NCBI GenBank assembly: GCA_021848345.1
Contig: JAJZUV010000002.1
Location: 248,001-312,000 of the forward strand
Reading direction: 5' to 3'
From: Pseudomonadota bacterium
GTDB lineage: Bacteria; Pseudomonadota; Gammaproteobacteria; Burkholderiales; Burkholderiaceae_C
Length of the DNA stretch: 64,000 nucleotides
Shown: positions 1-64,000 of the stretch, piece by piece
How positions within the stretch are numbered: the stretch's first letter is position 1
How the letters are laid out: every line of letters begins with the position of its first letter
Notes under the pieces: generated by a model
Seen by the model: the letters and a program-made list of their open reading frames with translations, nothing else
Told to the model about the DNA's origin: nothing
Database searches by the model: none
Program-made: the position numbers and the translations under genes

Positions 1-378
1 GCCGAGGCGCCCGGCGCGCTCGACGCGGCGCTGGTGCTGCAGGCGCGTCGGCGGGTGCGCCGGGTGCACCTGGCGGAGTCGCTGCGCGGGTCCATCGTCG
101 AGCTCGTGCGCGCCACCCGCGAGCCGCAGTCGCGCAGCGCCGCGCTGAGCGGCCTGGTGGAGGCGGGCGCATCGCCGCGCGCCGTGCTGGCGCTGGCCCA
201 CGCCGCGCAGGCGCTGGCCTACCTGCGCGGGCGCGACTATGTGTTGCCCGAGGACATCGTCGAACTCGCCCCCGACGTGCTGCGCCACCGACTGGTGTTG
301 CACCCGCAGGCGCGGCTGCAGGGCCTCGACGCCGACGCCGTGGTGCGCGAGCTGCTGCGGGCGGGCGAGATCGCCTGA
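1..378 (+). CDS. MoxR-family AAA+ ATPase, C-terminal end (partial)
   Basis: This is the last 125 residues of a protein that begins before the window; the frame is open from base 1. It matches the C-terminal lid domain of MoxR-type AAA+ ATPases: an arginine-rich helix, then an S-R-S-A-ALSGLVEAGASPRA segment, then the helix with YVLPEDI and APDVLRHRL typical of the MoxR lid. The Walker motifs are outside the window. MoxR proteins are thought to act as chaperones that mature partner proteins together with von Willebrand A proteins. The following DUF58, DUF4381 and Bat genes on the same strand, only a few bases away, fit that assignment. The family is fairly sure; the substrate is unknown. Confidence 0.85.
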   Translation, partial: AEAPGALDAALVLQARRRVRRVHLAESLRGSIVELVRATREPQSRSAALSGLVEAGASPRAVLALAHAAQALAYLRGRDYVLPEDIVELAPDVLRHRLVLHPQARLQGLDADAVVRELLRAGEIA

Positions 379-383
379 GCCCC

Positions 384-1406
384 ATGACCGCGGCCTGGCG
401 CGACGCGCACCACGCAGGCGCCGCCGGCCGCGGCGGTTTCGCGCTGCTGGAGCCGGCCGAGTGGCTCGAGCTGGCACCGCTGCTCGGCGGGCGCGCGCGA
501 TCGACGGGCGCGCCGCCGCTGGCGCGCCGGCCGCGCTCCGGCGAAGCCCCGACGCGCCTGCCCGGACGCGGGCAGGACTACGCCCAAAGCCGCGCCTACC
601 AGCCGGGCGACGACCTGCGCGACATGCACTGGGCGCTGCTCGCGCGCACCGGCAAGCCCTACGTGCGCGTGCACGAACAGGAACAGGCGCTGGCCTGGCA
701 TGGGCTGCTCGATGCCCACGGCGCCATGCTGTTCGGCACGCGCGTGCGCACCAAGGCCGCGCAGGCGGCGCGCGCGGTGCTGGCCGGCGCCGCATGGCAG
801 CTGGCGCGCTGGCCGCTCTCGCGCCTGCAGCTTTCGCTGTGGGCCCCGCAGGGCCTGCGCACCCACGGTTTCGGCCATGGCGTCGCGGCGCTGCAGCGCA
901 TGGCGGCGTGGCTGGGCGAGCAGCGCATCGAGCCGCCCGGGGTCACCCGGGCAGGCTCCGATGGCGCGCCTGGCGTGCCGGCCTTCGCGCGCGGCGCCGA
1001 GACCTCGCGCGCAGCCTTCGAGGCCTGGGTGCTCGGGCTGCGCGGGGCCCAGGCCGCTCCCACCCATGTGCTGCTTTGCAGCGACTTCGCCTGGCTGGAA
1101 GCGCGCGCGGGCGCGGCTCTGGGCGAGCTGGCGACGCGCGCCCGCGTCGCCGCGCTGCAGGTGCGGGACGTGGCTGAAGCGGCGCTGCCCGAGCTGCCCG
1201 CGGCGTGTTTCGTCGATGGGGCGGGCGCCACCAGCGGCTGGCTGGCCGCCGGCACCCAGGTGCGCGACAGCTTCCAGCGCGAATCCCAGGCGCGGCGCGA
1301 GCGCCTGCGACAGTCGCTGCGCACGCTGCGCGTCCCCGCGAGCGAGCTGTGCACGATCGACTCCGCCGCGCGCATCCAGGCGGCCCTCGAGGAGCTGGCT
1401 CCATGA
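384..1406 (+). CDS. DUF58 domain-containing protein
   Basis: This 340-residue protein carries the DUF58 signature at residues 61-83: GRGQDYAQSRAYQPGDD followed by LRDMHW. DUF58 proteins are almost always encoded right after a MoxR ATPase and before VWA (Bat) proteins, as here. The molecular role is not established; some DUF58 members are VWA-like folds without a metal site. The ATG at 384 lies 5 bases after the moxR stop. The stop codon overlaps the start of the next gene in an ATGA arrangement, so translation is probably coupled. No membrane segment is evident, so it is probably cytoplasmic. Confidence 0.9.
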   Translation: MTAAWRDAHHAGAAGRGGFALLEPAEWLELAPLLGGRARSTGAPPLARRPRSGEAPTRLPGRGQDYAQSRAYQPGDDLRDMHWALLARTGKPYVRVHEQEQALAWHGLLDAHGAMLFGTRVRTKAAQAARAVLAGAAWQLARWPLSRLQLSLWAPQGLRTHGFGHGVAALQRMAAWLGEQRIEPPGVTRAGSDGAPGVPAFARGAETSRAAFEAWVLGLRGAQAAPTHVLLCSDFAWLEARAGAALGELATRARVAALQVRDVAEAALPELPAACFVDGAGATSGWLAAGTQVRDSFQRESQARRERLRQSLRTLRVPASELCTIDSAARIQAALEELAP

Positions 1407-1810
1407 TCGATCGCCTCGCCGCGCTGGCCGACATCGTGCCGCCGCGGCCGGTCGCGCCGGTCCACACGAGCGCCGCGTGGCAGGTCGCCGCGGGGCGCTG
1501 GCTGCCGGCGCTGTTGCTGTTCGGGCTCATCGCGCTGGGGCTCGTGCTGGTGGCGCTGTGCTGGCGGCCGTTGCGCAGGGCCTTCGCCCGGCGTCGCCTG
1601 GCGCGCCTGCGGGCGCGCCTGTGCGCCGGCCCGCCGGATGCGCCCATCGCGCCCTTGCTGCCGCGGGTGTGGGAGGAGTTGCGTCGTGCCGGCCTGCCGG
1701 AGCACGGTGAGGGCGAGCCGGCAAGGTGCCTGCGCCAGCGCCTGCTGTATGGGCGCGATGCCCCTGCCCGGCTGCTCTGCCGGTACCTGGAGCGGCGCCT
1801 CGGGCCATGA
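1403..1810 (+). CDS. DUF4381 family single-pass membrane protein
   Basis: This 135-residue protein has one strong transmembrane helix at about residues 33-53 and an arginine-rich cytoplasmic tail ending in helices. The layout (short N-terminus, one helix, basic tail) and the position between DUF58 and BatA genes fit DUF4381, a conserved but uncharacterised component of MoxR/Bat operons. The ATG at 1403 shares four bases with the DUF58 stop, and its own stop overlaps the ATG of the next gene at 1807. A longer reading from upstream would run deep into DUF58 and is not supported. Confidence 0.78.
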   Translation: MIDRLAALADIVPPRPVAPVHTSAAWQVAAGRWLPALLLFGLIALGLVLVALCWRPLRRAFARRRLARLRARLCAGPPDAPIAPLLPRVWEELRRAGLPEHGEGEPARCLRQRLLYGRDAPARLLCRYLERRLGP

Positions 1811-2850
1811 GTGCCACACTGCAACACGCCTGGAGCCAGCTGTTCTGGGGCCGGCCCTGGGCCTTCGCGCTGCTGCCGCTGAGCGTGGGCGTCGGCTGGC
1901 TGGCGCTGCGGCGTGTCGCGCATGCGGCGCCGGCCGACGAACTGCTGCATGTCCATCCGGATCTGTTCGGCCTGCTGCAGGCCCCGGCGCCGCGGCCCCG
2001 CGCGACCCTGCACGCCGTGTTGCTGGCCGCGGCCTTCGCCTGCTGGGTGCTCGCGCTGGCGCAGCCCGAGCTGGCCGGAGGGTGGCTGCCTGCCGCGCCG
2101 CGCGGACGCGACGTGGTGGTGCTGCTCGACACCACGCTGTCCATGACCCTCGACGACCTGCGCTGGAACGGGCGGCCGGCCGAGCGTCTGGCGGTGGTCA
2201 AGCAGGTGTTCGCCGGTTTCGTGCGCGGCAGTCCCGGCGATCGCTTCGGCATCATCGCCTACGGCGCACGCGCCGCCACGCTGCTGCCGCCCACCTTCGA
2301 CCGCCGCCTCGCCGTACGCATGCTGGCGCGCGCGCACGCCGACCTGCTGGGCGACGGCGGTTGCCTGGGCGATGCGATGAGCCTGGCGCTGCGCCAGCTC
2401 GGAGACCGTGCGGGAGACCGCCAGGGGCCTCGGGGGGCGTTGCGCCCCGTGCTGGTCGTGTATTCCGACGACGGCTGGACCCGGGGCGGCCAGATCAGCC
2501 CGGCGCAGGCCACGGCGCTGGCGCGCGCACTCGGCGTGCGCGTGTTCACCGTGCAGGTGGGCGGTCGCCCGGCCGACGGCCGCCCCTACGAGGTGCCCGC
2601 CTTCGACGCCCCGCAGCCGGATCTGCGCGACATCGCCCGGCTCACCGGAGGCGCGTATTTCTACGCCGCCGACGCCGGCGCCCAGCAACGGGCCGTCCGC
2701 GCCATCGCCGCCTCCGCGCCCATGCTGCGGCCGCCGCCGAGCCGGCGCCGGGAGCATGCGCTGTACGCCTGGCCGCTGGCCTGCGGGGTCCTGCTGCTGG
2801 CGGCGGCGGAACTGGCGAGCGGCGTCGCCCGTCGGCGGGGCCGGGCATGA
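1807..2850 (+). CDS. batA: VWA domain protein, BatA-like
   Basis: This 347-residue inner-membrane protein has helices near residues 18-36, 68-87 and 318-340, with a von Willebrand A domain from about residue 100. The MIDAS motif is DTTLS at residues 108-112; the usual motif is DxSxS, so the first serine is replaced by threonine. The downstream SDDGWTRGG and TGGAYF segments are typical of BatA/BatB. Bat proteins were named for aerotolerance in Bacteroides and are thought to form a membrane complex with MoxR. The ATG at 1807 overlaps the previous stop. Confidence 0.85.
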   Translation: MSATLQHAWSQLFWGRPWAFALLPLSVGVGWLALRRVAHAAPADELLHVHPDLFGLLQAPAPRPRATLHAVLLAAAFACWVLALAQPELAGGWLPAAPRGRDVVVLLDTTLSMTLDDLRWNGRPAERLAVVKQVFAGFVRGSPGDRFGIIAYGARAATLLPPTFDRRLAVRMLARAHADLLGDGGCLGDAMSLALRQLGDRAGDRQGPRGALRPVLVVYSDDGWTRGGQISPAQATALARALGVRVFTVQVGGRPADGRPYEVPAFDAPQPDLRDIARLTGGAYFYAADAGAQQRAVRAIAASAPMLRPPPSRRREHALYAWPLACGVLLLAAAELASGVARRRGRA

Positions 2851-4718
2851 TGCCGCTACTCGCCGGCCTGCACTGGGCTCATCCCTGGGCGTGGCTGCTG
2901 CTGGGCGTGCCGGCGGGCCTGATGCTGCGACGCCGACGCGCGCGCGGCGCGCGGGCACGCCAGGCGCTGGCCTATGCCGACGCGCACATGCAGGTCTGGG
3001 CGCTGCGCCCGGGGCTGCCGCGCCTGGGCTTCTGGCGCGGCCTGGCCGAGGCGATGCCGTGGCTGCTGCTCGCGGCCGCGCTGGCCGGGCCGCGTCAACT
3101 GCTGGCGCGCGACCCCGCCGGCATGCCGCGCGCCGAGCACCGCCTGCCCCTGATGGTGGTGCTGCAACTGCCGGCGCGCCACGACGGGACCCTGGCGGCC
3201 TCGCGCATGGCCTTGCACGACCTGCAGCGCCGGCTGCGGGGAGAGCGCATCGGCCTCGTCGTGTACGGGCAGGGCGCCGGTCTGCTGCTGCCTTGCACCG
3301 ATGACGCGGCGCTGTTCGACGACTTCCTGGATCGAGCCGGGCCCGCGCTGCTCGACGCCGATCCGGGCGACGGGCTGCCCGGCGCGCTGCTGCTGGCGCG
3401 TCGCGAGCTGTCGCGCGAGGCCGGGCCCTCCAGAGCGGTGCTGCTGGTGGCCGGCGGCAGCGCTTCCGGGCCCGGGGAACAGCGCGCGCTGCGGGCTCAG
3501 GCGCAGGCCCTCGAGGCCGCGCGCCTGCCGCTGTTCCTTTTGTGGACGGGGCCCGGCGAGATCGACCCCGTGCTGGCGGCGCTGGCGCGGCGCAGCGGCG
3601 GCGCCAGCGCCCGCCTGGGAAGCCCCGAGGCCTGGACCCTGTTGTACCGCCAGGGCATCGCGCGCCTGCCCTCCGATCCCGCCCGCCCGGGCAGCGTGGC
3701 GGCATGGCGCGAGCTGTATGCCCTGCCGCTGGCCGCCGCGATGTTGCTGCTGCTCCTGCTGCAGCTGCCGGCGCCGCGCCGCGCCGGCGCCGGCAGGGTT
3801 CCGGCCTGGCTGCTGGCGGCGGCACTGGGCCTGCCACTGCTGCCGGGCGCCTTGCCGCGCGCGCGGGCCGTCGAGGCCCCGGCTCCGAGGGACGCGGCTC
3901 GCCAGGCCCGGGAGGCGTGGCAGGCGTGGGAGGCCTGGAGCCGGCAGGACTACGCCGCCTGCGGCCGTCTGTACGCAACTCTTCCCGGCTTCGACGCCCG
4001 CATGGGCGAGGGGGACTGCGCCTATCGGGCCGGGCGCTGGCCCGAAGCCGTGGCGGCCTTCCGGCGCGCCATGCTCGACGCGCCCGGCGATGGTCGGCGC
4101 GCGCTGGCGCTGTACAACCTGGGCAACGCCGCCTTTCATGTGCAGGGCGGCTTGCGCGAGGCGCTCGATGCCTACCGCGCCAGCCTGCGGCTGCAGCCCG
4201 CCGACCCCGCCGCCTTGCGCAACCTGCGCCTGGCGCAGGCGCAATGGGTGCAGGAACATCCCGAAAGCGCCATCGCCGCCATGCGCAAGCGCGGTGCGCC
4301 GCTGGACCGGGCGCGCTTCGGGGATACGACGGACACCACCCCGAGCCGCCTGCCGGCGCATCGCAGGCAGGAGCCCCAGGTCTACCAGGACCAGCGCCTG
4401 CAGGCCGGCGGTCGGCTGCGCGCGCGGGACGCGCAATCCGGCTCCGCGACGCAGGGCCTGCGCCTGGATCCGCGGGAGCTGCGGGCCGCGCGCCGCGGCC
4501 TGCGGCTGCTGCACGACCATCGCGGAGAACTGCTGCGCGCACTGTTGCGCCAGGACAGTCGCGAGGCCGTGGACCTGCAGCGCGATGCCCTGCCCGCCGC
4601 GCAGCGCGCAGCGACGCCGCGTGGAGCGTCCCGCGAAGTTCCGAGCGCCGCGGCGCGCTTCCCGGCGAACGCCTCGGTGAACGCCTCGGTGAACGCCTCG
4701 GCCGGGAGTGCTCGATGA
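2847..4718 (+). CDS. BatB-BatC-like fusion: VWA-like membrane domain plus TPR region
   Basis: This 623-residue protein combines two parts that are separate in many species. Residues 1-320 form a BatB-like VWA region with membrane helices near 13-29, 68-82 and 300-316. Residues from about 365 on form a BatC-like periplasmic part with TPR repeats (the YRAGRWPEAVAAFRRAM and LYNLGNAAFH helices). The metal-site motif expected in the VWA domain is absent: where DxSxS should stand there is LQLPARHDG near residues 106-114. The C-terminus carries the short repeat NASVNASVNAS. It overlaps both neighbours by four bases. It probably works with the BatA and BatD products, but the VWA half may not bind metal. 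Confidence 0.8.
   Translation: MMPLLAGLHWAHPWAWLLLGVPAGLMLRRRRARGARARQALAYADAHMQVWALRPGLPRLGFWRGLAEAMPWLLLAAALAGPRQLLARDPAGMPRAEHRLPLMVVLQLPARHDGTLAASRMALHDLQRRLRGERIGLVVYGQGAGLLLPCTDDAALFDDFLDRAGPALLDADPGDGLPGALLLARRELSREAGPSRAVLLVAGGSASGPGEQRALRAQAQALEAARLPLFLLWTGPGEIDPVLAALARRSGGASARLGSPEAWTLLYRQGIARLPSDPARPGSVAAWRELYALPLAAAMLLLLLLQLPAPRRAGAGRVPAWLLAAALGLPLLPGALPRARAVEAPAPRDAARQAREAWQAWEAWSRQDYAACGRLYATLPGFDARMGEGDCAYRAGRWPEAVAAFRRAMLDAPGDGRRALALYNLGNAAFHVQGGLREALDAYRASLRLQPADPAALRNLRLAQAQWVQEHPESAIAAMRKRGAPLDRARFGDTTDTTPSRLPAHRRQEPQVYQDQRLQAGGRLRARDAQSGSATQGLRLDPRELRAARRGLRLLHDHRGELLRALLRQDSREAVDLQRDALPAAQRAATPRGASREVPSAAARFPANASVNASVNASAGSAR
4667..4700 (+). repeat. 12-bp tandem repeat inside the VWA-TPR gene
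   Basis: The unit GAACGCCTCGGT occurs at 4667-4678 and again at 4679-4690, followed by a partial third copy to 4700. It encodes the NASVNASVNAS stretch at the extreme C-terminus of the VWA-TPR protein. As an in-frame 12-mer it could vary in copy number without breaking the frame. Confidence 0.85.
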
Positions 4719-6169
4719 GCGCGGGCGGCTCGCGCATGCCGACGAGGGTGCTGCGCGTGCTGGGGGCGGCAGCCGTGGGCACAGGGCTGGCGGCGGGGCC
4801 CGCGGCGCAACCGGCCCTTGGCGCGGCGGTGAAGGAGCCCGCGTCGCGCCCCGCTCTGGTGTGCAGCGTGCAGCCCGCGCGCCCGCGGCTGGGCCACGCC
4901 GTGCACTGGGAGATCCGCGCACGCGATCTGCCGCCGCTGCCGCTGCTGCAGGCTTCGCAACTGGGCAGGGACTGGCTGCTGCAGGGCCAGTCCGGCGAAA
5001 GCTCGGCCGGTCCCGGCGGCCATGAGCAGATCCTGGATCTGCGCCTGTATCCGCTGGCCGCCGGTCGCCTGCGCCTGCCCGGGCTGGGTTCGGGCAGCGC
5101 CCGTTGCCCGCCGCGCAGCCTGCGCATCGCCGCTGCCCAGGCCGGACAGGCGCCCCGGTACATCGCCGCGCGGGTGGCCACCGCCGGCGCCACCGTGGGA
5201 CAGGCGCTGCGCATCGAGCTCGACCTCGCGAGCTCCGGCGGCCTGAGCTGGGAGCCCGCCACGGTCCATTCGGACGACGGCATCCTGCGTGCGCTGAACA
5301 CGCTGGACACCCGGGTTGGCGCGCAGGGCGGGATCGAGGTGCTGCGCCAGACCTGGAGTTTCACGCCCACCCGCGCGGGTGACGTGAGCATTCGCTTCGG
5401 CCTGCTGCGCGCCCACCGCTTCGGCGAACTGCTTGTATACCCGGCGGGCACGCTGCGCTGGAAGGTGCGGCCGCTGCCCGCCTACTGGCCCGAGGGTTGG
5501 CCGGTGGGGCATGCGAGGCTGCGCATCGAGCCTGCGCCCACGCGCCTGGAACTCGGGGCCACCGGCGTGCTGCGCGCGCGGCTCGCCGGGGTGCAGGTGG
5601 GACGCCGCCCCTTGCTGGCGATGCTGCGCGCCGACGCCCATGCTCCCGGCCTGCGTTTCGGCACGCCACGGCTGCGCCGGCTGTCCGCCTCGGCGCATGC
5701 GGCGCCGGAGTGGGGCATCGAGCTGCCCTGGAGGGCACGCAGGGCAGGGCGCCTGGCCTATCCCGAGCTGCGCGTGGCCTACTACGACCCCGAACGCGGC
5801 GCGCCCGGTCTGGCGCTGGCCGACTGGGGCGGGCTGCGCGTGCACGATCCGCGCCCGCTGCGCTTCGTGCTGGCCTGGCTGGCGGTCGGCTCCCTGGTGC
5901 TGGCCATGGCCGTGCTGCGCCTGGGCCTGCGCTTCGCGCGCGAGGCCTGCTGCCGCGCACGCTGGCGCCGCATCGCCCGGCGCGGCGACGCAGACGCGCT
6001 GTGGCGACTCTGGCGCCAGGCGCGCGAGCGCGGCGACCCGCGGGCGTCGAGCCTGCGCGCCTGGGTGGAGCAGGCGCGCTGCGGGAGCCGCGGCGTGCGC
6101 AGCCCGGAGCTCGATCGGCTGATCGAGCGCGAGCAACAACGTCTGTACGCGGCGCCGCGCCGATCCTGA
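4715..6169 (+). CDS. BatD-like protein
   Basis: This 484-residue protein has an N-terminal export signal (residues about 8-36, hydrophobic and alanine-rich). Two beta-rich periplasmic domains follow, including the segment GATVGQALRIELDL, and then one transmembrane helix near residues 386-408 and a basic cytoplasmic tail. This is the usual BatD design: Ig-like periplasmic domains anchored by a C-terminal helix. The ATG at 4715 overlaps the preceding stop. It closes the moxR-DUF58-DUF4381-batA-batBC-batD operon and probably interacts with the VWA proteins in the periplasm. Sequence conservation in this family is low, so the assignment rests on architecture and context. Confidence 0.78.
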   Translation: MSAGGSRMPTRVLRVLGAAAVGTGLAAGPAAQPALGAAVKEPASRPALVCSVQPARPRLGHAVHWEIRARDLPPLPLLQASQLGRDWLLQGQSGESSAGPGGHEQILDLRLYPLAAGRLRLPGLGSGSARCPPRSLRIAAAQAGQAPRYIAARVATAGATVGQALRIELDLASSGGLSWEPATVHSDDGILRALNTLDTRVGAQGGIEVLRQTWSFTPTRAGDVSIRFGLLRAHRFGELLVYPAGTLRWKVRPLPAYWPEGWPVGHARLRIEPAPTRLELGATGVLRARLAGVQVGRRPLLAMLRADAHAPGLRFGTPRLRRLSASAHAAPEWGIELPWRARRAGRLAYPELRVAYYDPERGAPGLALADWGGLRVHDPRPLRFVLAWLAVGSLVLAMAVLRLGLRFAREACCRARWRRIARRGDADALWRLWRQARERGDPRASSLRAWVEQARCGSRGVRSPELDRLIEREQQRLYAAPRRS

Positions 6170-6175
6170 GGGGCA

Positions 6176-6193
6176 CGCGCCGGTGCCGGCGCG
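6176..6193. terminator. GC hairpin between convergent genes
   Basis: A perfect 8-bp inverted repeat, CGCGCCGG and CCGGCGCG around a 2-base loop, sits between the convergent BatD-like and chemoreceptor genes. There is no T-run, so it is a candidate transcription-ending or mRNA-stabilising hairpin rather than a textbook terminator. Confidence 0.35.
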
Positions 6194-6201
6194 CGCGGGG
6201 A

Positions 6202-7809
6202 TCAGGCGGGCAGCGCGCGGCGCGGCGTGGTGCCGTGCGCCAGCGGGCGGCGCCGCGGCGCGACGGCGCCGCGCATGTCCGCCGACGCCTCCCGAGGTGC
6301 CTCGGCCGCGCGCAGCCGGAACTGCCCCACCGCGTCGCGCAGACCCTGCGCGCGGCCGCGCATCTGCTCGGCGCCGGCCGCCAGTTGCTCGGAGGCGGCG
6401 GCGCTTTGCTGGGCGGCCTGGTTGATCTGGGCCACGGCCGCGTCCACCTGGGCGATGCCGTCGCCCTGGGCTTCGCTGGCGGCGTGGATGCCCGCCACCA
6501 GCTCCGAGGTACGCACGATGGAGGACACGATGCCGTCCAGCAGGTCGCCGGCTTCCTGGGCCTGGCGCACCGAGCCGCGGGAGATGTCGCCGATCTGCCG
6601 GGCGGCCGTCTGCGAGCGCTCGGCCAGCTTGCGCACCTCGGCCGCCACCACGGCGAAGCCGCGTCCCTGGGTTCCCGCACGCGCCGCCTCGATGGCCGCG
6701 TTCAGCGCCAGCATGTTGGTCTGGTAGGCGATGTCGTCGATGACCGAGATCTGCTCGGCGATGGCCTGCATGTCCGCCAAGGTCCTGCGCACCGCTTCGC
6801 CGCCCTGCTGGGCCTGCCGGGCCGCCTGCCCGGCGATGTCCGCGGTCTGGCGCGCGTCGTCCACGTTGTGGCGCACGGAATCGGCGAAGCGCTCCAGCGA
6901 CGCGGCCGTCTGCTCCACCGAGGCCGCCTGCCCGGAGGCGCCTTGCGACAGGGTCTGCGAGGTGCCGGACACCTGCAGGGAACTGCCCGCCATGTCGTCG
7001 GCCGCGCCGCGAATGGCCGCCAGGGTCGCGCCCAGCCTGTCCACCATGCCCTGCAACGCGGCCATCACGCTGTGCTCGTCCCCGGAGCGCAGTCGCACGC
7101 GCAGGCTCAGGTCGCCGCCGGCCACCGCGTGGGCGGCCTGCGCCAGGTCGCTCGGTTCGCCGCCCAGCACGCGGGTGATGGAACGCGTGATGGCGAAGGA
7201 AAGCACCAGGGACAACAGCAGCGCCAGCACGCCCATGGCCACGGCGATGCGCAGGTTGGTCGCGTAGACCTGGTCGGCCTGGCGCGAGGCCGCGCCGAAG
7301 CCCTGTACCGACAGGTCGCCGAGGCTGCGCAGCGCCTGGCGGATCCGCGTCTCCTGCGGCAGCACCTGCTGCTCGAAAACGTCCTGCGCGCGGTTGCCGT
7401 CCTGTTGCACGGCCAGCATGGCGGTGACCGCCTTCTCGTATTGCTGGCGATGCTGGCGGATGGCGCCGAGCAGCTCCAGCATCCGCGGCGAGGTCAGCAG
7501 GCGCTGCAGGGCATCGATCTGCTGCAGGTTCGCGGCCAGTTCCTTGCGCAGCTTCAGGTCCAGCAGCCCCTGCTCGGCCGGGTCCTTGTTGGCCACCACC
7601 ACGCGCAGCGCCGAGCCCATTTCCACCCAGCCGTTCTCCAGCTGGGCGATGGCATGCGCCTGCGGCCAGGCCTGGCCGCTGAGCCGGGCATCGGCCTGCT
7701 GCATGGTCGCCAGGCCGCGCAGCGACAGCGCGGCCGTGAGCAGCAGCATCAGCACGAGCACGCCGAAACCCAGGCCCAGCCTGGTGCGGATCTTGAGGTT
7801 CTGCAGCAT
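6202..7809 (-). CDS. Methyl-accepting chemotaxis protein
   Basis: This 535-residue chemoreceptor begins with a basic N-terminus and a transmembrane helix at about residues 10-32. A helical periplasmic sensor domain of roughly 150 residues, a second membrane helix near 185-205, a HAMP domain and the cytoplasmic signalling domain follow. The signalling hairpin tip is clear: [20 protein letters not shown] followed by [13 protein letters not shown]. It should pass ligand signals to CheA/CheW. The ATG at 7809 is preferred because it gives the standard MCP start ([15 protein letters not shown]) behind a GGGGTGG stretch. A GTG at 7830 would add 7 residues. The ligand cannot be told from sequence. 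Confidence 0.92.
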
Positions 7810-8037
7810 CGATACCACCCCGTCGAACACCCTCGGAAACGCCAGGCATCCCGGGAGGGCGGACCGGGCGCAAGGTCATTCTGGGTGCGCAAATATGACG
7901 GTTCCACCTCGATCGACGCCCGAGGCGCCGGGCCGGAGCACCCGCAAACGGATCCGCTATGCTCGGCGCACCTTCCTGCCCTCCGGCCCGGATCCCTTCG
8001 TCCGGGCTTCGGGACGGCGCGCCCCCAGGAGTCATTC

Positions 8038-8733
8038 ATGCGGCATCGAATCGTCGGAACCACCATGCCCGTGCTCGAGATCACCCTCGATCGCGGCGAG
8101 AGCGTCTATGCCGAGACGGGCGAGTTCTCCTGGATGGACGACGACGTGCAGATGCGCACCTCGACCAGCGGCGGCGGCGCAGGGGGACTGTTCGGCGCGC
8201 TGGGGCGCGCGCTGAGCGGAGGCACCTTGTTCATGACCGAATACGCCTCGGTGCGCGACGGCGCGCGCGTGGCCTTCGCGTCGCACCTGCCCAGCACCAT
8301 CACGCCGGTGGAACTCGACGGACGCGGCGAATACCTGGTGCACAAGCATGGTTTCGTGTGCGCGACCCCGGGCGTGAACTTCAGCCTCGGCCTGCAGCAG
8401 CGCCTCGGCGCGGGCGTGTTCGGCGGCAACGGCTTCGTGCTGCAGAAACTCTCGGGCAGCGGGCAGGCCTTCGTCGAACTGGGCGGGGAATGCGTGGTGC
8501 GCGATCTGGCGCCGGGCGAATCCCTCCGCGTGCATCCCCATCACGTGGCCATGTTCGAAGCGGGCGTGAACTTCGACATCGCGCTGATCAGGGGCTTCAA
8601 GAACGCGATCTTCGGCGGCGACGGGATTTTCCAGGCGCGTCTCACCGGCCCCGGTCGGGTCTGGCTGCAGAGCATGACCATCTCGCGCCTGGCCCACGAC
8701 GTGGCGCCGTACCTGATGCAAAAGCGGGATTGA
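8038..8733 (+). CDS. AIM24 / TIGR00266 family protein
   Basis: This 231-residue protein belongs to the AIM24/TIGR00266 family: a glycine-rich segment GGGAGGLFGALGRALSGGTLF near residues 46-66, then LFMTEYAS, the beta-strand core with LQKLSGSGQAFVELGG, and the FDIALIRGFKNAIFGGDGI segment near the end. The family forms a TRAP-like beta-barrel fold; the role in bacteria is unknown, and the yeast homologue is linked to mitochondrial inner-membrane organisation. The ATG at 8038 follows a CCAGGAG ribosome-binding site. It stands divergent from the chemoreceptor and 65 bases before a small membrane protein gene on the same strand. Confidence 0.85.
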   Translation: MRHRIVGTTMPVLEITLDRGESVYAETGEFSWMDDDVQMRTSTSGGGAGGLFGALGRALSGGTLFMTEYASVRDGARVAFASHLPSTITPVELDGRGEYLVHKHGFVCATPGVNFSLGLQQRLGAGVFGGNGFVLQKLSGSGQAFVELGGECVVRDLAPGESLRVHPHHVAMFEAGVNFDIALIRGFKNAIFGGDGIFQARLTGPGRVWLQSMTISRLAHDVAPYLMQKRD

Positions 8734-8798
8734 GCCTGGCGCGTCAGGGCTCTCTCGCAGGGTAGACTGCGCGCGTTCGCGACTCCCGGGAGCCCGCC

Positions 8799-8990
8799 AT
8801 GCGCCTGTTCCTTGCCATCTTCCTGCCCTGGTTGGCCTTTTTCACCATCGGACGGCCCATCGCAGGCCTCATCTGCCTGATACTGCAGCTGACCATCCTC
8901 GGGTGGATTCCGGCGGCCATCTGGGCCGCCTACTCGCTCGGCCAGTACAAGACCGACAAGAAGATCCGGGCGGCGCTGACCGGGCGCTGA
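8799..8990 (+). CDS. Pmp3/YqaE-like small membrane protein
   Basis: This 63-residue protein is two hydrophobic helices (about 3-20 and 22-45) with a turn and a charged C-terminal tail (YKTDKKIRAALTGR). The GWIPAAIWAAY motif and size match the Pmp3/YqaE proteolipid family, which affects membrane potential and salt tolerance in yeast and is stress-induced in bacteria. A CGGGAG ribosome-binding site lies 8 bases before the ATG. The helices lack the usual double proline after LPP, so the family call is moderate. Confidence 0.72.
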   Translation: MRLFLAIFLPWLAFFTIGRPIAGLICLILQLTILGWIPAAIWAAYSLGQYKTDKKIRAALTGR

Positions 8991-9141
8991 GCGCAAGGTT
9001 CGGGCCGGGGGCGCCCGGCTGGTTCGGGTTTGCGCATCGGAACAGGACTTTCCAGATCCGGGCGCGAGCGCCCCGTGCCGGTGCGGCGGCATGGATCTTG
9101 CATGACCCCTCCGACGTTCCTCGTGTCCTGAAGGAGTAGCC

Positions 9142-10194
9142 ATGCGTCCGCGAACATCCGTGCTGTCGGCAGGGGGAGCCTTCTCGGTCGAGGACCGCCG
9201 CAGCCTGAAAGGCTATGCGGCGGCCATCGCGGCCCTGCACATCGTCGGGTGGGGGCTGTGCCTGGTCTACACGCGCTCGCATCCGGCCCTGTTGGGCATG
9301 GGTCTGGCCGCCTATCTGTTCGGCCTGCGCCACGCCTTCGACGCCGATCACGTCGCGGCCATCGACGACACGGTGCGCCTGATGCTGCGAAACAACCGCG
9401 GCCCGCTCGGCGTCGGATTCTTTTTTTCCCTCGGGCATTCCACGGTCGTGTTCCTGTTGGCCGTTCTGACCGCCGTGCTGTCCGGTGTCGTGAAGCATCG
9501 GCTGCCGGGCCTGGTGCATTTCGGCAGCGTGGCCGGCGCGCTGATCTCGGGGGTGTTCCTGCTGGGCATCGGGCTGCTCAACCTGGCGGTGCTGCTGGAC
9601 ATGCTGAAAATCTGGCATCGGCGTCACGAAGCGCACGATCATGCGCACCTGGACGAGCTGCTGGCTCGCCGCGGCCTGCTCAATCGCCTTTTCGGCCAGC
9701 GCCTCACGCGCATGATCCGGCACGCCTGGCAGATGTACCCGGTGGGATTGCTGTTCGGATTGGGTTTCGACACCGCATCGGAAATCGCGCTGCTGGCCCT
9801 GGCCGGGGGGGCCGCGCTCGGCAGCCTGCCGGTCGGCGCGGTGCTGGCGCTTCCGATCCTGTTCACCGCCGGGATGTCGATGATGGACACCGCCGAGGGG
9901 GTGCTGATGACCCGTGCCTACGGCTGGGCGATCTTCGATCCGGTGCGCCGGATCTTCTACAACCTGACCACCACCTCCCTGTCCGTCGCGGCCGCGTGGA
10001 TCATCGGCAGCATCGAGATCCTGCAGGTGCTGGTCGGCGAACTCCATCTGCGCGGAAGGTGGGCCGAATGGATGGCCCATCTTCCCTTCGGCGCCTTCGG
10101 CTACGCCATCGTCGCGCTGTTCCTGCTGGCCTGGGGCGCCTCCTACCTGGTCTGGCGCCTGGGGCGTTTCGAGCCGGCGCGGGCGGCTCGATAG
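9142..10194 (+). CDS. HoxN/NixA family nickel/cobalt permease (NiCoT)
   Basis: This 350-residue integral membrane protein has about eight helices and the NiCoT signature HAFDADH at residues 64-70 in helix II, whose His and Asp residues bind the metal. Further family motifs are LGHSTVVF, LGFDTASE and GMSMMDTAEG. It should import Ni2+ and/or Co2+ across the inner membrane. A loop of about 40 residues with histidines (WHRRHEAHDHAHLDE, near 155-169) may help gather metal. The ATG at 9142 has a strong AAGGAG site 5 bases upstream. No nickel enzyme is encoded in the window, and I see no metal riboswitch in the 151 bases before it. Confidence 0.92.
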   Translation: MRPRTSVLSAGGAFSVEDRRSLKGYAAAIAALHIVGWGLCLVYTRSHPALLGMGLAAYLFGLRHAFDADHVAAIDDTVRLMLRNNRGPLGVGFFFSLGHSTVVFLLAVLTAVLSGVVKHRLPGLVHFGSVAGALISGVFLLGIGLLNLAVLLDMLKIWHRRHEAHDHAHLDELLARRGLLNRLFGQRLTRMIRHAWQMYPVGLLFGLGFDTASEIALLALAGGAALGSLPVGAVLALPILFTAGMSMMDTAEGVLMTRAYGWAIFDPVRRIFYNLTTTSLSVAAAWIIGSIEILQVLVGELHLRGRWAEWMAHLPFGAFGYAIVALFLLAWGASYLVWRLGRFEPARAAR

Positions 10195-10395
10195 ATCCGC
10201 CGGTTCAGCAGATGCGCGGCAGCTGGTCTCCCACCAGCATGTCCGCGCGACGCTCGCCCATATCCCCGCCGGGCAGGCACAGCGGAGTGATCACGCACGC
10301 TGGGCATGGGCTTGGACCGGCAAATGATGGACGGAGATCGCCGCTGATCGATGAATTCTGCCTACATAGTGCCTACATCGCAGCCGGAAATGACA
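10195..10395. other. Gene-poor gap between Ni/Co permease and tRNA-Lys, with a short direct repeat
   Basis: This stretch holds no gene I can support. It contains two copies of TGCCTACAT (10359-10367 and 10370-10378) with 11-base periodicity. On the minus strand an open frame ends at the stop 10205-10207 and would encode a cysteine-containing peptide ending VITPLCLPGGDMGERRADM and then LVGDQLPRIC, with a possible GTG start. It could be a small gene or the end of a decayed one. Being next to a tRNA 3' end, it may be a relic of an integrated element. Confidence 0.35.
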
Positions 10396-10426
10396 AAGGG
10401 CCTGGCGATGAAATCGCCAAGCCCTT
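10396..10426 (-). terminator. Hairpin terminator after tRNA-Lys
   Basis: Reading the minus strand, a 14-bp stem with one mismatch and a 3-base loop follows the tRNA by 8 bases. On the plus strand the arms are AAGGGCCTGGCGAT (10396-10409) and ATCGCCAAGCCCTT (10413-10426). Only a short T-run follows. It most likely ends the tRNA-Lys transcript. Confidence 0.7.
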
Positions 10427-10434
10427 GAATTTGC

Positions 10435-10510
10435 TGGTGGGTCGTGCGTGACTCGAACACGCGACCAACGGATTAAAAGTCCGCTGCTCTACCGACTGAG
10501 CTAACGACCC
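10435..10510 (-). tRNA. tRNA-Lys (anticodon TTT)
   Basis: The minus strand folds as a full 76-nt tRNA. The acceptor stem is GGGTCGT with ACGACCC, the D-arm holds AGCTCAGTCGGTAGAGC, the anticodon loop is CTTTTAA with anticodon TTT, and the T-loop is TTCGAGT. The CCA end is encoded in the gene (10435-10437). A TATGAT box lies upstream on the minus strand (plus-strand 10526-10531). Confidence 0.97.
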
Positions 10511-10522
10511 CGACCGAAACAC

Positions 10523-11359
10523 TCAATCATAACAAAGTGCGTCGTGCCTGCCGGACGGTTTGCGCGCGGGCGCGTCACGTTCGCGCCGCAAGGCGACGGC
10601 TTCCACCGCGAAGCCCGCGGCGACCATGCCGAAGCTGGCGGTGACCATGACGCTGGAGCCGTAGCCGGCGCAGTTCAGGCCGGCGCCGGGGTCGTCGGGC
10701 ACGGCGCAGTCCTGTTGCAGCAGTGCGGCGCGCGGCTCGTCGGAGCACACGCAGGACAGGCCGATCGGGCCCTGGCGCGCCGCCGCGTGCTCGCGGCGCA
10801 TGCGGTAGCGCAGCTTGGCCAGCAGCGGGTCGCCGCGCACGTCGGCCAGGTCCATCACCCGCACGTGCTGGGCCAGGCGCTTGCCGCCGGCGGCGCCGGA
10901 GACGATCAGGGGCATGCGCGCGCGCAGCGCGTGCGCGGCCATCGCGGCCTTCGCGCGCACCTGGTCGCAGCAGTCGAGCAGCACGTCGGCTCGCGCGGGC
11001 AGTAGTTCGGCGAGGTTGTCGGCGTCGAGGAATTCCTCGACCTCGTGAAGCACGCAGTCGGGGTTGATGTCGTGCAGGCGCCGGGCGAGGGCGCGCACCT
11101 TGGCCTCGCCCAGCGTGGAGCCCAGCGCCTGGGCCTGGCGATTGATGTTGGACTCGGCCACGTGGTCGAGGTCGATCAGCGTGAGCTCCCCCACGCCGCT
11201 GCGCGCCAGTGCCTCGGCCGCCCAGGAGCCGACGCCGCCGACGCCGACCACCACCATGTGGGCGCCGCGCAGGCGCTCGAGCGCGGCGTCGCCGTACAGC
11301 CGGGCGATGCCGCCGAAGCGGCGGTTCGGGTCGGGGCGCTCGGCCGCCTGTACGCTCAT
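10523..11359 (-). CDS. tcdA: tRNA threonylcarbamoyladenosine dehydratase TcdA (CsdL)
   Basis: This 278-residue E1/ThiF-like enzyme cyclises t6A to ct6A at position 37 of ANN-decoding tRNAs, using ATP. The nucleotide-binding loop GVGGVGSWAAEAL lies near residues 39-51, followed by LIDLDHV and SNINRQ. C-terminal cysteines occur in SCVCSDEP. It starts FGGIARLYG, as TcdA proteins do. The ATG at 11359 is preferred over the GTG at 11365 because GAGGAGG sits 8 bases before it. It is the last gene of a minus-strand pair with the YeeE transporter (22-base gap) and lies beside tRNA-Lys(TTT), an ANN-decoding tRNA. Confidence 0.9.
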   Translation of the reverse strand: MSVQAAERPDPNRRFGGIARLYGDAALERLRGAHMVVVGVGGVGSWAAEALARSGVGELTLIDLDHVAESNINRQAQALGSTLGEAKVRALARRLHDINPDCVLHEVEEFLDADNLAELLPARADVLLDCCDQVRAKAAMAAHALRARMPLIVSGAAGGKRLAQHVRVMDLADVRGDPLLAKLRYRMRREHAAARQGPIGLSCVCSDEPRAALLQQDCAVPDDPGAGLNCAGYGSSVMVTASFGMVAAGFAVEAVALRRERDAPARKPSGRHDALCYD

Positions 11360-11381
11360 TGGCACACCCTCCTCGCTGCGC

Positions 11382-12506
11382 TCATGCCTGCCGCTCCAGG
11401 CGCCAGGCCTGGTATTTCACGCCGATCACGCCGCCGGCGATGATGGAAATCAGCGCCAGCCAGCTGGTGGGCGACAGCGTAGACACCCCGGTGATGCCCT
11501 GGCCCACGGTGCAGCCCATCGCGGTGACTCCGCCGATGCCCATGAGCAGGCCGCCGACGATGTGGTTGGCCGTGTCTTCCAGGCCGGCCAGGCCTTCCCA
11601 GCGGAAGCGCCGCGTGGCCAGCGCGTGCAGCGCCGAACCGACGACGACGCCGAACACGGAGACGATGCCGATGGTCAGCACGTTGCTGCTGTCGCTGTAC
11701 AGCAGCAGCCAGTTCAGCGTGGCCGCCAACGGCGACACGAAGGTGAAGGACTCGGCATGGTTGCCGCTGCTGCCGATGTAGGTGGCCTGCAGGGTCTGCG
11801 GGTCCTCGGCGACGAAGCCCAGGTGGGCCGACACCCACCACAGCGCCACCACCAGGGCGCCGATGCCCAGGCCGCCGAGCAGCAGCCGCGCGTCGCGGCC
11901 CTCGCGCCGGGCCAGCGCCCACGCGGCCAGCGCCAGGCCGCCGGCGTTGCCCAGCAGCAGCAGCCAGTCGCGCGCGGGCCAGCCGGTGTGGCGCGCCAGC
12001 AGCGAGGGCAGGTCCTGGCGGCCGGCGAGCTGCAGGGCCACGCGGTCCAGCAGGTACACCCGGGGCAGCGCGGTGATGCCGCGCAGCGTGGCATAGGCGC
12101 CCACGGCCAGCATGGTGAACACCACCAGCGCCTTCAGGCTGCCGCTGCCCATGCGCACCAGGGTCTTGCTGCCGCAGCCCGAGGCCAGCACCATGCCCAC
12201 GCCGAACAGCACCCCGCCGACCAGCGCCGACAGCCAGGTCACGCTGGGCACGGTGTAGATGCTGGCGGAAAGGTCGATCTGTCCGGTGGCGGCCAGCCAG
12301 CTGGTGCCGAGCAGGGCGGTGGCGATGGCCAGTACCCACATGCGCATGCGCGTCCAGTCGCCGAAGTTGACGATGTCAGCCACCGAGCCCATGGAACAGA
12401 ACTGGGTGCGGTGCATGACCGCGCCGAACAACAGGCTGAGCACGAAGGTGCTGGCAAGCACCAGGTGGTTCAGGCTGCTCATCGAAGTCGAGGGGTCGGT
12501 GGGCAT
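11382..12506 (-). CDS. YeeE/YedE family sulfur-compound transporter
   Basis: This 374-residue polytopic membrane protein has repeated YeeE motifs with conserved cysteines: HRTQFCSMGSVADIVNF near residues 32-48, ASGCGSKTLVRMGSGSLKA near 105-123, and AMGCTVGQGITGVSTLSPTS near 325-344. YeeE homologues import thiosulfate, and the cysteines relay the substrate by hydrogen bonds. It is longer than minimal YeeE proteins and appears to be the fused full-length type. An internal ATG at 12482 is an alternative start; neither has a strong ribosome-binding site. The substrate (thiosulfate or another sulfur species) is inferred from the family. Confidence 0.88.
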   Translation of the reverse strand: MPTDPSTSMSSLNHLVLASTFVLSLLFGAVMHRTQFCSMGSVADIVNFGDWTRMRMWVLAIATALLGTSWLAATGQIDLSASIYTVPSVTWLSALVGGVLFGVGMVLASGCGSKTLVRMGSGSLKALVVFTMLAVGAYATLRGITALPRVYLLDRVALQLAGRQDLPSLLARHTGWPARDWLLLLGNAGGLALAAWALARREGRDARLLLGGLGIGALVVALWWVSAHLGFVAEDPQTLQATYIGSSGNHAESFTFVSPLAATLNWLLLYSDSSNVLTIGIVSVFGVVVGSALHALATRRFRWEGLAGLEDTANHIVGGLLMGIGGVTAMGCTVGQGITGVSTLSPTSWLALISIIAGGVIGVKYQAWRLERQA

Positions 12507-12627
12507 GGGCGATGCGAAGGGCCTTGCGCGGCGGGCTTGCGCCGCCCGGGGGAGGCCTCGATGCTGGGGAATGCCGATTGTCCCACGCGGCGCGGGGGCG
12601 TGCGCAAGGGGCGACTTCCGCGATGCC

Positions 12628-13341
12628 TCAGAGCGGGCGGTAGCGCGTGGGGTCGGTCACGCCGGCCGCCTCGAACCCGGCGGCGCGGATGCGGCAGGAA
12701 TCGCAGCGACCGCAGGCGCGGCCCTGCTCGTCGGCCTGGTAGCAGCTGACGGTGAGCGAGAAGTCCACGCCCAGGCGCAGTCCCTCGCCGATGATCTCGG
12801 ACTTGCTCAGTTCGATGATCGGCGCGTGCACCCGCATGGCCTGGCCTTCCACGCCCTCGCGCGTGGCCAGGTTGGCCAGGCGTTCGAAGGCCTCGACGTA
12901 GGCGGGGCGGCAGTCGGGGTAGCCGGAGTAGTCCACCGCGTTGGCGCCGTAGAACAGGTCGTGCCCGCCCAGCGCCTCGACCCACGACAGCGCCAGCGAC
13001 AGCATCACGGTATTGCGCGCGGGCACGTAGGTGCTGGGGATGCCCTGGGATGCGCCGTCGGTGGGCACCCGCATGCCGGCATCGGTGAGGGAGGAACCGC
13101 CGAAGCGCCCGAAGTCCACCTGTACGATCTCGTGGCGCACCGCGCCCAGGGCCTGAGCCACGCGGCGCGCGGCGTCGAGTTCGACGCGGTGGCGCTGTCC
13201 GTAGTCCAGTGACAACGCGTGGCAGGCGTAGCCGGCCTCGCGCGCCAGCGCCAGCACGGTGGCCGAGTCCAGGCCGCCCGACACCAGCACCACGGCGGGG
13301 GCGCCCCGGCGGGGCGCGGCCGCCAACGCCGTGCGGGCCAT
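12628..13341 (-). CDS. queC: 7-cyano-7-deazaguanine synthase QueC
   Basis: This 237-residue enzyme makes preQ0 from 7-carboxy-7-deazaguanine with ATP and ammonia, in queuosine biosynthesis. The ATP pyrophosphatase loop is VSGGLDSAT near residues 19-27. The zinc site is near the C-terminus: [18 protein letters not shown] supplies the four cysteines. The start ATG overlaps the cpoB stop (TAATG), so it is the last gene of the tolB-pal-cpoB-queC unit, an order common in betaproteobacteria. Confidence 0.96.
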
Positions 13342-14120
13342 TACTTCAGCTTCGCCAGCCGGTCGTGCGCGGCGGCGGCGGCTTCGGACTGCGGGTAGTT
13401 CTTGATCAGGCGGGTCAGCGTGACGCGCGCGGCCTTGATCTCGCGCTGCTCGAGCTGGCAGTTGGCCAGGCCGAGCATGGCCTCGGGCACGCGCTGGGCA
13501 TCGGGATGCGACTGGATCAGGTCCTGGAAGGCGGCGGCCGCGTCGTGGTAGCGCTGCTGGCCGAACAGCGAGTTGCCCAGCCAGTACTTCGCGTCGGCCT
13601 GGTAGGGGCTGGCGGGGTACTGGGCGATGAAGGCCTGGAACTGGGTCGTTGCGTTCGCGAACTGGCCGCCCCGGAAGGTATTGAGTGCCTGCTCGAAGGC
13701 AGCCTTCTCGGCCGGCTGCACGGTGAAGGTCTTGCCGCCGATCTGCACCTGCACCGGCTCCAGCGGCGCCAGGCGCTGGTTCAGCGCGCTCTGGCTGGCC
13801 TGCATCTTGGCCAGCGCGGTGTTGAGCTGCTGGGTGTTGGTGTCCTGCTGGCCGCGCAGCTGGGCGATCTCGCCCTGCAGCTGGGTGATCTGGTTCGACA
13901 GGTCGAGCAGGGAATTGCGCAACTGCTTGACCTGCGACTGCTGGTCGGCCTGCAGCTGGGCCACCTGCTGGCGCAATTGCAGGATGGCGCGGCGGGCGTC
14001 GTTGTCGGCGAACAGGTCGGCGTGCGCGGCGCCGGTCCAGGCCAGGCCGCCCAGGCCGAGGGCCAGGGCGCCGGCGGCGCGGCGCAGGCGCGCGCCGGAT
14101 GCGAAGGGCTTGAGCGTCAT
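13341..14120 (-). CDS. cpoB: Tol-Pal system protein CpoB (YbgF)
   Basis: This 259-residue periplasmic protein has a signal peptide (residues about 1-35, ending AAHA), an N-terminal trimerising coiled coil (about 40-110, rich in Gln and Leu) and C-terminal TPR repeats starting near residue 130 ([21 protein letters not shown]). CpoB coordinates peptidoglycan synthesis with Tol-driven outer-membrane constriction at division. It sits between pal and queC, as in relatives. Confidence 0.93.
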
Positions 14121-14150
14121 GGCGCGGTCTCCGGAGCTTGGTTCAGGCGA

Positions 14151-14732
14151 TCAGGGCTGGTAGACGATGTCCACGCGGCGGTTCTCGGCGTAGTCCTGCT
14201 GAGAGTCGCCGGTGGCCTTGGGCTTTTCCTTGCCGAAGCTGATGGCTTCCATCTGGCCGGGCTTCACCCCCAGCAGTTCCAGGCCCTGGCGCACCGCGTC
14301 GGCGCGCTTCTGGCCCAGGGCCAGGTTGTACTCGCGGCTGCCGCGGGCGTCGGTGTTGCCTTGCAGCTGCACGTGGGCGGCGGGGTGCGAGGCCAGGTAC
14401 TGGGCGTTGCCCTGCATGGTGGCCTGGTAGCGCGGGTCGACGCTGTAGCTGTCGTAGGCGAAGTACACGCTGCGCCCGACGTCGGCGGTGGGGCCGGAGT
14501 TGGGCCCGCCGGCATCCTGCTCGGAGGCGCCGCCGGTCTGCACCGCGGCCACCGAGCTCTGGCCCGCCCCCTGGGCGCTGGCGCCGCCGGCACCCAGCGC
14601 GCCCACCGGGGTGGCGGTCTGGGCCTGCACGGGGGCCGGGTGGTCGAGGCTGACGCCGGAGGCACAGCCGCCGAGCACGGCGGCGGCGGCCAGCGCGGCC
14701 AGCCAGGTGAAGTGGCGCGATACGGTGGTCAT
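14151..14732 (-). CDS. pal: Peptidoglycan-associated lipoprotein Pal
   Basis: This 193-residue lipoprotein has a lipobox LGGC at residues 20-23, a long Ala/Gly/Gln-rich linker (about 25-85) and the OmpA-like peptidoglycan-binding domain. That domain starts at VYFAYDSYSVDPRY and ends in the NTDARGSREYNLALGQKRAD motif and a C-terminal RRVDIVYQP. Pal ties the outer membrane to peptidoglycan and binds TolB. The linker is longer than in E. coli Pal. The ATG at 14732 gives a proper lipoprotein signal; the frame remains open further upstream but has no signal there. Confidence 0.96.
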   Translation of the reverse strand: MTTVSRHFTWLAALAAAAVLGGCASGVSLDHPAPVQAQTATPVGALGAGGASAQGAGQSSVAAVQTGGASEQDAGGPNSGPTADVGRSVYFAYDSYSVDPRYQATMQGNAQYLASHPAAHVQLQGNTDARGSREYNLALGQKRADAVRQGLELLGVKPGQMEAISFGKEKPKATGDSQQDYAENRRVDIVYQP

Positions 14733-14842
14733 GGATCTGCTCTGCAAGGACTTGCGGAATCGGGAGAGTACGCCAGGACGCGTTGCGCCCCGGCGGGACG
14801 GGAGATCGGCGTGGGCGCCGCGGCGCGGCGGCGCCCCGGGTG

Positions 14843-16168
14843 TCAGGCCGGCGTGGTCCACGGGCCCCACGAGGGTTCGCGCACGTTCTCGCCGCGCGCC
14901 GCCAGGGTCGTGCGCACGTTGCCGTCCACGGAGACCGTGCGCAGCACCTGCGCGCCGCCTTCGCTGGCCGCGTACACCAGGATCTGCCCGTTGGGCGCGA
15001 AACTGGGGTGGCCGTCGTTGGGGCCGTCGCCCAGCGCGCGGGTGCTGCCGCTCGCCAGGTCCTGCAACCACAGCTGGTAGTCGTTGCCCTGGCGCGAGAC
15101 GAAGGCCAGGGACTTGCCGTCCGGGCTGATCGCGGGGCTGACGTTGTAGGTGCCGGCGAAGGTGATGCGACGGACGTTCGAACCGTCGAGCCCGGCCTGG
15201 TAGATCTGCGGCGAGCCGTCGCGGTCGCTGACGAAATACAGGCTCTTGCCGTCGGGCGCGAACACCGGCTCGGTGGCGATGCTGCTTGCCCGGATGACCG
15301 GACGCGCCGGACCGCCGTTCACCGGCACCGTGAAGATCTGCGAGGCCGCGCCGATGGTCAGCACCACCGCCAGCGTGCGTCCGTCGGGCGAGAAGGCCGG
15401 GGCGCTGTTGCTGCCGCGGAAGTTCGCCACTGCCCGGCGCGCCCCGGTGCGCACGTTCTGCACGAACACCACGGGCTTGCCGGTCTCGAAGGACACGTAG
15501 GCCAGGTTGTTGCCGTCGGGCGCCCAGGCGGGCGACATCAGGGGTTCGCGGCTGCGCAGCGCGGCCAGCGGGTTGTAGCCGTCGCTGTCGGCCACCAGCA
15601 GGGTGTAGTTGTTGCGTCCGCTCTGGCCTACGAAGGCGATGCGGGTGGCGAACACGCCGCGCTGCCCGGTGAGCTTCTGGTAGATGAAGTCGGCGATGCG
15701 GTGCGCCGCCAGGCGCAGGTCGCCGGTGAGCACGCGCAGCGCCAGGCCGCCCAGGTCGCGCTGGCCGACCGCGTCCCACAGGCGGAAGCGGATCTGCCAG
15801 GTCTGCGGGCCGGCCGCTTCCACGCTGCCGCCGCCTGCCGCCTCGACCTGGGCGGCGGTCCATTGCGCGTAGGCGGGAGGTCCGGCGTCGCTGAGGGTGG
15901 GCGAAGAGGCCGCCGGCGTCACGCGAAACTGACCACTGCGCGTGAGGTCGGCGCGGATGATGTCGGCCAGCGGCTGCGGGCAGGCGGACTGCCCGGCGAA
16001 GTCGGAAATCAGCACGGGAATCTGGTGTGCGCCGATGCCGGAGACATCCACGCGGAACTGCGCGCGGGCCAGCAGGGGTTCGGCGGCCAGACCGAGGGCG
16101 CCGGCGAGGCGCAGGCCGCGCGCCGCGGCCGGCAGGGCCGTACCGAGTACAAAGCGTCGTCGTTGCAT
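14843..16168 (-). CDS. tolB: Tol-Pal system beta-propeller protein TolB
   Basis: This 441-residue periplasmic protein has an N-terminal alpha/beta domain (IPVLISDFAGQ) and a six-bladed propeller with repeated PDGKSL motifs (for example FAPDGKSLYFVSDRDG, ISPDGKSLAFVSRQG, FAPNGQILVYAAS). The export signal begins MQRRRFVLG, which resembles a twin-arginine motif rather than a plain Sec signal. The ATG at 16168 is chosen because AGGAA lies 5 bases upstream and it gives this signal. It heads the tolB-pal-cpoB-queC block. Confidence 0.95.
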   Translation of the reverse strand: MQRRRFVLGTALPAAARGLRLAGALGLAAEPLLARAQFRVDVSGIGAHQIPVLISDFAGQSACPQPLADIIRADLTRSGQFRVTPAASSPTLSDAGPPAYAQWTAAQVEAAGGGSVEAAGPQTWQIRFRLWDAVGQRDLGGLALRVLTGDLRLAAHRIADFIYQKLTGQRGVFATRIAFVGQSGRNNYTLLVADSDGYNPLAALRSREPLMSPAWAPDGNNLAYVSFETGKPVVFVQNVRTGARRAVANFRGSNSAPAFSPDGRTLAVVLTIGAASQIFTVPVNGGPARPVIRASSIATEPVFAPDGKSLYFVSDRDGSPQIYQAGLDGSNVRRITFAGTYNVSPAISPDGKSLAFVSRQGNDYQLWLQDLASGSTRALGDGPNDGHPSFAPNGQILVYAASEGGAQVLRTVSVDGNVRTTLAARGENVREPSWGPWTTPA

Positions 16169-16285
16169 GGGGTTCCTGGCAGGCTGGCAGCCGGGCAAGA
16201 GGCTGCAGCGCGGGATTCTAGGGCCTGGGCGCGCGTGCCGGGGCGACTTGCGGCGGTTTCACGGAGCGCTGACGGAGCGCGCCGA

Positions 16286-17074
16286 TCAGGTCGGCCGCTT
16301 GTCCGCCTCTCTTTGCAGCAGCCACAGCTTGACGTAGCGGTAGTAGGCGCCGTGGGCATTGGACAGAGCCAGCACCAGCCCGAGGCGCCCGTCCAGGAAC
16401 CCGCGCTTGAGGAGGTAGCCGCGCACGAAGGTCCAGAATCCATGGCCCAGCGCGCCCGCGATGCTGGTTCGGCGGCCGCGCGCGTGCATGGCGCGCGCGC
16501 CGGCGGTCGAATACGCATCGAGCTTGGCCAGAACCTGCTGCATGTCCCGGTAGGAGTAATGCCGCATCGGCGAATGCAGGCGCCCGTGAGGCTTGTCGGC
16601 CAGCAGGCGTTCGTGCACCAGGTCGTCGCTGAAGCGCGCGCTGCCGCGGCGGAACAGGCGCAGCACGTCGTCGGGGTACCAGTCGCCGTGGCGCATGAAC
16701 TGACCGCAGTAGCTCGACACGCGGGAGATGGCGAAGGCCGCCGGGGCCCCCGGTGCGCGTATGGCCTCGCGGATCTCGCGTGCGAGTTCGGGGCTGACGC
16801 GTTCGTCGGCGTCGATGGACAGCACCCAGTCGCAGCCGGCCAGGGCCACGGCGCGGTTCTTCTGCGGGCCGAAGCCCGGCCAGTCCGGGGTGACGTGCAC
16901 GCGCGCGCCGGCGGCGCGCGCCAGATCGGGCGTGGCGTCGGTGCTGCCGTTGTCGAGCACGACGATCTCGTCGCACCAGGCGAGCGACTCCAGGCAGGCG
17001 GGCAGGTTGGCCGCCTCGTCGCGGGTGATGATCACGGCCGACACCGTGGGGCCAGCACTGGGGCGGTTGGGCAT
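16286..17074 (-). CDS. Family 2 glycosyltransferase, WaaE/KdtX-like
   Basis: This 262-residue GT-A glycosyltransferase has the motifs VSAVIITRDEAANL (residues about 11-24), EIVVLDNGSTDAT and WVLSIDADERV with the DAD metal-binding triad. The middle part, RVSSYCGQFMRHGDWYPD then DVLRLFRR, is typical of the WaaE/KdtX group that adds a sugar to the LPS inner core. It stands divergent from msbA, which exports the LPS precursor, and this supports an LPS role. The ATG at 17074 is 73 bases from the msbA ATG, so both genes share a promoter region. The exact sugar donor is not readable. Confidence 0.88.
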   Translation of the reverse strand: MPNRPSAGPTVSAVIITRDEAANLPACLESLAWCDEIVVLDNGSTDATPDLARAAGARVHVTPDWPGFGPQKNRAVALAGCDWVLSIDADERVSPELAREIREAIRAPGAPAAFAISRVSSYCGQFMRHGDWYPDDVLRLFRRGSARFSDDLVHERLLADKPHGRLHSPMRHYSYRDMQQVLAKLDAYSTAGARAMHARGRRTSIAGALGHGFWTFVRGYLLKRGFLDGRLGLVLALSNAHGAYYRYVKLWLLQREADKRPT

Positions 17075-17147
17075 GGCGGGCAACGGGCGCAGGGGCCTAT
17101 GGTAGAAAGAGGGATTCGGATCCGACGCGCATTCTCGCTCTTTCTCC

Positions 17148-18947
17148 ATGTCTTCTCCCTCCACCGGCGCGGCCCCGGCCAGTCTGCCCAGCGACGGCCT
17201 GGCCCTGTTGCGCCGGCTGTTCGGCGCCGATCCGCGCAACCGCGTGGCCGCGCTGCTCATCGTGGTGTGCGCGGCCATCGTCGCCGCCACCGAGCCCGCG
17301 CTGCCGGCGCTGATCAAGCACGTGCTCGACGTGGGCTTCACGCCGAAGCGGGACTTCTCGCTGTGGATGGTGCCGGCTGTGCTGCTGGGTCTGTTCTCGG
17401 TGCGCGGCCTGGCGTGGCTGGCCTCGCAGTTCCTCACCCAGTGGATGACCCAGAACGTGCTGGCGCGGGTGCGCACGCTGGTGTACGGCCAGATCCTGCA
17501 TGCCGAGCTCGGCGCGCTGCGCAAGGAAAGCGCCAGCAGCCTGATCGGCGCCGCGGTGTACGAGGCGCAACTGGCGCTGGGCATGATCTTTCCCGGGCTG
17601 CTCACCCTCACCCGCGACACCCTGACCCTGGTGGCGCTGTTCGGCTACCTGTTGTGGCTGAACTGGAGCCTGACCCTGATCACGCTGGCCATCCTGCTGC
17701 CGCTGATCGTGGCCATGCGGTTCATCAGCCGGCGCGCCAAGCGCCTGAACGCGCAGATGCAACGCGCGGCCGAGACCACCTCCTATGCGCTGGAGGAGGG
17801 CATGCTGGCCGCGCCGGTGATTCGCGTGCACAACGCGCAGGACGGTTTCGCGTCGCGCTTCGACGCGCTGAACCAGAACCTGCGGCGGATCACCGTAAAG
17901 GCCATGGTGTCCGGCTCCTCCTCGACACCGGTGTCGCAGTGGCTGTCGGCGCTGGCGGTATCGCTGGTCATGGTCTACGCGCTGCACCAGAGCGACGTGT
18001 CCGGCTACCACAGCGTGGGCGGCTTCGTGTCCTTCATCACCTCCATGCTGATGACCTTGTCGCCGCTGCGCCGCGTGGCCGACATCGTGCAGCCGATGAT
18101 GCGCGCGCTGAGTTCGCTGGAACGCCTGCACGGCATCGTCGACGCTCCGCGCGAGGCCGATCCCGGCCGCCACCATGCGGCGCGGGCGCGCGGCGAGCTG
18201 GACTTCGAGCACGTGGGGGTGCGTCTGCCCGGGGTCGAGCGCCCGGTGCTGGACGACGTGGACCTGCGCGTGCGCGCCGGCGAGAGCCTGGCACTGGTGG
18301 GCCCCTCGGGGGCCGGCAAGACCACGCTGATGCGCCTGGTTCCGCGTCTGCTGGAACCCACCGACGGAAGGTTGCGCCTGGACGGCGTCGCGCTGCGCGA
18401 CTGGAGCCTGCGCAGCTTGCGCGAGCAGATCGCGCTGGTCAGCCAGGACGTGGTGCTGCTCAACGACAGCGTGGCCGTCAACGTGAGTTTCGGCGAGCCG
18501 GTGGACGAGGCGCGCGCCTGGGCGGCGCTGGAAGCCGCGGCGCTGGCGGATTTCGTGCGCGAACTGCCCGGGGGGCTGCAGGCCCCGGTGGGGCACAACG
18601 GCTCGCAGCTATCGGGTGGGCAGCGGCAGCGCCTGTCCATCGCGCGCGCGCTGTACCGCGACGCGCCAGTGCTGATCCTGGACGAAGCCACCAGCGCGCT
18701 GGACGCCGAGAGCGAGCGCCTGGTGCAGCAGGCGGTGGACCGGCTGATGGCCGGGCGCACCACCATCGTCATCGCCCACCGTCTGGCCACCATCGCGCAT
18801 TGCGACCGCATCGCGGTGCTCGACCAGGGGCGACTGGTGGAATTGGGCACCCAGGCCCAGCTGCTCGAGCGCGGCGGGCTGTACGCACAGCTGCACCGCA
18901 TGCAATTCGCCTCCGCCGCCCCCGGCGCATCCCCCGAGCGAACCTGA
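17148..18947 (+). CDS. msbA: Lipid A export ABC transporter MsbA
   Basis: This 599-residue half-transporter has six membrane helices in the first 320 residues and an ATPase domain with Walker A GPSGAGKTT near residue 385, signature LSGGQ near 487 and Walker B LILDEAT near 508. MsbA flips core-lipid A across the inner membrane. The neighbouring divergent LPS glycosyltransferase supports MsbA over other type-1 exporters. It converges with the YbdK-like gene; the 67 bases between hold a CCCCTTGGGG palindrome but no clear T-run. Confidence 0.92.
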   Translation: MSSPSTGAAPASLPSDGLALLRRLFGADPRNRVAALLIVVCAAIVAATEPALPALIKHVLDVGFTPKRDFSLWMVPAVLLGLFSVRGLAWLASQFLTQWMTQNVLARVRTLVYGQILHAELGALRKESASSLIGAAVYEAQLALGMIFPGLLTLTRDTLTLVALFGYLLWLNWSLTLITLAILLPLIVAMRFISRRAKRLNAQMQRAAETTSYALEEGMLAAPVIRVHNAQDGFASRFDALNQNLRRITVKAMVSGSSSTPVSQWLSALAVSLVMVYALHQSDVSGYHSVGGFVSFITSMLMTLSPLRRVADIVQPMMRALSSLERLHGIVDAPREADPGRHHAARARGELDFEHVGVRLPGVERPVLDDVDLRVRAGESLALVGPSGAGKTTLMRLVPRLLEPTDGRLRLDGVALRDWSLRSLREQIALVSQDVVLLNDSVAVNVSFGEPVDEARAWAALEAAALADFVRELPGGLQAPVGHNGSQLSGGQRQRLSIARALYRDAPVLILDEATSALDAESERLVQQAVDRLMAGRTTIVIAHRLATIAHCDRIAVLDQGRLVELGTQAQLLERGGLYAQLHRMQFASAAPGASPERT

Positions 18948-19014
18948 ACGAGTTTGTAGGCGGCTGCGACCCCCTTGGGGAGCAGCGAGCGAACGCGAGC
19001 GTGGGGGTTGTCGA

Positions 19015-20139
19015 TCAGGGCATCGGCGACATCCAGCGCGCGCTTTGCTGGCGCACCACCTCGGGCAGGTGGTGTTCGCGCGCATGCACCTCGCGCAGCC
19101 ATTGCGCGTCGTTGCCGCGCCCGCCCACGTCGGCCAGCAGCTCCCGCAGGGCGCCGTCGGCGCTGAGCTCGATGGCGTGGGGTTCCAGACGCATCAGGGT
19201 ACGCAGGATGTCCTCGCGCAGCGTGCGGTGCTCGCGCGTGGCCGGATCCACGAAATTGCCGTCGAAGCCGAAGCGGCAGGCCTGGAAGCGATTGAAGGTG
19301 TAGACCAGGTAGTCGTCCTCGGACGGCTCGAAGGGGCGCTCGGTCTGGATCCAGCGACCCAGGGTCTGGATGTAGGCGGCGATGCGCGCGGCCTTCAGGA
19401 TGGTCAGCGGGGTGTCCATCACCCGCACCTCGATGGTCCCGTATTCCGGCTTGGGGCGGATGTCCCAGTAGAAGTCCTTCATGCTCTGCACCACGCCGGT
19501 GGCCGTCATCTTGCCGAAGTACTTCTCGAACTCCTGCCAGGTCAGCACCAGGGGCGCGCGCCCGGAGAGCGGGAAGGCGAACACCGAGTTCAGGCGCGCC
19601 GAATGAAAGCCGGTGTCCTCGCCCTGCACGAAGGGGCTGGACGCGCTCAGCGCGATGAAATGGGGAATGAAGCGCGAGATGCAGTGCAGGGTGTACAGCG
19701 CGGTATCCGCATCCGGGCACCCCAGGTGCACGTGCTGGCCGAACACGGTGAACTGCTTGCTCAGGTAGCCGTACAGATCGGACAGCTGCAGGAAGCGCGG
19801 CTTGTCGAAGATGCGCTGGTGCGCCCAGTGCTGGAAGGCATGGGTGCCGCCGCCGGCGAGGCCGACGTCGAGCTTGCGCGCGGCTTCCACCAGCGCGTCG
19901 TGGATCTCGCCGAGCTGGGCGAGCACATCGGCGTAGCCGCTGCACACCCCGGTGGCCAGCTCGATCATGCTCTCGGTGATCTCGGGCGTGACCCCGCCCG
20001 GAAGCTTGCGCCCCTCGAGCAGGCGCAGCAGGTCGGGCGCGCAGGGCATCAGGTCGTAGTTGTGGCGGCTGACGATCTGCAGCTCGAGCTCGACGCCGAT
20101 GCTCAGTGCTTCCGAGTGGGTGAAGGTTCCAAGACTCAT
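19015..20139 (-). CDS. YbdK family carboxylate-amine ligase (glutamate-cysteine ligase 2 type)
   Basis: This 374-residue ATP-dependent ligase has the GCS2 motifs: GVELELQIV near residues 15-23, [13 protein letters not shown], a [11 protein letters not shown] segment and [15 protein letters not shown]. Family members show weak gamma-glutamate-cysteine ligase activity, and the physiological substrate is unsettled. Its ATG is 22 bases after the stop of an upstream cation/proton antiporter gene, so the two form an operon. Kef-type antiporters in other bacteria are controlled by glutathione, which makes the pairing with a glutathione-like ligase suggestive. Confidence 0.9.
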
Positions 20140-20161
20140 GAGTTTCTCCGCGGCCCGGCTC

Positions 20162-21376
20162 TCAGCGAGCGCCCGGCGTGGCCTTGATGTCGCCGGCGCG
20201 GCCCAGTGCCCAGCGGGCGGCCAGGGTCCCGGCCAGCAGCAGCACCGCCACGGCGGCGAAACCGGCGTCCAGCAGCATGGGCGGCAGCACCAGCTGGGAG
20301 GCGCCGAGGTCGAGCAGCAGCACGAAGCTGACGCCGGCGGCCGGGCTCAGGCTCATGCCCAGCGCGAGCGACTGGCGCCAGCTCAGGCCCGAGGGCCGAC
20401 CCAGCGCCAGCGGCGCGGCCAGCTTGGCCAGCACCCGCGGCAGCGCCAGCGCGCAGCCGGCGCTCAGGCCCTCGACCAGCATGCGGGTGTTCATGCTCAG
20501 GCCGATGATCAGGAACAGCAGCACCACCAGCACACCGCCGGCCGTGCCGAAGTGCCGCGGCCACACCCGTGGGCGCTCGCTGTACAGTCGCAGCAGCATG
20601 CCCCCCAGCAGCGGCGTGAGCATGCTGGACCAGTGCAGCGCGCGGGTCAGCGACAGCACCAGCAGGATCAGGCCCACCAGCAGCAGCGCGGCACCTTCGT
20701 CGGCGAAGTCGAAATGCCGCTCCACCCAGTTCACGGCCCAGGCCAGCAGCGCGGCGGCCAGCACGGCGCCGCCGATGGCGTAGGCCTGGCGCAGCAGCGG
20801 CATCCACCAGAGCCCCGACGATTGCGCGCCGATCCAGCCGGTGAGCACGCCCACGCACAGCAGCGATAGCGTGGTGCCGAGGGCGGCCAGCAGGAGCATG
20901 CGTTCGGTGACCTGGCCGCGGGCGTTGAACTCGCCGCTCAGGCGCAGCGCCACGGCGGGCGAAGCGCAGGCCAGCGCGGCCGACACGGCCAGCCCGGGCA
21001 TGCCGCCCAGGCCGACGAGGGTCAGCCCGGCCCAGCCGGCCAGCAGGCTCAGGCCCCACTCGCCGAGGCTGGTGAACACCAGCCAGGGGTTGGCGCGCAG
21101 CCAGCGCAGATTCACGCGGTGGCCGAGTTCGAACAGCAGCATGGCCAGCGCCGCGTCGATCACCGCACGGGCGCCGGACTGCAGGGACAGGGCCTCCAGG
21201 CCGCCACCGCCGGCGGCGATCAGCAGCCCGGCGGCGGTGAAGCCGATCAGGCGCGGCCAGCGCAGCAGGCGCAGCACGGATTCGCCCATCAGCGTGGCCA
21301 GCACCAGCGCGAGCCCGACCCACAACACGCCATCGGCATGAAAGGGCAGGGGGGCCAGGGTGTGCAGAGAGGGCAT
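20162..21376 (-). CDS. Cation:proton antiporter, CPA2/Kef type (membrane part only)
   Basis: This 404-residue protein has about 12 hydrophobic helices and CPA2 features: [15 protein letters not shown] after the second helix pair, [13 protein letters not shown] in the ion-binding helix region, and [11 protein letters not shown]. It lacks the C-terminal TrkA-N regulatory domain of full-length KefB/KefC. It is the first gene of a two-gene operon with the YbdK-like ligase. Ion specificity (K+ or Na+) is not readable. Confidence 0.85.
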
Positions 21377-21535
21377 CGGTCGGTCCGGCAGGTCGCCGCG
21401 CGCGATGGAGCCGAACGCGCGGCGTGTCGTGGAACAAGGCCCGTGGGGGCGGCGCCGCCGGCCCCCTGCGGACGCGGGTACGTACCGAGGCGGCGCAGGC
21501 GGCGGCCTCGCGCCCGCAGGCGGAAGGAGGCGTCG

Positions 21536-21662
21536 ATTATAGGAACGGCGACTCCGACAGCCTGCCCTCGACCTCTCACGCCGCAGGGAATTGCCGCGCG
21601 CGGTCGATGCCCAGTCGCGGGGCTCGCATGTTCCCCCCGCCGAGGTCCGTGCTTCCTACAAT
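21536..21662. promoter_or_regulatory. Divergent promoter region, antiporter / dnaE
   Basis: The 292 bases between the two divergent genes hold no gene. On the minus strand an exact TATAAT box lies at 21541-21536. On the plus strand TACAAT lies at 21657-21662, only 6 bases before the dnaE ATG, so a start site at the usual distance would give a nearly leaderless dnaE mRNA. No good -35 box is seen for either. Confidence 0.4.
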
Positions 21663-21668
21663 GCTCCG

Positions 21669-24600
21669 ATGTCCTACGTGCACCTGCGAATCCATACCGA
21701 ATACTCCATCGTCGACGGCAGCCTGCGGGTGGACGACGCCGTCGCCGCCGCGCGCGCCGACGGCCAGGGGGCCCTGGCCATCACCGACCTGAACAACCTG
21801 TTCGCCGGGGTGCGCTTCTACAAGGCGGCGCGCGACGCGGGGGTCAAGCCCATTCTCGGCTGCGACGTGCGCGTGGCCGCGCCCGAGGGCGGCGCGCAGG
21901 ACGCGCCCACCGCGCTGTTGTTGCTGGTGACCAACCGTCAGGGCTACCTGAACCTGTGCGAACTGCTCAGCCGCGCGTGGTTGCACGGGCAGCGTGCCGG
22001 GCAGGCCCAACTGCAGTGGGCCTGGCTGGCCGAGGACGGGCTGCACGAAGGCCTGATCGCGCTGTGCGGAGCGCGCCAGGGGGCCATCGGGCGTTCGCTG
22101 CTGGCCGGCGACGAGGCGCGCGCGCGCCAGCTCGCGCTGCAGCACCGCGACTTGTTCGGCGATCGCTTCTACCTCGAGGTGCAGCGCAGCGGGCACGCCG
22201 AATGCGCGCGCCACGTGGCGGCGGCGGCCAGGCTGGCCGCCGAGCTGGACATCCCGTTGGTGGCCACGCACCCCGTGCAGTTCCTGGCCGAGACCGATTT
22301 CGAGGCGCACGAGGCCCGCGTGTGCATCGCCGAGGGCGAGACCCTGGGCAATCCGCGGCGCCAGCGACATTTCACGCGCGAACAGTATTTCAAGACCGGC
22401 GCGCAAATGGGCGAACTCTTCGCCGACCTGCCTTCGGCCCTGCACAATAGCGTGGAGATCGCGCGCCGCTGCAATCTTTCGCTGGTGCTGGGCAAGCCCC
22501 AGCTGCCCCATTTCCCCACTCCGGACGGGCAACCCCTGGCGGAGTTCTTCCGCGCCGAGTCCTACGCCGGCCTGGAACGGCGCCTGGAAGTCCTCTACCC
22601 CGACCCGGCGCGCCGCGACAAGGAGCGTCCGCGCTACGTGGAGCGCCTGGAGTTCGAGCTCGCGACCATCGCGAAAATGGGCTTCGAGGGCTATTTCCTC
22701 ATCGTCGCCGACTTCATCAACTGGGCCAAGGACAACGGCTGCCCGGTGGGGCCGGGGCGGGGTTCCGGCGCCGGCTCGCTGGTGGCCTACAGCCTGCGCA
22801 TCACCGACCTGGACCCTCTGGCCTACAAGCTGCTGTTCGAGCGCTTCCTGAACCCCGAGCGGGTGTCGATGCCCGACTTCGACATCGACTTCTGCCAGGA
22901 GAACCGCGACCGCGTGATCGACTACGTGAAGCAGAAATACGGGGTCGAGGCGGTGTCGCAGATCGCCACCTTCGGCACGCTGGCCGCTCGCGCCGCGTTG
23001 CGCGACGCCGGGCGCGTGCAGGAGCTGGGCTACAACTTCTGCGACCAGCTGGCCAAGCTGATCCCCAACAAGCCGGGGCAGCACGTGACCATCGAGCAGG
23101 CCATCGGCATGGAGCCGCAGCTCAAGGAGCGCATGGAGCAGGAGGAGGAGGTGCGCCAGCTGCTGGGCCTGGCCCAGCAGCTCGAAGGCCTGCCGCGCAA
23201 CATCGGCATGCACGCGGGCGGCGTGCTCATCGCTCCGGGCAAGCTCACCGATTTCTGCCCGCTGTACGCGCAGCCCGGCAGCACCGACGCGGTGTCGCAG
23301 TACGACAAGGACGACGTCGAGGCCATCGGCCTGGTGAAGTTCGACTTCCTGGGTCTGGCCACGCTGACCATCCTCGACCTGGCGGTGCGCAACATCCGGC
23401 GCAACCACCCGGAGATGGCCGCCTTCCGCATGGAGGACATCCCGCTCGACGACCCGGCCAGCTACAAGCTCATGGCGCGCGGCGACACGGTCGCGGTGTT
23501 CCAGCTGGAATCGCGCGGCATGCAGGGCATGCTGCGCGACGCCAGGCCCGACCGCTTCGAGGACATCATCGCGCTGGTGGCGCTGTACCGCCCCGGCCCC
23601 ATGGACCTGATTCCCAGCTACTGCCAGCGCAAGGCCGGCACCGAGGCCATCGAGTACCCGGACCCCCGCATGGCGCCGGTGCTCGAGGAGACCTACGGCA
23701 TCATGGTCTACCAGGAGCAGGTGATGCAGGTGGCGCAGGTCATCGGCGGCTACTCGCTGGGCGGCGCCGACCTGCTGCGCCGCGCCATGGGCAAGAAGAA
23801 GGCCGAGGAAATGGCCAAGCACCGGGGCATCTTCGCCGAGGGCGCGGCGAAGAACGGCATCGCCCCGGAGAAGGCCAACGAGATCTTCGACTTGATGGAG
23901 AAGTTCGCCGGCTACGGCTTCAACAAGTCGCACGCCGCCGCCTACGCGTTGCTGGCGGTGCAGACCGCATGGCTGAAGGCGCATTACCCGGCCGAATTCA
24001 TGGCGGCCAACATGAGCATCGCGCTCGACGACACCGACAAGCTGAAGGTGCTGGTGGAGGACGCGCGCGCCATGGGACTGAACATCCTGCTGCCCGACGT
24101 CAACGAAGGCCAGTGGCGCTTCGACGCCGTGGACGCGCGCACCATCCGCTACGCGCTGGGGGCGATCAAGGGCACCGGGCGCGCGGCCATCGAGGCCATC
24201 GTGGAGGCGCGCGAGTCCGGCGGCCCCTTCAAGTCCCTGATGGACTTCGCCGAGCGCGTCGACCGCGCACGCATCAACCGTCGCGTGCTGGAGGCGCTGA
24301 TCCGCGGCGGAGCCTTCGACAACCTGGATCCCAACCGCGCCACGCTGATGGCCGCGGTGGGCATGGCGCTGGAACACGCCGCGCAGCGCGCCGAGCACGC
24401 CGACCAGGGCGGCCTGTTCGACATGCTGGCCGAGGAGCACGCGGCCGCCCCGGAGCCGCCGCAGCAGCCGCCGTGGGACCTGCGCCAGCGCCTGTCCGAG
24501 GAGAAGCTGGCCATCGGATTCGTGCTCAGCGGGCATCTTTTCGACGCCCACGCGGCCGAAGTGCGCCGCTTCGCGTCGCGCCCGCTGGCCGAGCTCACCG

Positions 24601-25145
24601 AGTCTCGCGACAGCGTGCTGGTGGCGGGCATCGTGGCCGGCGTGCGCGTGGTGCAGGGCCAGCGCGGGCGCGTGGCCATCGTCGCGCTGGAGGATCGCTC
24701 GGGGGTGCTGGAGACGGTGGTCAACGAGCGCGTGCTCGACACCGTGCGCGCCCTGCTGCGCGAGGACGAATTGCTGGTGTTCCAGGGTCGCGCCATGGCC
24801 GACCGCTTCAGCGGAGGCATCCGCTTCAACGTGGACGCCGTGTGGACCCTGGAGCAGGCGCGCGAACGCCTGGGCCGGCGCATCCGCATGCGGGTCAACG
24901 GCATGGGTGACGCGAGTTCGCTGATCGAGCTGGCGCGCAGCCACGCCCCCCAGGAAAGCGACGGCGGGTTGCCGCTGGAGCTCGAACTCGAGCGCGGCGG
25001 CGCGCGCGCCACGCTGCGCGTGGATCGGCTGCGCCTGCGCCCCGGAGACGACACGCTGGCCGCGCTCGGCCAACTGGCGCTGCAGGGGCAGGTGCAGGTG
25101 GTGTACGACGGCGGCGAGGCGCAGCAACCCCCGTCGTGGCACTGA
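21669..25145 (+). CDS. dnaE: DNA polymerase III alpha subunit
   Basis: This 1158-residue replicative polymerase subunit starts with a PHP domain (HLRIHTEYSIVDGS, residues 4-17). The catalytic palm contains GPGRGSGAGSLVAY and the metal-binding PDFDIDF, followed by the thumb/fingers (YGFNKSHAAAYALLAVQTAW). It ends with the helix-hairpin-helix, OB-fold (VLVAGIVAGVRVV) and tau-binding tail. Length and motif order fit the standard DnaE1 type. It is transcribed opposite to its neighbours and lies inside what is usually a continuous tol-pal region. Confidence 0.98.
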   Translation: MSYVHLRIHTEYSIVDGSLRVDDAVAAARADGQGALAITDLNNLFAGVRFYKAARDAGVKPILGCDVRVAAPEGGAQDAPTALLLLVTNRQGYLNLCELLSRAWLHGQRAGQAQLQWAWLAEDGLHEGLIALCGARQGAIGRSLLAGDEARARQLALQHRDLFGDRFYLEVQRSGHAECARHVAAAARLAAELDIPLVATHPVQFLAETDFEAHEARVCIAEGETLGNPRRQRHFTREQYFKTGAQMGELFADLPSALHNSVEIARRCNLSLVLGKPQLPHFPTPDGQPLAEFFRAESYAGLERRLEVLYPDPARRDKERPRYVERLEFELATIAKMGFEGYFLIVADFINWAKDNGCPVGPGRGSGAGSLVAYSLRITDLDPLAYKLLFERFLNPERVSMPDFDIDFCQENRDRVIDYVKQKYGVEAVSQIATFGTLAARAALRDAGRVQELGYNFCDQLAKLIPNKPGQHVTIEQAIGMEPQLKERMEQEEEVRQLLGLAQQLEGLPRNIGMHAGGVLIAPGKLTDFCPLYAQPGSTDAVSQYDKDDVEAIGLVKFDFLGLATLTILDLAVRNIRRNHPEMAAFRMEDIPLDDPASYKLMARGDTVAVFQLESRGMQGMLRDARPDRFEDIIALVALYRPGPMDLIPSYCQRKAGTEAIEYPDPRMAPVLEETYGIMVYQEQVMQVAQVIGGYSLGGADLLRRAMGKKKAEEMAKHRGIFAEGAAKNGIAPEKANEIFDLMEKFAGYGFNKSHAAAYALLAVQTAWLKAHYPAEFMAANMSIALDDTDKLKVLVEDARAMGLNILLPDVNEGQWRFDAVDARTIRYALGAIKGTGRAAIEAIVEARESGGPFKSLMDFAERVDRARINRRVLEALIRGGAFDNLDPNRATLMAAVGMALEHAAQRAEHADQGGLFDMLAEEHAAAPEPPQQPPWDLRQRLSEEKLAIGFVLSGHLFDAHAAEVRRFASRPLAELTESRDSVLVAGIVAGVRVVQGQRGRVAIVALEDRSGVLETVVNERVLDTVRALLREDELLVFQGRAMADRFSGGIRFNVDAVWTLEQARERLGRRIRMRVNGMGDASSLIELARSHAPQESDGGLPLELELERGGARATLRVDRLRLRPGDDTLAALGQLALQGQVQVVYDGGEAQQPPSWH

Positions 25146-25159
25146 GGCGGGCGCCGCGC

Positions 25160-25185
25160 GGCTGCGGCGCCGCAGCCCCGCGGGG
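25160..25185. terminator. Double palindrome between dnaE and tolA
   Basis: A perfect 18-base palindrome, GGCTGCGGCGCCGCAGCC (25160-25177), overlaps a second one, CCCCGCGGGG (25176-25185), in the 45 bases between the convergent genes. It probably serves both transcripts as a hairpin, although no T-run is present. Confidence 0.4.
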
Positions 25186-25190
25186 CGGCT

Positions 25191-26216
25191 TCAGTTCGCC
25201 GGGTCGCGCGGACCGTCGACCACTTCCATCGGGGTCCACCAGCGTCCGTGATCGCTGGGCAGCTTGCCCAGGCGCTTGACCGCGCGCACCACCGCGGCGT
25301 CCCAGCTGGGAACGCCGCTGGAATGTTTCACGCTGACTCCCAGCACCTCGCCGGAGTTCGGGTCCAGCGTGACCAGCAGCGTCACCTTGGGATCGCCCTG
25401 GATCTGCGCGATCTGCGCCTCGGTGTAGATGGTGTTCTGGCGGATCAGCGTGGCCACGCGCGCGCCGTAGCCGCCCGAGGGGCCGGCGCTGGTGGCCGCG
25501 GTGCCCGCCGGCGACGCGCCGTTGCCGGCCTGCGCCATCAGGCTCTTCATGTAGTCCTGCCGGCTTTGCTGCTGCAGCTTGGCCAGTTGCTGCTCCTGGC
25601 GCCGTTCGGCGGCCAGGCGCTCGGCCTTCTCCTTCGCCGCCTTCAGCTTCGCGGCCTTCTCGGCGGCCTTCTTCTCCGCCGCCTTTTCCTCGGCGGCCTT
25701 CTGCTCGGCGGCCTTCTGCTCGGCCAGCTTCTCGGCCTGAGCCTTCTCCTGCGCGGCCTTCTGCGCAGCCAGGCGCTGCTGTTGCAGTTCTTCCTGGTGC
25801 TGCTGCTCGGCCAGCCTGGCGGCCTTCTCCTGAGCCAGTTGCTCGGCCTTGAGCTTCTTCTGTTCCTGCTCCTGCTTGCGCTTCTCGCGCAACGCGATCT
25901 CGGCCTGGTCGGGCTGCGGCGTGACCTGCGCCTTGGGCGGCGGAGGCGGGGGAGGCGCCGGCTGCGGCTGGGGTTGTGGCTGGGGTTGCGGCTTGGGCTG
26001 CACCTGCTCCACCGGCTTGGGCGGCGGCGGCGCGGCCAGGCGAGCGGTGGGTGCCCACAGCTCCGCCTCCACCGCCTGCGGCGTATGGCTGTGCCAGTGC
26101 ACGCCGAAGGCGATCAGCACCACCAGCAGCAGGTGCATGAGCAGCGCGAGCAGCAGCGCCCGCCCGCTGCGGCGTTCGGGCGGCGGACGCAGGGCGTCTG
26201 CGACGGGCTGGTTCAT
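25191..26216 (-). CDS. tolA: Tol-Pal system protein TolA
   Basis: This protein of about 341 residues spans the periplasm. It has one N-terminal membrane helix (about 20-38), a proline/glutamine-rich stretch (near 72-95), a long charged Ala/Lys/Glu/Gln coiled helix (about 105-225) and a C-terminal TonB-like domain containing YTEAQIAQIQGDPKVTLLV and the SSGVPSWDAAVVRAVKR segment. TolA links the TolQR motor to TolB and Pal. The start is uncertain: the ATG at 26216 lacks a clear ribosome-binding site, while a TTG at 26231 has GGAA 8 bases upstream and would add five residues. Confidence 0.93.
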   Translation of the reverse strand: MNQPVADALRPPPERRSGRALLLALLMHLLLVVLIAFGVHWHSHTPQAVEAELWAPTARLAAPPPPKPVEQVQPKPQPQPQPQPQPAPPPPPPPKAQVTPQPDQAEIALREKRKQEQEQKKLKAEQLAQEKAARLAEQQHQEELQQQRLAAQKAAQEKAQAEKLAEQKAAEQKAAEEKAAEKKAAEKAAKLKAAKEKAERLAAERRQEQQLAKLQQQSRQDYMKSLMAQAGNGASPAGTAATSAGPSGGYGARVATLIRQNTIYTEAQIAQIQGDPKVTLLVTLDPNSGEVLGVSVKHSSGVPSWDAAVVRAVKRLGKLPSDHGRWWTPMEVVDGPRDPAN

Positions 26217-26287
26217 GGATGGGGTGGACAAATCTGCGGTTCCGGAAAGTTCAACGCCTGCGGGGGGCGTCGGGTTGACGCCCCGGC

Positions 26288-26764
26288 TCAGCGCCCGCCG
26301 CCCGAGCCGGCCACCGCCAGGCCCACGCGCTGCACGCCGGCCTGCTTGAGGCGGTTGAGCAGTTTCATCACGTCGTCGTATTTGACGTTCTTGTCCGCCG
26401 CGATCATCACCGGCGTGTCGGCCAGCGTGCCGCCGGAGGCCGCGGCCAGCTGCCCGACGGTCTGCGCCAGGGCCTCGGCGGTCACGTCCTGCGGCTGCAG
26501 CGACGGATCGCCCGGCTTGGCCTTGGGATCGAGCAGACGCGCCTGCAGGGTGCGGTCGGCACGCAGGTCCACCTCCACCACGATGTCGGGCGCGCGCGTG
26601 GCCGAGCCGACCGTGGGCAGCTTGACCAGGCTGGGCGTGATCAGCGGGGCCGTGACCATGAAAATGATCAGTAGCACCAGCATCACGTCGATGTAGGGCA
26701 CGACGTTGATCTCGGCCAGCGCGCGCCTGCGAGCGCCGCCCGAACGCTGCTGGATGGCGCCCAC
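26288..26764 (-). CDS. tolR: Tol-Pal system protein TolR
   Basis: This protein of 158 residues is an ExbD/TolR motor component. A single helix with INVVPYIDVMLVLLIIFMV holds the key aspartate, and the periplasmic domain ends with YDDVMKLLNRLKQAGV. The GTG at 26764 is chosen: it begins one base after the tolQ stop, has GGAGG 8 bases upstream and gives the usual short N-terminus. An ATG at 26839 lies inside tolQ and would add an unusual 25-residue extension. An Ala/Pro/Lys insertion near residues 80-95 (LLDPKAKPGDPSLQPQD) is longer than in E. coli. Confidence 0.93.
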   Translation of the reverse strand: MGAIQQRSGGARRRALAEINVVPYIDVMLVLLIIFMVTAPLITPSLVKLPTVGSATRAPDIVVEVDLRADRTLQARLLDPKAKPGDPSLQPQDVTAEALAQTVGQLAAASGGTLADTPVMIAADKNVKYDDVMKLLNRLKQAGVQRVGLAVAGSGGGR

Positions 26765-26765
26765 G

Positions 26766-27509
26766 TCAACGGCCTCCGGCGTCGGACGGGAAGCGCGAGG
26801 CGCCGGCGGCGACCCCCGCGGCGGAGCCCGATCCCGCATGCGGCGCCACCTGGCGCTGCAGGATGTTGGAGAACTCCTCCATGAAGGATTCGAAGCGGAT
26901 CGACAGACGGTCGATATCCCGGGCGAAGAAGTTGTACGCGATCACCGCGGGAATGGCAGCGAACAGGCCGATGGCCGTGGCCACGAGCGCCTCGGCGATG
27001 CCCGGCGCCACGGTGGCCAGCGTGACCTGCTGCAGGTTGGACAGGCCGACGAAGGCGTGCATGATGCCCCACACGGTGCCGAACAGGCCCACGTAGGGCG
27101 ACACCGAGGCCACCGAGGCCAGGAAGGACAGGTTGGACTCGATCACGTCCATCTCGCGCTGCTGCGCCGCGCGCATCGCGCGACGCGCGCCGTCGACCAG
27201 CGCGGTCGCCTCGAGCCGGCGCTCGCGCAGTTTCAGGAACTCGCGCATGCCGGAGCCGAAGATGCGCTGCAGCGGGCTGCCGTGGCGCGCCGCGCCGACG
27301 GCCGCCTGGTACAGATCGTTCAGGCTGGTGCCGGACCAGAATTCCTGTTCGAACTCGTCGGTCTTGAGCCGCGCCTCCTTCACCGAGAAGTACTTGCGGA
27401 AAATCACCGTCCAGCTGGCCAGCGACACCGCCAGCAGCAGGGCCAGCACGATCTGCACGACGGTGCTCGCGCCGAGCACGAGCGAAACGATGGAAAAGTT
27501 CTGGTCCAT
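26766..27509 (-). CDS. tolQ: Tol-Pal system protein TolQ
   Basis: This 247-residue inner-membrane protein of the MotA/TolQ/ExbB family has three helices: near residues 12-35, and the paired helices carrying VSPYVGLFGTVWGIMHAF and ALVATAIGLFAAIPAVIAYN. With TolR it forms the proton-driven motor that powers TolA. The ATG at 27509 (MDQNFSIVSLV) is preferred over an upstream in-frame start at 27548. The gene follows ybgC by 142 bases. Confidence 0.95.
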   Translation of the reverse strand: MDQNFSIVSLVLGASTVVQIVLALLLAVSLASWTVIFRKYFSVKEARLKTDEFEQEFWSGTSLNDLYQAAVGAARHGSPLQRIFGSGMREFLKLRERRLEATALVDGARRAMRAAQQREMDVIESNLSFLASVASVSPYVGLFGTVWGIMHAFVGLSNLQQVTLATVAPGIAEALVATAIGLFAAIPAVIAYNFFARDIDRLSIRFESFMEEFSNILQRQVAPHAGSGSAAGVAAGASRFPSDAGGR

Positions 27510-27651
27510 GCGCAAATGACGGTCAGGGAAGTCGGGGCGCGGATCCACACCCCAACGGGACGTGCCGCGCGCCCTCTATTGTGCCTCGGCGCCCGCGACG
27601 GGCCCGCGCCTGCCCCGGGGGTGCGCGTCCCGGGGCCCCGCGCGGCCCGGA

Positions 27652-28092
27652 TCAGCCCACCGCGCGCCGGATGACCTCGGGCATGCGCTGGGGGCGGAAC
27701 CCGTCCGCGTGCACGCAGGCGACCAGCACGCGCGCCTCGGCCAGCAAGGTGCGCCCGGGGTCGTCGCGTCGAACCTGCTGCACGAACTCCAGGCTCGCCG
27801 CGCCCCGGGCACCAAAGTCCACCCCCACCAGCAGGGCGTCGTCCAGGCGCGCGGGGCTGACATAGCGCACCTGCGCCGTGCTGACGACGAACATCAGGCG
27901 CTCGGTCTGCGCCAGCGCCTGCTGGTCGATGCCCAGCCCGCGCAGCCACTCGGTGCGCGCTCGCTCGCAGAACTTGAGGTAGTTGGCGTAGTAGACGACC
28001 CCGCCGGCATCGGTGTCTTCCCAATACACCCGGACGGGGAGCACGAAACGCGCGAAGCCGGGGGCTTGCGCGGAGGATGTTGCGTCGGACAT
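27652..28092 (-). CDS. ybgC: YbgC family acyl-CoA thioesterase
   Basis: This 146-residue hotdog-fold thioesterase has the YbgC active-site motif YWEDTDAGGVVYYANYLKF at about residues 23-41, with the catalytic aspartate near residue 28. YbgC proteins cleave short acyl-CoAs or acyl-ACP and are regularly the first gene of the tol-pal cluster, as here. It stands divergent from the ProV-like gene. The ATG at 28092 is the simplest start; the frame is open further upstream without support. Confidence 0.93.
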   Translation of the reverse strand: MSDATSSAQAPGFARFVLPVRVYWEDTDAGGVVYYANYLKFCERARTEWLRGLGIDQQALAQTERLMFVVSTAQVRYVSPARLDDALLVGVDFGARGAASLEFVQQVRRDDPGRTLLAEARVLVACVHADGFRPQRMPEVIRRAVG

Positions 28093-28219
28093 GGCCAGGC
28101 AGTGTACCCATCCATTTCCGTTGCGTTTCTGGGGGCATCGCGGATATTCGGCCGAGGTCGGTGCCGGTCCGGTGAAGCTGTTAGTGTCCGGGGGCGGATC
28201 GGCCAGCAGGAGAACGGAC

Positions 28220-29593
28220 ATGGAGGAGAGTGCGCATCCGGCCCCGCGCATCAGCATCCGGCAGGTGAGCAAGATCTTCGGGCGACATCCGTCCAGGGCC
28301 CTGCAACAACTGCGCGAGGGACGCGGCAAGGCTGAAGTTCAGCGCGACACCGGGGTGGTCGTGGGCGTGTACGACGTGTCCTTCGACATCCTGCCCGGGG
28401 AGATCTTCGTGATCATGGGCCTGTCGGGAAGCGGCAAGTCCACGCTGCTGCGCCTGATCAACCGGTTGCATGACCCGACCAGGGGCAGCATCCTGGTCGA
28501 TGGCGAGCATGTCACGACGATGGGTGCGCGGGCACTGCGCCAGTTGCGTCGCAGCAAGTTCGGCATGGTGTTCCAGAGTTTCGCGCTGCTGCCCCACCGC
28601 ACGGTGCTGGGCAACGTGGAGTTCGGGCTGGAGATCCAGGGCGAGCGCAAGGCGCGACGCGTCGAGCGGGCGATGCAGGTGATCGAGACCGTGGGCCTGG
28701 CCGGTTGCGAGGGCAGCTACGTCTCGCAACTCTCCGGCGGCATGCGCCAGCGCGTGGGCCTGGCGCGCGCGCTGGCCGCCGATCCGGAGATCCTGCTCAT
28801 GGACGAGGCCTTCAGCGCGCTGGATCCCCTGATCCGGGGGCAGTTGCAGGACGATCTGCTGGAGATCCAGGAAAAGCTGGGCAAGACCATCGTGTTCGTA
28901 TCGCACGACCTGGACGAAGCCATCAAGATCGGAAGCCGCATCGCCATCGTGCGCGACGGCCGCCTGGTGCAGGTGGGCACGCCGCGGGAGATCCTGGCGA
29001 GCCCGGTCGACGACTACGTGTCGGCCTTCGTCGAAGGCGCCGACCGTACCAAGGTGCTGACCGCCGAGCAGATCATGCAGCCCCTGCGGGTCAGCGCCCA
29101 CCCGAAGGACTCGCCGCGCGCGCTGCTGCGCAAGATGGAGCGCAGCGGCTTCGGCGGCCTGGTGGTGGTCGACAACGCCCGGCGCGTGCAGGGCTACGTC
29201 GACCTCGCGCAGGCGAGTGCCCAGCGTGACCGCGATGTGCTGGACCGCGCCACCTGGCGCGCGCAGCCCACTGCCGGCACCGATGCCAAGCTGGCCGACC
29301 TGATCCAGCGCATGCACGCGGAAGGCTCGCCGCTGGCGATCCTGGACGCACGCGAGCGCGTGGTCGGCGTGGTCGACAAGAACACCCTGCTGGCCGCCCT
29401 GGCGCAGGGCGACACCCACGGCCCCCCGCACGAACCGGCACCTGCGGGCGATGGCGCCGCGCCCGCGGCGGCGCCCGGCGCGCCAGCGCAAGGCGAGCCG
29501 GCGCAAGGCGAGCCGGCGCGTGGCGCCGAGCCTGCCGTCGTGACCGAATCGCTGCCCGCGCGGGCGGGCATCATCGAGGGCAGGCAACCATGA
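28220..29593 (+). CDS. proV: Glycine betaine/proline-type ABC transporter ATP-binding protein (ProV-like)
   Basis: This 457-residue ATPase has Walker A GLSGSGKST near residue 67, FGMVFQSFALLPHRTVLGN, signature LSGGMRQR and Walker B LLMDEAFSALDP. The spacing and the SFDILPGEIFVIMGLSGSGK stretch match the ProV/OpuAA group. Two CBS-type segments follow (about 290-410: FGGLVVVDNARRVQGYVDL and LAILDARERVVGVVDK), which sense ionic strength in OpuA. The last 50 residues are a Pro/Ala/Gly tail with two exact 15-base repeats (29486-29515). An AGGAGA site precedes the ATG. First gene of a three-gene operon. Confidence 0.93.
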   Translation: MEESAHPAPRISIRQVSKIFGRHPSRALQQLREGRGKAEVQRDTGVVVGVYDVSFDILPGEIFVIMGLSGSGKSTLLRLINRLHDPTRGSILVDGEHVTTMGARALRQLRRSKFGMVFQSFALLPHRTVLGNVEFGLEIQGERKARRVERAMQVIETVGLAGCEGSYVSQLSGGMRQRVGLARALAADPEILLMDEAFSALDPLIRGQLQDDLLEIQEKLGKTIVFVSHDLDEAIKIGSRIAIVRDGRLVQVGTPREILASPVDDYVSAFVEGADRTKVLTAEQIMQPLRVSAHPKDSPRALLRKMERSGFGGLVVVDNARRVQGYVDLAQASAQRDRDVLDRATWRAQPTAGTDAKLADLIQRMHAEGSPLAILDARERVVGVVDKNTLLAALAQGDTHGPPHEPAPAGDGAAPAAAPGAPAQGEPAQGEPARGAEPAVVTESLPARAGIIEGRQP

Positions 29594-30453
29594 ACACCCT
29601 GGGAACCCCCTTGCCCATCGGCGCCTGGGTCGCTCAGCTGGTGGATCTGCTCATCGACCGCTACGCGAACGCCTTCGACTCCATCACGCTGGTCGTGCGG
29701 CACCTGATCGCCGGGCTCGCTGCCGGGCTCCAATTCCTGCCGCCCTGGCTGTTCATCGCCCTGGTCGCGCTGATCGCCCTGAGCGCGCTGGGATGGCGGC
29801 GTTCCGGCGCCTGGGGCCTGGCCCTGTTCAGCGTGCTCGGGCTGGGTCTGGTCTGGAACCTCGGCTACTGGGGCGACCTGAACAAGACCCTCGCACTGGT
29901 GCTGGCCGCCGAGGTGCTGGTGCTGCTCATCGGCGTGCCGCTGGGCATTCTCTCCGCCAGGAGCCGCATGCTCGAGCGCGTGCTGCGCCCCGTGCTCGAT
30001 GTGATGCAGACCATGCCGGCCTTCGTCTACCTGGTGCCCGCCGTGATCTTCTTCGGGCTGGGGCTGGTGCCGGGCGTGATCTCCACCACCATCTTCGCGC
30101 TGCCGCCGCTGATCCGCCTGACCGCGCTGGGCATTCGCCAGGTGCCCGACGAACTGGTGGAGGCCACGCAGTCCTTCGGAGCCACCTGGTGGCAGCTGCT
30201 GCTGAAGGTGCAGATCCCCACCGCGCTGCCGTCCATCATGGCGGGGGTCAATCAATCCATCATGCTCGGCTTGTCGATGGTCGTCGTTTCCGCGATGATC
30301 GGTGCCGGCGGGCTGGGCGACGTGGTGCTGGAAGGCATCACCCAGCTCGACGTCGGCAAGGGGTTCGTCGGCGGACTGTGCGTGGTGATCCTGGCCATCA
30401 TTCTGGATCGCGTGACCCAGTCGCTGGGGCGACCCGACGAGGGGAAGCGATGA
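29590..30453 (+). CDS. proW: Glycine betaine/proline-type ABC transporter permease (ProW-like)
   Basis: This 287-residue permease has about six or seven membrane helices and the EAA loop LVEATQSFGATWWQLLLKVQ typical of ProW. GVNQSIMLGLSMVVVSAMIG follows, a strongly conserved ProW stretch. The start overlaps the ProV stop by four bases (ATGA), and the next gene start overlaps its own stop. It forms the membrane channel for a betaine-like compatible solute. Confidence 0.93.
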   Translation: MNTLGTPLPIGAWVAQLVDLLIDRYANAFDSITLVVRHLIAGLAAGLQFLPPWLFIALVALIALSALGWRRSGAWGLALFSVLGLGLVWNLGYWGDLNKTLALVLAAEVLVLLIGVPLGILSARSRMLERVLRPVLDVMQTMPAFVYLVPAVIFFGLGLVPGVISTTIFALPPLIRLTALGIRQVPDELVEATQSFGATWWQLLLKVQIPTALPSIMAGVNQSIMLGLSMVVVSAMIGAGGLGDVVLEGITQLDVGKGFVGGLCVVILAIILDRVTQSLGRPDEGKR

Positions 30454-31307
30454 TGCGACGGCGCGATTTCGTGGCCATCGGCGCCGCCGCCTGGTGGCCG
30501 GCGCGTGCGCTGGCCGCCGGCGCCAGGGTGCGCCTGGCCTACGTGCGTTCGTGGCCCAGCGGAGACCTGGCCACCCTCATCGCCGCGCAGATCCTGCGCA
30601 GGGACCTGCACTGCCAGGTCGAGCTGATCAGTACCGAGGCCGGGCCGATGTGGGCCGCCGTGGCCGGCGGGCGCGCCGACGCCACGCTGACCGCGTGGCT
30701 GCCGACGACCCACCGCGTCTACTGGGAGCGCTACCGACACAAGCTGGTCGATCTCGGCCCGGTGACCAGCGGCACCTGGCTGGGCCTGGCGGTTCCCGGT
30801 TACGTGCCCCTGGACAGCATCGAGCAGCTCGAAGCGCATCACGCCAGGTTCGGCGACCGCATCGTGGGCATCGAGGCCGGCACCGGCGTGATGATCAACA
30901 CGCGCGAGGCGATCAAGGCCTACGGCCTGCGCGACCTCTCGTTGCTGACCAGCTCCACGGCCGCGATGCACGTGCAGTTGCGGCGCGCCATCGCGCGCAA
31001 GCATTGGATCGTGATCACCGCCTGGAAGCCCCTGGGCATCTGGGCGCGCTTCGACCTCAAGCCTCTGCGGGATCCGAGGCAGGTGTACGGCCAGGCCGGG
31101 CACATCGACACCGTCATTCATCCGGCGCTGCAACAACAGCAGCCGCGGGTGGCGCGCCTGCTGAGCCAGATGCGAGTGCCCATCGAGGACGTCCAGGCCA
31201 TGATGGTCGAACTGGACAAGGGCAAGTCGCCGGACGAGGTGACCGGGGCCTGGATCGCCGCGCATCGCGCCCAGATCGGCGCATGGGTCAAGGCAGCCGG
31301 CGCCTGA
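30450..31307 (+). CDS. Glycine betaine-type substrate-binding protein (OpuAC/ProX-like)
   Basis: This 285-residue periplasmic protein has the OpuAC fold features: VRLAYVRSWPSGDLAT at the start of the mature part, ADATLTAWLPTTHRVYW, LGLAVPGYVPLDSIEQL and the second-lobe VITAWKPLGIWARFDLK, with tryptophans of the kind that cage quaternary ammonium groups. The signal begins MMRRRDFVAIGAAAW, a twin-arginine-like start. The ATG at 30450 overlaps the ProW stop. It delivers ligand to the ProVW pair; the exact ligand is inferred. Confidence 0.9.
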   Translation: MMRRRDFVAIGAAAWWPARALAAGARVRLAYVRSWPSGDLATLIAAQILRRDLHCQVELISTEAGPMWAAVAGGRADATLTAWLPTTHRVYWERYRHKLVDLGPVTSGTWLGLAVPGYVPLDSIEQLEAHHARFGDRIVGIEAGTGVMINTREAIKAYGLRDLSLLTSSTAAMHVQLRRAIARKHWIVITAWKPLGIWARFDLKPLRDPRQVYGQAGHIDTVIHPALQQQQPRVARLLSQMRVPIEDVQAMMVELDKGKSPDEVTGAWIAAHRAQIGAWVKAAGA

Positions 31308-31422
31308 TTCCCGCGGCTTGCCGGCGAGGGGCTTGCGCCAGCGCCAAGCGTGGCCGACGCCGGCTGGCTAACATCCCTGCCGGTGTCAGTCACGGGCCGC
31401 GGACGGCCGGAGCCTCTCGATC

Positions 31423-32049
31423 ATGTTCACGGGAATCATCACCGCGCTCGGGCGCATCGAATCCACCTCGGCGCTGCCCGGCGATGGCGCGGGCCTGCGC
31501 GTGAAGGTGTCCACGCCGCCGGGCTGGCTGGACGGCGCGGCCCTGGGCGACAGCATCTGCTGCAGCGGTGCGTGCATGACCGTGGTGGAGATGGGCCCCG
31601 GGCATTTCAGTTTCGACGTCTCCGCCGAAAGCCTGCGCCGCACCTGCGGGCTGGATCGCCACGGAGGCCTGCTCAACCTGGAGCAGTCCCTGACCCTGTC
31701 CACGCGTCTCGGCGGCCACCTGGTGACCGGCCACGTGGACGCGGTGGGGAGCGTGCGGACCTTCGAGCCGGCGGGCGAGTCGCGCCATCTGGTGGTGGTC
31801 GCGCCGACCGGGCTGGCGAGTTTCTTCGCGTACAAGGGCTCGGTGGTGGTCAACGGCGTGAGCCTGACGGTCAACCGCGTCGAGGACCGCGCCGACGGCA
31901 GCGCGCTCCTTCACATCAACCTGATCCCGCACACCCTCGAGCACACCAATCTGCATCTGCTGCACGAGGGCGCCGAGGTGAACCTGGAAGTCGACCTGAT
32001 CGCACGCTACGTGCAACGCATGCTCGCGTCGCCGGCGACGCAGGACTGA
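31423..32049 (+). CDS. ribE: Riboflavin synthase, alpha subunit
   Basis: This 208-residue enzyme has two homologous lumazine-binding halves. The first begins MFTGIITALGRIES, the second TRLGGHLVTGHVDAVG. It dismutates two 6,7-dimethyl-8-ribityllumazine molecules to riboflavin. The motifs SVVVNGVSLTVNRV and NLIPHTLEHTNL are intact. It is a single gene, away from other rib genes, and I see no FMN riboswitch in the 115 bases upstream. Confidence 0.96.
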   Translation: MFTGIITALGRIESTSALPGDGAGLRVKVSTPPGWLDGAALGDSICCSGACMTVVEMGPGHFSFDVSAESLRRTCGLDRHGGLLNLEQSLTLSTRLGGHLVTGHVDAVGSVRTFEPAGESRHLVVVAPTGLASFFAYKGSVVVNGVSLTVNRVEDRADGSALLHINLIPHTLEHTNLHLLHEGAEVNLEVDLIARYVQRMLASPATQD

Positions 32050-32065
32050 AGCTGTCGTCGGGGCC

Positions 32066-32095
32066 TTGCCGACCCGAAAGAATTCGATTTATACT
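32066..32095 (+). promoter_or_regulatory. Promoter of tRNA-Asn
   Basis: TTGCCG at 32066-32071 and TATACT at 32090-32095 are 18 bases apart. The tRNA begins 12 bases after the -10 box, as expected for a stable-RNA promoter. Confidence 0.75.
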
Positions 32096-32106
32096 GTGCG
32101 GCTTGA

Positions 32107-32182
32107 TCCCCGATAGCTCAGTCGGTAGAGCGCCGGACTGTTAATCCGTAGGTCCCTGGTTCGAGCCCAGGTCGGGGAGCCA
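32107..32182 (+). tRNA. tRNA-Asn (anticodon GTT)
   Basis: A complete 76-nt tRNA. The acceptor stem is TCCCCGA with TCGGGGA, the D-arm AGCTCAGTCGGTAGAGC, the anticodon loop CTGTTAA with anticodon GTT, the T-loop TTCGAGC, and CCA is encoded at the end (32180-32182). Confidence 0.97.
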
Positions 32183-32188
32183 AATTCG

Positions 32189-32219
32189 AAGCCCCAGGTC
32201 ACAAGCCTGGGGCTTTTTT
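32189..32219 (+). terminator. Rho-independent terminator after tRNA-Asn
   Basis: A 10-bp stem AAGCCCCAGG / CCTGGGGCTT with a 7-base loop is followed by a run of six T (32214-32219). It lies 6 bases after the tRNA. The same hairpin could also end the minus-strand HepT transcript, because a short A-run precedes it. Confidence 0.92.
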
Positions 32220-32235
32220 CGTGCGCCGTGCCCGG

Positions 32236-32583
32236 TCAGCGGACTGCGTCCGCGATAGCGTGGATTCGGTGAAGGAATGCGGGAACAACCGTTGCGACCG
32301 TGTCCCAGACGATCTCGAGATTCACCGTCATGTAGCCGTGGACGAGGCGGTTGCGCATCCCGGCGATGTCGCTCCATGGGACATCGGGATGAAGGGCCTT
32401 GAGTTCGGAGGACCATTTCGTGACCGCTTCGCCGATGACCTCCAGATTGCGAATCACCGCATCCTGGAGAACCTCATCCGCCATGAAATCCGCTTCCGAC
32501 TTGTCCGCGGTGAAGCGAAGCAGCTTCGTGGCGGCCGCCACGATGTGCCCGAGCAGGTCCCCATCGCGCAGCGCCGGCGTCAC
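32236..32583 (-). CDS. hepT: HepT-like toxin (DUF86 ribonuclease-type)
   Basis: This 115-residue helical protein has the HepT motif R-x4-H-x-Y in MRNRLVHGYMTV near residues 76-87, and VIRNLEVIGEAV before it. HepT proteins are HEPN-domain RNases; in the characterised pair the toxin is silenced by AMPylation of the motif tyrosine by MntA. The start overlaps the stop of the upstream nucleotidyltransferase gene by four bases, the usual antitoxin-toxin arrangement. It lies tail-to-tail with tRNA-Asn. Confidence 0.9.
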   Translation of the reverse strand: MTPALRDGDLLGHIVAAATKLLRFTADKSEADFMADEVLQDAVIRNLEVIGEAVTKWSSELKALHPDVPWSDIAGMRNRLVHGYMTVNLEIVWDTVATVVPAFLHRIHAIADAVR

Positions 32584-32876
32584 AGCGGAACGGCTTCCTG
32601 AACGATGCGCTCGCGTGCGGCGGGTGGGAAGTCTCCCGCCGTCAGAATGTCCACGCAGACGCCAAGCTCCTGCTCGATGGCGCGTTGCAGGCGGACCATG
32701 TCGAGCAGGGTCGCCCCGCGTGGTACGTCGACCAGCAGGTCCACGTCGCTGTGCTCGGTGTCCTCTCCGCGCGCGATCGAGCCAAACACCCGGACGTTGC
32801 GAGCGCCCAGGCGCTGGGCCATGCCGAGCACGGCCGCGCGATGCGCGGCGAGGATCACCGACGGGCGGGCGCTCAT
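32580..32876 (-). CDS. mntA: MntA-like nucleotidyltransferase antitoxin
   Basis: This 98-residue minimal nucleotidyltransferase has the GSX10DXD motif: GSIARGEDTEHSDVD near residues 32-46. It is expected to AMPylate and silence the HepT toxin encoded next. It is first in the pair and co-translated with it. The promoter should lie in the 532-base gap upstream; no convincing one is visible. Confidence 0.9.
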   Translation of the reverse strand: MSARPSVILAAHRAAVLGMAQRLGARNVRVFGSIARGEDTEHSDVDLLVDVPRGATLLDMVRLQRAIEQELGVCVDILTAGDFPPAARERIVQEAVPL

Positions 32877-33408
32877 GACATGGCTCCGATTGGAACGGAC
32901 GGTCTTCCTATTGTAGGCTGGGCGTCCATGGTTTCATCCAGCCCCTTCATGCGGTGAGCTCGACTTCCCCGTGCCCGGATTCGCCCTGTTCGGGGAGGCC
33001 CCATCCGACGTGCCACGCCATGAATCCGGGTCAGGAGGCCGCAGGGGTGCCTCAGGAGTCGACCGGCGCGCGACCGAAAACGGCCTGGTGGTGCGGCGCA
33101 AGCCCGGCGATCGCGGCGGCCGGCGCATGCGGCGGGCGCTTGTCGTCCATGGGCATGGCCACCTTCGCTCGGAGCTTCCCCGCAGGCACGCAAGGGGACT
33201 GCAAACGCGCCATCGATCGTCGCATCCTGTCATCGCGGGATGGTTCAAAGCTTGATACCCTGGACCCGATCGGCGGCCCCGATGGACCCCGACGACTCCG
33301 TCGCGCAGCGTGGCCCGGCGCTTCCGCGCGGAACCCGCCGGTCGGCGTACCCGGCGCAGGGCGGGCGATCCGGACCCGTTGCCGGAACCTTTCGAGGGCG
33401 ATCGATCC
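32877..33408. other. 532-base gap between the toxin-antitoxin pair and the polyketide operon
   Basis: Several open frames cross this stretch, but none has a recognisable domain, a ribosome-binding site or convincing codon use. It should carry the promoters of both flanking divergent operons. A GAGGG sequence 10 bases before the polyketide synthase ATG is the only clear signal. Confidence 0.5.
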
Positions 33409-34482
33409 ATGTACTTTCGCGGAATCGGAACGGCAGCGCCGCCAGGGCGCTACACCAAGGCCCAGTGTCACGACGCGTTCGCGCAATCCGACTGGTTCGC
33501 CAGGCTCGATGCGCGCTCGCACTTCATCGCCGGCCGGGTCCTGCTGCGCGACAACGGCATGGAGGCCCGACACCTCGCGCTGAACGCGTTGGAGGACGTG
33601 TTCGCCATCGAACCGAACGTCCTCGCGCGGCGATTTGGCGAACATGCTCCCGTGCTCGCCGCGCAGGCCGCCGAGCGCGCGCTCGCGCAGGCCGGGCTCG
33701 CGGCGGCGGACATCGGCGCCGTGGTGGTCAGCACCTGCACCGGCTACCTGTGCCCCGGCCTGTCGGGCTACGTGGTGGAGCGCCTGGGCCTGCGCCGCGA
33801 TGTGCAGGCCTTCGACCTGGTCGGCCAGGGCTGTGGCGCGGCATTGCCCAACATGCAGCTGGCCCGCGGCCTGCTGGCCGCGGGCGCGGCCGAGCACGTG
33901 CTGTCGATCTGCGTGGAGGTGTGCAGCGCCGCGATGTATCTCGACGACGACCCCGGCGTGCTGATCAGCGCCTGCCTGTTCGGCGACGGCGCCGGGGCCG
34001 CGGTGCTGTCGAACGCGCCGGGCAGCGGCGGGCCGCGCATCGCGTGGAAGGACTCCATGTCGCTGATCGAGCCGGACGAGCGCGAGGCGCTGATGTTCGA
34101 GCAACGCGACGGCATGCTGCGCAACATCCTGACCCGCGGCGTGCCGGTGCTTGCCGCCGGGCACGCGCAGCGCATTCTCGACGTCGTGCTGGCGCGCGCG
34201 GGGCTCGAAGCCGGCGACATCGCCACCTGGATCATGCATGCCGGCGGGCGCGACGTGCTGCTCGAGCTGGAGCGCCGGCTCGGCCTGTCGTCCCACGACC
34301 TGCGCTACAGCGCGGCGATGCTTCGCGAATACGGCAACCTGTCCAGCGCCTTCGTGTATTTCGTGCTGGAGGCCGCATTGGCCGACGACGCGCCGCGCGG
34401 CTGGTGGTGGCTGTCGTCCTTCGGCGCGGGCTTCAGCTGCCATGGAGCCCTGCTGCGGGTCGGCGACGAGGTCGGCGCATGA
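33409..34482 (+). CDS. Type III polyketide synthase (chalcone synthase-like)
   Basis: This 357-residue thiolase-fold enzyme has the type III PKS catalytic triad: Cys142 in LVGQGCGAALPN, His277 in WIMHAGGRD and Asn310 in REYGNLSSAF. The C-terminal loop SSFGAGFSCHG replaces the GFGPG loop. The N-terminal VVVSTCTGYLCPG is typical of bacterial alkylresorcinol/alkylpyrone synthases. It should condense an acyl starter with malonyl-CoA and cyclise the chain. It is the first gene of a five-gene, tightly coupled operon with a methyltransferase, FAD oxidoreductase, ACP and ketosynthase. The ATG at 33409 follows GAGGG. The product is unknown. Confidence 0.9.
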   Translation: MYFRGIGTAAPPGRYTKAQCHDAFAQSDWFARLDARSHFIAGRVLLRDNGMEARHLALNALEDVFAIEPNVLARRFGEHAPVLAAQAAERALAQAGLAAADIGAVVVSTCTGYLCPGLSGYVVERLGLRRDVQAFDLVGQGCGAALPNMQLARGLLAAGAAEHVLSICVEVCSAAMYLDDDPGVLISACLFGDGAGAAVLSNAPGSGGPRIAWKDSMSLIEPDEREALMFEQRDGMLRNILTRGVPVLAAGHAQRILDVVLARAGLEAGDIATWIMHAGGRDVLLELERRLGLSSHDLRYSAAMLREYGNLSSAFVYFVLEAALADDAPRGWWWLSSFGAGFSCHGALLRVGDEVGA

Positions 34483-35225
34483 AGCCGCTGCCGCGCATCG
34501 TTGGGGCCGAGACCCTCGACGGACTGGCCGAGGACGACCCCGACGCGATGCGCTCGCGGCGGGACCTCAGACGCGTGCATCGGGTCATGGGAAGTTGCTC
34601 CATGCTGTCGCGCATCCTGCGCGCATGGTCCCTGCCGCGGTCGCGAGCGCTGCGCGTGCTGGAACTCGGCGCCGGCGACGGCAGCCTGATGCTGCGCGTG
34701 GCGCGCGCGCTGGCGCCGCGCTGGCCGCGGGTCGAACTGACCCTGCTGGATCGCCAGGCCCTGGTCGAGCCCGAAACTCTGCGCCGATACGCCGGCCTCG
34801 GGTGGACCGCGACCCCGAGCCGGACGGACGTGCTGGACTGGGTGGCGGAGGCGGGCGCGAACCCGGGCGCGGACCCGGACGGCTGCGGGCCGCGTTGGGA
34901 CGCGATCGTGGCCAACCTGTTCCTGCATCACTTCCCGGAGCGGGAACTGGCCGGGCTGCTGCGGGCGGTGGCGGCTCGATGCGATCATTTCGTGGCCTTC
35001 GAGCCGCGCCGCGCGAGGTCCGCGCTCCTGGCATCGCACCTGATCGGAGCCATCGGCGCGAACGCCGTCACGCGCGAGGACGCTGTGCTGAGCGTGCACG
35101 CCGGGTTCCGCGGCCGGGAGCTGTCCGCGCTGTGGCCCGCGGACGTGGCGGCGTGGACCCTGCGCGAGGGGCCCGCGGGAGCCTTCAGCCATTGTTTCCA
35201 GGCGGTGCGAGAGGGGGCGGGCTGA
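34479..35225 (+). CDS. Class I SAM-dependent methyltransferase
   Basis: This 248-residue protein has the SAM-binding motif I RVLELGAGDGSLML (residues 59-72), an acidic motif II (LTLLDRQ) and ANLFLHHF at the motif IV position. Its start overlaps the polyketide synthase stop by four bases, and its stop overlaps the next start by one base. In this context it most likely methylates the polyketide product on oxygen or carbon. It resembles in role, not necessarily in descent, SrsB of the Streptomyces phenolic-lipid operon. The substrate is inferred from context only. Confidence 0.85.
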   Translation: MKPLPRIVGAETLDGLAEDDPDAMRSRRDLRRVHRVMGSCSMLSRILRAWSLPRSRALRVLELGAGDGSLMLRVARALAPRWPRVELTLLDRQALVEPETLRRYAGLGWTATPSRTDVLDWVAEAGANPGADPDGCGPRWDAIVANLFLHHFPERELAGLLRAVAARCDHFVAFEPRRARSALLASHLIGAIGANAVTREDAVLSVHAGFRGRELSALWPADVAAWTLREGPAGAFSHCFQAVREGAG

Positions 35226-36544
35226 TGCGCACCGATTTCGACGCCATCGTCATCGGGGCCGGCCCTGCGGGTTCGACGGCCGCGATCCTGCTGGGGCGCG
35301 CGGGCTGGTCGGTGGCCCTGATCGAGAAGCGGGACTTCCCGCGGCGCAAGGTCTGCGGCGAGTGCCTGGCGGCGAGCAACCTGTCCATCCTGGACGCGCT
35401 CGGCGTCGGCCAGGCCTACCGCGGCGCCGCCGGGCCCGAGCTGAAGCATCTGGCCCTGCTGCGCGGGGACGAACAGGTCCTCGCGGATCTGCCGCCGGGC
35501 GCTGTCGAGGGGCGGCGCTGGGGGCGAGCATTGGGGCGCGAGATCCTGGACACGATGTTGCGCGACCAGGCGCGCGCCGCGGGCGTGACCCTGCTGCAAC
35601 CCTGGGCCGTGCAAGGCGTGCGCGGTGGGGCGGGGGACTGGCGGGTCGAGGTCCGCGCGGTCGACTCCAGGGAATGCCTGAGCCTGCGCGCGCCGGTGGC
35701 CGTCGCGGCCAACGGGTCGTGGGAGGCCTTGCCGTCGGGGCTGCCGGGGCGCCGGCCCCGGCGTCGGGCCGGGGAACTGTTCGCCTTCAAGGCGAACTTC
35801 CGCGGCGTGGCGTTGCGGGAGGGTGTGCTGTCCGTGCTCGCCCTGGACGGTGGCTACGGGGGCATGGTGCTGGCCGAGCAAGGGATCGCGACCGTGGCCT
35901 GCTGCGTGCGTCGCGACCGGCTCGAGGCCTGCCGACGCGCACAGCCGGGGCTGCGCGCCGGGGAGGCGGTCGAGTCCTGGCTCGCACAAGACTGCCTGGG
36001 CGTTCGCACGGCGTTGGCCGGCGCCACTCGCCAAGGGCCCTGGCTGGCGGCCGGCCCTCTCGACCCGGGCGTGCGCCTGCGTGGCGACGACGCGATGTTT
36101 CGCATCGGCAACGCGGCGGGCGAGGCCCACCCGATCGTGGGCGAGGGCATGAGCATGGCCCTGCAATCGGCCTGGCTGCTGAGCGCGCAGTTGCTCGAGC
36201 TCGCCGGCCGGAACGGGCCGCCGCGCGATGCGGCGGCAGGCGCGAGCTGGCAGCGCGAGGCGGCCGCGCGCTACGCCGCGGCCTGGAAGCGCCAGTTCGT
36301 TCCGCGGATGCGCATCGCCGCGGCCTTCGCCCATGCGGCGATGCATCCGGCGACTTCGGTTGTGGGCCTGGGCGCGGCCCGACTCTGGCCGGGCCTGCTG
36401 ACCCGGGGCGCGAGCTGGAGCGGCAAGATCCGCGACATCATCGAACCCCCGAGCGCGTCGCCGCGCACGCGCCTTTCCCCGCAATCCCTTCGGCCGCAGG
36501 TCGATCGGGCTTCCCGCACGAACCGCCATGACGACAACCTTTGA
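35225..36544 (+). CDS. FAD-dependent oxidoreductase (geranylgeranyl reductase/monooxygenase-like)
   Basis: This 439-residue flavoprotein has the dinucleotide-binding GAGPAGS at residues 11-17, then EKRDFPRRKVCGECLA with a CxxC-like CGEC (44-47). The second FAD motif, around FRIGNAAGEAHPIVGEGMSMAL, has the GD-type aspartate replaced by asparagine. It groups by eye with geranylgeranyl-reductase-like and aromatic-ring-modifying flavoproteins. In this operon it probably hydroxylates, oxidises or reduces the polyketide. Its last 17 bases overlap the ACP gene, so the extreme C-terminus (rich in Arg and Pro) is probably flexible. Confidence 0.85.
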   Translation: MRTDFDAIVIGAGPAGSTAAILLGRAGWSVALIEKRDFPRRKVCGECLAASNLSILDALGVGQAYRGAAGPELKHLALLRGDEQVLADLPPGAVEGRRWGRALGREILDTMLRDQARAAGVTLLQPWAVQGVRGGAGDWRVEVRAVDSRECLSLRAPVAVAANGSWEALPSGLPGRRPRRRAGELFAFKANFRGVALREGVLSVLALDGGYGGMVLAEQGIATVACCVRRDRLEACRRAQPGLRAGEAVESWLAQDCLGVRTALAGATRQGPWLAAGPLDPGVRLRGDDAMFRIGNAAGEAHPIVGEGMSMALQSAWLLSAQLLELAGRNGPPRDAAAGASWQREAAARYAAAWKRQFVPRMRIAAAFAHAAMHPATSVVGLGAARLWPGLLTRGASWSGKIRDIIEPPSASPRTRLSPQSLRPQVDRASRTNRHDDNL

Positions 36545-36824
36545 GCGCCTGGGCGCGATCCTGGTCAAGGACTACAAGCTTTCCCCCGAAGCCCTGGTCC
36601 CGCAGGCCACGCTGGAGAGCCTGGGCATCGACTCGCTCGCGGCCGCCGAGCTGCTGTTCAGCGCGGAGGACGTGTTCGGGATCGTCTTTCCGCCCGAGCC
36701 CGTGCCGCTGCCCACGCTGGGCGACGTGGCCGCCTACATCGATGGCTTGATCGCGCAGCAGCATGCCGGCGACACCTCGGCAAAGCCCGACGCTCACGGC
36801 GGGCAGGGGCCGGTTCGGCCATGA
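36528..36824 (+). CDS. Acyl carrier protein
   Basis: This 98-residue protein has the phosphopantetheine site LGIDSLAAAELLF with Ser36, acidic helix II, and a Gly/Pro-rich tail of about 18 residues. It starts inside the previous gene (17-base overlap) and its stop overlaps the ketosynthase start by four bases. It is not beside fabD/fabG, so it is a dedicated ACP for this operon rather than the housekeeping AcpP. It probably carries the growing or starter acyl chain for the KS and type III PKS. Confidence 0.9.
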   Translation: MTTTFERLGAILVKDYKLSPEALVPQATLESLGIDSLAAAELLFSAEDVFGIVFPPEPVPLPTLGDVAAYIDGLIAQQHAGDTSAKPDAHGGQGPVRP

Positions 36825-38062
36825 GGAGAGTCGCCGTCACCGGCATGGGCGTGTTGAGCCCGTTGGGCAGGTCCACGGCCGAGGTGTACGCCCGTGCGCG
36901 CGCGGGACGATCCGGGGTTCGCCGCATCGACGCGCCGTTCGCCGGGCGCCTGCTGTCGCCGATCGCGGCCACGGTCGAGGACTTCGACGCCAGCGACGAT
37001 TTCGATCCCCCCAGGTTGCGCATGCTCGATCGCGTGAGCCAGTTCGCCGCGCTCGCCGCCAGGCAGGCCGTGGGCGCCGCCGGAGCCTGTCTGGAGGCTT
37101 GCGAACGCGAGCGCGCGGGAGTGTTCGTGGGAACCGGAATGGGCGGAAGCATCAGCAACGACGAGGGCTACCAGACGCTGTACGGGCAGGGCTCGGAGCG
37201 CATCAAGCCCTACACCGTGCTGCTGGGCATGCACAATGCTCCCGCCGCCTGGATCAGCCTGGAGCATGGCCTGCTCGGCCCCAGCCTGAGCTACTCGACC
37301 GCCTGTTCCTCGTCGGCCGTGGCCATCGGCGAGGCGTGGCTGCGTATCGCCTGCGGAAGCCTCGACCTGGCCATCGCCGGGGGCGCCGAGGCCCCGCTGT
37401 CCTTCGGCTCGCTGAAGGCATGGGAGGCGCTGCGCACCGTCGCGAGCGTCGACCCCGACGATCCCGCCGCGTCGTGCAAACCCTTCGCGCGCGAGCGCAG
37501 CGGCATGGTGCTGGGCGAAGGCGCCGCGATGCTGGTGCTCGAACCCTGGGATCGGGCGCTCGCCCGCGGGGCGACGGTCTGCGGGGAGGTCCTCGGCTAC
37601 GGCCTGAGCACCGATGTCGGCCACATCACCCGTCCCAGCGTCGAGGGCCAGGCCGCGGCCATGCGCGCGGCGCTTCGGTCCGCCGCGATCGGCCCGGCGG
37701 ACATCGACATGATCAACGCGCACGGGACCGCGACCCCGGCCAACGACGTGGCGGAAACCGCGGCGATCAAGGCGGTGTTCGGCGATCGCGCGACGCGCAT
37801 CCCGATCAGCGCGACCAAGGCCCTGCACGGCCACCTGCTCGGAGCCGCGGGGGCGCTGGAGTGCGTGCTGTCGCTGCTGGCGCTGCAGCACGGCACGGCC
37901 CTGCCCACGATGCACCTGCGAACGCCGGATCCGGCCTGCGATCTGGACTACGTGCCCAATGCGGCCCGCGACGGCGTGGCCGCGCGCACCATGCTGTCGA
38001 ATTCCTTCGCGTTCGGCGGCACCAACGCGGTCCTGGTGTTGGGCGCGGCGGACGCTACCTAG
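36821..38062 (+). CDS. Beta-ketoacyl-ACP synthase, FabF/FabB-like
   Basis: This 413-residue ketosynthase has the Cys-His-His set: Cys162 in YSTACSSSAVAIG, His301 in INAHGTATPANDV, and Lys333/His338 in TKALHGHLLGAAGA. The C-terminal SNSFAFGGTNAVLV is also standard. It should elongate ACP-bound acyl chains with malonyl-ACP. Placed after its own ACP and a type III PKS, it probably builds or extends a special fatty-acyl starter. It is the last gene of the coupled operon. Confidence 0.92.
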   Translation: MRRVAVTGMGVLSPLGRSTAEVYARARAGRSGVRRIDAPFAGRLLSPIAATVEDFDASDDFDPPRLRMLDRVSQFAALAARQAVGAAGACLEACERERAGVFVGTGMGGSISNDEGYQTLYGQGSERIKPYTVLLGMHNAPAAWISLEHGLLGPSLSYSTACSSSAVAIGEAWLRIACGSLDLAIAGGAEAPLSFGSLKAWEALRTVASVDPDDPAASCKPFARERSGMVLGEGAAMLVLEPWDRALARGATVCGEVLGYGLSTDVGHITRPSVEGQAAAMRAALRSAAIGPADIDMINAHGTATPANDVAETAAIKAVFGDRATRIPISATKALHGHLLGAAGALECVLSLLALQHGTALPTMHLRTPDPACDLDYVPNAARDGVAARTMLSNSFAFGGTNAVLVLGAADAT

Positions 38063-38142
38063 CAGGCCAGGGCGGCTGACGGGACTGCGCCGAGGGTCTC
38101 GCGCCCGCCGCGGGGCCAGTATCCAGAAAGCTGCGCAGATAA

Positions 38143-38172
38143 TTGCACAGTTAACTGAAGAAGTGCTAGATT
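38143..38172 (+). promoter_or_regulatory. MarR promoter with internal palindromic operator
   Basis: TTGCAC (38143-38148) and TAGATT (38167-38172) with an 18-base spacer form a promoter 10 bases before the MarR ATG. The spacer holds the perfect palindrome CAGTTAACTG (38148-38157). A MarR dimer bound there would block RNA polymerase, so autorepression is likely. Confidence 0.65.
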
Positions 38173-38181
38173 GGAGCCATC

Positions 38182-38610
38182 ATGGATCGCTCCGAACTCT
38201 CCGCGCTCGCCTCTGATCTGCGCGCCACGCTGGGCATGCTCAAGCGGCGCCTGCGCGAGCGCGCCTCGCTCGATGACCTGACGCCCTCGCAGACCGATGT
38301 GCTGCGCTGGCTGCATCACCACGACCAGGCCACGGTGTCGCGCCTGGCGCGCGAGTGCGGCCTGCGTCCGCAGTCCATGGCCACGATCGTCGCGACGTTG
38401 CAGGCCCGGGGCCTGGTGGCGGGCGCGTCCGATCCGCAGGACGGACGGCAGGTGCTGATCCGGCTGACTCCGCTGTGTCGGGACAGGATCTCGCAGGGGC
38501 GCGCCGCCCGGGAGGACTGGCTGGCCAGTCGTATCGAACAGCTCTCCGCGGAGCAACAAGAGCAATTGCGCGCGGCGGCTTCGCTGCTACGCCGCATTGC
38601 CGAGCCCTGA
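38182..38610 (+). CDS. MarR family transcriptional regulator
   Basis: This 142-residue winged-helix regulator has the MarR core: LTPSQTDVLRWLHHHDQATVSRLARECGLRPQSM, followed by the wing around ASDPQDGRQVLIRLT. It stands in front of a small membrane protein gene and an MFS exporter gene on the same strand, an arrangement common for drug- or phenolic-responsive MarR repressors. Since it directly follows the polyketide operon, the ligand may be the pathway product or an intermediate; this is inference. Confidence 0.92.
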   Translation: MDRSELSALASDLRATLGMLKRRLRERASLDDLTPSQTDVLRWLHHHDQATVSRLARECGLRPQSMATIVATLQARGLVAGASDPQDGRQVLIRLTPLCRDRISQGRAAREDWLASRIEQLSAEQQEQLRAAASLLRRIAEP

Positions 38611-38663
38611 TCCGGTCTTCCCGGATTCCCATTCAACCTGCAATCTCAGGCGAGCACACGACC

Positions 38664-38993
38664 ATGACCTGGCTGAATCTGGTGGCCTATTTCTTCGGAG
38701 GATTGTTCCTCTGCAACGCCATTCCCCATGCCGTGGGCGGAGTCATGGGGCAGGCGTTCCAGACGCCTTTCGCGAAGCCGCCCGGGCGGGGCTTGTCCTC
38801 GTCGACGGTGAACGTACTCTGGGGGTTTTTCAACGCGGCGGTGGCCTACGCGCTGCTGGCCCACGTGGGACGCTTCTCGTGGAAGGACACGCCGGACGTG
38901 CTGGCCGGTGCCGCCGGTGCCTTGCTGATCGCGCTGTTCTCGGCCCGGCACTTCGGTCGCTTCCACGGCGGCAACTTCACGGAGAGGTCTTGA
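38664..38993 (+). CDS. Small membrane protein of unknown function
   Basis: This 109-residue protein has about three hydrophobic helices (near 5-25, 45-66 and 76-92) and ends with a polar tail (SARHFGRFHGGNFTERS). I do not recognise a characterised family. It lies between a MarR regulator and an MFS exporter, and the exporter frame begins at or just after its stop. It may assist the exporter or be regulated together with it. Confidence 0.72.
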   Translation: MTWLNLVAYFFGGLFLCNAIPHAVGGVMGQAFQTPFAKPPGRGLSSSTVNVLWGFFNAAVAYALLAHVGRFSWKDTPDVLAGAAGALLIALFSARHFGRFHGGNFTERS

Positions 38994-38998
38994 ACGCC

Positions 38999-40369
38999 GT
39001 GGCGGCGTCGCCCACGCCGGCCTCGATCTGGAGAGTGGCGGCTGTCGCGATGCTCGGCTCGCTGCTGGTGCAACTGGACGCCACGATCGTCAATGTCTCC
39101 TTGTCGCCGCTCGCCGCCGATCTGCGGGCTTCGCTGTCGACCATCCAGTGGGTGACCAGCGGCTACCTGCTAGCCTTGACCTTCGCGCTGCCGCTGAGCG
39201 GCTGGCTGGTCGAGCGCATGGGTGCCAAACGCCTGTACATCGGCTGCTTCGCCGTGTTCACCCTCAGCTCGGCACTGTGCGCGCTGGCCTGGTCCGCGGC
39301 TTCGCTGATCGCCTTTCGGTTGCTGCAGGGGGCGAGCGGCGGGGTGCTCGCGCCGATGGCACAGTTGATCATGAAGCGTGCCGCCGGCTCGAGGTTCTCG
39401 CGCGTCGCCGGGTACGCGGCCGTCCCCGTGCTGCTCGGTCCGCTGCTCGGCCCTGTGCTGGCGGGCGCGCTGCTGCATTGGGGATCGTGGCGCTGGCTGT
39501 TCGTGGTCAACCTGCCGGTGGGCGTGTTGGCGCTGGTGCTCGCGGCCTGGTTCCTCCCGTGGGAGCCGCCCACCCGCACGGGGCGCAGGCTCGACTGGGT
39601 GGGGCTGCTGCTGCTGTCGCCGGGCCTGTCCTTGATGCTGTTCGGATTGGTGCGGCTTCCGGGACCGTCGGGCTTCGCGGCGGCCGTGGCGGGAGCCTCG
39701 TTGCTGGCGTGCTTCGTTGCGCTGCAGCGACGCAAGGGCGCCGAGGCCCTGCTGGACCTGGACCTGTTTCGCGGTCGCGCATTTCGCGCGGCGTCGATCG
39801 CCCAGTTCCTGGGCAACGGCGTGATGTTCGCCGGACAGATGCTGATTCCCCTGTTCCTGATCGATGCGCTCGGCCGATCCCCGGCCGCGATGGGCTGGAT
39901 GATGGCCCCGATGGGCCTCGGGCTGCTCATCGTCATGCCGTCCATGGGCTTTCTCACCGCGCGCCTGGGCGAACGCAGGGTCGCCGTCGCGGGGGCGTCG
40001 CTGGCGCTCGTGTCCGCGCTGGGCCTGGCGCTGCTGGCGGCCACCCGGCTGCCGATGGCCGTGCTCGCCGCGATCCTGCTGGCGCGCGGCCTGGGCCTCG
40101 GCGCGGTCGGGATTCCCAGCCTGTCCGTGGCCTACGCCTCGATCGCCCCCGAGGCCCTGCCGATGGCGACGACCACGCTCAACATCGTGCAGCGCATCGG
40201 CGGGCCCACGCTGACCACGCTATGCGCCGTGGGCTTGAGCGCGCTGCTGCATGGCGTGGCAGCGGCTCATGCCGCGCATGCCTGGGCGGGGGCTTTCGCA
40301 CTGCTGGCTGCGCTGCATGGCTTGATGGTGATGGCGGTGGCCGCCTTGCCGCGCCGCGCGGAGCCCTGA
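38999..40369 (+). CDS. MFS transporter, DHA2 (EmrB/QacA-like) family
   Basis: This protein of about 456 residues has some 14 hydrophobic helices. Typical DHA2 motifs are LDATIVNVSLSPLAADL in helix 1, TIQWVTSGYLLALTFALPLSG in helix 2, and the motif C region GPLLGPVLAGALLHWGSWRWLF. It probably exports a drug or a small metabolite by proton antiport. GGAGAGG lies before two possible starts: a TTG at 38990 (too close) and a GTG at 38999 (chosen). Control by the upstream MarR is likely. It may export the polyketide made by the preceding operon, but this is unproven. Confidence 0.88.
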   Translation: MAASPTPASIWRVAAVAMLGSLLVQLDATIVNVSLSPLAADLRASLSTIQWVTSGYLLALTFALPLSGWLVERMGAKRLYIGCFAVFTLSSALCALAWSAASLIAFRLLQGASGGVLAPMAQLIMKRAAGSRFSRVAGYAAVPVLLGPLLGPVLAGALLHWGSWRWLFVVNLPVGVLALVLAAWFLPWEPPTRTGRRLDWVGLLLLSPGLSLMLFGLVRLPGPSGFAAAVAGASLLACFVALQRRKGAEALLDLDLFRGRAFRAASIAQFLGNGVMFAGQMLIPLFLIDALGRSPAAMGWMMAPMGLGLLIVMPSMGFLTARLGERRVAVAGASLALVSALGLALLAATRLPMAVLAAILLARGLGLGAVGIPSLSVAYASIAPEALPMATTTLNIVQRIGGPTLTTLCAVGLSALLHGVAAAHAAHAWAGAFALLAALHGLMVMAVAALPRRAEP

Positions 40370-40412
40370 AGCGGTCCGCGTCGAGGCCCTGTCCGGGCCG
40401 GCGCGCGCGGTC

Positions 40413-41192
40413 TCAGCGCGAGGAGGCCAGCACGGCCTGCACGTCGCGCAGCAGGCGCATCTTGCCCACCGCATCGGCCTGGTCGTAGATCTTGCGCACG
40501 TGCCCCTGGGGCCCGACGATCATCATCACGTCCTCATGGGTGATGTCGTAATCGACCTGGGCACGGTCCGCCAGCGGATTGGCCACGATGGGCTGGGGAT
40601 CCTCGCCGGCCACCGCCAGCGCCGGCGTGGCCTGGTCGCCGGAGGCGGCGGACGATGCCGAGCCCGGGGCGGAATCGGGCACCTTCTGGTAGTCCACGTG
40701 GTAGCCGCGGGTGACCACGCGCCGGATCTGGGTCGGCGTGCCGGTCAGATATTGCCAGTGCGGTTTCGCCGGGTTCCAGCCGTATTCGCGCAGGAAGGCG
40801 CGCATCTGGCGCGGGCCGGTGTCGCCGGGATCGACGTCGAAGGCGACCACGTCGACCTTCGAGGCCAGCGGCGTGGCGGCGAGCATGTTCTCGAAACCCA
40901 CCAGGTGCGCGGCCTCCACCGGGCAGTAGGTATCGCAGTAGGGGAACAGGAAGGTCACCACCTGCACCTTGCCGTGAAACCGGGCCGACGACACCTGTAC
41001 GCCGTTCTGGTTGATCAGGCCGCGGAACTGCGGCGCGTCGAACAGCACGGGCAAGGTGGCGCGCGGGGCGCCGCGCTGGTGCCCGAGCAGCCAGCCGGCC
41101 GCGCCGGCGATCACCACGGCCAGCGCCGCGACCACGACGACGAGTCCGAGGCGGCCGCGCGCGCCATCGGTTTGCACTTCCTTTTGGCTCAT
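40413..41192 (-). CDS. SCO1/SenC family copper-chaperone-like protein
   Basis: This 259-residue protein is anchored by one N-terminal helix (about 16-36) and has a thioredoxin-like periplasmic domain with the copper-binding CxxxC motif (Cys86, Cys90 in PYCDTYC) and a distal histidine (His219 in YDITHEDVMM). SCO proteins help assemble the CuA centre of cytochrome c oxidase or act as thiol reductases. An insertion rich in Ala and Ser at about 172-200 precedes the final histidine, unlike compact SCO proteins. The ATG at 41192 follows AGGA. It converges with the MFS gene. Confidence 0.9.
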   Translation of the reverse strand: MSQKEVQTDGARGRLGLVVVVAALAVVIAGAAGWLLGHQRGAPRATLPVLFDAPQFRGLINQNGVQVSSARFHGKVQVVTFLFPYCDTYCPVEAAHLVGFENMLAATPLASKVDVVAFDVDPGDTGPRQMRAFLREYGWNPAKPHWQYLTGTPTQIRRVVTRGYHVDYQKVPDSAPGSASSAASGDQATPALAVAGEDPQPIVANPLADRAQVDYDITHEDVMMIVGPQGHVRKIYDQADAVGKMRLLRDVQAVLASSR

Positions 41193-41304
41193 TCCTGGTC
41201 CTGCGCGATGCGCGGCCGCGTCCCCCTCGGCCGACGAGCCATGCATGCTAGGGCGCGGCCGGCCGAGGCATTGTGTCAGGATGTGCCGCGCGCCCGATCC
41301 GGGT

Positions 41305-41772
41305 TCAGTCCAGTTCGAGGTACGACAGCGGAAGTGCCGTGGTCGACTTGATCTGCTCCATCGCGAAGCTCGAGCTGACGTCGAGGAAATGCATGCGCTC
41401 GATGATCTTGCGGTAGATCGCGTCGTAGGCCTTGATGTCGGGTACCTTGATCTTGAGCAGATAGTCCACGTCTCCGCTCATGCGGTAGATCTCGACGACT
41501 TCCTCGATGTCGTCCAGCGCGGTGGAGAAGGACTTGACCCAGGCCGCCGAGTGGTCGCTGGTGCGGATGGACACGAACACCGTGACCCCGGCGTTGAGCT
41601 TCGCATCGTCGAGGATGGCGACCTTGCCGCGCACCACGCCGGTCTCCTGCAGGCGCTGCAGACGCCGCCAGCAGGCCGCCGGAGAGATGCCGATGGTCTC
41701 GGCGATGCGCGCGATGGGCACGTCGGCATCACGCTGCAACTGGCGCAGGATCTCGCGGTCGAACTTGTCCAT
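41305..41772 (-). CDS. Lrp/AsnC family transcriptional regulator
   Basis: This 155-residue regulator has an N-terminal HTH (LDREILRQLQRDADVPIARIAETIGISPAACWRRLQRLQETG, a very typical Lrp start) and a C-terminal RAM ligand-binding domain (VDYLLKIKVPDIKAYDAIY). It is the last gene of the C-S lyase/amino-acid transporter operon, 10 bases after the ATPase gene, so it probably controls that operon in response to an amino acid such as cysteine or cystine. Confidence 0.93.
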   Translation of the reverse strand: MDKFDREILRQLQRDADVPIARIAETIGISPAACWRRLQRLQETGVVRGKVAILDDAKLNAGVTVFVSIRTSDHSAAWVKSFSTALDDIEEVVEIYRMSGDVDYLLKIKVPDIKAYDAIYRKIIERMHFLDVSSSFAMEQIKSTTALPLSYLELD

Positions 41773-41782
41773 GGCGCGGCCT

Positions 41783-42544
41783 TCAGCGGCCTTCCATCAG
41801 GCGCCCGAGGAACTTGCGGGTGCGCGCATGCTTCGGCGCGAGGAACAGGTCCTTCGACGGGCCCTGCTCGACGATGGCTCCGCCGTCCATGAACACCGTG
41901 CGGTCCGCCGCCTCGCGCGCGAAATTCATCTCGTGCGTGACCACCACCATGGTGTGGTGTTCCGCGGCCAGCGCGCGCATGACCGTGAGCACCTCGCCGA
42001 CCAGTTCCGGGTCCAGCGCCGAGGTCGGCTCGTCGAAAAGGATCACGTCCGGGTTCATCGCCAGCGCGCGCGCGATGGCCACGCGCTGCTGCTGGCCTCC
42101 GCTGAGCGCCGAGGGGTAGAGGTCGCGCTTGTCGTCCAGCCCCACCTTGGCGAGCATGGCGCGCGCGTTGTCCAGTGCGGTGGCGCGCGGCTGCCCTTTC
42201 ACGTACAGCAGACCCTCGGCCACGTTCTGCAAGGCCGTGCGGTGAGGGAACAGGTTGAAGTTCTGGAACACGAAGCCCACGTGCCGGCGAAGTTCCCGCA
42301 CCGCGGCCTTCTGGCGCCTGAGCGGATGCGCCGCGTCGATCACCACCTGGTTCACGCGAAGGGTGCCGGCCGTGGGCTCGTCCAGGCAGTTCAGGCAGCG
42401 CAGCAGCGAGGTCTTGCCCGAGCCGCTGGGGCCGATGACGGCGACCACCTCGCCCTTGCGCACGTCGAGGTCAATGCCGTGCAGCACCTCCGTGTCGCCG
42501 TACTTCTTGCGCAGGCCCTTGATCTCGATCATCGTGTCATGCAT
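41783..42544 (-). CDS. Polar amino acid ABC transporter ATP-binding protein (TcyN/GlnQ-like)
   Basis: This 253-residue ATPase has Walker [28 protein letters not shown], signature [15 protein letters not shown] and Walker [17 protein letters not shown]. The set is typical of the GlnQ/TcyN group of polar amino acid importers. Starts at 42556, 42544 and 42532 are possible; 42544 is a compromise, and a GAGGA site lies upstream of all three. It completes the importer with the permease and binding-protein genes upstream in the same operon. Confidence 0.92.
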
Positions 42545-42559
42545 GGCGGTGCGCATTCC

Positions 42560-43225
42560 TCATCCGCGTCGCACATGCGCGGAAAACCTGGTTTCCAGTC
42601 CGGTCTGCCAGCGTGCGAGGACGCTGGACAGCACCCAGTAGATCGCGGCGGCGGCCAGGTACATGGTGAACACCTGGAAGGTTCGCGCGGTGATGAGCTG
42701 GGCCTGCCGGAACAACTCGGGCACCTGGATGGTCGCCGCCAGCGAGGTGTCCTTGACCAGGCTGATGAAACTGTTGCCCAGCGGCGCCAGCGCAACCCGT
42801 GCGGCCTGCGGCAGGATGACCCGGCGCAGGGTCAGCGGCTGCGACATGCCGATGGACTGCGCGGCCTCCCACTGGCCGTGGTCCACGGAGAGGATGGCCG
42901 AGCGGATGATCTCCGAGGTATAGCCCCCGATGTTCAGACTGAAGCCCAGCAGAGCCGAGGGAATGGGATCGAGGCGAAGCCCCAGCTGCCCCAGGCCGTA
43001 ATAGATCAGGAACAGTTGCACCAGCAGCGGCGTGCCCCGGATGAAGGAGACGAAGAAGGAGGCCAGCTGGCTCAGCCCCGGCAAGGGATACAGGCGCGCC
43101 AGCGCCACCGCCAGTCCGATCGCCAGGCCGATGGCCATGCTCCCCACGCTCAGCCCGACGGTGTAGCCGGCCCCCCGGGCCAGCATGGGGAGGGATTCCC
43201 AGACCAGTTCCAGACCGGGGCTCAT
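42560..43225 (-). CDS. Polar amino acid ABC transporter permease (TcyL-like)
   Basis: This 221-residue His/Glu/Gln-type permease has about five helices, the FIRGTPLLVQLFLIYYGLG motif near residues 61-79, and the EAA loop HGQWEAAQSIGMSQPLTLRR with VILPQAARVALAPLGN. It pairs with the ATPase gene downstream and the binding-protein gene upstream (3-base gap). It is close to the cystine permease TcyL, but specificity cannot be proven from sequence. Confidence 0.93.
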   Translation of the reverse strand: MSPGLELVWESLPMLARGAGYTVGLSVGSMAIGLAIGLAVALARLYPLPGLSQLASFFVSFIRGTPLLVQLFLIYYGLGQLGLRLDPIPSALLGFSLNIGGYTSEIIRSAILSVDHGQWEAAQSIGMSQPLTLRRVILPQAARVALAPLGNSFISLVKDTSLAATIQVPELFRQAQLITARTFQVFTMYLAAAAIYWVLSSVLARWQTGLETRFSAHVRRG

Positions 43226-43228
43226 GGT

Positions 43229-44104
43229 TCAGCGGCTGATGTCCATGCCGAACCACTTGTCGGAGATCGCCGCCAGCTTGCCGTCCTTGCGCAGGGCTTC
43301 CAGCGCCGCGTCGACGTGCGCCTGCAGTTGCGGGTGGCCCAGGCGCATCGCGATGCCCGAGTACTGCTTGGAGAAGGGCTTCCCGGCGGCGACCACGCGG
43401 CCGTCGGTGTGCTTGAGCAGGTAGGCCGACTCCAGGCGATCGTTGATGATGGCGTCCACGCGACCGATCTCCAGGTCCTGCAGCGCCGTGTTGATTCCCG
43501 AGTAGGTCTGGATGCGCACCTTGGGCGCGTTCTTCTTCAGCCAGGCCTCGTAATCGGTGCCCAGCCCCACGCCCACCACGCGGCCGGCCAGGCTGGCGAT
43601 GCTCGCGTAGCGGGTCTGGTCGTTCTTGCGCACCAGGATCTGTGCCCCCGAGACCGTGTAGGGCTTGCTGAACAGGTACTTCTTCTCGCGATCGGGCGTG
43701 ATGGTGACCTGGTTGATCACCACGTCGAAGCGGCCGGAGTCCAGCCCGGCGAGCATGCCCGACCAGGGCGTGGGCACGAATTTGGCGCTCAGGCCCATCT
43801 GCGCCGCCAGGGCCTTGGCCAATTCCACCTCGAAACCGGTGAGGTCGCCGTGCTTGTCCACGTAGTTGAACGGGGGGTAGGTGCCTTCCAGGCCGACCAG
43901 CAGTTCCTTGCGGGCCTGGATGCGCTTCCACAGACCGGCAGGGTCGGCGAAGGCCGGCAGGCTCGTCAGCCCCGCCAGCCCGAGCGCGCCGAGGGTCGCC
44001 GCGCCCAGCAGCGTGCGGCGTGCCGGCAGCGCCGGGGCTTGCGCCCGCGGCGCGGCCTCGGCGGCGACATCGATGGCGATGCGAGTTTTCCGGGAATTCT
44101 TCAT
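43229..44104 (-). CDS. Amino acid ABC transporter substrate-binding protein (cystine-type)
   Basis: This protein of about 291 residues has a long basic leader before its signal core (RRTLLGAATLGALGLAGLTSLPAFA), then the SBP_bac_3 domain: LLVGLEGTYPPFNYVDKHGDLTGFEVELA, GRFDVVINQVTITPDR and VGVGLGTDYEAWL. These match TcyJ/FliY-type cystine binding proteins. The ATG at 44104 is preferred because GGAG lies 8 bases upstream; an ATG at 44128 is also possible. The context of a C-S lyase gene upstream supports a sulfur amino acid as ligand. Confidence 0.9.
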   Translation of the reverse strand: MKNSRKTRIAIDVAAEAAPRAQAPALPARRTLLGAATLGALGLAGLTSLPAFADPAGLWKRIQARKELLVGLEGTYPPFNYVDKHGDLTGFEVELAKALAAQMGLSAKFVPTPWSGMLAGLDSGRFDVVINQVTITPDREKKYLFSKPYTVSGAQILVRKNDQTRYASIASLAGRVVGVGLGTDYEAWLKKNAPKVRIQTYSGINTALQDLEIGRVDAIINDRLESAYLLKHTDGRVVAAGKPFSKQYSGIAMRLGHPQLQAHVDAALEALRKDGKLAAISDKWFGMDISR

Positions 44105-44135
44105 GTTGGTGCTCCGTGGTTCGTTCATGCTCGAC

Positions 44136-45353
44136 TCAAGGATTCCCGGCCAGCCTGGAAAATCCTTCGGCGAGGTCTTGCTTCAAATCCTCGACATCCT
44201 CCAGGCCGATATACAGACGCAAGGTCGGACCGCTTTGGTTCCACGCCATCGCGGTGCGCACGAGATCGTGGTCGATCGGGGTTACCAGGCTTTCGAAACC
44301 GCCCCAGGAATATCCCATGCCGAATAGCGAAAGTCCGTCGAGCATTCCCGCGAGACCTTGTCGGGAAACGGGCTGGAGGACGACCGAGAACAGGCCGCTG
44401 GCGCCATGATAGTCGCGTTTCCAATAGACATGCCCGGGGCTTTGCTCAAGCGCCGGATGCAGCACGGTCTGCACCTCGGGCCTGGACCGCAGCCAATGCG
44501 CCAGTTCCAGCGCGCGCCTGCCGGACTCGCGGATGCGCAAATCCAGGGTGCGGAATCCCCGCAGCGCCAGGAATACGTCCTCGGGGCCGGCGATGCACCC
44601 CAGCATGCGATGGGTCTTTATAAGTCGAGGCCAATATTCCGGGTTGGCGCTGGCCACCCCCAGCAGGAGGTCCGAGGCGCCGCCCAGGTATTTGGTCCCG
44701 GCTTCGATGGAAATATCCACACCGGCCGCATGCGCATCGAATAACAGCGGAGTCGACCAGGTGTTGTCCATGAGCACGCATGCGCCGCGTTCGTGCGCGA
44801 TTCGCGCCAGGCCGGGAACATCCTGGATTTCCATCGTGAGCGAGCCTGGAGATTCGAGGTAGACCCCCACGGTGTTTTCCCGGAAATAATCCCGGAAGGA
44901 TTCCCCGGGATCCGGGGGAAAGTACGTTACCGCGACGCCGAATCGCTGCAGAAGCCCGTCGCAGAGCTCGCGCACGGGGCCGTAGACCGTATCGGACACC
45001 AGCAGGTGTTCGCCCGAGCCGGCCACGCTCAGCAGCGCGGTGGTGATGGCGGCCAGTCCCGAGCCGCACAGGATGGTGCCCGCGGCCCCCGCCAACTCCG
45101 ACCAGGCATCCTCCAGCGCCCGCATGCTCGGGTTGCCCTTGCGTCCATAGGTGAATTCGGCCCGGCCGTGGACCAGGTCGTCCATGGTGTCGAACAGCAC
45201 CGTGGAGCCTCGATAGATCGGCGGGTTGACGAAGCCGTGGAAGGACTTGCTCCGCGCGGCGTGGGTGAGGAAGGTCTGCGCCGGGCCGCGGCGGGCCTGG
45301 GGGGCCGGAGCCTCGGGAGGCAGGTGCAGGTGCGCGTCGGGGGTGTTGAGCAT
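44136..45353 (-). CDS. metC: PLP-dependent C-S lyase (cystathionine beta-lyase type)
   Basis: This 405-residue Cys/Met-metabolism PLP enzyme has the cofactor lysine Lys221 in SIEAGTKYLGGASD, the SGLAAITTALLS phosphate-binding region and YGRKGNPSMRALE. Near the end GMGYSWGGFESLV is a beta-lyase marker. The reaction is cystathionine to homocysteine, pyruvate and ammonia; many such enzymes also break down cysteine or cystine. Being the first gene of an operon with a cystine-type importer and an Lrp regulator, it may act mainly in cystine breakdown. Confidence 0.9.
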   Translation of the reverse strand: MLNTPDAHLHLPPEAPAPQARRGPAQTFLTHAARSKSFHGFVNPPIYRGSTVLFDTMDDLVHGRAEFTYGRKGNPSMRALEDAWSELAGAAGTILCGSGLAAITTALLSVAGSGEHLLVSDTVYGPVRELCDGLLQRFGVAVTYFPPDPGESFRDYFRENTVGVYLESPGSLTMEIQDVPGLARIAHERGACVLMDNTWSTPLLFDAHAAGVDISIEAGTKYLGGASDLLLGVASANPEYWPRLIKTHRMLGCIAGPEDVFLALRGFRTLDLRIRESGRRALELAHWLRSRPEVQTVLHPALEQSPGHVYWKRDYHGASGLFSVVLQPVSRQGLAGMLDGLSLFGMGYSWGGFESLVTPIDHDLVRTAMAWNQSGPTLRLYIGLEDVEDLKQDLAEGFSRLAGNP

Positions 45354-45750
45354 GGCGGATCTCGCAAGTGAGGTGTCTTGCGGAAATTTTGCTTGGAGGA
45401 GGCCGGCATCTTTTGTCGAGTTTCGACATCGCCCGCGATCGAGTCGAAAAAACTTTGCGAAGATGAGTCAAGCATGGAGAAATTTTTGCGAACAGGTCGC
45501 CGCGGTGCCGCCCCAGGCCTCCACACGAGCCGGGCGCGCGCGGCTCGTGGTACACTCGCGCCGATAGATTCGCACAAGACCGTTCGTCCAAGGTCTCGTC
45601 TGCAGCCCCGCCGGCCTTCCCAGGGCCCAGTTTCGCGAGCGGCTCGCTTCAGCCCCAACCCCCGCTGATAGTTCTTGAGTGTTTCTGTCTCCGTATGCCA
45701 AGGTGGCTTGCGGAGTGCGTTTGTCCATCTTTCATTTTCAAGGAAACACC
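45354..45750. other. Divergent control region, C-S lyase operon / cspA
   Basis: These 397 bases hold no gene. The left part is AT-rich for this genome and contains the inverted repeats described separately, plus TTGACT on the minus strand (plus-strand 45466-45471). The right part contains TACACT at 45551-45556 and then about 190 bases before the cspA ATG, which would form a long leader like those of cold-shock mRNAs. The AAGGAA ribosome-binding site ends 5 bases before the ATG. Confidence 0.5.
45415..45449. promoter_or_regulatory. Candidate operator of the C-S lyase/transporter operon
   Basis: Three related half-sites occur: GTCGA (45415-45419), TTTCGAC (45421-45427) and GTCGAAA (45443-45449). 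The first two form a small inverted repeat with a 3-base gap. The last two form a 7-bp inverted repeat with a 15-base spacer, a centre-to-centre distance of 22 bases or two helical turns. They lie upstream of the minus-strand operon that encodes an Lrp-type regulator. Confidence 0.45.
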
Positions 45751-45963
45751 ATGGCTATTCAGACCGGTATCGTGAAGTGGTTCAACGACGGCAAGGGCTT
45801 CGGCTTCATCGCCCCGAACGACGGCGGCAAGGACCTGTTCGCGCACCACAGCGAAATCCGCAATGACGGCGGCTTCCGCACGCTGGCCGAAGGCGCGAGC
45901 GTGCAGTTCGAGGTCAAGGACGGCCCCAAGGGCCCGCAGGCGACGAACATCCGCGCGATCTGA
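45751..45963 (+). CDS. cspA: Cold-shock protein CspA
   Basis: This 70-residue single OB-fold protein has the RNA-binding motifs [14 protein letters not shown] (RNP1) and DLFAHHSEI (RNP2-like). It binds single-stranded RNA and acts as an RNA chaperone. The RNP2 segment reads LFAHH instead of the common VFVHF/VFAHY. A strong AAGGAA precedes the ATG. Confidence 0.97.
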
Positions 45964-45993
45964 TCGCCCCAGGGCTGGGCCATGCCCAGCCTA

Positions 45994-46042
45994 CCCCCCG
46001 AGGGGGTCAAGTACCCTTGGGGCGGCCCGGCGGTTACTTGAG
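45994..46042. repeat. REP-like element, copy 1
   Basis: A 49-base GC-rich element containing CCCCCCGAGGGGG and the inverted pair TCAAGTA / TACTTGA around a core with CCCTTGGGG and GGCGGCCC. An identical copy lies 81 bases downstream, and a diverged one at 55359-55407. It sits just after cspA. Confidence 0.85.
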
Positions 46043-46074
46043 TTCGCCCCCAGGGCCGGGCTGCGCCCGACCCG

Positions 46075-46123
46075 CCCCCCGAGGGGGTCAAGTACCCTTG
46101 GGGCGGCCCGGCGGTTACTTGAG
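46075..46123. repeat. REP-like element, copy 2
   Basis: Identical over all 49 bases to the copy at 45994-46042. The 30 bases before each copy are also related, so an 81-base unit appears to have been duplicated in tandem. Confidence 0.85.
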
Positions 46124-46139
46124 ATCGACCACCGTCGCC

Positions 46140-46161
46140 GTCCCGCCGTTCGCGGCGGGAC
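46140..46161. terminator. TTCG-tetraloop hairpin
   Basis: A 9-bp perfect stem GTCCCGCCG / CGGCGGGAC closed by a TTCG loop, 4 bases before the main terminator. It may slow RNA polymerase or shield the cspA mRNA 3' end. Confidence 0.5.
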
Positions 46162-46165
46162 GATG

Positions 46166-46197
46166 AAAAAGGCCTCGCATCGCTGCGAGGCCTTTTT
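46166..46197. terminator. Bidirectional rho-independent terminator
   Basis: The arms AAAAAGGCCTCGCA and TGCGAGGCCTTTTT enclose the loop TCGC, with seven T on the plus side and five A (T on the other strand) on the minus side. It ends cspA transcription and, on the other strand, the small exported-protein cluster. Confidence 0.93.
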
Positions 46198-46218
46198 TTG
46201 TGCGCGCGCCGAGGTTGC

Positions 46219-46539
46219 TCAGGGGTGGCGGTCGGCGAACACCGCGGCGTGGAACACCTGCGCGCGAGCCTGCAGCGCCAGCTCGATGGCGCGCTGACGA
46301 TGCCCCCCGAAGCCGTCGTCGCCGTTGCGCGCCGCGCGCAATTGCGCGATCTGCGCGTCGATGGCGCGCATCGCGGCGATCAGATGGGGGTGCCCGTCCA
46401 GCGGCGATCGGGGGCGCGCGACGACCACCGGCGGACGTTGCGCCGGCGGCACCTGCACGCAGCCTCCCAGGCCCGCCGCCGCGGCCAGCAGCAGCCACGG
46501 CGCCGCGCGTCGGCGCCAGGATCGAGCGCGCTCAGTCAC
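46219..46539 (-). CDS. Small putative lipoprotein, HPHL-GGHR family (paralogue B)
   Basis: This 106-residue protein starts with a basic leader and a lipoprotein signal ending AAGLGGC (lipobox LGGC, Cys near residue 26), followed by a Pro-rich linker. Its domain, from GHPHLIAAMRAIDAQIAQLRAA to FGGHRQRAIELALQARAQV and FADRHP, closely matches the neighbouring 95-residue protein. I do not recognise a characterised family. The GTG start at 46539 overlaps the stop of the paralogous gene by 8 bases. Last gene of the cluster, before the bidirectional terminator. Confidence 0.75.
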   Translation of the reverse strand: MTERARSWRRRAAPWLLLAAAAGLGGCVQVPPAQRPPVVVARPRSPLDGHPHLIAAMRAIDAQIAQLRAARNGDDGFGGHRQRAIELALQARAQVFHAAVFADRHP

Positions 46540-46819
46540 GGTGGTGGTCCGCGAAGCGCGCGGACTCGTGGATCTCCCTGCGCGCCTGCTCCAGCAGGCG
46601 CAGAGCGCGGTCGCGATGGCCGCCGAAGGCGGCCGGTCCGTTGCTGGCCGCGCGCAATTGCATGATCGCCTGGTAGGCCTCGCGATCCGCGGCGACCAGG
46701 TGCGGGTGATCGTCGAAGTCGGCATGGGCGATGCCCGCGGCAAGGGCCAGGCCCAGTGCGATCGCGGCGGCTGCGGTGCGGCGCAGGCCGCGGGAGGTGG
46801 GATTCGAAGGCTTGCTCAT
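46532..46819 (-). CDS. Small exported protein, HPHL-GGHR family (paralogue A)
   Basis: This 95-residue protein has a Sec signal (about residues 1-33, ending IAHA) and a mature helical domain of about 60 residues with HPHLVAADREAYQAIMQLR, AFGGHRDRALRLLEQARREI and FADHHRD. It shares the HPHL, QLRAA, FGGHR-RA and FAD-H motifs with the overlapping downstream lipoprotein, so the two genes arose by duplication. The function is unknown; the histidines could bind metal. Confidence 0.78.
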   Translation of the reverse strand: MSKPSNPTSRGLRRTAAAAIALGLALAAGIAHADFDDHPHLVAADREAYQAIMQLRAASNGPAAFGGHRDRALRLLEQARREIHESARFADHHRD

Positions 46820-46912
46820 GGTGCGGTGGTGGGTGACCAGAAAAGGGAAGTCGGCGTCACGATGCGCAGGTGCGCGGGCATTGACGGGGCATGGGCTGGC
46901 CGCGGCGTGGAC

Positions 46913-47062
46913 TCATCTGTCGTCGTCGCGGTGATGCCAGCCGCCGTGGTAGCCGTAATAGCCGGGCCCGGGCACCAGCACGTAGCAGCCGCCGAGGCTG
47001 AGCAGCAGCGCGACGGCCAGCAGGGTGCCGAGCACGCGCCGCGCGCGACGTGGCGTGTTCAT
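46913..47062 (-). CDS. 49-residue Tyr/His/Gly-rich lipoprotein
   Basis: This is a very short gene. The protein begins MNTPRRARRVLG and has a hydrophobic core ending LLLSLGGC (Cys26, a good lipobox). The mature part of only 24 residues reads CYVLVPGPGYYGYHGG, then WHHRDDDR. The ATG at 47062 overlaps the upstream gene stop by four bases (ATGA), which argues that it is translated. The mature tail is aromatic and His/Asp-rich, like small YXXGYHGG-type envelope lipoproteins common in proteobacteria. The function is unknown. Confidence 0.68.
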   Translation of the reverse strand: MNTPRRARRVLGTLLAVALLLSLGGCYVLVPGPGYYGYHGGWHHRDDDR

Positions 47063-47400
47063 CGCCCCACCTGTCGGCTGATGGCGTTTTCCTGCTGGTT
47101 CAGGCCAGCCTGCTGCGCCTTGGTGATGTAGCCGCCGTTGGTGTGCGCCATGGCCCGCTGTTCCAGGCGCGTGTCACGCACCTGGGTGTGCAGATTGCGC
47201 GCCTGCGCGCCCGTGATCTCGCCTTCGTGGCGTTCGTTGCGGATACGCGCGTTCAGGTGCTGGGTACGGTCGAGCACCTGGTCGCGCCGGGGATGCGCAC
47301 GCTCCCAGCGGGTGGCGGCATGGGCGGCACTCAGCGGGGCCAGCGCGCCCAAGGCGAGCGCGCAGAGCAACGCGGGGACGGGGAGGAGGGGTCGGTTCAT
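47059..47400 (-). CDS. Small exported protein of unknown function
   Basis: This 113-residue protein has a Sec signal (residues 1-28, ending AAHA). The mature part is a charged helical domain rich in Arg, Gln, Asn and His: RTQHLNARIRNERHEGEITGAQARNL and HTQVRDTRLEQRAMAH, ending QENAISRQVGR. The pattern of EITGAQA and YITKAQQ looks like an internal repeat of a helix-turn unit. The ATG at 47400 is chosen because GGAG lies 8 bases upstream and a clean signal follows; the frame is open further upstream. First gene of the four-gene exported cluster. Confidence 0.78.
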   Translation of the reverse strand: MNRPLLPVPALLCALALGALAPLSAAHAATRWERAHPRRDQVLDRTQHLNARIRNERHEGEITGAQARNLHTQVRDTRLEQRAMAHTNGGYITKAQQAGLNQQENAISRQVGR

Positions 47401-47510
47401 GGAAAGACTCCGCAAAGTGGGCGATCGGAACGATCTGCATGCATTGCGGGCCATAACGCGATGCGCGCGCGCATTCGCGACAGTCAACCCCGGGAAATTG
47501 CAAGGAAGTG

Positions 47511-49319
47511 TTACGAATCCGGCTCGACCTTGCGCTGGCGTCGTCGCGGCGCCGGCGCTTGTTCCCCGCGGCGCAGGCGGTAGGCGAACTGGGCGCGGGT
47601 CAGTCCGAGCTCGCGTGCCGCGGCCGCGACGTTTCCCCCGTGCAATTGCAGGGTTTCGCGCAGCAGACGCTGCTCGATGCGGTGCAGGGGATGGGGCTGC
47701 CCGTCCAGCGCGTCGGCCACGGCGTCGCGCAGCCGGCGCGCCGGGGGCCCTTCGCGATGCAGGCTTCCGTCGGTGCCCACGGAGAGAAGAAGCTCGTCGG
47801 GCAGTTGCTCGCGACGGAACATGTGGGGCACGTCGATGGCCGTGCCGTCGTCGCAGGAAATCACACCGCGTTCGATGAGGTTCTGCAACTCGCGGATGTT
47901 GCCCGGGAAGGCATAGTGCATCATCGCCCGCATCGCGCGTTGGGTGAAGCCCTTGGGCGAGCGCGCGTGCCGGCGCGACTCGACCCGCAGGAAATGGTCC
48001 ATCAGCAGCGGCACGTCCTCGCGGCGCTCGCGCAACGGCGGCAGGTGAATGGGATAGACGTTGAGACGGTAGTACAGGTCCTCGCGAAAGCGTCCGGCGC
48101 GCACCTCTTCATGCAGGTCCACGTTCGTGGCGGCCACCACGCGCACGTCCACGCGCAGCGTGCGCGAACCGCCCACGCGTTCGACTTCTCCTTCCTGCAA
48201 GGCGCGCAGCAGCTTGCCCTGGCTGGTCAGACTCAGGGTGGCGATCTCGTCCAGGAACAAGGTTCCGCCGTCGGCGCGCTCGAAGCGCCCGGCACGAGAG
48301 CTCGTGGCGCCGGTGAAGGCGCCGCGCTCCACGCCGAACAGTTCGGACTCGAGCAGGGTTTCCGGGATCGCCGCGCAGTTGACGGCCACGAAGGGGGCGC
48401 TCGCGCGAGGCCCCGTCGCATGCAACTGCCGGGCGAAGGCCTCCTTGCCCACCCCCGACTCCCCGGTGAACAGCACGGTGGCGCGCGTTTGCGCCACGCG
48501 TGCGAGCTGGTGGCAGGCGGAATGGAAGGACGACGATGCGCCCACCAGCTCGCCGGGCGTTCGCGTCGCCCGCGCTTCGTTGGGTGCCAAAGGTCCGGGG
48601 GCGGCTCGCGTGCGCGGCGCGGGGCTGTGAAAACCCTGGGCGTGCAGGTGATGCAAGTCCTCGCTCACGTCGCCCCAGGCCGCCGCGTGGCGCCCGATCA
48701 CGCGGCAGGCCGCCGCGCCGGTGGCGCGGCACTCGACTTCGCGGAAGACCACCAGCTGGCCCAGCAGCGTGGTGACATAGCCGATGGCATAGCCGATCTG
48801 GTTCCAGCAGGCGCATTCGGTGCCCACGCCATAGGCGGCCAGGTGTTCGTCCGCCTCCACCGAGTGCTCCCAGCGGAACTCCCCTTCGTAGGTTCCGCGC
48901 AGCTTGTCGAAGTCCACGGCCAGCGGCGTGACCTTGACCACGCCTTCCAGCGCATGCAGCCGGGTTCCGGCGAGGAACACCGACAGCAGCTCCCCGTCGG
49001 GCCAGCGGCTGCGCACCAGCTCGGCGTCGCGCGCGCCGGAAAGGTATCCGGTGCGGGTGAGCAGGCCGCGCGCCTTGTCGACGCCGAGGGTGTCGATGAG
49101 TTCGCGGCGCAGATGTCCGAACGCCGCGCCATGCAGCAGCACCATGCGCTGGTTCTGCAGCCAGATGCGTCCGTCGCCCGGGGAAAAGAACAGGGATTCC
49201 GTCAGGTCGCCGAGCGTCGGGGGATGCGCGGGGTCGTCCTGCGCCGTGTCGCCCCGGCGCAGCAGGCCGCCGCTGGTGCGCGAGGCCTCGGCCAAAGAAA
49301 TCCTCGGGGATCGGGCCAT
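47511..49319 (-). CDS. Sigma-54-dependent activator, XylR/DmpR (AreR-like) type
   Basis: This 602-residue activator has an XylR-type N-terminal sensor region, including a V4R domain (about 140-210, with [11 protein letters not shown] and [18 protein letters not shown]). An AAA+ domain follows with Walker A GESGVGK (286-292), the sigma-54 contact loop GAFTGA (333-338) and [11 protein letters not shown] Fis-type HTH closes the protein ([24 protein letters not shown], about 557-580). In DmpR and XylR the sensor domain binds aromatic compounds. It is divergent from an aldehyde dehydrogenase gene that has a near-perfect -24/-12 promoter, so that operon is its likely target. Confidence 0.94.
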
Positions 49320-49359
49320 CGGGGTTTGCTCAATGGAGAAATCAGGGGAAGCGATCCGC

Positions 49360-49387
49360 GGAATTGTTGATCACATAGTGAATTTCC
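49360..49387. promoter_or_regulatory. Candidate upstream activating sequence
   Basis: A 28-base imperfect inverted repeat starts GGAATTGTTGATCA and ends TGAATTTCC, with a central TGATCA palindrome. It is AT-rich in a GC-rich region and centred about 130 bases upstream of the -24/-12 promoter, a usual distance for XylR/DmpR-type binding. Confidence 0.4.
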
Positions 49388-49498
49388 GGGGCACTCGGAA
49401 ACCCCATGCTGCGCTGCGGCGACATGCTGCGATCCATGTGGCCTGCCCGGCGCCGCGCTTCGCGCGAAAGCCCTTGCGCAACGCAGCAAGAGTGACTC

Positions 49499-49514
49499 TG
49501 GCACGGCCTTTGCG
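49499..49514 (+). promoter_or_regulatory. Sigma-54 (-24/-12) promoter
   Basis: TGGCACG (49499-49505), four bases, then TTGCG (49510-49514) matches the sigma-54 consensus TGGCACG-N4-TTGCW except for the last base. It lies 46 bases before the aldehyde dehydrogenase ATG and downstream of the divergent sigma-54 activator gene. Confidence 0.88.
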
Positions 49515-49560
49515 CCTGCGACGGCGAGGGCGCGGATGCGCGCCGCAACCTGGAGCATCG

Positions 49561-51024
49561 ATGAACGACACCACCTTCCTGCAGCATTCCCTCTGGGCGC
49601 ACAGCGTGTTCAGCGGCGGATGGCGCGCCGCGTCGACCAGCGCCTGCGTGATCGAGCCCGCGACGGGAGCCGAACTCACCCGCGTGGGTCTGGCGGTCGC
49701 GCACGACGTGGCCGGGGCTGCCCGTGCCGCGCGCGCGGCGCAGCCCGCGTGGCGCGACATGGCGCCGCGCGAGCGCGCCACGATATTCCTGCGCGCCGCC
49801 GACATCCTGCAAAGCCATTTCGACGAACTCGCCCGCTACGTCACGCGGGAGACCGGGGGCATCCTGCCCAAGGGCCAGCATGAGCTGCGGGAGGCGATCG
49901 CCTTCTGCCGCATCGCCGCCAGCCTGCCCATGCAGGCGCAAGGCCAGGTGCTTCCCAGCGTGCCCGGGCGACTGAGCCTGGCGCAGCGCGTGCCGCTGGG
50001 GGTGGTGGGCGTCATCTCGCCCTTCAACTTTCCGCTGATCCTGACCCTGCGCGTGGTCGCACCGGCGTTGGCCATGGGCAACGCGGTGGTGATCAAGCCC
50101 GACCCCCGCACGCCCGTCAGCGGCGGCTACCTGCTGGCGCGCCTGTTCGAGCTCGCGGGCCTGCCGGAGGGCGTGTTGCACGTGCTGCCCGGCGGCGCCG
50201 AGGTCGGCGAGGCGCTGGTCGTCGACCCCGCGGTGGCGCTGATCTCCTTCACCGGTTCGGCCGCCGTGGGGCGGCGCATCGGCGAGCTGGCCGGGCGCCA
50301 CCTGAAGAAGCTCTCCCTCGAACTGGGCGGGTCCAATTCGCTGATCGTGCTGGATGACGCCGACCCGGATGTGGCCTCCAGCAACATCGCCTGGGGGGCC
50401 TGGCTGCACCAGGGGCAGATCTGCATGGCCTCCAACCGTGTGCTGGTACATGCCTCGCTGATGGACGCGGTGGCTCAGCGCCTGGTGGCCAAGGCCACGC
50501 ATCTGCCGGTGGGCGACGGCGCCGCGGGCCAGGTCGCGCTGGGTCCGCTGATCGACAAGCGCCAGCTCGAGCGCGTGCACGCGAGCGTGCAAGCCAGCGT
50601 GGCGGCCGGGGCCAGGCTGCTGGCCGGTGGCGGCCACGACGGCCTGTTCTACCAGCCCACGGTACTCGGTGGCGTCGGCCCGGGAATGCCCGGCTACGAC
50701 GAGGAGACCTTCGGTCCGGTGGTCAACCTGATTGCCTTCGACAGCGACGAGCAGGCCGTGCGCATCGCCAACGACAGTCGCGGCGGGCTGGCCGCCGCGG
50801 TGATCTCGCCGTCCGTCGGGCGGGCCATGCGCCTGGCGCGCCAGCTCGAGGCCGGCATGGTTCACGTGAACGACCAGACGGTCAACGACGATGCCGTCAA
50901 CCCCTTCGGCGGCCCCGGCGTGGCCGGCAACGGCGCCAGCCATGGCGGCCCAGCCGACTGGGAGGTGTTCACCACGTGGAAGTGGTTCACGGTGAAGGAG
51001 TCGGCCACGCCGTACCCCTTCTGA
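49561..51024 (+). CDS. Aromatic aldehyde dehydrogenase (benzaldehyde dehydrogenase-like)
   Basis: This 487-residue NAD(P)-dependent aldehyde dehydrogenase has catalytic Glu254 (SLELGGSNSL) and Cys288 (GQICMASNR), the GVISPFNFPLILTLR substrate/cofactor stretch, and SFTGSAAVGRRIGEL. The sequence around GQICMA and the C-terminal ATPYPF resemble XylC/AreC-type benzaldehyde and vanillin dehydrogenases. First gene of a sigma-54 operon with an alcohol dehydrogenase and an esterase, so it probably turns an aromatic aldehyde into the acid. Confidence 0.9.
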   Translation: MNDTTFLQHSLWAHSVFSGGWRAASTSACVIEPATGAELTRVGLAVAHDVAGAARAARAAQPAWRDMAPRERATIFLRAADILQSHFDELARYVTRETGGILPKGQHELREAIAFCRIAASLPMQAQGQVLPSVPGRLSLAQRVPLGVVGVISPFNFPLILTLRVVAPALAMGNAVVIKPDPRTPVSGGYLLARLFELAGLPEGVLHVLPGGAEVGEALVVDPAVALISFTGSAAVGRRIGELAGRHLKKLSLELGGSNSLIVLDDADPDVASSNIAWGAWLHQGQICMASNRVLVHASLMDAVAQRLVAKATHLPVGDGAAGQVALGPLIDKRQLERVHASVQASVAAGARLLAGGGHDGLFYQPTVLGGVGPGMPGYDEETFGPVVNLIAFDSDEQAVRIANDSRGGLAAAVISPSVGRAMRLARQLEAGMVHVNDQTVNDDAVNPFGGPGVAGNGASHGGPADWEVFTTWKWFTVKESATPYPF

Positions 51025-51065
51025 ACATCCCTCGACGAAAACACGTCATCAACCAGGAGACCAAC

Positions 51066-51833
51066 ATGAAGCTTGCAGGAAAGACCATCGTGGTCACGGG
51101 CGTCAGCTCGGGCATCGGCGGGGAGAGCGCGCGCCTGTTGCGCGAGCGCGGCGCACGGGTCGTCGGCATCGATCGCAACGAGCCGACGATCAGTCTCGAC
51201 GGATTCGTCCAGGCCGACCTGTCGCGGACAGAGGCAATCGACGAGGCCGTGCGGGCGCTTCCCGAACGCATCGACGCATTGGCCAACGTGGCGGGCGTGC
51301 CCGGCACCGCGCCCGCAGATCTGGTCGCGCGGGTCAACTACCTCGGCCTGCGCCATCTCACGCAGGCCGTGCTCGGGCGCATGCCGCAGGGCGGCAGCAT
51401 CGTCAACGTGGCCTCGATTCTCGGCGCCGAATGGCCGGCCCGGCTGGAGGCGCACAAGGCGCTGGCTGCGACGCGCAGCTTCGAGGCCGGCCTGGAGCAT
51501 CTGGCGCGCCATCCGGTGGCGCAGGACAGCTGCTACCAGTACTTCAAGGAGGCCCTGATCGTGTGGACCTTCACGCAGTCGCAGCCCTGGTTCCTGCGGC
51601 ACGGCGTGCGCATGAACTGCGTCGCGCCGGGGCCGGTGATGACGCCCATCCTGGGCGACTTCGTCACCATGCTGGGACAGGAGCGCGTGAGCAAGGACGC
51701 CCACCGCATGAAACGCCCCGCGCTGGCCGACGAGATCGCGCCGGTCATCGCCTTCCTGTGTTCCGAGGACTCGCGCTGGGTCAGCGGAATCAACCTGCCG
51801 GTGGACGGCGGGCTGGCGTCCACCTACGTGTGA
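51066..51833 (+). CDS. Short-chain dehydrogenase, coniferyl-alcohol dehydrogenase-like
   Basis: This 255-residue SDR has the cofactor loop TGVSSGIG (11-18), VANVAG-type NAG motif (ALANVAGVPGT) and the catalytic Tyr157-x3-Lys161 in CYQYFKEAL. The acidic VVGIDRNEP after strand 2 suggests NAD preference. Features such as EAHKALAATRSFEAG and GPVMTPILGDFVTMLG resemble coniferyl alcohol dehydrogenase. An AGGAGA site precedes the ATG. It probably oxidises an aromatic alcohol to the aldehyde used by the enzyme encoded just upstream. Confidence 0.88.
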   Translation: MKLAGKTIVVTGVSSGIGGESARLLRERGARVVGIDRNEPTISLDGFVQADLSRTEAIDEAVRALPERIDALANVAGVPGTAPADLVARVNYLGLRHLTQAVLGRMPQGGSIVNVASILGAEWPARLEAHKALAATRSFEAGLEHLARHPVAQDSCYQYFKEALIVWTFTQSQPWFLRHGVRMNCVAPGPVMTPILGDFVTMLGQERVSKDAHRMKRPALADEIAPVIAFLCSEDSRWVSGINLPVDGGLASTYV

Positions 51834-51844
51834 GGGAGCCGGAC

Positions 51845-52783
51845 ATGCATGCACTCGACCATGAGCTGCGCGCCCTCGTCGCGGGTGCGGCGGCCAGCGG
51901 CGCGCCCGATCTCGCCGACGTCCCGCCCGCTGCCTGTCGCGGCCTGTACCGGCAGATCCTCGCCGCCGCCGACGTCGCGCCGGCCCCCTGCACGGTACGC
52001 GACATCGAGGCGCGATGCGGGGTTCCCGCGTTGCGCCTGTACAGGCCGGAGTCGGGCCAGGGCGCGCAGGCGGGCATCGTGTACTTCCACGGCGGCGGCT
52101 ACGTGCTCGGCGACCTCGACGCCTACGACAACGTGTGCCGCCGCCTGTGCATGGACAGCCGCGCGGCGGTCGTCGCGGTGGATTACCGGCTGGCTCCCGA
52201 GCATCCCTTCCCGGCCGCGGTCGACGATGCGTGGACGGCGTTGTGCTGGATCGATGCCCACGCCGCGGAACTCGGCCTCGACGACCGGCGCCTCGGCGTG
52301 GCCGGCGACAGCGCGGGCGCCGTGCTGGCCTGCGTGTGCGCCATGCTGGCCAGGGACGAGGGGGGGCCGCGCTTGCGCGCGCAAGGCCTGGTCTACCCGC
52401 CGGCGGCAGGCGGCCGCGAGGGAGACTATCCGTCGCGTCGCCTTCACGCGGGAGGCCCCACGCTCACGCTACGCACGATGGACTATTTCTCCAGGCACTA
52501 TTTCGGCCCGGACGGACGCGCGCCGGATTTCCGCGGGGCGCCACTGCTGGGTGACCTGTCCGGCCTGCCTCCGACGCTGATTCAACTCGCGTCGCACGAC
52601 CCCCTGCGTGACGAAGGCGAAGCCCTCGCGCACGCGTTGGAGCAGGCAGGAACGCCGACGGTGCTGGTCGAATACCGGGGTTTGGCCCATGGATTCATCA
52701 GCATGGGCGGTGCAGTCGCCGCGGCACGATGGGCGCAGCTGCAGCTGGCGCAGGCCATGGCCCACTGGCTGCGGGCGCCTTGA
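51845..52783 (+). CDS. Alpha/beta hydrolase, hormone-sensitive-lipase type esterase
   Basis: This 312-residue esterase has the HSL-family oxyanion motif HGGGYVLGD (about 81-89) and a full triad: Ser156 in GDSAGAV, Asp252 in SHDPLRDEG and His282 in GLAHGFISM. It is the third gene of the sigma-54 operon, 11 bases after the dehydrogenase. It should release an alcohol and an acid from a short ester; the neighbours suggest aryl-alcohol esters. I saw no signal peptide, so it is likely cytoplasmic. Confidence 0.9.
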   Translation: MHALDHELRALVAGAAASGAPDLADVPPAACRGLYRQILAAADVAPAPCTVRDIEARCGVPALRLYRPESGQGAQAGIVYFHGGGYVLGDLDAYDNVCRRLCMDSRAAVVAVDYRLAPEHPFPAAVDDAWTALCWIDAHAAELGLDDRRLGVAGDSAGAVLACVCAMLARDEGGPRLRAQGLVYPPAAGGREGDYPSRRLHAGGPTLTLRTMDYFSRHYFGPDGRAPDFRGAPLLGDLSGLPPTLIQLASHDPLRDEGEALAHALEQAGTPTVLVEYRGLAHGFISMGGAVAAARWAQLQLAQAMAHWLRAP

Positions 52784-52791
52784 CGGGGGCC

Positions 52792-52807
52792 ATCCGGCGC
52801 GCCGGAT
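52792..52807. terminator. Palindrome at the convergent esterase/GMC junction
   Basis: The perfect 16-base palindrome ATCCGGCGCGCCGGAT lies in the 23 bases between two convergent stops and touches the GMC stop codon. It has no T-run and is a candidate shared hairpin terminator. Confidence 0.4.
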
Positions 52808-54414
52808 CAACCCCGCGGCGCGTCGGCGCGGATCATGTCCACCGCCTTCTCGGCCATCATGATGGCCGGGGCGTTGGTGTTGCCCGACACCAGGGTGGGC
52901 ATCGCCGAACAGTCGACCACGCGCAGGCCGCGCATGCCGTGCACGCGCAACCGGGAGTCGACCACGGCCATCGCGTCCGTGCCCATGCGGCAGGTGCCGC
53001 TGGGGTGGAAGATGGTCGCGCCGTTGTCGCGGCAGTATTCGAGCAGCGCGGCATCGTCGCCGGCTTCCGGGCCCGGCTTGACCTCGCGTTTCACGTAGGG
53101 GCGCATGGCCGGCGAGGCGGCGATGGAACGCGCGGCGCGCACCGCTGCCACCGCGGTGCGGCGGTCCAGGTCGGTGGCCAGGTAGTTCGGCTGCATCGAC
53201 GGCGCCTCGAAGGGATCGGTGCTGCGGATGCGCACCCGTCCACGCGATTCCGGGCGCAGTTGGCACACCGACAGCGTGAACCCGGAGAAGGGGTGGACCG
53301 CGCCGCCCGCCATGTCGGCCGACAGCGTGCCCACGTGGAACTGGATGTCCGGCGTCTTCGCCTCGTCGGGCAAGGCGCGCATGAAGCAGCCGCCCTGGTT
53401 GATGCCCACGGCCAGCGGACCGCTGCGCGCGAACAGCCATTGCAGACCCAGTCGACTGCGCCCGAACAGGCTGCGCAACTGGTCGTTGGTGGTGATCGGG
53501 CGCGTGCACTCGTAGATCAGGCGCATCTGCAGGTGGTCCTGCAGGTTCTCGCCCACGCCGGGCAGGTCCACCGCCACCGGGATGTCCAGGGCACGCAGGT
53601 GATCGGCCGGGCCGATGCCCGACAACTGCAGCAATTGCGGCGACAGCAGGGCGCCCGCGGCGAGCAGCACCTCGCCGTCGCAGCGGGCTTCGCACAGGCG
53701 CCCGTGGCGCATGTAGCGCACACCCACCGCGCGGTCGCCCTCGAGAATCAGCGAGGTGGCCTGGGCCTGGGTGAGCACCCGCAGGTTGGGACGCGAGCGC
53801 GCCGGGGCGAGGTAGGCCTTGGCCGCGCTGCAACGCCAGCCGCGCCAGGTGGTGAGCTGGTAGTAGCCGGCGCCTTCCTGGCGCGCGCCGTTGAAGTCGT
53901 CGGTACGAGGCACGCCGTTCTGGCCCGCGCCCTCGATGAAGGCCTCGATGAGTTCGTGGCGTGCGCCGATGTCGGAGACTTTCAGCGGGCCGTCGCCTCC
54001 GTGGTAGTCACTGGCTCCGCGCTGGTTGTGTTCGCTCCGGATGAAATACGGCAGCACATCGTCGTAGCCCCAGCCTTCATTGCCCAGCTCGGCCCAATGT
54101 TCGTAGTCCTCGCGCTGGCCGCGGATGTAGATCAGGCCGTTGATCGAGCTCGACCCTCCCAGGGTCTTGCCGCGGGGCCAGTAGATGCGCCGCCCGTTCA
54201 TGTTCGGGTCGGGGTCGGTATGGAAGCACCAGTTGTAGCGTTTGCTCCACATGGTCTTGCCGTAGCCGATCGGCAGGTGGATCCAGAAGGACCGATCGGC
54301 CGGCCCCGCCTCCAGCAGCAGCACGCGGGTCTGCGGGTCCTCGCTCAGCCGTCCCGCCAGCGTCGAACCCGCGGAACCCGCGCCTACTACGATGTAGTCG
54401 AACTGCTCAGCCAT
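52807..54414 (-). CDS. GMC family FAD-dependent alcohol oxidoreductase
   Basis: This 535-residue glucose-methanol-choline oxidoreductase has the FAD loop VVGAGSAGSTLA (9-20), WPRGKTLGGSSSINGLIYIR (GMC signature 1), GALLSPQLLQLSGIGP (signature 2) and the C-terminal HPSGTCRMG with SGNTNAPAIMMAEKA. It resembles choline and aliphatic/aromatic alcohol dehydrogenases. The ATG at 54414 follows GAGGAG; a much longer upstream reading is rejected. It is divergent from an IclR regulator, which probably controls it. The substrate is likely an alcohol. Confidence 0.92.
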   Translation of the reverse strand: MAEQFDYIVVGAGSAGSTLAGRLSEDPQTRVLLLEAGPADRSFWIHLPIGYGKTMWSKRYNWCFHTDPDPNMNGRRIYWPRGKTLGGSSSINGLIYIRGQREDYEHWAELGNEGWGYDDVLPYFIRSEHNQRGASDYHGGDGPLKVSDIGARHELIEAFIEGAGQNGVPRTDDFNGARQEGAGYYQLTTWRGWRCSAAKAYLAPARSRPNLRVLTQAQATSLILEGDRAVGVRYMRHGRLCEARCDGEVLLAAGALLSPQLLQLSGIGPADHLRALDIPVAVDLPGVGENLQDHLQMRLIYECTRPITTNDQLRSLFGRSRLGLQWLFARSGPLAVGINQGGCFMRALPDEAKTPDIQFHVGTLSADMAGGAVHPFSGFTLSVCQLRPESRGRVRIRSTDPFEAPSMQPNYLATDLDRRTAVAAVRAARSIAASPAMRPYVKREVKPGPEAGDDAALLEYCRDNGATIFHPSGTCRMGTDAMAVVDSRLRVHGMRGLRVVDCSAMPTLVSGNTNAPAIMMAEKAVDMIRADAPRG

Positions 54415-54513
54415 CCACCCGCTCCTCGATGCGCCGGCGTCCCGTCTTGTTTGCGACAGGGGGACACCGGATCTTGTCAGAACCCTTGGATGGCATGGTA
54501 GTTTGGTTAAAAG

Positions 54514-54530
54514 TGGAACGCAACGTTTCA
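54514..54530. promoter_or_regulatory. Candidate IclR operator
   Basis: TGGAACG-CAA-CGTTTCA is a 17-base inverted repeat with one mismatch, 16 bases before the IclR-type regulator ATG. Its TGGAA...TTTCA ends resemble published IclR-type sites (TGGAA...TTCCA). It lies between the divergent GMC oxidoreductase and regulator genes. Confidence 0.6.
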
Positions 54531-54546
54531 AAAATACTTTTTCGAC

Positions 54547-55353
54547 ATGTCCGACACCAACGCCATTTCCGCACGCACCGCGCCCGCCCAGGAAGGCTCC
54601 GACACCGCGTCCACGAGTTCGTCGGCCGAGCGCAGCCTGCGGCTGCTGTCGTTCATCGCCGATGCCGGTCGCGCGCTCAGCCTGGCCGAGCTCGCGCAGG
54701 CGCTGGGCCTGCCCAAGGCCACGGCCCACCGGCTGTGCAACCAGTTGCTGGAACTGGGCTACATCGTGCGCGACCTCGACGAACGCCATTTCGCCGTGGG
54801 CCCCGCGCTGCGCAAGCTGGCCTTCGATTCGCTGTCGCACTCCACGGTGCGCGGCCTGCGCCACGGCGTGCTGACGGATCTGGTGGCCAGCGTCGGCGAG
54901 ACCTGCAACTTCACCACGCTGGACGGCGTGGAAGTCATGTACCTGGATCGGGTGGAGGCGCCGTGGCCGTGGCGCCTGACCCTGGACGTGGGCGTGCATG
55001 TTCCGTTGCACTGCACCGCCAGCGGCAAGCTGTTTCTCGCCTCCATGAGTCGCGAGCGGCGCGCTCGCGTGCTGGGCCAGCTCACCCTCAAGTCCCTCAC
55101 CCCCAACACCCTGACCGACGCCGCCGCGCTGCGCGCGGACTGCGAACGCATCTCCCAGCAAGGCTATTCGGTGGACAACGAGGAGTTCATTCCCGGCCTG
55201 GTCGCGGTGGCGGTGCCCGTGCGCGATCGCGGCGGGGAGGTGCGCGCGGCCATGGCGGTGCATGCGCCGGTGGCGCGCATGTCCCTGACGCAGATGCTGG
55301 AGCACCTGCCTGCGCTGAACGAGGCGGCCTTGCGCATGACCGAGCTGCTTTGA
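54547..55353 (+). CDS. IclR family transcriptional regulator
   Basis: This 268-residue regulator has an N-terminal winged HTH (SLRLLSFIADAGRALSLAEL then AQALGLPKATAHRLCNQLLEL, about 30-75) and the IclR effector domain (LDVGVHVPLHCTASGKLFLA, GYSVDNEEFIPGLVAVAVPV). Divergent from the GMC oxidoreductase gene, with a palindromic candidate operator between them. The effector is unknown. Confidence 0.93.
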   Translation: MSDTNAISARTAPAQEGSDTASTSSSAERSLRLLSFIADAGRALSLAELAQALGLPKATAHRLCNQLLELGYIVRDLDERHFAVGPALRKLAFDSLSHSTVRGLRHGVLTDLVASVGETCNFTTLDGVEVMYLDRVEAPWPWRLTLDVGVHVPLHCTASGKLFLASMSRERRARVLGQLTLKSLTPNTLTDAAALRADCERISQQGYSVDNEEFIPGLVAVAVPVRDRGGEVRAAMAVHAPVARMSLTQMLEHLPALNEAALRMTELL

Positions 55354-55358
55354 GTTCG

Positions 55359-55407
55359 CCCCCCAGGGGGGTCAAGCAACCTTGGGGCGGCCCTGCGATT
55401 GCTTGAG
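55359..55407. repeat. REP-like element, diverged copy 3
   Basis: This is related to the two elements after cspA. CCCCCCAGGGGGG is followed by TCAAGCAA ... TTGCTTGA around a core with CCTTGGGGCGGCCC. Relative to the other copies the stem has changed on both sides (GTA/TAC to GCA/TGC), which keeps the pairing. Confidence 0.75.
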
Positions 55408-55482
55408 CGGTTTTCGGGACGAAGGGGGCGCGATTTGTTCAGCGGATTTGTGCGCTGCGGCAATTTTCGGGACCCTTGCGCC

Positions 55483-55500
55483 TAGGGATTACCCTATGAT
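55483..55500 (+). promoter_or_regulatory. -10 box with overlapping inverted repeat
   Basis: TATGAT at 55495-55500 is a good -10 hexamer. Overlapping it is the inverted repeat TAGGG (55483-55487) / CCCTA (55492-55496). No clear -35 is visible at 17 bases, so an activator may be needed. Confidence 0.4.
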
Positions 55501-55523
55501 CCGGGTAAACCATGAGGCTGATC

Positions 55524-55751
55524 ATGAACACCCGTTCCGCAAGCTCCCTTTCTTCCGTATTCGCGCAGTCCTGCGCGGGTTCCGCTTCCATCGCCCTGCG
55601 CCGGGGTTCCTGGTCACCCGCTGTCGAGCGCGCGCCCGTGCGCCATGCGCCGCGCCCGCTCAGCGTCAGCGGCCAGCCGGTGCGCGACGCGATTCGCGGG
55701 CTGCTGGCCATGCTGCAGCGCGCGCGCGCGCTGAACTCGCGCACCCTCTAA
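55524..55751 (+). CDS. Possible small protein of 75 residues
   Basis: The frame begins with ATG at 55524, 6 bases after GAGG and 24 bases after a TATGAT box. Codon third positions are mostly G or C. The N-terminal half is Ser-rich (NTRSASSLSSVFAQSCAGS); the C-terminal half is a basic, probably helical segment (PVRDAIRGLLAMLQRARALN). No family is recognised. An ATG at 55512 is an alternative start. It could instead be an untranslated leader. Confidence 0.45.
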   Translation: MNTRSASSLSSVFAQSCAGSASIALRRGSWSPAVERAPVRHAPRPLSVSGQPVRDAIRGLLAMLQRARALNSRTL

Positions 55752-55809
55752 GCGGGCGCGAGGGCCGGCGGATGCCGGTCGCGGGCGGCGTGCAGCCGAT
55801 AATGCACGC

Positions 55810-56850
55810 ATGCACACGCTGTTGATCGACATCGCCGCACTGGACGCCGAAGCCTGGCGCCAGGCGGTGCGGGACGGAGCCCTGCCGCGCCTGCTGCGCG
55901 CCTTGCGCATGGCGCATGTCGTGGCGCGCGAGGAGCGACGCGAGGACGCGCAGGCCGCATGGCTGAGTCCGGCCGAGCGCTGGATGCGCCGCGCGCTCGG
56001 TCTGGACGAGCCGGAGCTGCATGCTCCGGAACAACAAGCCCCCTGGGGAGCCCTCGCCGCGGCGGGCGCCGGACTGCAGCCCGGCGCCCGCGCCTGGGGC
56101 CTGGCCTTGCCCGCGCATCTCGTGCTCGGTCGCGACAGCCTGCAACTGGCCGACCCGGCCGGGCTCGAGCTCGATGCGCCGCAGGCGCAGGCCTTGCTGG
56201 AGGCGGCGCAGCCGCTGCTGCAGGAACAGGCCTGGGAACTGCTCGCGCCGCGCCCCGGCTGCTGGCTGCTGTCCCATCCCTCGCTGGAGAAGGTGCTCAC
56301 GGCCGATCCGCTGCGGGCGGTCGGGCGCAACGCGGCGAGCTGGATGCCCGGCGGCCAGGCCGCCGCGCCCTGGCGCCGTCTGTTCACGGAAATCCAGATG
56401 GTGTGGATGGCCCATCCCGTGAACGAGGCCCGGCGCGAAGCCGGACTACCCGAGGTCAACGCCCTGTGGTTGCACGGCTGCGGGGTGTTGCACACCCTGC
56501 CCAGCAACCCCTTCGTGCTGGATCCGCGCGAGAGCGAGGCCTGGCGCGCCGGCGGTTGCGCCTGGTCGGCCGCGCTGGCCGATGCGCTCCCCGCCCTGGC
56601 GCCATCGCGTCACCCGCATCCGCTGCGCTTGCTGCAGCTGGCCGCGCACGAGGCGCTCGACCCGCGGCAAGCCTGCGCGCATCTCGACGCGCGTGCCGCG
56701 ACCAGCCTCGATGCCGCGTTGCGCGAGCACTCCGCCGTGCGCCTGGTGCTGGCCGGCTCCGACGCCTGGGTGGACCTGGAGCTGCGTGCCTCGCGTGCCT
56801 GGCACTTCTGGCGCGACACGTCGGCGCGCGCCTTGCTCGACGGGCTTTGA
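55810..56850 (+). CDS. RpfE-type conserved protein (phosphoglycerate-mutase-like, COG4255)
   Basis: This 346-residue protein matches the betaproteobacterial and xanthomonad RpfE-type family. Markers are WRRLFTEIQMVWMAHPVNEARR and GLPEVNALWLHGCG near residues 190-225, and the C-terminal WVDLELRASRAWHFWR. It is nearly always encoded directly before recJ, as here (60-base gap). Its function is not established; some databases call it cofactor-independent phosphoglycerate mutase-like, but I see no such catalytic motifs. Confidence 0.85.
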   Translation: MHTLLIDIAALDAEAWRQAVRDGALPRLLRALRMAHVVAREERREDAQAAWLSPAERWMRRALGLDEPELHAPEQQAPWGALAAAGAGLQPGARAWGLALPAHLVLGRDSLQLADPAGLELDAPQAQALLEAAQPLLQEQAWELLAPRPGCWLLSHPSLEKVLTADPLRAVGRNAASWMPGGQAAAPWRRLFTEIQMVWMAHPVNEARREAGLPEVNALWLHGCGVLHTLPSNPFVLDPRESEAWRAGGCAWSAALADALPALAPSRHPHPLRLLQLAAHEALDPRQACAHLDARAATSLDAALREHSAVRLVLAGSDAWVDLELRASRAWHFWRDTSARALLDGL

Positions 56851-56910
56851 TTCCCCGACTGCCGAACTCGAACTCCGGCCCCGAATTCCGATTCCATCCG
56901 CGCTTCCGGC

Positions 56911-58632
56911 ATGCGTTTCATCTTTCGCGATCCTTCCCCCCGCACCGTGCACCGTCTGCAAAGCGCGGGCGTGCATCCGCTGCTGGCCCGGCTGCTGGCC
57001 GGCCGGGGCGTGAGCGAACCCGAGCAGGCGCAGCCGCAGATGAGCGCGCTGCTGTCGCCCGCGCTGCTGCTGCATGCCGATGCCGCGGCGCGAGCGCTGG
57101 CGGACGCCATCGCCGCCCGCGAGACCTTGTGCGTGGTGGCCGACTACGACTGCGACGGCGCCACCGCCTGCGCGGTCGCGTTGCGCGGGCTGCGCATGCT
57201 GGGCGCGCAGGTGGACTACGTGGTGCCCAACCGCTTCACCACCGGCTACGGCCTGTCGCCTGCGGTGGTCGACCTGGTCGCGCAGCGCGCGCAAGGCCGC
57301 CCCCACTGGATCATCACCGTCGACAACGGCATCGCCAGCGTGGACGGCGTGCGGCGCGCCCACGAGCTGGGCATGCGCGTGCTCATCACCGATCACCATC
57401 TGCCGGCCGCGCAACTTCCGGCCGCGGACGTGATCGTCAACCCCAACCAGCCCGGCTGCAATTTCCCGAGCAAGAACCTGGCCGGGGTCGGGGTGATGTT
57501 CTACGTGCTGCTGGCCCTGCGCGCCGAGTTGCGCGCGCGCGGCGCCTTCGACGCCGCCAGCCAGCCTCGCCTGGACAGCCTGCTGGACCTGGTCGCCCTG
57601 GGAACCGTGGCCGACGTGGTGCGACTGGACGCCAACAACCGGCTGCTGGTGGCGCAGGGCCTGCGGCGCATGCGCGAGGGGCGTCTGCAGCCGGGCCTGC
57701 GCGCGCTGTTCGCCGCTACCGGGCGCGATGCCGCGCGCGCCGGCTGCTTCGATCTGGGTTTCGCGCTGGGCCCGCGCATCAACGCGGCGGGACGCCTGGC
57801 GGACATGACCGTGGGCATCGAGTGCCTGAGCACCGACGACCACGAGCAGGCGCTGCAGCTGGCGCAGAGCCTGGATGCGATCAACCGCGAGCGCAGGGGC
57901 ATCGAGCAGCGCATGCGCGAGCAGGCCCAGGCGGCGCTGGAGCCGCTGCGCGCCGCGCAGGACGGCGCGCGCCGTGCCAGCATCTGCTTGTACTCGCCCG
58001 ACTGGCACGAGGGCGTGGTGGGCATCGTCGCGGGACGCCTGAAGGAACTCCACCATCGACCCACCTTCGTGTTCGCCCCCGGCGGCGACGGCCAGCTGCG
58101 CGGTTCGGGTCGCTCCATCCCGGGCTTCCATCTGCGCGACGCGCTGGATCTGGTGTCCAAGCGCGAGCCGGGTTTGTTGTCGCGGTTCGGGGGGCACGCC
58201 GCGGCTTCGGGCTGCAGCATCGCCGCCGACGGCTTCGAGCGTTTCGCCGCCGCGTTCGAGGCCGTGGCCGGGCAATGGCTGTCGCCCGAACTGCTGGCGC
58301 GCGAGCTCGAAGTGGACGGCGAACTCGAAGCCGACTGGTTCGACGTGGAGGTGGCCTCCCTGCTGCAGGAGCAGGTGTGGGGTCAGGGCTTCGCGCCGCC
58401 GGTGTTCGCCAGCGACATCGAGGTGGTGCAGCAAAGCCAGTTCGGCAACGGGCACCTGCGCGCGCGCGTGCGCACCGCCGGTCAGCGTGGCTCCGCGGTG
58501 CGCGAACTGGTGGCCTGGAACCGCAGCGAATTCCTGCCCGAGCGCTCGCGCGTGGCCTGGCGTCTCGAAGCCAATACCTGGCAGGGGCGCAGCACCGCGC
58601 GCATGGTGCTGGAGGCGGTCGAGCAGCCCTGA
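56911..58632 (+). CDS. recJ: Single-stranded-DNA-specific exonuclease RecJ
   Basis: This 573-residue DHH-family 5'-3' exonuclease has motif I ADYDCDGATA near residue 77, LITDHHLP (DHH, motif III), VALGTVADVV (motif IV) and GPRINAAGRL (motif V). The C-terminal DHHA1 part includes RGSGRSI and GGHAAASG. It takes part in recombination and mismatch repair. The length is normal. All motifs are intact. Confidence 0.97.
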   Translation: MRFIFRDPSPRTVHRLQSAGVHPLLARLLAGRGVSEPEQAQPQMSALLSPALLLHADAAARALADAIAARETLCVVADYDCDGATACAVALRGLRMLGAQVDYVVPNRFTTGYGLSPAVVDLVAQRAQGRPHWIITVDNGIASVDGVRRAHELGMRVLITDHHLPAAQLPAADVIVNPNQPGCNFPSKNLAGVGVMFYVLLALRAELRARGAFDAASQPRLDSLLDLVALGTVADVVRLDANNRLLVAQGLRRMREGRLQPGLRALFAATGRDAARAGCFDLGFALGPRINAAGRLADMTVGIECLSTDDHEQALQLAQSLDAINRERRGIEQRMREQAQAALEPLRAAQDGARRASICLYSPDWHEGVVGIVAGRLKELHHRPTFVFAPGGDGQLRGSGRSIPGFHLRDALDLVSKREPGLLSRFGGHAAASGCSIAADGFERFAAAFEAVAGQWLSPELLARELEVDGELEADWFDVEVASLLQEQVWGQGFAPPVFASDIEVVQQSQFGNGHLRARVRTAGQRGSAVRELVAWNRSEFLPERSRVAWRLEANTWQGRSTARMVLEAVEQP

Positions 58633-58712
58633 CGGCCCGCCCTACGGGGTCGGGGCGGGCGCCGGCGGTCGTCGCCTCGGTGCCGGGGCGAGCCGCGCGC
58701 GCCGGAGAGGCT

Positions 58713-61337
58713 ATGCTGTGCGCCATGCAAGCGCCGGCCCGATCCTCGTCGACCACCGAATCCGCCGCCTGGGACATGCCCGGCGCGGCCGGCTGGCGTT
58801 CCGTGCTGGACGCCATGGACCAGGGCGTGATGATCGCCGACGCGCGCGAGGCCGACTTCCCGCTGCTGTACGTCAATCCCGCCTACTGTCGGCTCACCGG
58901 CGTCGGCGCCGAGCGCGCGCTGGGCGCGCGTGCGCGGTTCCTGCAGGGCGACGCGGGCGACCAGCCGGCGCTGCAGGAGGTGCGCGCCGCGCTGGCCGAG
59001 GCGCGTGCCTGCCGGGTCGAGCTTTGCAACCGCGGCGCCGACGGTCGCGAGACCTGGATTTCGCTGCAGCTGTCGCCGCTGCCGGATGGCACGCAGGGGC
59101 GAGGGCGTCCGCGCTATTACCTGGGCTTGCTCGACGACGTCACGCGCAGGCGCGAACAGCAACGCGAACACGAGACCACGCAGGGCCTGTACCGGGCCTT
59201 GCTGGCCGAGGAGGAACTCGTGCTGTCGGCCGGGGATCTCGGCGACATGCTGCAAAGGGCCTGCGAACGCCTGGCCGACTCCGGGCTGTTCCAGTCGGTG
59301 CTGGTCGGGCGCGCCGGGCAGCAGGGTTTCGTGGATCTGCTGGCGCAGGCCGGCAGCGCCCACGTGGGCGAGGACTGGTACCGTCCCAACGTGCTGGGCG
59401 AGCAGTCCGAGCGCAGTCTCGCGGCGCGAGCCTGGAATACCCGCTCCCTGCAGTACAGCAACGACTACCTGGCCGATGCCGAGCTGAGCCAGTACCGCGA
59501 GAGCGTGCGTCGCCTGGGCATGCGCGCGGTGGCCATGGTGCCGGTGCCGCGCGGCGGCCACCGCTGGGCGCTGCTCGGCGTGGCCTCCGAGCGCTCCGGC
59601 GTGTTCACGCCCGCGGTGCTCGAACTCCTGGAGCGGGTCGCGCGCCTGCTGGGGCATGCGCTGGACGCCTTCGACCTGCGCCGGCGCCTGCAGCAGGAGC
59701 ATCACCATATCTCCTGGCTGGCCGAGCACGACCCGCTGACCGGGCTGCTCAACCGGCGCGGCCTGCGCACCCGGCTGCAGGACCTGCTGGCGCAGGCCGA
59801 TGCCCATGGCGGCTTCGTCGCCGTGGGCATCCTGGATTTCGACGACTTCAAGCAGATCAACGACAACCACGGGCACGCCGCGGGCGACGCGCTGCTGCGC
59901 ACCGTGGCCGCGCGCCTGGTCGAGGCCGTGCGCTCGTCCGACATGGTGGCGCGGCTGGGCGGCGACGAGATCGTGCTGGTGATGCAGGGCATGGTGGCGC
60001 GCGAGGACCTGGAGCCCATGCTCAACCGCATTCGCCAGTGCATCGTGGAGCCGGTGAGCCTGCCGCCGGGCGACAGCGTGCTGCAGATCCGCGCTAGCCT
60101 GGGACTGACCGTCTATCCCGAGGACTCCAGCGATCCGGACGAACTGCTGCGCCACGCCGACCAGGCGCTGTACGCGATCAAGCGCGAGCCGCGCGGCAGC
60201 GGGGCGCCATTCTGGCGCCTGTACCAGCCCGAGGTCGATCGCGACCACTACCACCACCTTCGCCTGGTGCGCGAGCGCTTCGGCAACGGCGGGCTGCGGG
60301 TGCACTACCAGCCGGTGGTGGACATGAACAGCTCCCGCGTGGTCGAGGTGGAGGCGCTGGCTCGCCTGGACGACGGACACGGACAGCTGATCGGGCCGCT
60401 GGATTTCATTCATCAGCTCGGCCGCGACGGCCTCGTGGCGATGACCGTGGCGGTGCTGCGCCAGGCGGCCGAGGACGCGCTGCGCTGGCAGCGCGAATGC
60501 GGCGCCGAGCTCGCCGTGGCGGTCAACATCGACCCGCTGCTGCTGGCCTCGGGCGAGGCGCTGGACACCGTGCGCGAGGTCGCCGCCTCCAGCGGGCTGC
60601 CGCCCCAGCGCATGGTGCTGGAACTGCTCGAGCACAACGACTTCCTGTCCTTCGCCACCGCGCAGGACACGCTGAGCGCGCTGCGCGCCATCGGCTGCCG
60701 CATCGCCCTGGACGACGTGGGCAGCGCCTACTCCTCGCTGCTGCGGGTGAAGGAACTGCCCATCGACATCATCAAGCTCGACCAGGGATTCATCCGCGGC
60801 CTGTCGGACAATCCGCAGGACCTGCGCTTCGTGCAGAGCCTGGCCCAGCTGGCGCGCGGCCTGGGGGTGGACTTCGTCGCCGAGGGGGCGGAAACCCCGG
60901 ACATCGTCGATGCGCTTCGCGCGCTGCGCGTGCCGCAGGCGCAGGGCTGGGGCATCGCCCGCCCGATGCCGGCGCCGGAATTCGAGCGCTGGCTGAGCGG
61001 ATGGCAACCCCGACGTCCGCCGCGCCGGCCCGGGCTGCTCAGCTGCGTGGCGGAGCAACTGGTGGCGCTGGACACCGATCTGTTGATCGCGCGTCACTAC
61101 CCGGAGCCCAAGCCGCCGCTGATCATGAGCCGCGACCCGGCCGAGGGGCCGGTGGGCCGTTGGCTGCTGGCCGCCGGCCTCAGCGCCCAGCACCCGCTGT
61201 CCATGGCCTACGCCGAGCTGTACGCGATGTTCCGAGACTGGATGAGCGCCGGGCCCGACGCCGACGACGCGATGGCCCAGTCGGCCCTGGACCACCTGTT
61301 GCGCTGCGCCGGCGACTACCTGCGCGCGCAGGCCTGA
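58713..61337 (+). CDS. PAS-GAF-GGDEF-EAL protein (cyclic di-GMP turnover)
   Basis: This 874-residue cytoplasmic protein has a PAS domain (about 30-145; VLDAMDQGVMIADARE, LYVNPAYCRLTGVGAERALG), a GAF-like domain (about 160-320) and a GGDEF domain (about 335-500). Its signature reads GGDEI at 416-420, so the phenylalanine is replaced. The EAL domain (about 520-770) has EAL intact at 547-549, HYQPVVD and DDVGSAYSS. A helical C-terminal part of about 110 residues is unassigned. The intact EAL suggests phosphodiesterase activity; cyclase activity is doubtful. GGAGAGG precedes the ATG at 58713. Confidence 0.92.
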   Translation: MLCAMQAPARSSSTTESAAWDMPGAAGWRSVLDAMDQGVMIADAREADFPLLYVNPAYCRLTGVGAERALGARARFLQGDAGDQPALQEVRAALAEARACRVELCNRGADGRETWISLQLSPLPDGTQGRGRPRYYLGLLDDVTRRREQQREHETTQGLYRALLAEEELVLSAGDLGDMLQRACERLADSGLFQSVLVGRAGQQGFVDLLAQAGSAHVGEDWYRPNVLGEQSERSLAARAWNTRSLQYSNDYLADAELSQYRESVRRLGMRAVAMVPVPRGGHRWALLGVASERSGVFTPAVLELLERVARLLGHALDAFDLRRRLQQEHHHISWLAEHDPLTGLLNRRGLRTRLQDLLAQADAHGGFVAVGILDFDDFKQINDNHGHAAGDALLRTVAARLVEAVRSSDMVARLGGDEIVLVMQGMVAREDLEPMLNRIRQCIVEPVSLPPGDSVLQIRASLGLTVYPEDSSDPDELLRHADQALYAIKREPRGSGAPFWRLYQPEVDRDHYHHLRLVRERFGNGGLRVHYQPVVDMNSSRVVEVEALARLDDGHGQLIGPLDFIHQLGRDGLVAMTVAVLRQAAEDALRWQRECGAELAVAVNIDPLLLASGEALDTVREVAASSGLPPQRMVLELLEHNDFLSFATAQDTLSALRAIGCRIALDDVGSAYSSLLRVKELPIDIIKLDQGFIRGLSDNPQDLRFVQSLAQLARGLGVDFVAEGAETPDIVDALRALRVPQAQGWGIARPMPAPEFERWLSGWQPRRPPRRPGLLSCVAEQLVALDTDLLIARHYPEPKPPLIMSRDPAEGPVGRWLLAAGLSAQHPLSMAYAELYAMFRDWMSAGPDADDAMAQSALDHLLRCAGDYLRAQA

Positions 61338-62036
61338 TCAGGCCGCCCCGGTTTCGTGCAGCGTGCCGTGCTGCAGGCGCAGGGTGCGCCCGCAGCGCGC
61401 GGCCAGGCCGGCGTCGTGGGTGACCAGCACCATGGCGCTGCCGTGCTCGCGCGCCATGGCCTCGATCAACGCGAACACCACGTCGGCGGAGTCGTCGTCG
61501 AGGTTTCCGGTGGGCTCGTCGGCCAGCAAAAGCGCCGGCTGCGTGACCAGTGCGCGGGCCAGCGCCACGCGCTGGCGTTCGCCGCCGGACAGCTCGGCCG
61601 GGCGATGGCGCAGGCGCGCCGCCAGGCCCACCTGTTCCAGCAGCGCGCTCGCGCGCTGCTGCGCCTGCGCAGCGGCCACGCGGCGGATGCGCAGGGGCAT
61701 CATCACGTTGTCCAGGGCGCTGAATTCGGGCAGCAGGTGATGGAACTGGTAGACGAAGCCGACGTTGCGATTGCGCCACCGACCCTGTTGCGCGGCGGAC
61801 ATGCCGGCCCAGCTCTGGCCGCAGACCTCGATGTGACCGGAATCGGCCAGCTCCAGACCGCCCAGCAGGTGCAGCAGGGTGCTCTTGCCGGAGCCCGAGG
61901 CTCCGGTGATGGCCAGCGACTGACCGGCCTGCAGGCGCAGCGAGGCTCCGGCCAGCACCTCCACCGCCTGCGGTCCGCCGGCGAAGCGCTTGCGCACCTC
62001 GCGCGCTTCCAGCACGTATTGCGCACTGCCTGTCAT
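61338..62036 (-). CDS. lolD: LolD-like lipoprotein-releasing ABC ATPase
   Basis: This 232-residue ATPase has Walker A GASGSGKST, the LolD-type Q-loop VGFVYQFHHLLPEFSALDNV, signature LSGGERQR and Walker B LLLADEPTGNLD. LolD drives release of outer-membrane lipoproteins from the inner membrane with LolC/LolE. No lolC or lolE is present in the window. The ATG overlaps the stop of the upstream sugar-nucleotide gene by four bases, so it is co-translated with a polysaccharide gene. MacB-type ATPases are similar; LolD is preferred for its QFHHLLPEF sequence and size. Confidence 0.87.
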   Translation of the reverse strand: MTGSAQYVLEAREVRKRFAGGPQAVEVLAGASLRLQAGQSLAITGASGSGKSTLLHLLGGLELADSGHIEVCGQSWAGMSAAQQGRWRNRNVGFVYQFHHLLPEFSALDNVMMPLRIRRVAAAQAQQRASALLEQVGLAARLRHRPAELSGGERQRVALARALVTQPALLLADEPTGNLDDDSADVVFALIEAMAREHGSAMVLVTHDAGLAARCGRTLRLQHGTLHETGAA

Positions 62037-63898
62037 GCATTGCCCTCCGGAGCAAGTTGGGGCCGGTATTCCGGTACCAGGGACACCAGCAATTCCTTCA
62101 CCGCGACGGCCTCGGGCTCGTCGCCGCCGATGGCGATGCGACGCTGCAGTGCGTCGAGGTCCACGCGCGGGCCTTCCACGTCGCCGTGGCGCGCCACGCG
62201 CAGCTTCGGATGCGGCGTGGGCAGCGTGGTCTCGTCGTCGGCCAGCAGTTCCTCGAACAGCTTCTCGCCCGGGCGCAGCCCGGTGAATACCACCGGGATC
62301 TCGTCCTCGTCGCGGCCGGACAGGCGGATCATCAGGCGCGCAAGTTCCACGATGCGCACCGGCTCGCCCATGTCGAGCACGTAGATCTCGCCACTGTCGC
62401 CCATCAGCGCGGCCTGCAGCACCAGTTGCGCCGCCTCCGGGATGGTCATGAAATAGCGCACGATGTCCGGGTGGGTGACCGTCACCGGCCCGCCGGCCGC
62501 GATCTGCTGGGCGAAGCGCGGCACCACGCTGCCGCTGGAGCCCAGCACGTTGCCGAAGCGCACGGCCACCATGCGCGTGCCCGGATGCTCGTGCGCCAGC
62601 ACCTGCAGCGCGCGCTCCGCCAGGCGCTTGCTGGCACCCATCACGTTGGTCGGGTTCACCGCCTTGTCGGTGGACACCAGCACGAAGCGTCGCGCCCCGC
62701 ACAGCGCGGCCGCGCGCGCGGAGTTCACCGTGCCCAGCACGTTGGTGCGCAGGGCCTCGATGGCGTTGTCCTGCTCCATCAGCGGAACGTGCTTGTAGGC
62801 GGCGGCGTGGAACACCACGGCCGGGCGCTGGCGCTCGAACAGCACGCGCAGCCGCGTGGCGTCGCGCACGTTGGCGGTGAGGAACACGGCCGGCATGTCC
62901 GGATGGCGCGCGCGCAGTTCCTGCTCCAGCTGGTAGATGGCGAACTCCGACATGTCCAGGCAGACCAGGCGGCCGACGCCGAAGCGCGCGATCTGGCGGC
63001 ACAGCTCCGATCCGATGGAGCCGCCGGCGCCTGTCACCAGCACGCACTGCCCGGCCAGAAGCTCGGACAGGCCGCGCACGTCGAGCTGCACCGCCGCGCG
63101 ACCCAACAGGTCGTCGAGCTCCAGGTTGCGCGGCACCGCCGAGCCCGCCCCCTGCTGCAGCCAGTCGTCGGCGCGCGGCAGGGTGAGCAGCGCCAGGTGC
63201 GCTCCGCTGGCCTGCTCCAGCAGCAGCCGTCGCGTCGCCGAGCCGGCGCTTCCCGCCACCAGCGCGTGCTGCGCGCCGAACTCGCGCGCGACCTCCCCGA
63301 GGGTGCGCGGCGGCCCGAGCACGGGAAGGTCCTGCAGGCGCGCACCGGCCTCGGCCTCCAGCGGGCTGTACACCGCCACCGCGCGCCACAGGCGCGTGGC
63401 GCGCAGGCTCTGCAGCGCCGGCGCCGCGTCGTCCACGCTGCCCAGCAGCAGCAGCGGCCTGGCGTCACCCGGCGCGCCGCGGTGGCTGCGCTCGGCCAGC
63501 TGGCGCTGGGCCAGGCGAACCGCCAACAGCGCGCCCCCGGCCAGAAGCGGGTGTATGAGCACGATGGAGCGCGGGAAATTCGGCACGCGCATGACCAGCA
63601 GCACGGCAGCCAGCGCCAGCGCGGCCACCGCGCAGGCGCGCGCCAGGCGCCACACGTCGGGCAGGCTGGCGTGGCGCCAGGCGCTGCGGTAGATGCCGAA
63701 TCGGTCCAGCGCAAATCCCCAGGCCAGCACCGCGATGGGCAGGGTCACGGCGACGATGTGCAGCACGTTGGCCGGCGCGTTGTTGCGCAGCAGGCTGAAG
63801 CGAAACACGAAGGCCGCCAGCCAGGTCAGCGCGACCAGCGCGGCGTCCAGCAGCGCGGCGGCTCCCGCGCGTCGCCAGGTCTGCGCGAGGCGGCTCAT
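62033..63898 (-). CDS. Membrane-anchored UDP-sugar 4,6-dehydratase/epimerase (WbpM/CapD-like)
   Basis: This 621-residue protein has about four N-terminal helices (first 130 residues), a Rossmann-like middle domain and a C-terminal SDR domain with VTGAGGSIGSELC near residue 288, AAAYKHVPLME, and the STDKAVNPTNVMGASKR active-site region. These are typical of WbpM/PglF-type enzymes that make 4-keto-6-deoxy sugars from UDP-GlcNAc. It should provide a precursor for O-antigen, capsule or glycan. The ATG at 63898 overlaps the upstream aminotransferase stop, fitting an order of aminotransferase then dehydratase. Confidence 0.92.
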   Translation of the reverse strand: MSRLAQTWRRAGAAALLDAALVALTWLAAFVFRFSLLRNNAPANVLHIVAVTLPIAVLAWGFALDRFGIYRSAWRHASLPDVWRLARACAVAALALAAVLLVMRVPNFPRSIVLIHPLLAGGALLAVRLAQRQLAERSHRGAPGDARPLLLLGSVDDAAPALQSLRATRLWRAVAVYSPLEAEAGARLQDLPVLGPPRTLGEVAREFGAQHALVAGSAGSATRRLLLEQASGAHLALLTLPRADDWLQQGAGSAVPRNLELDDLLGRAAVQLDVRGLSELLAGQCVLVTGAGGSIGSELCRQIARFGVGRLVCLDMSEFAIYQLEQELRARHPDMPAVFLTANVRDATRLRVLFERQRPAVVFHAAAYKHVPLMEQDNAIEALRTNVLGTVNSARAAALCGARRFVLVSTDKAVNPTNVMGASKRLAERALQVLAHEHPGTRMVAVRFGNVLGSSGSVVPRFAQQIAAGGPVTVTHPDIVRYFMTIPEAAQLVLQAALMGDSGEIYVLDMGEPVRIVELARLMIRLSGRDEDEIPVVFTGLRPGEKLFEELLADDETTLPTPHPKLRVARHGDVEGPRVDLDALQRRIAIGGDEPEAVAVKELLVSLVPEYRPQLAPEGNA

Positions 63899-64000
63899 GC
63901 GCTCGCACCGCTGACGAGTCGCAGGCCGCGCAGCAGCAGCTCGCACACCCGGCCGAGCTGTTCCTCGTCCATGTTGGAGCCCGAGGGCAGGCACACGCCG
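63895..64000 (-). CDS. DegT/DnrJ/EryC1 family aminotransferase, C-terminal end (partial)
   Basis: Only the last 34 residues or so are in the window: GVCLPSGSNMDEEQLGRVCE then LLLRGLRLVSGASA and a stop. The LPSGSNM-EEQ-RV pattern is the usual C-terminus of PLP-dependent sugar aminotransferases (PglE/WecE type), which act on 4-keto sugars. The next gene makes such a sugar and overlaps it by four bases, so the two steps are probably sequential in one glycan pathway. Confidence 0.75.
   Translation of the reverse strand, partial: GVCLPSGSNMDEEQLGRVCELLLRGLRLVSGASA

Follow-up and report, generated by a model that had tools for sequence, protein, structure and literature searches.

The window, the 64,000-nucleotide stretch of DNA analysed as a whole, includes five open reading frames that overlap one another as the original prediction had described, all of them found at the following positions:

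33409..34482, + strand: type III polyketide synthase (PKS), 357 residues, with Cys142-His277-Asn310, and Phe230 and Asn239 in the cavity.
34479..35225, + strand: SAM-dependent class I methyltransferase (MT), 248 residues, a probable ring methyltransferase (O or C).
35225..36544, + strand: FAD-dependent oxidoreductase (FAD), 439 residues, a probable ring monooxygenase.
36528..36824, + strand: dedicated acyl carrier protein (ACP), 98 residues, with phosphopantetheine Ser36 in a DSL motif.
36821..38062, + strand: FabF-like ketosynthase (KS), 413 residues, with Cys162-His301-Lys333-His338.

The overlaps between successive frames, from PKS to KS, are 4, 1, 17 and 4 nucleotides. The type III PKS, the MT and the FAD oxidoreductase lie together in one putative operon, which is the mark of a PKS-MT-flavoprotein phenolic-lipid operon. 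Their order is presumably that of the Streptomyces phenolic-lipid operon srsABC, in which we know of no ACP-KS pair. Selection estimates also speak against a chance arrangement, with dN/dS of 0.04-0.30 for each of the five genes against five relatives (calculated by YN00, or by NG86 wherever YN00 gave no value). The catalytic residues of the PKS, ACP and KS are intact and nearly invariant across the aligned rows of the relatives. No ketoreductase, dehydratase or enoyl reductase was identified by Pfam among the genes of the operon.

The PKS comprises the CHS-like domains and the Cys-His-Asn triad of a type III PKS, with Pfam matches to FAE1_CUT1_RppA (71 bits) and Chal_sti_synt_C (52). Residues Cys142, His277 and Asn310 align with the Pks18 triad and are kept in 62, 62 and 61 of the 62 clade rows, the single miss being a gap. 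In a tree that included Pks18 and 4b0n fragments, a 100/100 branch separates the window PKS, together with 61 relatives, from the other sequences. The best NCBIfam match is DpgA, a 3,5-dihydroxyphenylacetyl-CoA synthase, but its score of 170.7 bits lies far below the cut-off of 425 and rules out membership of that family.

Residues lining the cavity and tunnel were compared across the same 62 rows. Cys/Ser172 is found in all of them at the position of Pks18 Cys205, a small tunnel residue. Phe230 is likewise invariant and presumably occupies, by transfer of numbering, the position of ArsB Trp281, a residue that promotes formation of resorcinol rather than pyrone (PMC6274091, excerpt). The CHS Phe265 position is Asn in 62 of 62 rows, whereas the HidC clade has Met there (PMC8086630, excerpt). 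Among nine Pks18 tunnel positions, seven are small or polar-small in the clade and two are bulkier: Ala209 is replaced by Met (60/62) or Ile (2/62), and Leu266 by Phe (62/62). This mixed picture leaves a long chain likely, though not established. Eighteen PKS sites differ between loci with and without the ACP-KS pair (39 versus 15 rows), a comparison confounded by phylogeny; it is a lead only, because most rows without the pair form one part of the tree.

The ACP matches the Pfam PP-binding family, and the KS matches the N and C ketoacyl synthase families. Ser36 is kept in all 26 ACP rows, and Cys162, His301, Lys333 and His338 in all 61 KS rows. The KS thus has the Cys, two His and Lys of a catalytic ketosynthase, and not the pattern of a CLF or KSQ, as expected of a condensing enzyme. 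It scores 420.9 bits against the NCBIfam fabF equivalog TIGR03150, below the cut-off of 493.75, and 413.8 bits against the beta-ketoacyl-ACP synthase II subfamily NF005589, above the cut-off of 387. FabF gives both its highest profile score and its closest relatives of solved structure. In the KS tree, a 98/100 branch separates the PKS-adjoining KS rows, together with two orphan pairs, from FabF, including the FabF of the same genome, and from other ACP-KS pairs. Among 43 KSs of this clade, the residue at the position of FabF Ile108, which we take to be a pocket site, is variable (N 14, T 12, M 7, S 6, A 2, V 1, I 1) and was given no weight. The ACP and KS genes are separated by at most 31 nucleotides in 39 of 39 loci and overlap in 34 of these.

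The identities of the two tailoring enzymes are less sharply defined. Two Pfam methyltransferase models match the MT, both just under their cut-offs (26.9 against 27, and 27.7 against 30). Matches to its predicted structure are weak and mixed, with TM-scores (query length) of 0.39-0.61, and O- and C-methylation are not separable by fold; in the planctomycete system, the methyl group is probably placed on carbon (PMC10896814, excerpt). The FAD oxidoreductase matches FAD_binding_3, and the closest structural matches are halogenases, among them FasV, PltA and CndH. The WxWxIP motif, which we take to be that of FAD-dependent halogenases, is absent from the window protein and was found in none of 58 related FAD proteins. 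A halogenase identity was rejected, as the protein shares the fold but lacks the motif.

Each flanking gene family recurs in 8 of 62 loci at most, which indicates that the unit comprises just the five genes. In L002, the nearest relative and a sister strain, the match to the window runs from 32968 to 38095 and resumes at 40366. L002 carries about 2 kb extra just upstream and lacks the intervening segment, which runs from a MarR gene to an MFS gene. The unit thus ends with the KS. The downstream MarR and MFS genes were rejected as core members: both are missing in L002, and the MarR has no match in 62 loci. A related MFS adjoins the operon in three other loci, and the MFS is a possible accessory exporter.

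The search for the five-gene neighbourhood suggested by the original prediction revealed that it is not a one-off. Of the 63 related loci, 37 have all five genes in identical order, as do 33 of the 48 whose sequence continues for at least 4.2 kb beyond the PKS. The operon is widespread and is present in many proteobacteria, among them the cultured carriers Azohydromonas lata, Massilia psychrophila and Caballeronia sp. SBC2, which make a direct search for the product feasible. In 13 of 48 complete loci, from Nitrospira, Verrucomicrobia and some Proteobacteria, the ACP and KS are absent beside the PKS and MT. The PKS cavity residues are identical in loci without the pair, which implies that the PKS is able to function with no ACP-KS next to it. 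Conversely, L034, L039 and L142 have PKS-ACP-KS with no match to this MT and no FAD in its usual place, although a distant flavoprotein match lies near the PKS in L039 (27%) and L142 (30%). The ACP-KS pair is thus tied to the PKS more than to the tailoring genes. Two genomes have a KS of the PKS-linked clade, along with an ACP, at a site away from the PKS.

Three Novosphingobium plasmids (pLA3, pSA1 and Mpl) carry a diverged version, ACP-KS-PKS-FAD with an adjacent MT, in which all five genes are homologous to those of the window. These clusters differ in gene order, and their PKS is only 30% identical to that of the window; the pLA3 PKS has Met at the Asn239 position and Trp at the Phe230 position. 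The KS tree separates the Novosphingobium KSs from the other PKS-linked KSs. A tree uniting all PKS-linked KSs was not rejected (p-AU 0.317), so that two origins of the PKS-KS link are not established. The association of ACP-KS with the PKS is a long-standing one.

On balance, we favour a pathway in which the five genes direct the synthesis of a tailored phenolic lipid, with the ACP and KS building a dedicated starter for the PKS and the MT and FAD tailoring the product. The ACP and KS would form a small type II module that lengthens a fatty acyl chain drawn from primary metabolism and holds it as acyl-ACP, perhaps as an unreduced beta-ketoacyl-ACP. The PKS may accept this ACP-bound chain as its starter, the direction of transfer being from carrier protein to PKS, extend it with malonyl-CoA and cyclise the product through an aldol condensation, which would give a 5-alkylresorcinol. 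The MT would then add a methyl group to a ring carbon or oxygen, and the flavoprotein would hydroxylate or oxidise the ring. Delivery of the starter by a carrier protein is suggested by the genomic association: most relatives have the pair beside their PKS, as would be expected if it supplied the starter. The original prediction was right about a dedicated ACP-KS pair, which is conserved, but its proposal that a special acyl-ACP starter is handed to the PKS was too strong in view of the 13 of 48 loci without the pair. A more specific and rather doubtful version is a minimal type II/III hybrid, in which the KS makes an unreduced beta-ketoacyl-ACP and the PKS takes the chain directly, adds only two malonyl units and closes the ring. 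The first condensation would have moved to a separate KS, and the arrangement would have arisen separately in beta/gammaproteobacteria and in Novosphingobium. The unreduced chain is proposed because the operon encodes none of the three reductive-cycle enzymes named above.

The loci without ACP-KS, with their identical cavity residues, fit an alternative in which the starter is ordinary acyl-CoA, or acyl-ACP from housekeeping metabolism, as in PKS-MT-FAD operons, while the ACP and KS act in parallel on chain length or on the supply of lipid and do not dock with the PKS at all. FabF-type KSs are generally known to set fatty-acid chain length elsewhere, which also agrees with a parallel supply. 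We nevertheless regard it as unlikely, as the ACP and KS adjoin each other in 39 of 39 loci, remain beside the PKS in the three loci that lack the usual MT and FAD, and recur in diverged form in Novosphingobium. The intact Cys-His-Lys-His of the KS, the missing reductive enzymes and the lack of a flanking family common to the loci would equally suit an ACP that carries malonyl or the growing polyketide, with the KS extending after or instead of the type III steps to give longer unreduced chains. The absence of a cyclase, aromatase and chain-length factor from the operon makes this quite improbable, as does the affinity of the KS to FabF (421 bits, and FabF among solved structures). Finally, the mixed tunnel comparison lowers our confidence in a lipid and raises that in a short-chain aromatic, either a DpgA-like dihydroxyphenylacetate or a pyrone; two Pks18 positions are bulkier and DpgA is the best NCBIfam match, even if far under its cut-off at 171 bits. 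Such a product seems very unlikely, since seven of the nine positions are small or polar-small, the MT and FAD partners match lipid operons, and the loci share no partner gene beyond the five.

The standard teaching is that type III PKSs work without carrier proteins. An operon that sets a free-standing ACP and a single KS beside such a PKS offers a small, testable system for the delivery of ACP-bound chains and may open a way to phenolic lipids whose chains are controlled. No description of the five-gene set was found in titles and abstract openings of the open-access literature, among the matches listed, and the operon has apparently not yet been studied.

The ArsA fatty-acid synthase of Azotobacter is of type I. 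It passes acyl chains from its ACP domain directly to ArsB and ArsC (PMC6274091, excerpt), whereas the window has a free-standing ACP and one KS. Germicidin synthase (Gcs) and SCO7671 are type III PKSs that accept hexanoyl-ACP; in contrast to what is proposed for the window PKS, they use short to medium starters and give pyrones, and the excerpt of PMC6274091 mentions no dedicated ACP-KS. Acyl-ACP use thus has known precedents in Gcs, SCO7671, ArsB and ArsC and has been proposed for HidC (excerpts of PMC6274091; PMC8086630), which tempers the original emphasis on CoA starters as the usual substrates of type III PKSs. The type III PKS CylI of the cylindrocyclophane pathway is fed by an upstream carrier-protein-based PKS line with a free-standing ACP and two type I PKSs, in place of the one FabF-like KS of the window (PMC8086630, excerpt).

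PKS-MT-FAD is a known phenolic-lipid core, as had been anticipated, and is matched by the planctomycete MT-oxidoreductase-type III PKS operon and by cyanobacterial hidABC, the source of hierridins, which have the three enzyme types in common with the window and whose PKSs make long-chain alkylresorcinols (excerpts of PMC10896814; PMC8086630). In C. glutamicum, planctomycete PKSs taken from MT-oxidoreductase-PKS operons produced C15/C17 alkylresorcinols (PMC10896814). The gene order in these known systems is mostly MT-oxidoreductase-PKS, as against PKS-MT-FAD in the window, and the excerpts of both sources mention no dedicated ACP or KS. Relative to this core, the ACP-KS pair is the new element, and the original view of it as a dedicated addition is borne out by its conservation beside the PKS.

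The operon comprises five open reading frames on the plus strand between 33409 and 38062, with successive overlaps of 4, 1, 17 and 4 bases, and lies just downstream of a toxin-antitoxin type gene pair that is adjoined by a tRNA gene.

32107-32182: tRNA-Asn
32236-32876, minus strand: HepT-like and MNT-type nucleotidyltransferase pair
33409-34482, plus strand: type III polyketide synthase (PKS), first operon gene (Pfam and NCBIfam)
34479-35225, plus strand: class I methyltransferase (MT), second gene (hits to two Pfam models, each slightly under its cut-off)
35225-36544, plus strand: FAD oxidoreductase of the geranylgeranyl-reductase/monooxygenase superfamily, third gene (Pfam and NCBIfam)
36528-36824, plus strand: phosphopantetheine protein (ACP), fourth gene (Pfam and NCBIfam)
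36821-38062, plus strand: FabF-like ketosynthase (KS), fifth gene (Pfam and NCBIfam)

The genome itself (3.26 Mb, 48 contigs) has a single hit to the type III PKS C-terminal family. Further ketosynthases and carrier proteins are encoded outside the operon, and its ACP-KS pair is therefore additional to the primary complement. A second region of this genome (G000:C20; L067, L068, L080, L081) holds two matches to ketosynthases and two to carrier proteins.

The five-gene feature is real and conserved, and the operon is under purifying selection. Scanning contigs with the PKS as query revealed 62 loci in Beta- and Gammaproteobacteria, Nitrospira and Verrucomicrobia, with PKSs 53-97% identical to that of the window. 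Together with a Caballeronia sp. SBC2 plasmid locus they form a set of 63, of which 37 harbor all five genes in order, some loci being cut by a contig end. Among the 48 complete loci, with at least 4.2 kb downstream of the PKS, 33 contain all five genes, 9 PKS-MT-FAD alone, 3 PKS-MT with only a distant FAD match and one PKS-MT with no FAD match; the KS is missing from one (L009), and another (L039) comprises PKS-ACP-KS, as does L034, which is shorter than the 4.2-kb criterion. The gaps are at most 100 nt for PKS-MT (58 of 59 loci), 20 nt for MT-FAD (58/58), 100 nt for FAD-ACP (37/39) and 31 nt for ACP-KS (39/39, 34 of them overlapping). Gene families outside the operon are each shared by at most 8 of the 62 loci. 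The window matches its sister strain (L002) over 32968-38095 and the sequences diverge on either side, limits that would be expected of a self-contained unit.

The distribution is patchy, since only 7 of 150 same-family genomes, the window's own counted, yield a PKS match with an E-value of 1e-30 or lower. At E 1e-25 it was found in 11 of 369 genomes of the class sample and 24 of 398 of the phylum sample, each including the own genome. Forty PKS regions were retrieved from these wider samples, some shared with the 62-locus set. Eleven belong to the window's PKS clade (at least 56% identity): seven with ACP and KS, two cut by a contig end and two without the pair. At E 1e-4, neither the ACP nor the KS was matched in any of the 29 more distant PKS loci.

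In the KS tree, a branch supported at 98/100 separates the PKS-adjacent KSs, together with two orphan pairs whose genomes encode a PKS with no adjacent KS, from this genome's own FabF and from the ACP-KS pairs of other genomes in the order. The KS catalytic residues are kept in 61 of 61 sequences. A KS search covered 16 genomes: 13 with a PKS lacking both genes, that of L009, and those of L034 and L039. A clade KS located away from the PKS was found in two, those of L009 (72%) and L046 (67%). The KS of the L049 genome groups with the other ACP-KS type in the tree; the partial KS of the L031 genome is of this type judged by its neighbours. In the L035 genome a contig ends in a FAD-ACP-KS stretch whose KS is read in several frames, and the best matches in the Nitrospira, Verrucomicrobia, L023 and L040 genomes are just 39-47% identical. 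Pairs of the other type have an alpha/beta hydrolase within the same retrieved stretch in 11 of 14 loci (L115, L117, L120-L124, L126 and L128-L130, in other genomes); none was detected at E 1e-5 in the window or the 62 PKS loci. Five of these separate-type loci add a class III aminotransferase and a HAD phosphatase, forming a small cluster.

A diverged version, ACP-KS-PKS-FAD with a divergent MT just upstream, is carried by plasmids of Novosphingobium pentaromativorans (pLA3), N. resinovorum (pSA1) and strain PP1Y (Mpl). All five genes are homologous to those of the window (PKS 30%, MT 25%, FAD 30%, ACP 35%, KS 43%). The Novosphingobium PKS is about 50% identical to PKSs from Mesorhizobium, Paracoccus, Methylobacterium and Roseomonas, where the clusters are PKS-MT-FAD and lack ACP-KS; this suggests that ACP-KS was recruited a second time. 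One ancient link between PKS and ACP-KS, followed by losses, is the alternative, and it is statistically tolerated (p-AU 0.317). In Mesorhizobium sp. INR15, a cyclopropane-fatty-acyl-phospholipid synthase family gene (L131, 8212-9486) follows the PKS-MT-FAD operon and is perhaps another acyl-chain modifier.

Downstream of the operon, 38096-40365 encodes a MarR regulator, a small ORF and an MFS transporter, all three absent from the sister strain. A related MFS gene adjoins the operon in L034, L039 and L044, and in Methylobacterium oryzae a DHA2-family MFS gene lies immediately 5' of the PKS. The transporter is a possible accessory exporter.

We compared nine Pks18 tunnel positions (143, 205, 208, 209, 221, 266, 348, 144 and 148), the first seven of which are named in a legend of PMC6274091. 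Seven of the nine are Cys, Thr, Ala or Ser in the PKS clade, and two are bulkier (Ala209 to Met or Ile, Leu266 to Phe); with such mixed residues a long-chain product is plausible. Asn239, at the CHS Phe265 position, and Phe230 are both present in 62 of 62 clade sequences; at the latter position Pks18 has Leu and the three alphaproteobacterial PKSs compared have Trp. Phe230 lies nine residues from the CHS Phe265 column, and by this spacing it would occupy the position of ArsB Trp281, which is reported in PMC6274091 to direct resorcinol formation; the same source associates pyrones with Gly284 in ArsC.

The predicted FAD oxidoreductase model (pLDDT 89) is nearest in fold to flavin halogenases, then to monooxygenases and reductases; the halogenase motif occurs in none of 58 relatives. 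The MT model (pLDDT 94) weakly matches O-, N- and C-methyltransferases. According to PMC10896814, operons with the same core produce C15/C17 alkylresorcinols, and when the Gimesia MT and FAD genes were added, methylated resorcinols were formed, with the methyl group probably on carbon.

The ACP-KS pair is best read as a carrier-protein starter supply to the PKS; at its boldest, this reading would have a β-ketoacyl-ACP handed over to the PKS. The original prediction held that no characterised pathway has this gene set, and nothing among the matches listed in searches of open-access literature contradicts it. Type III PKSs are already known to use acyl-ACP. The operon is the core known from phenolic-lipid operons with a dedicated ACP-KS pair added.
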